Shown here piece after piece: positions 1 to 23,463 of a stretch of DNA of 23,463 bases. A program made the position numbers and the translations under genes. Below the pieces are notes generated by a model. The model was not told the DNA's origin. It saw nothing but the letters and a program-made list of their open reading frames with translations, and did no database searches. The DNA is taken from the IMG/VR virus record IMGVR_UViG_3300032087_001960, positions 1 through 23,463 of that record, one strand, 5' to 3'. How positions within the stretch are numbered: position 1 is the stretch's first letter; each line of letters opens with the position of its first letter. Source of the DNA: a virus.

Positions 1-1253
1 TTAAATTTTTCATGACCCATACCATAACCTAAACCTAAGATAGCTGTTTTACCAACATATCTTTCTAACTTGTTAGCTTTAGTAATTGGACGCCCATAAA
101 TTTGAGATGCAAAATTACTGTACACATCTTCGCCGGCAGCGAATGCATCAAGTAAGTCAACTTCTTTTGCAAGCCAGGCTAACATACGTGCTTCGATGTT
201 TGATAAGTCAGCAACATACAAAAGTTGACCGTTAGGGGCTTGTATTGCTTTACGTAACACAGATCCCCGGGGAAGGTTTTGTAAGTTAATACTTTCAGTG
301 CCCCCAAATCTACCTGTATGTGCAGCGTAATATCTTAAAGGTACAGAAAAAGTATTGTCAGGGTTTATGTTTTCTAACATTCTTTGCGCACGTGTTTCTT
401 CAATACGTGACTTGACAGCTTCTCTAGCATCCCATAAGTGTTGGTATTCAGGGTAAACTTTTTGCATTTGTATATAAGCTGAGTCAGTTTTACTAAATGC
501 AGGAATCTTTTTACCTGTACTTGGACTAGTTTTAGTTGGGACAACGATGTTTAAGCTTTCTAAATATTCAGCAAATTTCTTTTGCGAAGCCAACGTTTCT
601 CGGTCGACGCCCGATTGTTCTATAAGTTGTTCAGTGTTCGTTTTTATTGTTTCTTTGTGCGTTATTAATAGTTCACGATTTAAAGTTAGTTTTGGCTCTA
701 CATACATACGACAGGTTAAATCAATTACATCTAGCTCATCCTGTGGATAACTTTGTACAAACTTTTGAAAGATTGCATAAGTTAGATCAACGTCTTGTAT
801 ACAATAACCAGCTATTTGTTCTTCAATGTCAGGTGGTAAATCTCTAATACCTTTCGCATTTACAAGCTCTTCTCCTTTTCGCATACTAGTATCATTAGGA
901 AAAACACGTTCTGCTGTAGCTTTGAGTGAAGCCGATTGATTTGGATACAAACCCCGGGACATTGCAGCTGTGTCGTAATAATATGCAGGATATAAACCTA
1001 AATATTGAGTGAGGATGTAAGCATCAAATAAAGTATTGTGGCATATTACAGAAGACTCTTCCCAGGGTATGTTTTGTAATGCATCTAAATATTCATCTTC
1101 ACCAAACCATTCGGTTGGTTCATTATTAAGTTTTATACCTACACCCCATATTTTAAAGTCTGGGTGATGTACGTATTGAACAGTAGTTATTTTACTTAAG
1201 CTTAGAGTGCTGTCGTAATAAGTTTCAAAGTCTAAATAAACTTTATTTTTCAT
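1..1253 (-). CDS. DNA polymerase, family A, with 3'-5' exonuclease domain (C-terminal part outside window)
   Basis: Template-directed DNA synthesis for phage replication, with proofreading. The first 417 residues can be read; the rest runs off the left edge. Exonuclease motifs are visible: DFET at residues 8-11 (Exo I), CHNTLFDA near 71-78 (Exo II, HN...D) and Y150-CIQD154 (Exo III). In the polymerase part, HTGRFGG (312-318) and NLQNLPRG (323-330) match the conserved T-GR / NLQN segment. ADLSNIEAR (348-356) is motif A with metal-binding D349, and RYVGKTAILGLGYG (398-411) is motif B. Motif C is not in the window. ATG at 1253 overlaps the stop of the upstream gene as ATGA, so translation is probably coupled. 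It is the most downstream gene seen in the leftward unit that starts near 1941. The family call is firm. Confidence 0.97.
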   Translation of the reverse strand, partial: MKNKVYLDFETYYDSTLSLSKITTVQYVHHPDFKIWGVGIKLNNEPTEWFGEDEYLDALQNIPWEESSVICHNTLFDAYILTQYLGLYPAYYYDTAAMSRGLYPNQSASLKATAERVFPNDTSMRKGEELVNAKGIRDLPPDIEEQIAGYCIQDVDLTYAIFQKFVQSYPQDELDVIDLTCRMYVEPKLTLNRELLITHKETIKTNTEQLIEQSGVDRETLASQKKFAEYLESLNIVVPTKTSPSTGKKIPAFSKTDSAYIQMQKVYPEYQHLWDAREAVKSRIEETRAQRMLENINPDNTFSVPLRYYAAHTGRFGGTESINLQNLPRGSVLRKAIQAPNGQLLYVADLSNIEARMLAWLAKEVDLLDAFAAGEDVYSNFASQIYGRPITKANKLERYVGKTAILGLGYGMGHEKF

Positions 1254-1738
1254 GCTGGCCACCATGTTGGTTGTTTTCTGTTTTTATTCCACATTGCATA
1301 TTTTTTTTCTGCAATAACGTATTGACGATACGAAAGTATTGGGTCATCTGGTTCTTTGTATTGGTCAGGCATTGCTAAAGCAATAGGTGTTTGTCGTGCT
1401 ATTTTTATATTTTCAGGCACACGAGATAAAGGTTCTGCTAATTTTGTATAAGATAAATGCTCTCGATAATATCTATGTTCATATTCTTTACAAAGCGCAA
1501 TAAAGTGTGCATATAACCAACCATAATTACCAGAAGTTTCTCTGGCCCATATTGTACAGGGGTGGTTTACATACGCAGCTTTATAGATCTTATGTTTGTC
1601 TGCATATTTATCACCATCTAACACTCTATGTGCAGTAGATAACATTTGCGCAGTTTCAAGTGGCATCTTTACTAACATTTTGTCAGGTTGTGCTTGTGCA
1701 GATTTAATAGGGCATTCGTCAAAATAAAATATGTTCAT
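1250..1738 (-). CDS. Conserved phage protein, 162 aa, function unknown; faint DenV-like C-terminus
   Basis: I recognise the style of this protein from marine phages (MNIFYFDECPIKSAQAQ, then a DK-LVKMPLETAQML stretch), but I know no established function. It has many Trp, Tyr and His residues, with a possible helical core WLYAHFIALCKEYEHRY at about residues 75-91. The C-terminus (KKYAMWNKNRKQPTWW) is loosely like the end of T4 endonuclease V (REV: RPTWYKYY), a pyrimidine-dimer glycosylase. That similarity is short, and the N-terminal catalytic Thr of endonuclease V is not obvious. It overlaps its neighbours by 4 bp on both sides (ATGA at 1735-1738 and 1250-1253), so it sits in a coupled cluster just upstream of the DNA polymerase. 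A DNA-metabolism role is plausible but not shown. Confidence 0.8.
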   Translation of the reverse strand: MNIFYFDECPIKSAQAQPDKMLVKMPLETAQMLSTAHRVLDGDKYADKHKIYKAAYVNHPCTIWARETSGNYGWLYAHFIALCKEYEHRYYREHLSYTKLAEPLSRVPENIKIARQTPIALAMPDQYKEPDDPILSYRQYVIAEKKYAMWNKNRKQPTWWPA

Positions 1739-1941
1739 GTTTCGTCCTTAAGTTGTTCAATTTTAGTTTTCCATTCTTGATATTCACCTTTCTTTGCTCT
1801 TTCCCAACCGACTTGTTTACTGTGAACCATGTTAAAAGCTGTAGCTTTATTAACTAATTTCCATTGAATATATGGTAAATCGTCTGGATTAGAGTAACGA
1901 TAGGGGTGTATAGGGTTTCTTTTTACGTAAACTTTTGACAT
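1735..1941 (-). CDS. Small hypothetical protein, 68 aa
   Basis: Not recognised. It is a basic protein rich in aromatic residues (MSKVYVKRNPIHPYRYSNPD at the start) with a charged, probably helical C-terminal third (WERAKKGEYQEWKTKIEQLK). No membrane segment or signal peptide. It is the first gene of the leftward unit that continues into the 162-aa protein and the DNA polymerase, and is joined to the next gene by an ATGA overlap. The ATG at 1941 has only a weak upstream purine stretch (AAGGAT). It starts head-to-head with the rightward gene at 2035, so the 93 bp between them must hold both promoters. Confidence 0.7.
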   Translation of the reverse strand: MSKVYVKRNPIHPYRYSNPDDLPYIQWKLVNKATAFNMVHSKQVGWERAKKGEYQEWKTKIEQLKDET

Positions 1942-1960
1942 TAATTATCCTTAATTAAAG

Positions 1961-2012
1961 TTGACATTCATCATGAATGCTTTATGTTTTTAATTATGGC
2001 ACAGTTTTGTGC
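1961..2012 (+). promoter_or_regulatory. Sigma70-like promoter with operator-like palindrome and 5' hairpin
   Basis: The rightward -35 is TTGACA (1961-1966, perfect) and the -10 is TATGTT (1983-1988, 4 of 6), with a 16-bp spacer. The spacer is overlapped by a perfect 15-bp palindrome, CATTCAT-C-ATGAATG (1965-1979), placed where a bound repressor would block RNA polymerase. About 10 bp past the -10, at the expected 5' end of the RNA, lies a small hairpin GCACA-GTTT-TGTGC (1999-2012), like the stabilising 5' hairpins of some highly expressed mRNAs. A good Shine-Dalgarno (AGGAG, 2023-2027) precedes the ATG at 2035. Regulation is inferred from position only. Confidence 0.6.
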
Positions 2013-2034
2013 AAATTTAAAATAGGAGAAAAAA

Positions 2035-2445
2035 ATGGCATCAACATATACTTCAGATGTAGTAAGTGGAAACCAATCTTTCAAACCTTTTCCTTCTGGA
2101 ATTATGGGTGTTAGATATTCAAAGTTCGAAGCTTCTACAGCATTAGTACTTAATGATGTTATTCAGATGGTTGACGTATTTGCAGGTGAGACTGTTCACA
2201 AAGTTGTGATTAAAACAGACGACCTAGATACTGGTACAACAATTGTTCTTGATGTAGGTGACGGCACAACAGCTGACTACTACATTGACGGTTCTACCGT
2301 TGGACAAGCTGGTGGTACTGATGAGATCGATGCAAATATTGCACCAAAAGAATATTCATCTGATGACACAATCGATATTTTAGTACAAGCAGCACCTACA
2401 GGTGGCGGTACTGGAACAATCGAAATGTGGGTACACGTATCTTAA
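2035..2445 (+). CDS. Probable virion surface or decoration-type structural protein, 136 aa
   Basis: Small, acidic protein rich in Thr, Gly, Asp and Val, with no Cys and no membrane segment. The alternating hydrophobic/polar pattern suggests a beta-sandwich (for example VHKVVIKTDDLDTGTTIVLD near residues 54-73, and the C-terminal strand GTIEMWVHVS). I recall similar 'DDLD...D-GD---AD-(Y/F)IDG' proteins in marine phages, usually left as hypothetical or structural. A capsid-decorating role is inference from composition and family style. It is alone on the plus strand inside a leftward early block, with its own promoter, palindrome, 5' hairpin, AGGAG ribosome site and terminator. That arrangement suggests strong, separately timed expression. 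Start ATG is set by the AGGAG 7 nt upstream. Confidence 0.75.
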   Translation: MASTYTSDVVSGNQSFKPFPSGIMGVRYSKFEASTALVLNDVIQMVDVFAGETVHKVVIKTDDLDTGTTIVLDVGDGTTADYYIDGSTVGQAGGTDEIDANIAPKEYSSDDTIDILVQAAPTGGGTGTIEMWVHVS

Positions 2446-2452
2446 ATAAATA

Positions 2453-2475
2453 GCCCCCTGTATTGGGGGCATTTA
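2453..2475. terminator. Intrinsic terminator between converging genes
   Basis: Stem GCCCCC (2453-2458) and GGGGGC (2465-2470), loop TGTATT, then ATTTATT on the plus side and TATTTATT on the minus side. It sits 8 bp after the stop of the rightward gene (2445) and just past the stop of the leftward gene (2476), so it can end both. The tails are U-rich but broken, so strength is uncertain. Confidence 0.8.
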
Positions 2476-2802
2476 TTAATTAGTTTTACGCCAGTCTGGA
2501 TTGCATTCTTTCCAACGCAAAGTTGGTGCTGAGAAATCTAGTTTGTAAAACTTAAGTGGTTTCTTCTCAACAGTAAGTTTTTCATGCACCATCGTTTTTT
2601 TCATAATAAATAAAACAATAGAAGCAGATAAACCACCAACCATAGCAGCAGTCATACCGCTGAATGTACCATAGAAGCACACCATTAGCGTGACTGTAAT
2701 AAGGACGTCTACAAAAATATCGTGACCGATAGTTTTACGTCCACCAATTTTAAGCGCTAGCAGCAACAGTCCCAGCGCGCTGACGATACCTATTAATATC
2801 AT
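2476..2802 (-). CDS. Small membrane protein, 108 aa, three predicted transmembrane helices
   Basis: The N-terminal two thirds is very hydrophobic, with likely helices at about residues 2-20, 27-49 and 52-67 and short polar links (GGRKTIGHD). A charged cytoplasm-like tail follows (KKTMVHEKLTVEKK...). Size and topology would fit a holin or another small inner-membrane phage protein, but I see no endolysin beside it and no diagnostic motif, so the role is open. It is the last gene of the leftward unit before the shared terminator. GGAGG lies about 11 nt before the ATG. Its start lies inside the 50-aa reading frame that overlaps it. Confidence 0.8.
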   Translation of the reverse strand: MILIGIVSALGLLLLALKIGGRKTIGHDIFVDVLITVTLMVCFYGTFSGMTAAMVGGLSASIVLFIMKKTMVHEKLTVEKKPLKFYKLDFSAPTLRWKECNPDWRKTN

Positions 2803-2902
2803 TATGTTTGTTCCTCCACATTAGATAGGCCATATAGCCAAATTGAATAAGCTCAATGAGAATCCAAAGAGCGGTTGTAGCAGATGCAACGATGTTAGCC
2901 AT
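2750..2902 (-). CDS. Tiny single-helix membrane protein, 50 aa, overlapping its downstream neighbour
   Basis: ATG at 2902 is preceded by GGAG 9 nt upstream. The frame gives MANIVASATTALWILIELIQ... with one hydrophobic helix at about residues 3-28, followed by a basic tail (WRNKHNDINRYRQR) that would stay inside the cell by the positive-inside rule. It overlaps the gene before it by 8 bp and the 108-aa membrane gene after it by 53 bp in another frame. Without this frame, 2803-2894 would be a gap in an otherwise gapless operon. It may be a lysis-associated or regulatory small protein; no family recognised. Confidence 0.55.
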   Translation of the reverse strand: MANIVASATTALWILIELIQFGYMAYLMWRNKHNDINRYRQRAGTVAASA

Positions 2903-3080
2903 TATTTAATCTCCATAATAAAAATATTACTGCACCCAGGCATAAGGATATTGCAGCAAGCATTAGAAAATGATGCAGTGATGTAGCAATAGCCATAAGA
3001 CCAAGCAACACTGCACCTCCAGTAAGAACAGAAACACCAAACTCTTTGATGTTTTGTTTAAATTTTGATGATTTCACCAT
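2895..3080 (-). CDS. Small membrane protein, 61 aa, two predicted transmembrane helices
   Basis: A basic N-terminus (MVKSSKFKQNIKEFG) is followed by two hydrophobic helices at about residues 16-33 and 36-56, forming a hairpin that ends LLWRLNNG. I chose the ATG at 3080, not the longer frame that starts at 3155, because GAGGAGG lies 6-7 nt upstream of it and the extra 25 residues would lie wholly inside the VWA gene. It overlaps that gene by 23 bp. Two-helix hairpins of this size occur among phage holins, but nothing else supports that role. It could equally be a membrane partner of the VWA/MoxR pair encoded just upstream. Confidence 0.75.
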   Translation of the reverse strand: MVKSSKFKQNIKEFGVSVLTGGAVLLGLMAIATSLHHFLMLAAISLCLGAVIFLLWRLNNG

Positions 3081-4155
3081 AAGGCGCCTCCTCAGCGTAA
3101 GTTGATACCCATAAAACTGGATATGGTGGTTGTTCTCCGAAGTCGTTTGACTCAAGGTCAGTTAGATAAACTAACGCTTCGACATTAGGATGTTTTTCAT
3201 TGATGTATTCAATGATTGGGCTAAAGCAAGTACCACCTCTACCTTGATATGTAACCTTAAGAGGTAATGACTCACGTGTATAAGTTTCAGCAGCTTGAAC
3301 TTCAGTATCAAACTGTAAGAAATGTACAGCGTTTGGAGCTAGGTCTTGCAGAATAGTAGATGTTTCTTTTGTAAACTGTTCTAGCTCTTCATTTGTTATA
3401 GAACCTGAAGTATCAACAGCAACAGCTATTTCACCTATACATGGATTATAAGCAGAAGGTAAGAACATACCTTGACCAATAAACCTACGGTTTGGTCTAA
3501 CCCATGAATAGTCAGATTGGTTGTATGAACGCAAGAATCTTGCAAGAACCATACGCCAGTCAACTTTAGCTTCTGTTGCAATACCAACTACTTCTTCCAT
3601 TTTACTAGATAGTTTGCCTTGTGCTTTTGCAACTTCAGCTGCTTGGTTAATTGCAACTGTAAGTTGTGCTTCGACTGCACTAACAGAGGCACTGTTTGCA
3701 TCTGGGTGGTCAATAACACCACCACAACCACCAAGGTCTACAGCGATAGAGTCCCATCCCTCGGGAGGTTCGGGGAGTATACTGTAAACATGTTCGGTGG
3801 TCATGTTGGCGTATTGTGGGTCATACAAACCACCAGTGGGTAGTATGAAACTTTCTTGAGTTAGCAGATAATTAATCACATAGTCAGCAGCTACGTTCCA
3901 CTTTTTTGGATGTCTTTCTTGTCTACGTATGTGATGCATAAATACAACATGCATAACCTCGTGAGCTAGAAAACCTATACGTTCTTCAGGTTTGAGTTTG
4001 CCAAACCATTTTGGATTGTAGATAAGTGATTTACCATCAGTGGCACCCGTATCAATGTTGTCATCTTCTACAGGTTTTAAGCGTAGACATAGAGTGCCAA
4101 AGAATGGATTGTCAAGAATAAGTCTTGCACGTGCTTTTACAAATAATTCGTTCAT
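3058..4155 (-). CDS. Metallopeptidase-like VWA-domain protein (DUF2201 type), partner of MoxR ATPase
   Basis: 365 aa, two parts. The N-terminal part has HEVMH (residues 65-69), a zinc-metallopeptidase HExxH motif, followed by KKWNVAADYVIN (84-95) with the conserved WN-A-D-IN pattern of the DUF2201 family. The C-terminal part is a von Willebrand A-like domain: AVDTSGS (246-252) is the DxSxS metal-site motif, with GGT (307-309) and TDLES (332-336) completing the likely metal site. In bacteria such proteins are usually encoded beside MoxR-type AAA+ ATPases that work as chaperones or complex remodellers. Here a MoxR gene lies upstream at 5401-6423, separated by two unknown genes in the same tight operon. 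Whether the peptidase site is active is unknown. ATG at 4155 overlaps the previous stop (ATGA). Confidence 0.92.
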   Translation of the reverse strand: MNELFVKARARLILDNPFFGTLCLRLKPVEDDNIDTGATDGKSLIYNPKWFGKLKPEERIGFLAHEVMHVVFMHHIRRQERHPKKWNVAADYVINYLLTQESFILPTGGLYDPQYANMTTEHVYSILPEPPEGWDSIAVDLGGCGGVIDHPDANSASVSAVEAQLTVAINQAAEVAKAQGKLSSKMEEVVGIATEAKVDWRMVLARFLRSYNQSDYSWVRPNRRFIGQGMFLPSAYNPCIGEIAVAVDTSGSITNEELEQFTKETSTILQDLAPNAVHFLQFDTEVQAAETYTRESLPLKVTYQGRGGTCFSPIIEYINEKHPNVEALVYLTDLESNDFGEQPPYPVLWVSTYAEEAPYGEIIKI

Positions 4156-4733
4156 TGTTCTAGTTTCCTTGCTAATACTTGAGCTTTTCTTTTTTCAAAT
4201 TTCTCAATAGCTTTTTGATGTTTATTCTTGTCTGGATCGTCAGTATGTTTAGGGTCAGACATTTTTTCTAGTTTGTCTTTATCTAACCAATACAATATAT
4301 TTGGAACTTGCCAACCACTTGGTTCTTGTTCCCATCTTGGTTTAAGTGGGGAATCAAAGTCAGCTAATCCTTGTATAGTAGATTGCCAAACTGGCAGAAA
4401 AGTATGAGCTACTTTTTTTACTGCAGGCTGCATGCCTTTCGGCCAGTCATCTGGTATCCATTGTGGATTTCTTAAATTGTAATCACTTAATGGTTCCCAA
4501 CCAGTCCTTATCCATTTTTCACTAATGTGTGGCCAACCTTGGTTTAGGCCATACAATTTAGTGCAGTTATATATAATTTGAGGATCAGGATATTTTGTAG
4601 TATCTGGGTCATTGTATGGAGAATAAGGTCTTTGTATAAGCCATCTCCAACTATTAATCCTGGCAAAACTGGTGCCACCACAAAAGTGGTAAGCAACCCA
4701 GTCGCCTTCATTATAAATACGCGTAGTATTCAT
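4152..4733 (-). CDS. Hypothetical protein, 193 aa, Trp/Pro-rich
   Basis: Not recognised. It is unusually rich in Trp (about 14), Pro and Tyr in the first 145 residues, with repeated W-x-P or P-x-W contexts (IQRPYSPYNDPDTTKYPDPQ; NPQWIPDDWPKG). A highly charged helical tail follows (about 150-193, DPDKNKHQKAIEKFEKRKAQ). It lies between the 218-aa protein and the VWA protein with a 1-bp overlap upstream (TAATG) and a 4-bp overlap downstream, so it is probably made together with the MoxR/VWA pair and may be its substrate, adaptor or partner. That is inference from position. Confidence 0.75.
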   Translation of the reverse strand: MNTTRIYNEGDWVAYHFCGGTSFARINSWRWLIQRPYSPYNDPDTTKYPDPQIIYNCTKLYGLNQGWPHISEKWIRTGWEPLSDYNLRNPQWIPDDWPKGMQPAVKKVAHTFLPVWQSTIQGLADFDSPLKPRWEQEPSGWQVPNILYWLDKDKLEKMSDPKHTDDPDKNKHQKAIEKFEKRKAQVLARKLEQ

Positions 4734-5389
4734 TAGTCACTCTCCAAGAGTTTTGATGTTAATAAGACTTCATTAAGCTCTTGTTCTTGTTCAGCAATAA
4801 GTTCGCGTTGTTGTTTTTGTTTAGCTTTACGACTTACTTTTTCGTGAACTTTTTGAATCTTGTCATGAGGTACAAGAGCTTCAAGTGCAGGCCAAGCTGT
4901 AAGAGCTTGGTTAAGAGTAGAAAATTTACTGCAAGTTTCATCAACTTTGTTTACATACTCTCTTTCCTTGTCATCTAGTTTGTCATTGTATTCACGTATT
5001 GCTTCTAGTTTTTTAATAAAAGAATCATTAATATCTAGTCTTACTGTAGCTTCACTAGAATAATAACTAGTACCAGTTAGAAACTCAGGCACATCACGTG
5101 GAGTAGCAAAATGACAAGTATAAGATTTTGTTCTTGCATACCTGTCAGTTTCTTCTGGGTCAGTAGACTTGAAAACAATAGTATCTATTTGTTTTGTATT
5201 AAATATTTGAATACCTTCCATAGTTGCATTAAAGTCTTCCATTGCTTTGTTAACTTTTGGTGCAATATTTTGGTCATAATAAGTATCCGGTTCTGGATAA
5301 TCTTTTGTTGGATTAACAAGCGTAAATTTATCGCGTGCTTTTTGACGTATTTCACTCAACAAACGTTGAGACATTCTTACTGTAGCCAT
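4733..5389 (-). CDS. Conserved phage protein, 218 aa; possibly Nmad5-like
   Basis: Starts MATVRMSQRLLSEIRQKARD, a pattern (V-R-(L/M)-(T/S), then a helix) that I associate with phage proteins assigned to the putative nucleotide-modification domain Nmad5. This is a memory-level resemblance, not an alignment. The middle is mixed alpha/beta, followed by long charged helices (about 125-218) likely to form coiled coil (KQKQQRELIAEQEQELNEVL). No catalytic motif is obvious. GGAGG 8 nt upstream fixes the ATG at 5389. It follows the MoxR gene by 11 bp and precedes the Trp-rich gene with a 1-bp overlap, so it is part of the MoxR-VWA operon. Confidence 0.75.
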   Translation of the reverse strand: MATVRMSQRLLSEIRQKARDKFTLVNPTKDYPEPDTYYDQNIAPKVNKAMEDFNATMEGIQIFNTKQIDTIVFKSTDPEETDRYARTKSYTCHFATPRDVPEFLTGTSYYSSEATVRLDINDSFIKKLEAIREYNDKLDDKEREYVNKVDETCSKFSTLNQALTAWPALEALVPHDKIQKVHEKVSRKAKQKQQRELIAEQEQELNEVLLTSKLLESD

Positions 5390-5400
5390 ATGTATACCTC

Positions 5401-6423
5401 CTATAAAATGACATTAGCATTATCAACAATCCACTGACGACAGTGTTTGTTGGATTTAAGATTTTTATCAACAGCTAAACAACCCTTGATAAGTATCACT
5501 TGGAACTCGACAGGTAATTTTTTAGCTAGTTTAATTATGTTTTCCATTACATTATCGGTAGCTCTAGCAGCGACCGAACTAGACAATGCATACAGAATCG
5601 CTGGGTTCTCATCCTTCTTGTAAGTAGATGGGTCAGCAATTAATTTGTCGATGTTAGGCAACTTGTCTGCAATTTCTTTGTAAGCAAGAAACTCACCAGC
5701 TGGACCATCACCAACAATTGATGAGATACCAAAGAATAACGAATCATGGTCGATTTGGTCAGGCTGCACTTTTAGTTTTTTGTTAACAAAGGCCCACGCA
5801 CGTGGAGTTGGGAATGCATATTCATCAGCTTTGAAACTGTAAAGTAGATTAGGTCTGTATTGCAAGAAACCAATAACTTCTGGAGAGACATTATTGGCAT
5901 AAGCCCATGTAGTCCAATCTTCGATGTTAGCTTCCAACTCGTAGTGCGCAAGCCTGTTTCTTACAGGAGATGGCATTTGATAAACTGCTGCAGCATCAGT
6001 AAGCCTGTTGCCGGCAGCAAGAATTGACCAGCCTTCTGGTAACTCATAGTCACCGATACGTCTGGTAAGTAATAATTGCAGGAAAGCATTTTGTGTAGCT
6101 GGGGGAGCTGTAGGAAGTTCGTCAATGAACATCATACCTGTTTCACCATCCCTACTTTTGATAGGGAATACATCGGGAACAGCCCAGCGTGTAAAACGCT
6201 TTCCTGTCTCTTTCTCCTGCATGATGTGTGGGACTCCACGCACATCCACAGGATCGTAAAGGTTGGCACGAAAGTCTATAAGATTCATGTTGAGACTTTC
6301 AGCTACCTGTTGTGGTATTTCTGATTTACCGATGCCTGGTCCACCCCATATCATGGTGTTGATACCGGCACGCATATTTTGTTTAATCTCTGATATCAGA
6401 GCAGTGGGTTTAATAGAATGCAT
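5401..6423 (-). CDS. MoxR-type AAA+ ATPase
   Basis: 340 aa. ATP-driven remodeller or chaperone of the MoxR/dynein-related AAA+ group. Visible motifs: Walker A GGPGIGKSE (residues 27-35), Walker B MMFIDE (97-102), sensor 1 AAGN (136-139) and an arginine-bearing PSPVRNR segment (151-157). The segment DPVDVRGVPH (57-66) is typical of MoxR-like proteins. Members of this group usually act with a VWA-domain protein, and one is encoded three genes downstream (3058-4155). GGAGG 6 nt before the ATG supports the start. Target unknown: a phage assembly step, cofactor insertion into a host enzyme, or host takeover are all possible. Confidence 0.95.
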   Translation of the reverse strand: MHSIKPTALISEIKQNMRAGINTMIWGGPGIGKSEIPQQVAESLNMNLIDFRANLYDPVDVRGVPHIMQEKETGKRFTRWAVPDVFPIKSRDGETGMMFIDELPTAPPATQNAFLQLLLTRRIGDYELPEGWSILAAGNRLTDAAAVYQMPSPVRNRLAHYELEANIEDWTTWAYANNVSPEVIGFLQYRPNLLYSFKADEYAFPTPRAWAFVNKKLKVQPDQIDHDSLFFGISSIVGDGPAGEFLAYKEIADKLPNIDKLIADPSTYKKDENPAILYALSSSVAARATDNVMENIIKLAKKLPVEFQVILIKGCLAVDKNLKSNKHCRQWIVDNANVIL

Positions 6424-6433
6424 AGTAACCTCC

Positions 6434-6619
6434 TTATGTTTCTATTGGTTCTACATTAATTACATCTATTTGCTGGCCCGTACTTATTAACTTAATAAGA
6501 GCTAATTTAGCTAGCAGTGAGTAATTAAAGCTATTATTTACTTCTGGTGCATCAAACGTAATTGTTATCTGCATATCTGGTACATCTTTATCGATGAATG
6601 TCGCTCGCCATTTAATCAT
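6434..6619 (-). CDS. Small hypothetical protein, 61 aa
   Basis: Not recognised. Start ATG at 6619 was chosen over a longer frame from 6688 because GGGAGG lies about 6 nt upstream and the longer version would overlap the previous gene by 77 bp. The predicted fold is beta strands (MIKWRATFIDKDVPDMQITI) plus one helix (SLLAKLALIKLIS). It overlaps the upstream gene by 8 bp and precedes the MoxR gene by 10 bp, so it is in the same operon. Confidence 0.7.
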   Translation of the reverse strand: MIKWRATFIDKDVPDMQITITFDAPEVNNSFNYSLLAKLALIKLISTGQQIDVINVEPIET

Positions 6620-6938
6620 GTTTACCTCCCTGTATAACTGTAAATGGATATTTTTTCTTTTCTGGTTCAAAATGAACCTCTGGCTCAAATCTTGGTGTAG
6701 TAAACCAAACAGCCACGTTCAACGGTTCACGTTCGTCAAGATGTGCTGACTCACGATAAGACCGGCATAAATCTTCGACTTGATTTTGTAATTGCATGAA
6801 TGTAAAGCTATCGCCTTTGGCTCCAAGACAATAATTTGTTTGTTGAGACAGTTCTTGAAAGTCTAAGCGTAATGCTGTTTCTTCTTCAAGAACTGATATT
6901 TGAATATGAACTTCGTAAGCAATGTCATCTGCATGCAT
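6612..6938 (-). CDS. Hypothetical protein, 108 aa
   Basis: Not recognised. Acidic, mostly helical N-terminal half (VLEEETALRLDFQELSQQ), then a strand-rich C-terminal half (NVAVWFTTPRFEPEVHF) ending in a basic tail. A GTG at 6944 lies only 1 nt from the GGGAGG ribosome site, while the ATG at 6938 lies 7 nt from it, so 6938 is the better start. It is the first gene after the long inverted repeat at 6961-7029 and leads the cluster down to MoxR and VWA. Confidence 0.7.
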   Translation of the reverse strand: MHADDIAYEVHIQISVLEEETALRLDFQELSQQTNYCLGAKGDSFTFMQLQNQVEDLCRSYRESAHLDEREPLNVAVWFTTPRFEPEVHFEPEKKKYPFTVIQGGKHD

Positions 6939-6960
6939 ACTCACACCTCCCTGTGCAAAT

Positions 6961-7029
6961 ACTGAAAAGCCAAGAACCCACTTTTAGGGAAAGACGGGCA
7001 TGATGAATAACTAGTCTTGGCTCTTCAGT
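6961..7029 (-). promoter_or_regulatory. Long inverted repeat: candidate RNA leader element or processing site
   Basis: ACTGAAAAGCCAAGA (6961-6975) pairs with TCTTGGCTCTTCAGT (7015-7029). Fourteen of 15 positions are complementary, and the odd one becomes a G-U pair only in the minus-strand RNA, so that strand can form an unbroken 15-bp stem. The 39-nt interior can form a smaller hairpin (CCC-N7-GGG, 6977-6989). No U-run follows the stem in the minus direction, so it is not a standard terminator. It fills most of the gap between the 54-aa gene (stop 7036) and the gene starting at 6938. It may be an RNase III site, a stability element or a riboregulator. Confidence 0.5.
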
Positions 7030-7035
7030 AAACTT

Positions 7036-7200
7036 TTAAATGTTTTGTTTCCATACAGATTCTGCATAGTCTTGAGACATAGAATCATTTGGATAAGTAG
7101 TTCTGATTACAGCTTGAAACTGCTCATAACTAAAACCTTCTTCGATGCACTCTTGACAAAGCGCATCGATATCTAACATGTGGTCTTTTAATCTAGACAT
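7036..7200 (-). CDS. Small acidic hypothetical protein, 54 aa
   Basis: Too short for most gene callers but well supported: ATG at 7200 follows a GGGGG stretch by about 9 nt and overlaps the stop of the 32-aa frame by 1 bp (TAATG). Sequence MSRLKDHMLDIDALCQECIE... is acidic and probably helical, with two cysteines in CQEC. No family recognised. Confidence 0.6.
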   Translation of the reverse strand: MSRLKDHMLDIDALCQECIEEGFSYEQFQAVIRTTYPNDSMSQDYAESVWKQNI

Positions 7201-7298
7201 TATATAGTCCCCCTAAATAGGTAAAATAAAGCTCTTAATCTCCACTCTTCTAAGTGGCGTAAATGTTTTGGAATATTTTGACGATTAATTTCTTTCAT
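7200..7298 (-). CDS. Very small ORF, 32 aa
   Basis: ATG at 7298 lies 2 nt after the stop of the gene ending at 7301, and the frame closes with a TAATG overlap on the 54-aa gene. It encodes a basic peptide (MKEINRQNIPKHLRHLEEWR...). The ribosome site is weak (GGTGG), so it would rely on coupling. Its only support is exact tiling between two genes; it may simply carry coupling from one to the next. Confidence 0.4.
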   Translation of the reverse strand: MKEINRQNIPKHLRHLEEWRLRALFYLFRGTI

Positions 7299-7300
7299 AA

Positions 7301-7684
7301 TTACCACCAACAATTGTACCAAACTTTAGTGTTTTCTTCGTCTAATTTTTCAAGAGCGACATTACAAAAGTTTAAGTCTTGTTCTAAATATTCTCTTGAA
7401 GATTCATATTGATACTCTGTACCCCAAAAGAATCCATCTTTAGCTTCTGGCAAATTGCCATTAGTTACTAACTCGCGTAACTGCAATATATCTTCTTTAT
7501 CAAGATACATAACTTCACAGTTAAACTCACATCCCATAACTCCGTATGGAGCTTCTTCATCTTTTCTTTTGTACCAGAGTTGACGCATAAACTCATGCAA
7601 CTGTGCATGTTTACGCCACTCAAATACGCTTTCTGTAGAATCTGATTTGGTATCTAACCAACCAGCTGACATATCTAATCCCAT
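7301..7684 (-). CDS. Conserved phage/bacterial protein of the 'MGLDM...WRKH--LH' type, 127 aa, function unknown
   Basis: The N-terminal MGLDM, the central FEWRKHAQLHEFM and the C-terminal DEENTKVWYNCWW match a widespread family of small phage and bacterial proteins that I remember as uncharacterised. Conserved Trp, Arg, Lys and His residues could form a ligand or metal site, but no reaction is known to me. The ATG at 7684 has AGGAGG 7 nt upstream; the alternative GTG at 7690 is too close to the same site. Upstream lies a 100-bp non-coding gap with two hairpins. Confidence 0.8.
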   Translation of the reverse strand: MGLDMSAGWLDTKSDSTESVFEWRKHAQLHEFMRQLWYKRKDEEAPYGVMGCEFNCEVMYLDKEDILQLRELVTNGNLPEAKDGFFWGTEYQYESSREYLEQDLNFCNVALEKLDEENTKVWYNCWW

Positions 7685-7704
7685 GTGCACACCTCCTATG
7701 TGTA

Positions 7705-7733
7705 AAATGAAAGGTGGGGCTTTTCATCCCCAC
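7705..7733 (-). terminator. Hairpin with U-rich tail: weak terminator or attenuator
   Basis: Read leftward, GTGGGG / CCCCAC (7714-7719 and 7728-7733) forms a 6-bp stem with loop ATGAAAAG, followed by CTTTCATTTT. It lies between the 259-aa gene (ending 7791) and the gene starting at 7684, so it could lower expression of everything downstream. The U tract is interrupted. Confidence 0.45.
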
Positions 7734-7754
7734 GTGGTCGTTACGGAGACACCG

Positions 7755-7778
7755 CTTCAGTAGTGACGCCTACTGAAG
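7755..7778. promoter_or_regulatory. Perfect 9-bp inverted repeat
   Basis: CTTCAGTAG (7755-7763) and CTACTGAAG (7770-7778) flank TGACGC. It is a strong hairpin in RNA of either strand and lies 13 bp after the stop of the leftward gene at 7791. There is no U-run on the minus side, so it may protect the mRNA 3' end or be a protein-binding site. Confidence 0.45.
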
Positions 7779-7790
7779 TTGCATTAAAGA

Positions 7791-8570
7791 CTAAGCTACG
7801 TCTGATAAATCAATAGACTCGTTAGCTTGCTTAGTCATAGTGACTGCAGATTTGATGGAAGTATCAACTACGTTGTTGTAGTTCCACTCTGCAAGTCTTT
7901 GTAGTCTCAATTCTACTTGAGTCTTGACTCTCTCTTGTTTAATGGAGACGTCTTTAAGACCAAAGTCAGAATCGATTTTAACTAGAGCTGCTTTAAGCAT
8001 CCTAGCTTTTCTACCAAGCTGAAGCATTTTATCTTCACGCTCAATGAGCCACTCAGGTATTTCCTTTGTTGGATCCTGTTCAGACATGGACTCTTTGTAT
8101 TCGTAAACAATAGATACGAACTCAGCCCATGTTCTAGTGGCTAGTTGCAAGAAGTTGATGCCAGTTGTTTGTGGGTCAACTTCTAATAATGGCTTTTGAC
8201 CAAGAACGATAGACTCGACTTGCATATCAAAGTACTCTTTCTCTTTAACAGCTAAGTCTGCATCGTCTTTGTTAAAAACTTGCTCCGTGTCAATCTTCTC
8301 ATTGAAGATTTTCATTGTAGCAACCACTCTGCTTGGATTGAAGGTTGGTTTACCTTCGTTGTCAAGCATGTACTTTTTGTAGAAGTAGTCAGGCAAAACA
8401 ATATCGTCTTGCGCGTCTCTTCTTTCTGAGCCTTCAGGGTCACCCATGGTGTCTGGAGCCCAAGCCTCTTCTGGAGTTTTTTGTGGTGGCAGTAGCTCAC
8501 CAGTTTCCCCATTAGCCATATCAATTTCTACTTTGACATCTGATGGGTCAAAAAATGTATTATCACTCAT
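7791..8570 (-). CDS. Hypothetical protein, 259 aa, acidic and helical
   Basis: Not recognised. The first 50 residues are acidic and probably disordered (SDNTFFDPSDVKVEIDMANG). The rest is strongly charged and helical, with likely coiled coils at about 160-230 (EDKMLQLGRKARMLKAALVK; VKTQVELRLQRLAEW). No membrane segment or catalytic motif. ATG at 8570 overlaps the stop of the 46-aa gene (ATGA) and has AAGGAGG about 7 nt upstream. It is one of the larger early products, directly downstream of the TGTAACA repeat region, so a replication or DNA-binding role is possible but unproven. Confidence 0.75.
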   Translation of the reverse strand: MSDNTFFDPSDVKVEIDMANGETGELLPPQKTPEEAWAPDTMGDPEGSERRDAQDDIVLPDYFYKKYMLDNEGKPTFNPSRVVATMKIFNEKIDTEQVFNKDDADLAVKEKEYFDMQVESIVLGQKPLLEVDPQTTGINFLQLATRTWAEFVSIVYEYKESMSEQDPTKEIPEWLIEREDKMLQLGRKARMLKAALVKIDSDFGLKDVSIKQERVKTQVELRLQRLAEWNYNNVVDTSIKSAVTMTKQANESIDLSDVA

Positions 8571-8707
8571 TCGGCACCTCCTTGTGGTTTAGAGTGTAGA
8601 TTTCTATTTGCAATTACTTGCTTAATATCCTGATGATTAACTTCAGGAATATACAAATAATTACTTGCGTTTTGACGAATTGACTCGTCGATGTGTTTTT
8701 CTTCCAT
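8567..8707 (-). CDS. Small hypothetical protein, 46 aa
   Basis: ATG at 8707 has a strong AGGAGG 7-8 nt upstream, and the frame ends in an ATGA overlap with the 259-aa gene, so it is very probably translated. Peptide: MEEKHIDESIRQNASNYLYI..., polar with one possible helix. It is the first gene after the large non-coding repeat region. No family recognised. Confidence 0.65.
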   Translation of the reverse strand: MEEKHIDESIRQNASNYLYIPEVNHQDIKQVIANRNLHSKPQGGAE

Positions 8708-8756
8708 ATGTAAACCTCCTTGCAATATGTAAAGAAAATTAATAAATATACAAAAA

Positions 8757-8788
8757 GAACCTAAAACAACGCTCCCACGGAGCGTTGT
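8757..8788 (-). terminator. Strong hairpin with U tract at the head of the leftward operon
   Basis: Ten-bp perfect stem ACAACGCTCC (8766-8775) / GGAGCGTTGT (8779-8788) with a 3-nt loop. Read leftward it is followed by TTTTAGGTTCTTTTT, a good intrinsic-terminator layout. It stands between the TGTAACA array and the first gene of the operon (8707). Any transcript starting in the array region must cross it, so it may act as a leader terminator overcome by antitermination, or the operon may start from a promoter in the AT-rich 8708-8756 segment. Confidence 0.65.
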
Positions 8789-8790
8789 AC

Positions 8791-9117
8791 TGTAACATTT
8801 GAACGTAGTAATGCGGGTTTGCGGGCGATGTTACAGAACGTTACAGCTAAATTTAGAGAAGTGTAACATCTGTAAACGCCCGTGGTTATAAGGTTTATAG
8901 CCTATAAATTGAGAAATGTTACATGTTACAGTAAAAAACGGTTTAGAAGCCAAGAATCATGGTCGACGGTCGGTAAGGTACAACCTGCTATCTTGAACAA
9001 GTGTAACACTGTAACATTTGATGTGCCTGCACGCCTGAAACTATTGCTACGACTGGCATAGCGCATGTTACAGATACCTGTTACAGATGGTGCATTTTAG
9101 CTGTAACAGCTGTAACA
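8791..9117. repeat. TGTAACA iteron-like array: candidate replication origin or regulator array
   Basis: This is the main content of the 511-bp non-coding stretch 8708-9219. Eleven exact copies of the 7-mer occur in 327 bp. Forward (TGTAACA) starts: 8791, 8862, 9002, 9010, 9102, 9111. Reverse (TGTTACA) starts: 8829, 8917, 8924, 9066, 9079. Near copies lie at 8839 (CGTTACA) and 8871 (TGTAAAC). The extended consensus is CTGTAACAT. Several are paired: 8917/8924 abut directly, 9002/9010 are 8 bp apart, and 9102/9111 are 9 bp apart. A perfect AT-rich palindrome TTTATAG-C-CTATAAA (8894-8908) lies inside the array and could be an easily melted site. No reading frame of note was found. Origin or operator array is inference. 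Confidence 0.75.
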
Positions 9118-9167
9118 TGATTTCTCAGCCGAGGTGCATGCAAATCATCTGGCTGCGCAGCAGTTTT

Positions 9168-9193
9168 ATAAAAAAAAGCCCCATTGCGGGGCT
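9168..9193 (-). terminator. Intrinsic terminator of the 9220-9646 leftward unit
   Basis: Stem AGCCCC / GGGGCT (9177-9182 and 9188-9193), loop GCAAT in the minus-strand reading, followed leftward by an unbroken run of eight U (encoded by the A-run ending at 9177, counted with the stem base), then ATAAAA. It lies 26 bp past the stop at 9220 and closes the short two-gene unit before the TGTAACA array. Confidence 0.9.
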
Positions 9194-9219
9194 ATGATAG
9201 TAGTAGGTAGGATAAGGGA

Positions 9220-9435
9220 TTAGTTGGATTGAGGATGGTTTAATGGAAGCTCCAACTGCTTCGGCTCTTTGGCTTTTGTTCGTTGGTCTTGGTAGCCACC
9301 TTGGATAGTGTCTACTGCATTGTGACCGTAAGCCAATACTTTACCGGTGCCTCTTAGAAGGAGGCGACCAGTTTTGTATGTCAATGATAAGGCGTCTTTG
9401 GTGACGCCTATGATTGTAGTTTTAGGATTAGCCAT
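9220..9435 (-). CDS. Small basic hypothetical protein, 71 aa
   Basis: Start ATG at 9435, with AAGGAGG 6-7 nt upstream, preferred over a longer frame from 9456. The sequence (MANPKTTIIGVTKDALSLTY...) has a basic, moderately hydrophobic first half and a charged tail (QDQRTKAKEPKQLELPLN). The end contains QLELPL, which resembles the beta-clamp-binding motif (QL-x-LPL style), but one short match is weak evidence. It overlaps the preceding gene by 8 bp and is followed by a strong terminator. Confidence 0.7.
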   Translation of the reverse strand: MANPKTTIIGVTKDALSLTYKTGRLLLRGTGKVLAYGHNAVDTIQGGYQDQRTKAKEPKQLELPLNHPQSN

Positions 9436-9646
9436 TAGACACCTCCTTCTTCTCAACAGGGAATAAGAAGATTGGTTCTAATTCACCATTGACCATTCTA
9501 GGTGGGAAGTCAAAGATAACTTTAGTACCTTTGCCACTTGGAACGCCTCTGCCAAGTCTTGGCCAGCTAGTTTTCTTTACATCAACACCGTTTTCATCCT
9601 TAGTTGTGTAATCTCTAGCGACGCATATATTATGTGTAATATTCAT
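9428..9646 (-). CDS. Small conserved-type protein, 72 aa, beta-rich
   Basis: Start ATG at 9646 has AGGAG about 8 nt upstream; the longer frame from 9712 lacks such a site. The sequence starts MNITHNICVARDYTTKDENG and continues with W-RLG, GKGTKVIFDFPP and IFLFPVEKK. This is a pattern I associate with small phage or plasmid proteins of unknown function that alternate strands and a Gly-Lys turn. It is the first gene of a two-gene leftward unit, directly downstream of the divergent control region. Confidence 0.7.
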   Translation of the reverse strand: MNITHNICVARDYTTKDENGVDVKKTSWPRLGRGVPSGKGTKVIFDFPPRMVNGELEPIFLFPVEKKEVSNG

Positions 9647-9679
9647 ATTGTTTCTCCTGTAATGAATAATTAATAAGCT

Positions 9680-9700
9680 CTGATAAGAGAATCTCATCAG
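9680..9700. promoter_or_regulatory. Near-perfect 21-bp palindrome, operator candidate
   Basis: CTGATAAGA (9680-9688), three central bases GAA, TCTCATCAG (9692-9700). Eight of nine arm positions are complementary. It lies 34 bp upstream of the ATG at 9646, in the divergent region between the leftward and rightward blocks, where a dimeric repressor would sit. No convincing -35/-10 pair was found beside it. Confidence 0.45.
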
Positions 9701-9720
9701 AATCAATTCCAAGACCTAAG

Positions 9721-9747
9721 ACAGACGACCCGTGGTCGGCTGTTTTT
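9721..9747 (+). terminator. Terminator-like hairpin in the divergent region, rightward
   Basis: ACAG-A-CGACC (9721-9730), loop CGT, GGTCG-G-CTGT (9734-9743). The two arms form a stem with a single A-G mismatch, followed by TTTTT (9743-9747). No rightward gene lies upstream, so if it works it would act on a leader RNA started in the divergent region, or block stray transcription into the late genes. Confidence 0.5.
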
Positions 9748-9750
9748 CAT

Positions 9751-9791
9751 ACAAGGTTCCAAAGCCTAGAAAAGTAAAACAAGGTTCCAAA
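9751..9791 (+). repeat. 13-bp direct repeat ACAAGGTTCCAAA, two copies
   Basis: Exact copies at 9751-9763 and 9779-9791, 28 bp apart start to start, or roughly 2.7 helical turns. Located between the terminator-like hairpin and the HNH gene. It could be a site for an activator of the late genes, or a relic of a duplication. Confidence 0.6.
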
Positions 9792-9902
9792 ATCTGGATT
9801 CGGGGAAGGGGGTGCGCTGCACAGCTGGATGTAGACAATGAGAGAGTGATATAGTAGGGTAGATTCATAAAAAAATTTTCTGAAAAAAATTTCAGTAAAA
9901 AA

Positions 9903-10379
9903 ATGCCCAAAAAAATTTGCGACAGGTGCAAAAAAGAATTAGATGTATCTAAATTTACTACAGAGAAACTTCGCTCTGGGAATCCATACCCTAGAAATAT
10001 TTGCAAGGTCTGTGTAGTAGAACACCGACAACGGAGATGTAGCAACGACCCAAAAACATTTTTACTGAGCCTCTACAATAGTTTGAAAAACAAACGTAAA
10101 GATAAATGTGGTTGGGATTTATTACCAGAAGATTTGTATGACATATGGGATGAACAACTCGGCCGTTGTGCGTTGTCCGGGAACTTTATGACATGGCAAA
10201 AGGGCGAAGGACAAATGGACTTGAATGCAAGTATAGATAGAATTTCACCATCGGGTCCTTATAAAAGAACAAATATTCAGCTTGTTTGTTATCGAATTAA
10301 CATCATGAAACATGTTCTAACAGATCATGAATTATATTGGTGGTGTAAGAATATAGTGACAAACAAGGAAGAATTTTAA
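9903..10379 (+). CDS. HNH-type endonuclease with N-terminal zinc finger, 158 aa
   Basis: DNA-cutting protein of the phage HNH type. The N-terminal cysteines C6, C9, C34 and C37 form two CxxC pairs, probably one zinc site. The C-terminal core is CALSG (89-93), ASIDRISPSGPYKRTNIQLV (109-128), then N133 and K136, the usual DRI...GY...N-Q-V...N--K pattern. The catalytic His that usually precedes the core is not obvious (S-I-D-R here), so activity is uncertain. It stands directly before TerS/TerL, where HNH proteins in several phages assist genome packaging; it could instead be a homing endonuclease. No Shine-Dalgarno is visible. Instead a hairpin CTGAAA-AAAA-TTTCAG (9880-9895) lies 7 nt before the ATG. 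Confidence 0.85.
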   Translation: MPKKICDRCKKELDVSKFTTEKLRSGNPYPRNICKVCVVEHRQRRCSNDPKTFLLSLYNSLKNKRKDKCGWDLLPEDLYDIWDEQLGRCALSGNFMTWQKGEGQMDLNASIDRISPSGPYKRTNIQLVCYRINIMKHVLTDHELYWWCKNIVTNKEEF

Positions 10380-10394
10380 TATAATCAAAAATAC

Positions 10395-10916
10395 ATGCGC
10401 TTACTAGATGAAGATAGACCTACAGAAATAACTGAAATGGATCGTTCAGATTTACAATCTCACCTTCCATATGCCGGTTTACATTTAAACGAACTCTCTG
10501 TTCAGGAAGAGCGTTTGGTCCTGTTCCATCTTCGTGGTATGAGTAAAGCGGCCGCCGGTCGAGCAGCGGGGTACAAGGATATTGACCGTGTATATCAAAT
10601 CTTTAAAACAGAAAAAATACAAAAAGCACTAACTTATTTTCGTAATGAAATGCGAGAAGAGATTAAGTTTGATAAGAATACTGCAACAGGTATGTATCTC
10701 GAAGCTCATAGGAAATCTGCAAACGCAACAGAAGAGAAAAATGTAGTTGATTCATTATGCAAGCTTCATGGTTTGTTTATACCTGAGAATGCTACCCAGA
10801 TAAATATCAACGTAGAGAAAGTAGAACAATTAGAAAAGCTATCAGATGCAGAGTTGTTAAAGATTGCTGGAGCAGATATGAAATACCTGGAGCCGAATGG
10901 AAACTCAGAAGATTGA
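10395..10916 (+). CDS. terS: Terminase small subunit
   Basis: 173 aa. Binds phage DNA at the packaging start site and hands it to the large subunit. After an acidic N-terminus, residues 35-62 (SVQEERLVLFHLRGMSKAAA then GRAAGY) form a helix-turn-helix of the kind seen in TerS proteins. The rest is helical, including KLHGLFIPENATQININVEK, a segment often seen near the TerS oligomerisation region. The family call rests on this plus its position right before TerL, with a 20-bp overlap. No strong ribosome site before the ATG at 10395, so the exact start is less certain. Confidence 0.88.
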   Translation: MRLLDEDRPTEITEMDRSDLQSHLPYAGLHLNELSVQEERLVLFHLRGMSKAAAGRAAGYKDIDRVYQIFKTEKIQKALTYFRNEMREEIKFDKNTATGMYLEAHRKSANATEEKNVVDSLCKLHGLFIPENATQININVEKVEQLEKLSDAELLKIAGADMKYLEPNGNSED

Positions 10917-12546
10917 ATGTCAAAGATGTAAGGGGCTCTACCATGAGAACCTTATTTTACTCGATGATATATGTGTCTATTGTAGGGCGGACGAGGCTGA
11001 AAAAGTTCCCGAGCCCCCATCGATGTCTGAACAGGCTCAAAAGAAACAAGAAGACTTGTCCGCACAAGTAAAAGCGGAACAAGAATTAGCCAAAAGAATC
11101 TTATCACGTAAAAGGTTACTCCCATTTGTAGAACGTTTTAATCCAGATTATCAAGCCGGCTGGGTACACAAAGATATATGTCAAAGGCTCGAAAAATTTA
11201 GTGAACAAGTAGCCAATAAAGAATCACCAAGATTGATGCTCTTTATGCCTCCTCGACATGGTAAATCTACTCTCGCCAGTGTGGCGTTTCCTGCCTGGCA
11301 TTTGGGTCGACACCCTGACCACGAATTTATAAGTTGTTCGTATTCAGGTTCTCTTGCGATGAATTTTTCAAGAAAAGTGCGTCAACTATTAAGGGAGCCA
11401 GTATACAAAAATGTGTTTGAAAAATCTAGACTAGATAAAGATTCTCAGTCAGTAGAATCATGGCAAACGACTCAAGGTGGTGGTTATGTTGCAGCTGGTG
11501 TCGGTGGTGGTATTACTGGTAAAGGTGCGCACGTAATGGTAATTGATGACCCGGTAAAAAACAGAGAAGATGCTGAGTCTGAAAATAATAGAGAAGCGAC
11601 TTGGGATTGGTATACATCAACTGCTTATACCCGTTTATCTCCAGGTGGTGGGATCTTGGTTATTCTTACAAGATGGCACGATGATGACTTAGCGGGTAAG
11701 TTGTTAAGACAAGCTGAAGAAGGTGCAGACCAGTGGGAAGTAATTAAGTACCCAGCACTAGCAGAAGAAGATGAAAAATTTAGAAAAGTTGGTGAAAGTT
11801 TACATCCAGAGAGATATAATGTTGATGCTCTCGAGCAGATAAGGAAAGCCATCGGTCCCCGAGATTGGTCTGCTCTGTATCAACAGAATCCGGTATCCGA
11901 CGAAGGCGATTATTTCAGCCGAGACATGATTAGATATTTTGAATATGATGAGATTGATAATTCACAGCTTAATTACTATTGTGCGTGGGACCTTGCGATC
12001 GGACAGCGTGACCGGAACGATTACTCAGTTGGTATTGTTGTCGGCGTTGACGAATATGATAATTTATTCGTTGTTGATGTCGTTCGCGGGAAATATGATG
12101 GCTTTGAACTAGTTGAACAAATTTTAGACTTGTATGAAACTTGGCGCCCGGGTATAGTAGGCATAGAGAGAGGACATATTGAAATGGCCCTCGGACCCTT
12201 CCTGCAGAAAAGAACTCGGGAACGTGGTTTGAATGAAGCTTACTTTAAAGATTTAAAAGTGGGTAAAAGGGATAAAGAGGCAAGAGCTCGTGCAATACAG
12301 GGTAGAATGCAACAAGGTATGGTATACTTCCCAAAGGATGCCGTTTGGACGGGACCCATGGTTGCAGAACTTTTGCGTTTTCCAAATGGTACCCATGATG
12401 ACCAAGTCGATGCGTTAGCGTGGATAGGATTGATGATGACAGAATTTGCGACGTTTTATGAAAGACCAGAGCATATTCCGTCGTGGAGAGATAGATTAAA
12501 ATATTTAACAAAAGGTGTTAGACATAAGTCTTCAATGAGTGCTTAA
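10897..12546 (+). CDS. terL: Terminase large subunit with N-terminal zinc-ribbon extension
   Basis: 549 aa. ATP-driven motor that packages DNA into the procapsid and cuts it. Walker A PPRHGKST (118-125), Walker B VMVIDDP (213-219), coupling-type motif ILTRWH (256-261). The RNase H-like nuclease domain has D365 (CAWDLAIGQ), E424 (GIERGH) and the D-x-x-x-D region THDDQVDAL (499-507). The C-terminal half looks like the psiM2-type terminase group. Unusual is the N-terminus: C8-x2-C11 and C26-x2-C29 form a small zinc ribbon, followed by an acidic, probably flexible linker (30-60) not needed in a minimal TerL. GGAG 4 nt upstream supports the ATG at 10897. It ends in a 1-bp overlap with the portal gene. 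Confidence 0.97.
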   Translation: METQKIECQRCKGLYHENLILLDDICVYCRADEAEKVPEPPSMSEQAQKKQEDLSAQVKAEQELAKRILSRKRLLPFVERFNPDYQAGWVHKDICQRLEKFSEQVANKESPRLMLFMPPRHGKSTLASVAFPAWHLGRHPDHEFISCSYSGSLAMNFSRKVRQLLREPVYKNVFEKSRLDKDSQSVESWQTTQGGGYVAAGVGGGITGKGAHVMVIDDPVKNREDAESENNREATWDWYTSTAYTRLSPGGGILVILTRWHDDDLAGKLLRQAEEGADQWEVIKYPALAEEDEKFRKVGESLHPERYNVDALEQIRKAIGPRDWSALYQQNPVSDEGDYFSRDMIRYFEYDEIDNSQLNYYCAWDLAIGQRDRNDYSVGIVVGVDEYDNLFVVDVVRGKYDGFELVEQILDLYETWRPGIVGIERGHIEMALGPFLQKRTRERGLNEAYFKDLKVGKRDKEARARAIQGRMQQGMVYFPKDAVWTGPMVAELLRFPNGTHDDQVDALAWIGLMMTEFATFYERPEHIPSWRDRLKYLTKGVRHKSSMSA

Positions 12547-14657
12547 TGGCAGAGTATAAAAAATCAAAAAAGAAATTAAACGCGGCAGACGAAGCAAATC
12601 TTGCACGTAGACAATGGGAAGCTTATACAAGAGCGAGGGACCACGGTCATACAGATTATATTGAGATTGCAAAACAATGTGATGCATTCTATCGGGGTGA
12701 GCAGTGGGATGAAGCTGATATAGCCGCATTGGATGATCAGGGTCGTCCCGCACTTACAATCAACACTATCTTACCAACTATTAATACAGTTATTGGTGAA
12801 CAAAGTACCAGAAGAGCAGATGTACAATTCAAACCTAGAGGTTCTGGTGTACAAGAAACCGCAGATGTTTTAACTAAATTATTTTTGCAAATCGCAGACA
12901 ATAACAAATTAGATTGGATAGAGTCGCAAGTATTTTCCGATGGTCTTATTCAAGACCGTGGTTGGTTTGATGTAAGAATAGATTTTTCTGACCATATAAA
13001 AGGGGAAGTCAGAATCACACAAAAAGATCCATTGGATATTCTTATTGACCCAGATGCAAAAGAGTATGACCCAAAAACTTGGAAAGAGATTTTTGAAACT
13101 AAGTGGATGAGTATTGATGACATAGAAGAAGTTTATGGTCAAGAACAAGCAGATAAATTAAGAGTTATAGCAGAGGTTGGTTCTACTTTAGGTTCAGATT
13201 CAATCGAGTATGAAGAAGAAAGATATGGCGATACTTACAGTGGTGAGTATGCAAGTGATTATCCACACAACCCAGAAGAAGCAAGAGCATTACGTGCAAT
13301 AAGAGTTGTAGAAAGACAACACTATAAATTAAAAGAATGTATGTTCTATGTTGACCCAGTAACTGGAGATAAAAGAGAAGTTCCTTACAGCTGGGATGAG
13401 AAGAAGTATAAAAAGTTTGCAGATGATTTTGGTTTATATATTATCACTAAACAAGTTAAAAAAGTTAGATGGACAGTTACTGCAGATACTGTAGTTTTGT
13501 TTGATGACTGGTCACCTTATAATTGTTTTACTTTAGTTCCTTACTTCCCTTATTGGAGGAGAGGCAAACCTTTTGGTATGGTAAGAAACCTTTTATCACC
13601 ACAAGAACAACTTAACAAAATTTCATCACAAGAATTGCATATAGTTAATACAACTGCTAACAGTGGTTGGATTGTAGAGTCGGGTTCTTTAACTGGTATG
13701 ACAGCAGATGACCTAGAAGAACACGGTGCAGAAACTGGTTTAGTACTAGAGTTTAATAGAGGGTCTACTCCTCCAGGTAAGATACCACCAAACCAAATAC
13801 CTACAGGTTTAGATAGAATCAGTCAAAAAGCTGCTTTAAATGTTAAAACTATAAGTGGTATATCTGATGCTATGTTAGGTACAGATAGTGCTGAAGTATC
13901 AGGAATTGCTATACAGGCAAAACAAAACCGTGGTGTCTTAATGATTCAAGTGCCACTTGATAACTTAAGAAAGACAAGATACTACTTAGCAGAAAAAGTT
14001 TTAGAGTTAGTACAACAGTATTATACTGAGGAAAGAATCATTCAAATTACAGATGAAAATGATCCTATGAAACCAAGTGTACCTTTAGTTGTTAACCAAG
14101 TTACACCAGAAGGTAGGATTGTAAATGATTTAACTTTAGGAGAGTATGAAGTAATTATTAGTACTATGCCTTCTAGAGATACTTTTGAAGAAACACAATT
14201 TGCACAAGCAATTGAACTTAGAAAAGTTGGTGTACCAATTCCAGATGACCTTATTGTTGAGTACTCACATCTACAACGTAAAGGAGAAATTGCACAACGT
14301 ATTAGAGCTATGCAGGGTACAAACCCACCAACTGAAGCTGAACTACAAATTCAACAGTTCCAGGCTGAAGCTACTATTGCACAAACACAACTTGAAATAT
14401 CTAGACTTGAGGCTGAAGTTGCCAGACTACAATCTGAAACTCAGCTTAATATGGCTAAAGCTCAAGGCGAAGCTACAGAACCACAAGTCAAAGTGGCTGA
14501 ACTACAAAGTAAGCTACAGATGAAGAGAGAAGAACTAGATTTAAGAGAGCGACTTTCTGGTATGACTAATGATATTAGAAGAGAGCAAAGTGAAACGACT
14601 GCAGCTGCAAAAATTGCAACTGCTGCCATGAAACCCAAAACTACAGGAGGTAATTAA
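12546..14657 (+). CDS. Portal protein, P22 type
   Basis: 703 aa. Forms the ring at one capsid vertex through which DNA enters and leaves. Typical signatures of the P22-type portal are the N-terminal AFYRGEQWDE and GRPALTINTILPTINTVIGE (from about residue 67), followed by DP-DILIDPDA and the later KTISGISDAMLGTDSAEVSG region. The last 110 residues are a long Gln/Glu/Ala-rich helix (EAELQIQQFQAEATIAQTQL...), consistent with the helical barrel or an extended coiled coil. Start overlaps the TerL stop (TAATG), so the two are coupled. The 703-aa length fits the family. Confidence 0.95.
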   Translation: MAEYKKSKKKLNAADEANLARRQWEAYTRARDHGHTDYIEIAKQCDAFYRGEQWDEADIAALDDQGRPALTINTILPTINTVIGEQSTRRADVQFKPRGSGVQETADVLTKLFLQIADNNKLDWIESQVFSDGLIQDRGWFDVRIDFSDHIKGEVRITQKDPLDILIDPDAKEYDPKTWKEIFETKWMSIDDIEEVYGQEQADKLRVIAEVGSTLGSDSIEYEEERYGDTYSGEYASDYPHNPEEARALRAIRVVERQHYKLKECMFYVDPVTGDKREVPYSWDEKKYKKFADDFGLYIITKQVKKVRWTVTADTVVLFDDWSPYNCFTLVPYFPYWRRGKPFGMVRNLLSPQEQLNKISSQELHIVNTTANSGWIVESGSLTGMTADDLEEHGAETGLVLEFNRGSTPPGKIPPNQIPTGLDRISQKAALNVKTISGISDAMLGTDSAEVSGIAIQAKQNRGVLMIQVPLDNLRKTRYYLAEKVLELVQQYYTEERIIQITDENDPMKPSVPLVVNQVTPEGRIVNDLTLGEYEVIISTMPSRDTFEETQFAQAIELRKVGVPIPDDLIVEYSHLQRKGEIAQRIRAMQGTNPPTEAELQIQQFQAEATIAQTQLEISRLEAEVARLQSETQLNMAKAQGEATEPQVKVAELQSKLQMKREELDLRERLSGMTNDIRREQSETTAAAKIATAAMKPKTTGGN

Positions 14658-14659
14658 TT

Positions 14660-15724
14660 ATGGCGAAAAAAGAAGAAAACAGAGAAGTGAATGAGCTGGT
14701 CATGGACAGAATGCCAGGAGCAGATGCAATTTCAGAAGAAGAAACAAAACCTTTTGAAGTTGATCTAAATTTTGAAGAAGAGCCTAAGGATGAGGAGCCA
14801 GAAAATGAAGAAGTCTCAGAAGAAACTAACTCCCTTGCAGAAGAAGAAGTTGTTGAAGAAGAATCTGAACAGCAAAAAGAAGAAGAAAAATCTCCAGAAC
14901 CAGAAGCTTCAAGCGAAGAAGTCGTGGATGGAGAAAGCGAAGATGCTCCACAACCAGATATTCAGCCAGCTGAAGGAAGCGATGAACACGTTGCCGAAGA
15001 AGTAAACCAACAAAAACCACCTATGGTACCAAAATCAAGGTTGGATGAGGTTTTAGCAAAGCAAAAAGCATTACAAAAACAGTTAGATGAGATAAATCAG
15101 TCTAAACAAGAGCTAGAAAATGCTCCAGAATATGATTTTGCAGCAAAAGAAGCAGAATATCAGCAATTAGTGCTAGATGGCGAGGCTGATAAGGCAGTAA
15201 ATCTTAGAAATGAGATAAGAAATGCTGAAAAAGACCAATTTATGTTTGAAGTACAACAAAAAATGGGTCAAACAGTCCAACAAAGCCAAGAAGTAACAGC
15301 TTTACAAGCAAAAGCGGCTGAAATAGAAGCTAAATTTTCTGTTTTAAATGAAAATAGTGTTGATTTTAATGCTGACTTACAAAATGAAGTGATCGAATTG
15401 CGTAATGCATTCATGACTCAGGGTTATGCACCTGCTGATGCTTTAGAAAAAGCTACAAATTACACTTTAGCGGTAAAAGAACCCACTTTGTTACAGTCAG
15501 AACCTGTTGCTCCTACACCTAAAGTAGAAGACAAGGTAGTTGAGAAGAAAAAAGTAGCTAATATTAATAAAAAATTGAAAGCTGCAGAGTCTCAACCGCC
15601 TGAAATGAAAGGAGAAGGCGCTAGAGGTGAGAAAAAAGTAGATTTAAACACGTTATCTGACGATGAATTTAGTGCATTACCAGAAGAAACTTTACGTAGA
15701 CTACGTGGTGACTTTGGCACTTAG
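14660..15724 (+). CDS. Probable capsid scaffolding protein
   Basis: 354 aa. Expected to guide procapsid assembly and then leave. The first 110 residues are extremely acidic and rich in Glu/Pro/Ser (many EE pairs), so probably disordered. Residues 115-235 are charged helices likely to form coiled coil (RLDEVLAKQKALQKQLDEIN), and the C-terminal part is basic (KVANINKKLKAA), as expected for a shell-binding tail. The call rests on this architecture and its position between portal and capsid; sequence alone does not define the family. AGGAGG 9 nt before ATG 14660. Confidence 0.85.
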   Translation: MAKKEENREVNELVMDRMPGADAISEEETKPFEVDLNFEEEPKDEEPENEEVSEETNSLAEEEVVEEESEQQKEEEKSPEPEASSEEVVDGESEDAPQPDIQPAEGSDEHVAEEVNQQKPPMVPKSRLDEVLAKQKALQKQLDEINQSKQELENAPEYDFAAKEAEYQQLVLDGEADKAVNLRNEIRNAEKDQFMFEVQQKMGQTVQQSQEVTALQAKAAEIEAKFSVLNENSVDFNADLQNEVIELRNAFMTQGYAPADALEKATNYTLAVKEPTLLQSEPVAPTPKVEDKVVEKKKVANINKKLKAAESQPPEMKGEGARGEKKVDLNTLSDDEFSALPEETLRRLRGDFGT

Positions 15725-15741
15725 TTGGTATAACATATAAG
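15714..15741 (+). promoter_or_regulatory. Sigma70-like promoter for the capsid gene
   Basis: -35 TTGGCA (15714-15719, 5 of 6), 16-bp spacer, -10 TATAAG (15736-15741, 5 of 6). It overlaps the scaffold stop. The expected RNA start near 15748 coincides with the first base of the structured leader. The spacer length equals that of the 1961-1988 promoter. No experimental proof; match quality is the evidence. Confidence 0.65.
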
Positions 15742-15748
15742 TTCGCAC

Positions 15749-15898
15749 GCTAAAGCGATATTTAGCACGGGTCGTTCCGTAAAAACGTTTTCGCCTGCCA
15801 TGGCGTAAATCTGGCTGAGGTCGTACTCGTTAAAATACGAAAACGTGTCCCCAACGATAAAGGGTATACGGGTAAATAGTCGGCCCAGAAAAGCGACT
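15749..15898 (+). ncRNA. Structured 5' leader before the major capsid gene
   Basis: About 150 nt with several nested stems: GCTAAA/TTTAGC (15749-15766), ACGG/CCGT (15767-15780), a 9-bp long-range helix ACGTTTTCG (15785-15793) with CGAAAACGT (15838-15846), GAG/CTC inside it, and AGTCG/CGACT (15878-15898). The CGCC/GGCG hairpin near 15792-15805 competes for bases with the long helix, allowing two folds. An AT-rich single-stranded stretch and GGAGGG (15926-15931) follow before the capsid ATG. No open frame of note on either strand explains it. It could be a stabilising UTR, a translation switch, or a small RNA. Confidence 0.5.
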
Positions 15899-15936
15899 GG
15901 TTAGTTAATATTTTTAATTTAATTTGGAGGGCCAAA

Positions 15937-17082
15937 ATGGCTAATACAAACTTTTCATCACTGACCAGTGAACAGCTTACTATCTGGTCTCGTGATTTTT
16001 GGCGTGTCGCTAGAAATATGTCCTTCATTAACCAATTCGCGGGTAGCGGACCTAACGCAATGGTTCAGAGAATATCTGAGCTTACTCAATCAGAAAAAGG
16101 AGCTAGAGCTGTATTAACACTTTTAGCTGACATGACTGGTGATGGTATTGTTGGGGACAACACTCTTGAAGGTAATGAAGAAACATTAAGAGCTTACGAC
16201 ATCGTCGTACAACTTGATCAATTAAGATTTGCGAATAGACTTGCGGGTAGATTAGCAGATCAAAAATCAGTTGTAAATTTCCGTGAGCACTCAAGAGACG
16301 CTCTTGCTTATGCAATGGCTGATAGAATAGACCAATTAGCGTTTTTAACGCTTTCTGGCATTAACTACACACTGAAAAACAGTGGTGCATTAAGACCTGT
16401 CCTAACTTCTGGACAAAATCTTGGTGACCTTGCGTTTGGAGGTGACATCACAGCACCAACTTCTAACAGACATAGAAGATGGGATGCAACTTCAGGCTTA
16501 GTAGCTGGTGACGTAACTGCTGTAGCAGCTGCGGATACAATCACTTATGAATGTATCGTTGCTCTAAAAGCTTATGCTAAAGATAACTATATCAGAGGCG
16601 TAAGAGGTGCTGGTGGAGAAGAGGTATATCACCTTTTCGTATCTCCACAAGTAATGGCTGACCTTAAACTTGACTCAGATTTTCTTGCTAACGTAAGAAA
16701 CGCTGGTGTAAGAGGACCAAGTAACTCATTGTTCTCAGGTTCTTCAAGCTTAATGGTTGATGGAGTTATGATCCATGAGTTTAGACATGTATTTAATACA
16801 GCTAATGCTCTTACTGGAACATCTTCAAATGCCGGTTCTGCTGGATATAAGTGGGGCGCTGACGCTGACGTCAACGGTTCTGCTTCTTTATTCTGTGGAG
16901 CACAAGCTCTTGCTATGGCTGATATCGGATTACCTGAAATAGTTGAAGATACATTTGACTATGGTAACCAAAATGGTATTTCCATCGGTAAGATCTTTGG
17001 TCTTAAGAAGCCTAAGTTCAACAGTGACTATAATAGTTCAACTGAAGACTTTGGTGTTATCAGACTGGATGTTGCATACTAA
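15937..17082 (+). CDS. Major capsid protein, N4-gp56 type (HK97 fold)
   Basis: 381 aa. Builds the icosahedral shell. Recognised from the N4-gp56/Phage_capsid_3 pattern: the N-terminal WSRDFWRVARNMSFINQF region, DMTGDGIVGDNTLEGNEE (about 67-84), RLAGRLADQKSVVNFREHSR (about 103-122) and the C-terminal region with EVYHLFVSPQVMADLK and VDGVMIHEFRHV. Short for the family but with all conserved blocks. GGAGGG 5-6 nt before ATG. It has a private promoter and structured leader upstream and a strong terminator after it, fitting the high copy number needed. Confidence 0.96.
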   Translation: MANTNFSSLTSEQLTIWSRDFWRVARNMSFINQFAGSGPNAMVQRISELTQSEKGARAVLTLLADMTGDGIVGDNTLEGNEETLRAYDIVVQLDQLRFANRLAGRLADQKSVVNFREHSRDALAYAMADRIDQLAFLTLSGINYTLKNSGALRPVLTSGQNLGDLAFGGDITAPTSNRHRRWDATSGLVAGDVTAVAAADTITYECIVALKAYAKDNYIRGVRGAGGEEVYHLFVSPQVMADLKLDSDFLANVRNAGVRGPSNSLFSGSSSLMVDGVMIHEFRHVFNTANALTGTSSNAGSAGYKWGADADVNGSASLFCGAQALAMADIGLPEIVEDTFDYGNQNGISIGKIFGLKKPKFNSDYNSSTEDFGVIRLDVAY

Positions 17083-17092
17083 GTATGTATTC

Positions 17093-17126
17093 TTGGGTGG
17101 TTCAATTTCGAGCCACCCAACTTTTA
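17093..17126 (+). terminator. Intrinsic terminator after the capsid gene
   Basis: Stem of up to 11 bp: TTGGGTGGTTC (17093-17103) with GAGCCACCCAA (17110-17120, one G-U pair), loop AATTTC, then CTTTTATT. It lies 11 bp past the capsid stop. The next gene begins at 17140, so read-through or a separate start is needed for the connector genes. Confidence 0.85.
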
Positions 17127-17139
17127 TTAGGAGAAAAAA

Positions 17140-17451
17140 GTGATAATAATTTCAGATATTGATAGATATATTTCAACTACATGGGGCGCTTCAATTAGAT
17201 TAGAAGCTGGGGTACCAAAAAGTGTGGGAGAAGATATTGGGTTGGTTTGTTTACAAGAAGGTTGTAAAAGGGTTGAAGAAGACAGCAAACCAGTTGATAA
17301 TAAAATAGAGATTGAAGTCAAAGAAGAATCAATTAATTTTGAAGATATGACTAAAATCGAACTAGAAGAATATGGTAGAACTATCGGTATAGAACTCGAT
17401 AGAAGAAAAAAGAAATCAGATTTAATTGAGGAATTAAACGCAGCAGGGTAG
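17140..17451 (+). CDS. Small virion-module protein, 103 aa, with C-terminal HeH/SAP-like helical motif
   Basis: GTG start with TTAGGAG 7-8 nt upstream. The first third (MIIISDIDRYISTTWGASIR...) is mixed; the middle is acidic and Lys/Glu-rich. The last 35 residues (MTKIELEEYGRTIGIELDRR, then KKKSDLIEELNAAG) match the helix-extended-helix (HeH, SAP/LEM-like) motif found at the C-termini of many phage head proteins, usually with a nucleic-acid or partner-binding role. Placed between capsid and connector, so probably a head-completion or head-tail joining protein; the exact role is unknown. Confidence 0.7.
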   Translation: MIIISDIDRYISTTWGASIRLEAGVPKSVGEDIGLVCLQEGCKRVEEDSKPVDNKIEIEVKEESINFEDMTKIELEEYGRTIGIELDRRKKKSDLIEELNAAG

Positions 17452-17454
17452 ATT

Positions 17455-18168
17455 ATGGGAACATTAACAGGTGCAAATTTAATTGATCGTATTCAGGATA
17501 CTTTACAAGATACTACAAGTGTACGTTGGCCTGAAGCAGAACTTCTTAGGTATATTAACGATGCTCAAAGAGAGATTGTTAATTTCAAACCAGAAGCTTC
17601 AGCCACTCATGCGAATGTAGCACTTTCTGCGGGTACAGAACAATCTATACCTTCAGGTGGTCTTCGTCTTATTAAAGTAACTAGAAATATGTCAGGAACT
17701 GCATCTGATGCTACTGGTAAAAGAGCTATTAGAATTGTAGATGTTGATATCCTTAATTCACAGGAACCAGATTGGCACGACCCTACTGTATCAGGTGACG
17801 CAGCGCATGGTACAAATGTAAAACACTATGCTTTTGACCCTGACGACCCTAAAAAGTTTTATGTATACCCTGGAGTTTCTGGAGACGCTTATTTAGAAAT
17901 AGTATATTCAGGCTCACCTACTGATTTAACTGCTACTTCTGATACTATAAGCTTAGATGATATTTATGGTAATGCAATTATAGATTTTGTTTTATATAAA
18001 GCTTACTTAAAAGATTCCGAATATGCAGGTAACCAACAAAGAGCTGGTACACATTATCAATTATTTAGTGCAAGTATTAGTGGTGGTGGACAAGCTCAGG
18101 TAAATATAAATCCAAATACAGACCGTTTACCACCTTCATCCTTACCACCTCAAATAACAGGAGCATAA
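17455..18168 (+). CDS. Head-tail connector/adaptor protein (DUF6682-like)
   Basis: 237 aa. The N-terminal GANLIDRIQDTLQDTTSVRW and EAELLRYINDAQREIV is the helical start seen in podovirus adaptor proteins of the DUF6682 type, followed by a beta-rich middle (FDPDDPKKFYVYPG) and a helical end (IDFVLYKAYLKDSEYAG). Expected to bind below the portal and extend the DNA channel. Starts 3 bp after the previous stop. Family recalled from memory, so the DUF number should be checked. Confidence 0.8.
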   Translation: MGTLTGANLIDRIQDTLQDTTSVRWPEAELLRYINDAQREIVNFKPEASATHANVALSAGTEQSIPSGGLRLIKVTRNMSGTASDATGKRAIRIVDVDILNSQEPDWHDPTVSGDAAHGTNVKHYAFDPDDPKKFYVYPGVSGDAYLEIVYSGSPTDLTATSDTISLDDIYGNAIIDFVLYKAYLKDSEYAGNQQRAGTHYQLFSASISGGGQAQVNINPNTDRLPPSSLPPQITGA

Positions 18169-18171
18169 TAG

Positions 18172-18855
18172 ATGGCAGCGTTTAGTACATTAATTAAGGA
18201 AATTTTACCTTATGTACCAAACTGTCCTGACACTTTAATTCAATCTAATTTAAGGTCAGCAAGTATAGAACTATGTGAACGTTCTAGTGCTTATGTATAT
18301 GATTTAGACCCAGTTACTACAATTAGTGGTGTCTATGAATATGAGTTTGACCAGCCTGTAGGTACTGATGTACATAAAATACTCTGGATGACTTATGATG
18401 GAGATGATTTAGACCCTATAAGCCCAAGAAGTTTAGAACTAAACTACCCTGATTGGAGAAATAAATCTTCTTTACCACAAGTTTACTTACAAAAAAGCCC
18501 GGATACTTTCTGGGTTGTACCCGTACCTAATGCTACTGTAACAAATGGTTTACAGCTAAGTGTTGCTCTTAAACCATCAAGAACATCAAATAATATAGAT
18601 ACTAATTTCTCAAATGATTATAGAGATGGCATTATCTATGGAACTTTATATAGATTATTACGTATTCCAGGAAGAGATTGGACTGACCCAAGAGCTGCTT
18701 CTGATTATTTAAGCCTATTCAACCAAGAAGTAACTCAAGCCGAACAAAGAGCTAGGTCAGGTGATCTTGGAGTTAGAAGATTAGTTAAATACCGAGGAGT
18801 AGGATTATCTCCACGTAAGAGGTATAAGAGATATGGTTCAGAGATTGACTATTGA
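18172..18855 (+). CDS. Probable tail tubular/adaptor protein
   Basis: 227 aa. The N-terminal half resembles small podovirus tail-tube (nozzle or adaptor) proteins: FSTLIKEILPYVPNCPDTLI, then helical (NLRSASIELCERSS) and a strand block (ISGVYEYEFDQPVGTDVHKI). A second helical part contains YRDGIIYGTLYRLLRIPGRD and LFNQEVTQAEQRARSG, a pattern common in adaptor proteins next to DUF6682 genes. GGAG 8 nt before the ATG. The product is expected to sit between portal ring and tail tip. Confidence 0.75.
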   Translation: MAAFSTLIKEILPYVPNCPDTLIQSNLRSASIELCERSSAYVYDLDPVTTISGVYEYEFDQPVGTDVHKILWMTYDGDDLDPISPRSLELNYPDWRNKSSLPQVYLQKSPDTFWVVPVPNATVTNGLQLSVALKPSRTSNNIDTNFSNDYRDGIIYGTLYRLLRIPGRDWTDPRAASDYLSLFNQEVTQAEQRARSGDLGVRRLVKYRGVGLSPRKRYKRYGSEIDY

Positions 18856-19276
18856 TGGCGTTTCAATTGAACAAATCCCTAAGGATGAACTTAAATATTC
18901 TTTTACAAGAATTGAACCTTATCTACAAAAGATTAGAGAGAAAAGTTACTCTGATTGGATAATCCCCGATATTTATGTTTCTCTTAGAGAAGAGACATCA
19001 ACTTTATATATGTTTTATAAAGAAGATGCATTTGTTGGATTCGTTATAACACAATTAGTAAAGGATCCAAGCGGAGAAGGAACACTTTATGTATGGGCAA
19101 GTTACCAAAAACCAGAGTATAATTATATAAAAGTTGGGTTTGATTTTTTAGATAAACTTGCAAATAGCTTAGGTGCTGTTGCAGTAGAATTTGAGACCAG
19201 CAGAAAAGGTTGGCAAAGAACAGCTAAAAAATTTAATTTTGAATTAGTTACCTATACTTTTAGGAAAGAATTATGA
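18833..19276 (+). CDS. GNAT-fold-like protein, 147 aa
   Basis: The predicted order of strands and helices (LYMFYKEDAFVGFVITQLVK; GTLYVWASYQKP; FDFLDKLANSLGA; VEFETSRKGWQRTAKKF) is that of the acetyltransferase (GNAT) fold: central antiparallel strands, then a helix, a strand, and the R/K-GW--(A/L)-K-F-F segment near the end. The acetyl-CoA-binding R/Q-x-x-G-x-G/A loop is not seen, so it may be catalytically dead and structural. Overlaps the previous gene by 23 bp and the next by 4 bp (ATGA). Similar proteins occur in this position in other podoviruses. Virion role inferred. Confidence 0.7.
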   Translation: MVQRLTIDGVSIEQIPKDELKYSFTRIEPYLQKIREKSYSDWIIPDIYVSLREETSTLYMFYKEDAFVGFVITQLVKDPSGEGTLYVWASYQKPEYNYIKVGFDFLDKLANSLGAVAVEFETSRKGWQRTAKKFNFELVTYTFRKEL

Positions 19277-19971
19277 GTAGAAGAAAAGTTAAAAGAGGTA
19301 GGTTTTTAGAGAAGACTGCAGCTGAAAAGCAAATGGAGTCTAAGTTAAACCAACAAATTTCTGGTTTAGAGACTGCCTTAAATGAAAAAATAACACAAAG
19401 ATTAGAACAAGAAGCCGTTGAGCGTGTAGGTACGACTCAAGGTATGTTAGCAGCTGATAGAGAAGCTGCCTTAGCTGGTAAGATGGGTACAGGTCTAGCT
19501 AAAAATGTAGCTTTAACTGCACAACTTACTTCTAATGCTATTGCAGATGCTACTACAGGTAGAAGAGTTGGTACTGAACAGGAAGTTAAAGGGGGCCTTC
19601 AACTAGCTGGACAACTTTCAGCTATAGAAAAAGCTAAAACAGGTTTTGAATTAGGTGAAACAAAACAAGCAGCCCAAATAGATTTAGGGGAGGCTATCGC
19701 AAAAGAAAAAGGTGATTTAGCTAAAAGAGGCGCTATGCAAAGTTTTGCCAAAGGGGTTGCTAAAGGCGCTTTAAATGAAATAGCAAATCCTGATAGTAAA
19801 GTACAGATTGATTCAAATACTGGGCAACTTGTTCTTAGCAGTGGTGGGCCTTTTTCTAATATGAATTTTACTTCACAACCAGGACAATCTAATATGGGTG
19901 ATATTAACTATACTCCTAAAGATATTAAAACTATACAAACAACGCCAGGTGCAGGGCTGGCTTTCACTTGA
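19273..19971 (+). CDS. Probable internal virion (ejection) protein, 232 aa
   Basis: Not assigned to a named family. Basic N-terminus (MSRRKVKRGRFLEKTAAEKQ), then Ala/Gly/Gln/Thr-rich amphipathic helices up to about residue 165, with a low-complexity Ser/Gly/Asn-rich tail. This composition, together with the position between adaptor genes and the large ejection proteins, fits a short-tailed phage inner-core protein. ATGA overlap with the previous gene. No membrane helix. Confidence 0.65.
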   Translation: MSRRKVKRGRFLEKTAAEKQMESKLNQQISGLETALNEKITQRLEQEAVERVGTTQGMLAADREAALAGKMGTGLAKNVALTAQLTSNAIADATTGRRVGTEQEVKGGLQLAGQLSAIEKAKTGFELGETKQAAQIDLGEAIAKEKGDLAKRGAMQSFAKGVAKGALNEIANPDSKVQIDSNTGQLVLSSGGPFSNMNFTSQPGQSNMGDINYTPKDIKTIQTTPGAGLAFT

Positions 19972-19973
19972 TA

Positions 19974-20504
19974 ATGGCAAACTTAGCAAGAATGACAGAA
20001 GACACAATGATTGACCCAGTTCAACCTAATGTCACAAATCCATATGAACAGAATGTAACTGATTACACTCCTTCGCTTTTTGAAAAATTAACACAGGGTG
20101 TAGATACAGTTGCAGAAACTACTCAAGATGCAGAGAGAGCTGCAGCTGCAGCAGAACAAAGAGGTGCTAGAGAGAGAAGTAGATATGGAGTACAGTTGAC
20201 TCCAGCTGAACAGGCACAATCTTCTAGGTTAAGCCAATTACAAAGTACAGCAAGTATAGCAGGAGCAACAACTCAAGCAATTCGTAGTGATGAAGAAATT
20301 AATAGAGGATTAACTGCTAGTGCATTAGGTTTACTGAGTGGAGAATTCCAACAAACTTTAAGTAATCTACTACAGCTAAATCAAATAAATGTTTCTAGGC
20401 AAAACGCTTATCAGAATGCTAGAGCTAATTCTAGGTCACAACATTATGGCTTCTTAGGTAGTCTTGGTGGCATGGTAGGAACTCTTATTGGGAGTAAAAT
20501 ATAA
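19974..20504 (+). CDS. Probable internal virion (ejection) protein, 176 aa
   Basis: Ala/Gln-rich helical protein. Residues near 50-70 (AAAAEQRGARERSRYG) and the C-terminus RSQHYGFLGSLGGMVGTLIG are typical of small internal virion proteins like T7 gp14 or P22 gp7, where a Gly-rich hydrophobic end may insert into the host envelope. ATG at 19974 lies 2 nt after the previous stop; a TTG at 19968 overlapping that stop is an alternative start that would add two residues. Ends in TAATG overlap with the next gene. Confidence 0.7.
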   Translation: MANLARMTEDTMIDPVQPNVTNPYEQNVTDYTPSLFEKLTQGVDTVAETTQDAERAAAAAEQRGARERSRYGVQLTPAEQAQSSRLSQLQSTASIAGATTQAIRSDEEINRGLTASALGLLSGEFQQTLSNLLQLNQINVSRQNAYQNARANSRSQHYGFLGSLGGMVGTLIGSKI

Positions 20505-22726
20505 TGGCATTAGTAGATTTACCTCAGTTCAAAAGTAAAAACCCTTTGGCCTCTTATGCAGCAGCAGAGAAATTTGTAGAAGGTGACGCGCAAAGAGTTA
20601 GAGCAGCTATTGGTCAAAATGAAAACCAGTTTAATGATGCTTTAAACCAACCTTGGGAGAGTTTCCAACAACAATTTCCAGAAACAACTTTTAGGAATCA
20701 ACAAGAGTACGATACATTTAAAAACCAATATGACCCAAGACAACCTAAGTGGGCAGATTTTGCTACTGCTTATGGCCCTACTGAAGCTATGAAAGTTTTA
20801 AATAGAACTGGAATTTCAGCTATGTGGTTAGGGGCAGATGCTGATGAAGTTAGAGAGTTTGATATAAATACCGCTAAATGGAACCCTGATGAAGGGGGAT
20901 TTGATGTATTCGCAAGAGTATCTGATAAAAAGAATAAAAGAAGTTTTACTGCCCCATTACTCCGTTTTGGTAAGAAGGTTAAAGATGTATTTACTGGCGG
21001 GGGAGATGAAGCTGTTGAACAAGAGTCTTTAGCAACTTTGCCATTATCAGCTTTTGAAAATATGTACCAAGGGGCAAAATATGCTACTTCTAGATACTTA
21101 GGAGACCCAGGAATCGAGCTCCTACAAGCAAATCCAAAAGCAAAAGAGATTGAAAAATTAACTTTTTTTGACACTTCAGCCCCAGCAAGGGGGGAGAGAG
21201 AAGATTGGTTATTTTCTCTTGGAACTCAATTAGTTACAGATTTAGGGGGAGAGCAACCTACGCCTACTACTGAAGAGCCTACTACAGCAACTACACCTAC
21301 CACCCCAACACCTTATCAGCCTAACTTAGAGTTAGGATTAACAAGTGAAGATTATAGGGTTTTGGCTGATACTCAAGCAGACTTTAAATTATCCGAAGAT
21401 AAACAAAAAGCTTTAGAATCTTATATTTTTGTCCCAGGGACTCGACCTTTTAATATGTCAGAAGAGGAGTTTAACTCAGAAAAATATAGTCAAAGAGATA
21501 GAGAAAAAAGGCTACCTGCAGCTGCTAACATAAAAACAATGCAGAACATAAATAGAATTATTAGAGAGACCTTAGATCCTATAGAGGGAGTAAGAGAAGG
21601 GTTTTCAGGTGAGTCTGTAGCGAGGGCTTTAGGTATGCCAAGTGACAAACCTAGGACTGCAGAAGAACAAGCAAATGTAGATGAGATATCTAACATATAT
21701 AGTAATGATGGGGTTTTAAGTCCAAGTAAAGTTTTAAGGGAAGCTTTTAAAATAAACCCAAATGCTATGTTAGAGTTTCAATCAGACCCAATCGCATTTG
21801 CAAACAAGTATAAAAATAATGTTAATGCGTTGAAAGGTACTCCTGTATCTCCAACTCAATCGAAGGAACTTATTGAGGGCAGTCCATTTAAATTAAATAA
21901 TAAAGATTTAAATGAGTTAAATACTGCAATAAAAAATAATGACCTCACAGGTTTTACAAATATTTTAAATAGACTTACAAAAGAAGGAACAGTACCAGAA
22001 GCACAACAACAAAAAATTGTAGATTTCTTAGGTAGGTCAAATAATTTTGTTAGAACAGGTAATCAAAGAAACCTTAATCATGCGATAGTAATGGATATGT
22101 GGAGTTCTTTAACTCCTACACAAAGAAATACTTATGCGGGGAGTTTAATACGTTTTGCAGAAACAGGTTACTTAACTTTTGAGGGAGTAGAACAACAGAG
22201 GAAACTCACTTCTGATGCATTATCTGCGCAACAAGATACAATGGAATTAAGTGGTATTGGTAAAGATCTTTTAGGTTTAATACCTACTTTTACTGACCCT
22301 AATTATCAGCTTAACCCTAGAGATGCAGAACAGATAGCAGCTTTTGGTCAACAGATTTCTAATGAAAAAGATTATCAAGCTTTATTATCTACTTCGGGTA
22401 TATACTTAAAAAGAGCTATTGAGGAAAAAGGCTCTCCAGGTCTTTTACAAAGAGTACTTTCGTTTGGACAAGCAAAAGGCCCTGCAGCTTCTGGTTTCAC
22501 TTTAGGACCTAATGTTGTAGCTTTAGATGCACAAAATAATTACACCGATGACCCTGCTGCTGCAGATAAATTTAGAGTTAGAGACCCAGGTGGAAGAGGG
22601 TTTAGAGGTGGGGTAATTACTAAGAATGAATTACTAGACCTTATTGGCCCAGAAGGAATAGCAATGTTGATGGGGGTTAGTGCTGAAAATGCTAAGAGAA
22701 ACCCAGAATTAAAAGGTGGGGGGTAA
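20504..22726 (+). CDS. Large internal virion (ejection) protein, 740 aa
   Basis: Not assignable to a named family by eye. Long helical, Gln/Asn/Lys-rich protein, with a Thr/Pro-rich linker at about residues 254-272 (PTPTTEEPTTATTPTTPTPY) that separates an N-terminal globular part from a helical C-terminal part. No Cys and no clear catalytic motif. Position and size match the large core proteins that short-tailed phages inject before the DNA. Coupled to the previous gene by a TAATG overlap. Confidence 0.75.
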   Translation: MALVDLPQFKSKNPLASYAAAEKFVEGDAQRVRAAIGQNENQFNDALNQPWESFQQQFPETTFRNQQEYDTFKNQYDPRQPKWADFATAYGPTEAMKVLNRTGISAMWLGADADEVREFDINTAKWNPDEGGFDVFARVSDKKNKRSFTAPLLRFGKKVKDVFTGGGDEAVEQESLATLPLSAFENMYQGAKYATSRYLGDPGIELLQANPKAKEIEKLTFFDTSAPARGEREDWLFSLGTQLVTDLGGEQPTPTTEEPTTATTPTTPTPYQPNLELGLTSEDYRVLADTQADFKLSEDKQKALESYIFVPGTRPFNMSEEEFNSEKYSQRDREKRLPAAANIKTMQNINRIIRETLDPIEGVREGFSGESVARALGMPSDKPRTAEEQANVDEISNIYSNDGVLSPSKVLREAFKINPNAMLEFQSDPIAFANKYKNNVNALKGTPVSPTQSKELIEGSPFKLNNKDLNELNTAIKNNDLTGFTNILNRLTKEGTVPEAQQQKIVDFLGRSNNFVRTGNQRNLNHAIVMDMWSSLTPTQRNTYAGSLIRFAETGYLTFEGVEQQRKLTSDALSAQQDTMELSGIGKDLLGLIPTFTDPNYQLNPRDAEQIAAFGQQISNEKDYQALLSTSGIYLKRAIEEKGSPGLLQRVLSFGQAKGPAASGFTLGPNVVALDAQNNYTDDPAAADKFRVRDPGGRGFRGGVITKNELLDLIGPEGIAMLMGVSAENAKRNPELKGGG

Positions 22727-22729
22727 AGT

Positions 22730-23463
22730 GTGGCAGAGAATAAAAATGCCCTTGCTGACTATTTTACCCAACAAGCTGGCACTCTAACTGGTCTCGCTGA
22801 GGGAGAACAGCAACAAGAAGAATTTGCAGCAAGAACTGATCTTAGAAGACCATCAGGTTTCCGTGAACAATTTTCTGAATCTGTAAGAGCTGGTGCACAA
22901 CAGGTTGAAGCTGATGTAAAAACTTTTGGTGCTATAAGCAACTTTATTAGGGGTAATGAAGAAGAAGCCCAAAAACAACTTAATTACGCAAATCGTTTAC
23001 AAGAAAGCTATGGAGCAATCCTTGAACCTATAGGTGACTTTGAACAGTTTTTAGAACAACCAACCTATGATGGTTTTTTAGATGAACTTTCTAAAGTAGG
23101 TATAGTAGCTCCCCAAGCATTATTTTCTATTGCTAGTGGTGGTACAGGTTTAATTGCAGGTTTATTAGGAAAAAGTGTTCTTACAGCAGGGGGAAAAGCT
23201 GCTAGTAAAAAACTTCTTGTAGACTTACAAAAGAAAAAATTAAATAGCTTAAAAGGTACAGGTCCAGCTTTAACAAAAGAAGAAAAAGAAATTTTAGAAA
23301 GTGCGTACCAAGGTTTACGTGCTGCAAAGTATACTCCTGCTGGTCAAGCAGAAGCGGCTAGACAGTTACAAAGAGCTCGTCAGTCAGACATACCTCTTGC
23401 CCAACTAGGTTTTTGGGGTGGTGCTTTTGCACAAGGTGAAGTTGTAGGTGCTTCACAATCCTT
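22730..23463 (+). CDS. Large internal virion protein, N-terminal part (runs off right edge)
   Basis: GTG start at 22730, 3 nt after the previous stop, preceded by AGGTGGGGGG. The 244 readable codons have no stop. N-terminal sequence VAENKNALADYFTQQAGTLT, then Gln/Glu-rich helices. A hydrophobic Gly/Ala segment at about residues 124-156 (GIVAPQALFSIASGGTGLIA then GLLGKSVLTAGGKAA) could cross or insert into a membrane. Another hydrophobic Gly-rich patch is near the edge (GFWGGAFAQGEVVG). This pattern of membrane-active and helical parts is usual in the largest ejection proteins, some of which carry a lytic transglycosylase further on; none is visible in this part. Confidence 0.8.
   Translation, partial: MAENKNALADYFTQQAGTLTGLAEGEQQQEEFAARTDLRRPSGFREQFSESVRAGAQQVEADVKTFGAISNFIRGNEEEAQKQLNYANRLQESYGAILEPIGDFEQFLEQPTYDGFLDELSKVGIVAPQALFSIASGGTGLIAGLLGKSVLTAGGKAASKKLLVDLQKKKLNSLKGTGPALTKEEKEILESAYQGLRAAKYTPAGQAEAARQLQRARQSDIPLAQLGFWGGAFAQGEVVGASQS

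Follow-up and report, generated by a model that had tools for sequence, protein, structure and literature searches.

An array of heptamers in an aquatic phage genome as a probable iteron-type replication origin, with the winged helix of an NrS-1-type primase-helicase as its candidate reader

The best described counterparts of the locus reported here are origins at which short repeats are recognized by a dedicated initiator. In phage P4, the origin repeats are bound by the winged helix of the multifunctional primase-helicase alpha, with unwinding and priming as the next steps (PMC4234260, citing Yeo 2002), and the primase of alpha is of the Toprim type (PMC4234260). The origins of PICI satellites have two iteron sets that flank an AT-rich region (PMC6092414), and in the PLE satellites of Vibrio cholerae the DNA-binding domain of the RepA initiator co-varies with the origin, its repeated swaps being cognate-specific (PMC8263062). 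In phage NrS-1, TTTGGTTA is the recognition site established for the phage polymerase (PMC8718748). Copies of this recognition sequence in the centre of the NrS-1 genome, counted as two, were suggested as a possible origin, and the fold of the polymerase Tail domain was reported as novel (PMC7102993). The published sequence recognition by NrS-1 polymerase resides in the N-terminal half and involves a single-stranded template, not the winged helix. Here we describe a heptamer array at which, judging from comparisons of sequences, a widespread group of aquatic phages very probably starts its DNA replication; the origin would be of the iteron type and bound by the winged helix of its initiator. 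Overall such an origin would work like the iteron origins of P4 alpha, PICI and PLE, but with an initiator of a different family (NrS-1/DUF5906-type).

The window (the whole stretch of 23,463 bases of DNA that was analysed) is a tailed-phage genome. Its replication genes, among them a family-A DNA polymerase and a MoxR/VWA pair, point leftward, and those for terminase, portal and capsid point rightward. The array lies upstream of the leftward operon where the two gene clusters diverge, and is adjoined by a leftward gene (7791-8570, minus strand) encoding a 259-residue protein that matched no known protein family. The record is probably a fragment, and both it and its nearest relatives stop before the gene of the initiator described below. 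A nucleotide-level search of isolate phages with the window gave no match.

Counted on either strand, TGTAACA has 13 exact copies in the window, 11 of them within the 327 bp from 8791 to 9117 and the other two at 15489 and 18537. This is the count that the first-pass annotation had given, its pair spacings of 7, 8, 9 and 13 bp were likewise correct, and nowhere else in the window does the heptamer reach an equal density. Across 300 first-order Markov simulations, no 327-bp stretch had more than three copies of TGTAACA, and in 40 simulated windows the most clustered 7-mer reached five copies per 327 bp. The clustering is far beyond chance. The exact copies (TGTTACA/TGTAACA, array assigned to the minus strand) occupy 8791-8797, 8829-8835, 8862-8868, 8917-8923 and 8924-8930 in the left part of the array and 9002-9008, 9010-9016, 9066-9072, 9079-9085, 9102-9108 and 9111-9117 in the right part. 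A twelfth, imperfect heptamer with one mismatch (TGTAACG on the leftward strand) lies at 8839-8845 on the minus strand and is exact in two relatives (L017 and L025).

Between the inner site pairs lies a core, GACCGTCGACC (8961-8971, minus strand), and the same element is present in all four heptamer types described below. In many relatives the core has GACCGT(C/G) as a direct repeat with 7-bp spacing (GACCGTGGACCGTGG), which may be the site of a second protein. The candidate duplex-unwinding element is the segment at 8926-8957 (minus strand), placed by its position at +14 to +45 from the core and by the AT content of this position across types A-D; in the window itself the segment is only modestly AT-rich, weaker than in the types as a whole. 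Leftward terminator-like hairpins bound the array on its right edge (9177-9193, minus strand) and left edge (8766-8788, minus strand), and as terminator-like hairpins the two leftward terminators of the first-pass annotation are real. A conserved flank element, ACTACTATCA, adjoins the array at 9195-9204 (minus strand). It belongs to an element, ACTACTATCAT, that is conserved beside most arrays of types A-D (window 9195-9204, L007, L019, L058-L065 and L102) and is often doubled and followed by a short hairpin (CACGNNGTG). The AT-rich palindrome noted in the first reading, TTTATAGCCTATAAA, is indeed present at 8894-8908 (no strand assigned), but it sits within an insertion absent from most relatives and is not part of the core. 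The region had also been called devoid of coding potential; it holds no ORF longer than one of 59 residues (8882-9061, plus strand), but that ORF does overlap the array, probably by chance. The proposed inflection in cumulative GC skew was found as a minimum at about 8-9 kb of the window, but gene direction also diverges there, and thus the minimum is not independent evidence and was given no weight.

Relatives were sought with the 259-residue neighbour protein as bait, which gave 16 loci. In most of these the array occupied the corresponding position and had 10-12 exact copies, its intervals kept although the DNA between the copies had diverged; loss of the array in close relatives, which would have told against the first-pass reading, did not occur. 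Two loci at first taken for arrayless relatives (L007 and L019) carry arrays of other heptamers about 2 kb further upstream. In one record (L018/G007) the array ends after two copies and the initiator gene is full of stop codons and frameshifts, and this record looks decayed or badly assembled. The conserved parts of the locus (core, flank element and repeats) were also used as queries, and these searches gave the heptamer versions set out next.

The heptamer exists in at least four versions: type A, TGTTACA (the window); type B, TGTTCCA; type C, GGTTCCA; and type D, TGTACCA. Each genome was typed by its dominant copy, some copies in type C arrays still being TGTTCCA. The roughly 12 copies of an array switch type in concert, as expected for a binder acting in trans. 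All types keep a GACCGTSGACC core followed by a stretch of 73-79% AT between the inner repeat pairs, and in none of the types is any other segment between sites as AT-rich as that from +14 to +45. Relative to the core, sites lie at about -143, -134, -43 and -34 in one orientation, at +47 and +56 in the opposite one and then at about +99 and +121, and these positions and orientations recur in types A-D with small shifts. In one relative (L008/L039), each of the six heptamers to one side of the core has its central base flipped (TGTTACA to TGTAACA and the reverse), whereas none to the other side has. Matches to the type D pattern such as those of L264 were discarded as collagen-like coding repeats. 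A symmetric TGTWACA operator does not hold in general, since three of the versions (TGTTCCA, GGTTCCA and TGTACCA) lack the palindromic form, and that reading was rejected.

All long array-bearing relatives examined encode a leftward protein of about 820 residues with a DUF5906 (PF19263) domain, its gene lying about 10 kb from the array. The protein matches the C-terminal region of NrS-1 polymerase (6k9c/6k9e, E 1.7e-34), and counterparts homologous to the SF3 ring helicase and the Tail domain of the NrS-1 type are both present. It is homologous to the NrS-1 primase-polymerase and carries a DUF5906/SF3 helicase. Matches of the N-terminal half to the AEP PrimPol fold were weak and came from a low-confidence full-length model. 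The C-terminal domain has a winged-helix layout in its AlphaFold model (pLDDT 86.8), and its nearest solved structure was the NrS-1 Tail (Z 7.5), followed by many winged-helix proteins including ORC subunits, all with middling scores. The P4 origin-binding domain was absent from the fold lists, which counts neither way. The D5_N domain (PF08706) was found in none of 17 genomes, DUF5906 being found instead, and for this reason we did not file the protein as a member of the P4 alpha family. Among isolates of the phage collection, the nearest initiator has only about 31% identity. The sole match of the initiator in the genome collection is a 60.8-kb contig (L354, PBPT01000002.1) of a Candidatus Neomarinimicrobiota metagenome-assembled genome, a weak hint either at the host or at a phage binned with it. 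For the window phage itself the partner of the array would be the DUF5906 protein, as judged from relatives that are 57-85% identical in the neighbour gene. The first-pass annotation had looked for the binder among the small nearby proteins or in host DnaA; the protein that co-varies with the array is instead this large primase-helicase.

The co-variation was followed in protein alignments of six, then 25 and then 31 genomes of known heptamer. The wing of the C-terminal domain reads TTAVKRI----QSKTVRGVV in type A, KT.RKR.SADKNASIPRGVV in type B, KTARKR.SKDR.AGIPRGVV in type C and TTRKR.G..K.SSAPRGV in type D. In a sliding-window scan along the initiator that kept full-length distance constant, it was the residues of wing and recognition helix (766-800) that tracked the heptamer across recombinant backbones, with the peak at 766-790 and a partial r of 0.72, against a median over windows of -0.01. 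The association was matched in 0 of 5000 label permutations, which model relatedness incompletely. The association survives phylogeny: a tree of initiator residues 1-640 has five changes of heptamer type, and strongly supported branches make each of A, B and C polyphyletic. Two genomes outside the derivation of the rule agreed with it: the wing was read first, as type B in G117 and type D in G119, and TGTTCCA and TGTACCA arrays, respectively, were then found. These comparisons point to the winged helix of the primase-helicase as the part that would read the repeats. Heptamer position 5 (A versus C) may pair with residue 777 (non-Arg versus Arg); at position 1, T may go with Lys and G with Arg at wing residue 784. 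Further variants of recognition helix and wing (NVLIKRKR, ITTTRKRIGGDARTSAPRG) occur in the initiators of L200, L204-L206, L301 and L328-L332. No array was found on the contigs of these L200 and L332 groups to pair with their wings; the variants probably reflect more heptamer types or new ways of reading the known ones.

Type A comprises two independent initiator lineages, represented by G005 and G006. Over residues 1-636, most 40-residue blocks of G005 share 72-100% identity with the closest non-A relative, nearly always the type C genome G008, and among the other shared proteins G005 is nearest to G008 in most and to G006 in none. G005 nonetheless shares with G006 both the TGTTACA array and the wing. 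As array and wing lie about 10 kb apart, they match without the intervening genes matching.

Arrays of related heptamers were also found in described phages. In NrS-1 (L371, AB746912) all 11 GTTACAC copies lie at 17,062-17,377, in the 400 bp that immediately follow the 3' end of the polymerase gene, and all 11 copies of GTTACACTT in the genome fall in this same array, at 17,061-17,378. The record holds a single exact TTTGGTTA, on the minus strand at 17,198 inside the array. The ORF annotated there (NRS1_29) is low-complexity sequence and probably no real gene. KPP25 was once set down as arrayless, since a coding GC repeat had hidden its arrays; it has two TGTTACGA arrays of eight and five copies (L097, 26394-26825, and L372, record 58257-58542), which carry TCGTGACA repeats, each around a 60-mer of 83% AT. 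Possibly these are two origins, or an origin and a second copy as in P4. The NrS-1 and KPP25 proteins have a short wing that, like that of type A, is without Arg at the equivalent of residue 777, and both heptamers have A at position 5; this agreement with the rule counts as a hint, owing to the weak alignment at such remote distance. No clear array was seen in phiA008. TGTWACA arrays touch VapE-like helicase genes in two phages unrelated to the window (L031, 2643-2826; L053, 7538-7720). The first-pass annotation knew of no described phage element with this motif. That holds insofar as we found no description of the NrS-1 and KPP25 arrays in the open-licence literature, where the NrS-1 recognition sites are discussed and the array is not, but iteron origins are a known kind of element and these two phages have related heptamers.

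The proposal of a phage replication origin, already made in the first reading, is well supported by the conserved iteron architecture, the AT-rich segment between the inner pairs and the co-variation with an initiator-type protein. As at iteron origins, short repeats are clustered in a non-coding region, an AT-rich stretch lies between iterons and the replicons of the relatives encode an initiator. In the mechanism we propose, about 12 iterons in a fixed order of orientations, with two inner pairs flanking the GC-rich core and the AT-rich stretch, would be the platform onto which the winged helix docks the initiator. Hexameric helicase rings, loaded thereby to either side, would melt the AT-rich stretch. 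DNA synthesis on the exposed strands would then be started by the primase part and extended by the family-A DNA polymerase of the phage. A change of heptamer would force a change of wing, and origin and initiator would evolve as a lock-and-key pair.

The position of the array, upstream of the leftward operon and at the divergence of the two gene clusters, would also suit an operator, at which the primase-helicase or a different protein binds the heptamers and so turns the leftward early operon on or off, while replication starts elsewhere. Initiators often regulate their own operon, and binding at the array could regulate the leftward operon as well. We nevertheless consider an operator without an origin unlikely, as what co-varies is no repressor but a primase-helicase that has a ring ATPase, the AT-rich segment between the inner iteron pairs is conserved, terminators bound the array on both sides in the window, and the equivalent array of NrS-1, which contains the polymerase recognition site, lies 3' of the polymerase gene.

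The alternating orientations, by which copies can pair, together with the flips in L008 prompted another reading, that of a leftward structured non-coding RNA in which inverted heptamers form the stems of a transcript between the two terminators. Some changes between L008, L009 and the window appear compensatory, but the window had no Rfam match and the flanks of paired heptamers paired no better than when shuffled (0.39, 0.51 and 0.54 observed versus 0.40, 0.53 and 0.54), the outermost pair giving 0.64 versus 0.60. The ++/-- pairing order is moreover broken in type D arrays, and all copies change at once, in co-variation with a DNA-binding protein domain. On flank covariation, type D order and protein co-variation we rejected the RNA structure, which we regard as highly improbable. 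Equally hard to credit is a partition, packaging or recombination site (parS-like, pac-like or cos-adjacent repeats): clustered short repeats near the terminase side of the genome could serve such a function, but in the comparison made, which was with the primase-helicase, the heptamer tracks the winged helix of that protein, and the NrS-1 and VapE-adjacent arrays lie beside replication genes.

An iteron origin read by the primase-helicase, the reading we prefer, resembles the P4 ori/crr system in joining origin repeats to a C-terminal winged helix on a multifunctional primase-helicase, although here the binding is predicted. It differs from P4 alpha in that the initiator is of the DUF5906/NrS-1 type with a possibly PrimPol-like N-terminus and in that four heptamer versions occur on one scaffold. 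The likeness to NrS-1 (primase-polymerase structures 6k9c and 6lrb) comprises the homologous SF3 ring and Tail and a GGTTACA-type array beside the NrS-1 gene that includes the polymerase recognition site. NrS-1, however, is a temperate siphovirus with its array directly 3' of the gene, whereas here some 10 kb separate the two. The pri-rep-ori modules of PICI/SaPI belong to satellite islands, with the ori 3' of rep and other initiator proteins, whereas this array is in a phage genome. RepA of PLE is the direct precedent for an initiator DNA-binding domain that co-varies with its origin, but it is an initiator of the RepA_N type that acts on semi-palindromic iterons of about 30 bp and changes by exchange of the whole domain; in the present phages it is a few residues of the winged helix that follow the repeat.

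A wider joint reading, which we offer tentatively and as a possibility that may well prove wrong, is that heptamer and wing form a swappable lock-and-key code, with the residue pairings given above, that has been switched repeatedly in nature, and that NrS-1-type iterons have a dual use. Switching the code would perhaps keep satellites and co-infecting relatives off the initiator of the phage. For NrS-1-type PrimPols the iterons may be both docking sites of the winged helix and template start sites for primer-free synthesis.

For a phage group present in dozens of uncultured contigs, the probable origin, its initiator and the residues that would read the repeats were thus identified from sequence alone. 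The group offers at least four naturally occurring origin specificities, all built on one scaffold and each paired with its own winged-helix sequence, and hence a system for testing how initiator and origin change together. The comparison also proposes an origin for NrS-1 and, for the Tail of NrS-1 polymerase, a function, that of sequence-specific origin binding.

Follow-up and report, generated by a model that had tools for sequence, protein, structure and literature searches.

The window, that is, the whole stretch of DNA analysed here, comprises the 23,463 bases of a virus record from a marine phage. The stop of an upstream gene ends at position 15724 and the ATG of the major capsid protein gene follows at 15937, leaving a gap of 212 nt without a notable sense open reading frame; the earlier statement that nothing coding explains this interval is thus borne out. 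The gene directly preceded by the leader belongs to the phrog_334/Phage_capsid_3 type, and the upstream ORF showed no match in PHROGs or Pfam. The features of the locus, with the pseudoknots as proposed below, are the following.

14660–15724, plus strand: gene in the scaffold position, placed by position
15726–15734, plus strand: putative extended -10 element TGG-TATAAC, from aligned upstream regions; predicted start near 15741
15743–15766, plus strand: proposed pseudoknot 1; UCGC (15743–15746) with GCGA (15755–15758), stem 15749–15754 with 15761–15766
15767–15787, plus strand: proposed pseudoknot 2; stem 15767–15770 with 15777–15780, loop 15773–15776 with 15784–15787, A-rich third loop
15792–15815, plus strand: proposed pseudoknot 3; CGCC/GGCG (15792–15795 with 15802–15805), loop GCCA (15797–15800) with UGGC (15812–15815)
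15816–15840, plus strand: proposed pseudoknot 4; stem 15816–15819 with 15826–15829, UCGUA (15821–15825) with UACGA (15836–15840), A-rich third loop
15844–15870, plus strand: element 5; CCC/GGG (15850–15852 with 15862–15864), loop AACGAUAAA
15870–15899, plus strand: proposed pseudoknot 6; GG (15871–15872) with CC (15884–15885), stem 15877–15882 with 15894–15899
15901–15925, plus strand: unstructured A+U-rich spacer 5' of the Shine-Dalgarno sequence, from composition in relatives
15926–15930, plus strand: Shine-Dalgarno sequence GGAGG, from the sequence
15937–17082, plus strand: major capsid protein gene (phrog_334, E = 1.1e-78; Pfam Phage_capsid_3, E = 1.5e-41)
17093–17130, plus strand: predicted intrinsic terminator of the capsid mRNA, from the terminator scan and relatives

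To explore the distribution of the leader, IMG/VR was scanned with the capsid protein, which retrieved at least 592 confirmed relatives, and the best 80 were taken. Wherever the contigs extend far enough, the gap 5' of the capsid gene measures 207 to 242 nt and contains a similar leader. A covariance model trained on 38 diverse leaders, the window's included, matched all 80 loci, most of which lie outside the training set. There was one match per locus, on the sense strand and just 5' of the capsid start, and two were truncated by contig ends; the leader of the window, itself a training sequence, scored 165.4 bits (E = 1.8e-42). In the reverse test IMG/VR was scanned with the core string CCCAACGATAAAGGGTAYACGG and 80 loci were read: the capsid gene lies 75–96 nt downstream of the string and in the same direction in 77 of them, and in the remaining three the contig ends too early, two of these still showing the first capsid codons. 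No leader copy elsewhere than before the capsid gene was readable at these 80 loci, and neither the window nor the relatives' contigs examined contain a second sense copy. The marine phage group of the window is common in IMG/VR. Three close members occur in contigs filed under metagenome-assembled genomes (MAGs) of Gammaproteobacteria TMED226 and Neomarinimicrobiota RS350 and in a Proteobacteria bin, MAG binning of phage contigs being unreliable.

The constancy of this position bears on the idea, raised in the original prediction, of a processed small RNA: cleavage of the capsid transcript would release an RNA that acts in trans or has a structural role, for example as a regulator of other genes or as a part resembling prohead RNA. 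A self-contained fold with defined ends that adjoins head genes would suit such a product. Against it, in every readable case the core string of the RNA lies 75–96 nt 5' of the capsid start and in the same direction, no second location was found, and the terminator scan of the window revealed no separate terminator after the leader RNA; we consider this explanation improbable.

Alignment of the 38 diverse leaders allowed paired changes to be counted. The proposed pairs were taken from the very alignment in which they were counted, and the test is therefore somewhat favoured: 93.4% of the cells at paired positions are canonical (32–41% in slid controls), 31 of the 50 pairs changed on both sides, a number reached by 0 of 500 shuffles, and the double-changed cells amount to 224, as compared with 62 in shuffles. 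Two further approaches, an all-against-all covariation ranking and an energy search, are independent of the proposed structure. For the former we used the G statistic with average-product correction in a custom script after the R-scape idea, and the null was obtained by simulating parsimony substitutions along a tree from FastTree. The top covarying pairs are nearly all canonical pairs of the proposed fold. Among 103 unique leaders, 13 of the 52 proposed pairs had E < 0.05 within the proposed set, with pseudoknots 1, 3 and 4 represented, and no pair outside the proposal reached E < 0.05 over all pairs on the tree null. Covariance analysis of aligned homologous leaders had been named as the check for a structured capsid-mRNA leader, and it supports such a leader decisively.

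The energy search looked for chains of H-type pseudoknots, with approximate stacking energies only and with dinucleotide shuffles as the null. It found six units in the window (15743–15766, 15767–15787, 15792–15815, 15816–15840, 15844–15864 and 15870–15899), and the mean z of the chain score was -5.7 for 17 non-redundant leaders of the window's clade, -2.4 for 45 leaders of a group related to Pseudomonas phage KPP25 (see below) and -0.85 for capsid coding segments. The leader is best read as six head-to-tail H-type pseudoknots tiling 15743–15899, the fifth of which is alternatively a hairpin.

Pseudoknot 1 covaries as UCGU/ACGA, UCGC/GCGA and UCGG/CCGA. A model in which hairpins 1 and 2 kiss through their loops was dropped, since the covariation partner of loop 1 is the UUCG strand upstream. 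The stem of pseudoknot 2 shows strong covariation; its loop helix is 90% canonical, with CGCU/AGCG and CGUG/CACG variants and no pair individually significant on the tree null. Covariation was found in both helices of pseudoknot 3, one of which is the inner CGCC/GGCG hairpin already recognised in the single sequence, which is present at 15792–15805 and conserved. Pseudoknot 4 is likewise supported by covariation, some of its pairs being significant on the tree null. In element 5, the CGU at 15844–15846 can pair with the loop ACG at 15854–15856 (pseudoknot 5) or with ACG at 15868–15870 (a longer hairpin), and covariation cannot separate the two because the element is near-invariant. The stem pair 15879–15897 of pseudoknot 6 is significant, whereas support is weak for the pairs at the outer end of helix 6. 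The two-pair helix of this pseudoknot has the support of the pair counts; its pair 15872–15884 is fully canonical with G-C/A-U exchange, below significance on the tree null. The loops ACGAUA and UAAAA and the stretch GGGUAUACGG are conserved more than pairing requires.

A plain nested minimum-free-energy fold of the window leader gave z = -1.14, with 22 of 200 shuffles equally good, which is not significant. The signal sits in pseudoknots, to which nested folding is blind. A foldable leader had been predicted correctly in that the region is structured, but the nested stems on which that view relied are not remarkable and the train of pseudoknots was missed. The 9-bp long-range helix ACGTTTTCG/CGAAAACGT (15785–15793 with 15838–15846) can form in the window, but its covariation among the 38 relatives is not above shuffles; individual inner pairs fail to form in as many as 21 of the 38, and its conserved ends double as parts of pseudoknots 2–4 and element 5. 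The suggested two-state switch between this helix and the CGCC hairpin is thus unsupported in the window's clade, where neither the helix test nor the all-pairs covariation revealed a conserved alternative fold.

The paired positions contain 83 G-U cells and 13 A-C cells, an excess which indicates that the sense (plus) strand acts as RNA and that the conserved object is not a DNA element. The leader is also better conserved (identity 0.78) than third codon positions at the capsid gene start (0.61), being higher in 98.9% of 703 pairs. A DNA-level element, such as a packaging site, an origin or protein-binding repeats, or a chance fold could be argued from the non-significant nested folding of the single sequence, but the both-sided changes in 31 of the 50 pairs, the strand asymmetry of 83 against 13 cells and the constant orientation and place before the capsid gene all oppose it, and covariation together with strand asymmetry effectively excludes this explanation.

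Analysis of the upstream regions indicates that the best conserved promoter feature is a predicted extended -10 (TGn followed by a TAnnnn hexamer), found in 24 of 38 relatives, mostly 8–12 nt 5' of the first pseudoknot strand. The promoter proposed earlier, TTGGCA (15714–15719), N16 and TATAAG (15736–15741), is present in the window; the extended -10 at 15726–15734 is better conserved. Promoter-like sites number 23 between 10000 and 23463, where shuffles lead one to expect 34, and as they are no commoner than chance, evidence for a promoter has to come from the relatives. The extended -10 places the predicted start near 15741, so that about two bases stay free 5' of pseudoknot 1, and on this basis we moved the start from the 15748 given in the original prediction, a position that is disfavoured because pseudoknot 1 would lose its 5' strand (15743–15746). 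At the other end, the strong terminator noted 3' of the capsid stop was confirmed: the hairpin at 17093–17120 is the best of six terminator-like sites between 10000 and 23463, and 30 of 37 relatives have such a hairpin 3' of the capsid stop codon, as compared with 1 of 152 control windows within the gene. The conserved extended -10 and the terminator-like hairpins flanking the unit suggest that the capsid gene is transcribed as a separate mRNA, with a start near 15741 and a probable end at the terminator after the capsid gene; sequence comparison is the basis for this modified form of the capsid unit first proposed.

Among cultured phages, relatives of the capsid protein occur in Pseudomonas phage KPP25 (52% identity), phage phiA008 of Aeromonas and Acidovorax phage AP1, which have gaps of 160–200 nt at the same place; those of LASTA and Bcep22-like phages are more distant. 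A scan with the phiA008 capsid as query gave no result, and blastn of the leader against cultured phages returned chance matches only, of about 24–38 nt. KPP25-like relatives have related pseudoknot trains: many of their IMG/VR leaders reuse two modules, UUCGN followed by a hairpin with loop NCGAYA, and a stem-loop-stem-UAAAAA-GUCG pseudoknot. On 71 sources, the model of the window's clade gave seven further matches with E up to 10, the best being L101 (E = 6e-4). All seven start on the sense strand at most about 170 nt before a capsid start, a target that, as estimated by hand, covers about 2% of the sequence searched. A terminator-like hairpin lies 5' of the leader in 39 of 71 KPP25-like upstream regions. 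A further locus, on a 72,559-base contig of Pasteurella testudinis DSM 23072 (L372), carries a more distant capsid relative of 52% identity with its own structured-looking leader; it is possibly a prophage in a cultured bacterium, which would provide an experimental entry point.

In the KPP25-like group, complementarity between leader and Shine-Dalgarno region is higher within a locus than between loci (18.6 versus 15.9, p < 5e-5). Against shuffles the mean z is 1.46, with p < 0.05 in 36% of the leaders; in L097, for example, 10 bp form between CUUUCGCUUG and CAAGCGAAAG. Competition between this pairing and a pseudoknot is visible in three leaders (L093, L095 and L096) and is not general, and the overlap of anti-Shine-Dalgarno segments with pseudoknot helices is not enriched in this group (p = 0.48). 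No such complementarity was detected in the window's clade (z = -0.04).

These data make it nearly certain that the element acts in cis, as a leader RNA of the capsid mRNA, and since the pseudoknots are kept while the letters change, the RNA very probably controls the amount of capsid protein. Our preferred reading, to which we give a probability of about 0.48, is that of a protein-bound translational operator acting in cis and resembling that of T4 gene 32, which would set capsid dosage. A separate capsid mRNA would start at the extended -10 promoter, which overlaps the upstream gene at its end, with 15741–15936 as its leader; the leader folds into six tandem pseudoknots, element 5 being less certain, its 5' end adjoining the first, followed by an open A+U-rich ribosome-binding stretch. 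A protein might then dock on the train, reach into the ribosome-binding site and so adjust translation. The simplest candidate binders would be an RNA-binding protein of the host or an overproduced capsid-assembly protein, namely capsid or scaffold; that repeated modules would suit a protein produced so abundantly is a guess. The operator is favoured by the train in 80 of 80 relatives, its capsid-only position, the sense strand, the conserved loops and the A+U-rich spacer, the spacers of relatives being 91% A+U on average versus 54% for the structured core.

The main rival to an operator is mRNA stabilisation, in which the train would be a constitutive 5' stabiliser or insulator that blocks 5'-end-dependent decay and leaves the ribosome-binding site open, giving a long-lived mRNA without any regulator. 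A first pseudoknot only about two bases from the predicted 5' end, the open A+U-rich spacer and the terminator of the capsid unit itself are consistent with this. Moreover, the window's clade has neither Shine-Dalgarno complementarity nor a conserved alternative fold, so that for this clade a passive function is just as compatible with the data. On the other side, the conservation of loops and sequence exceeds what stability requires, and the complementarity in the KPP25-like leaders suggests translational regulation; we regard stabilisation as possible but doubtful.

Pseudoknot folds are common among riboswitches, and the pseudoknots of the leader, which are compact and strongly conserved and have A-rich third loops, could suggest a sensor in which a small molecule or ion stabilises them and alters capsid translation. 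The window's clade shows no expression platform, as judged from the missing leader/Shine-Dalgarno complementarity, which the KPP25-like group does have; the RNA was found before one virion gene only and not before metabolic genes, and it consists of repeated modules and not of a single binding core. We consider a riboswitch even less probable than a cut RNA.

In the KPP25-like group the output of the proposed operator may be more direct, through pairing of the leader to its own Shine-Dalgarno region, as the complementarity found there indicates. More tentatively, the leaders could represent a widespread class of tandem-pseudoknot operators in tailed DNA phages, serving capsid feedback by a capsid-assembly protein with clade-specific outputs, which would be spreading over the A+U-rich ribosome-binding site in the marine phages and Shine-Dalgarno pairing in the KPP25-like ones.

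Consecutive H-type pseudoknots that affect translation and stability are known from the upstream pseudoknot domains of plant viruses; these lie in the 3' untranslated region of RNA viruses, and homology is not expected. The T4/T2 gene 32 operator resembles the capsid leader in having an H-type pseudoknot in a phage mRNA leader, followed by an A+U-rich unstructured ribosome-binding region (PMC3014915). There, the pseudoknot is the presumed nucleation site from which gp32 spreads over the ribosome-binding site, and a 2010 review regarded T4-type gene 32 as perhaps the sole viral case of autoregulation by pseudoknot-based translational control (PMC3014915). The likeness is one of layout: gene 32 has one pseudoknot and the capsid leader six in tandem, and gene 32 encodes the single-stranded-DNA-binding protein that binds its operator, whereas the gene in the window encodes the major capsid protein. 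The ribosomal protein S15 operator (rpsO, RF00114) also places a leader pseudoknot near the ribosome-binding site, for autogenous control (PMC3014915), but the window leader has six units. The S15 model scored 13.3 bits in the window (cut-off 39.5, E = 1.3) at a site not over the train. Multiple tandem pseudoknots in a single bacterial RNA are found in tmRNA (PMC1168896); the window has no tRNA-like domain or tag frame, ARAGORN predicted 0 genes and Rfam gave 0 matches. The manA, wcaG and PhotoRC-II motifs are structured RNAs of marine phages (PMC2864571), but they are linked to metabolic or photosynthesis genes and no match to them was found in the window or in 20 related loci. The word capsid is absent from that survey of 104 motifs, which includes marine metagenomes (PMC2864571).

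The search of Rfam 15 at gathering score returned 0 matches for the window and 20 related loci, a permissive search gave nothing relevant, and the leader is unlisted in that release. No paper on such a capsid leader was found in the literature searched, which excluded most subscription papers, and within that literature the RNA family appears to be undescribed. Six tandem pseudoknots in a 5' leader had no counterpart in these searches and appear to be a new architecture among known cis-regulatory leader RNAs. How tailed DNA phages dose their most abundant protein is poorly known, and if the leader is an operator, pseudoknot-based translational control would extend to the capsid genes of many phages. 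The leader is also a compact RNA suited to structural study.

We also detected a CsrA-like gene annotated directly before a capsid leader of about 100 nt in LASTA, BcepIL02, PEp14 and Itty13 (L087, L088, L379 and L380), whose capsids are only distantly related to that of the window. In some of these leaders a single long hairpin close to the start codon looks possible, and the capsid leader may be a control site in this wider group. CsrA-type control was not carried over to the window leader, since the leaders of these four phages are about 100 nt long and different-looking, with 0–3 GGA.

Elsewhere in the window, a lone plus-strand ORF at 2035–2445 (136 aa, no Pfam match) stands amid minus-strand genes, preceded by the promoter-like TTGACA-16-TATGTT at 1961–1988 and followed by a hairpin at 2453–2470 with a terminator score on either strand. 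This ORF may form a further single-gene unit, for instance for a virion protein. On the minus strand, 3058–4155 and 5401–6423 encode a DUF2201 metallopeptidase and VWA-like protein near a weak AAA ATPase match, resembling an ATPase-VWA pair. Also on the minus strand, the gene at 1250–1738 matches a pyrimidine dimer DNA glycosylase (Pyr_excise, E = 9e-10) and overlaps the ORF at 3–1265.
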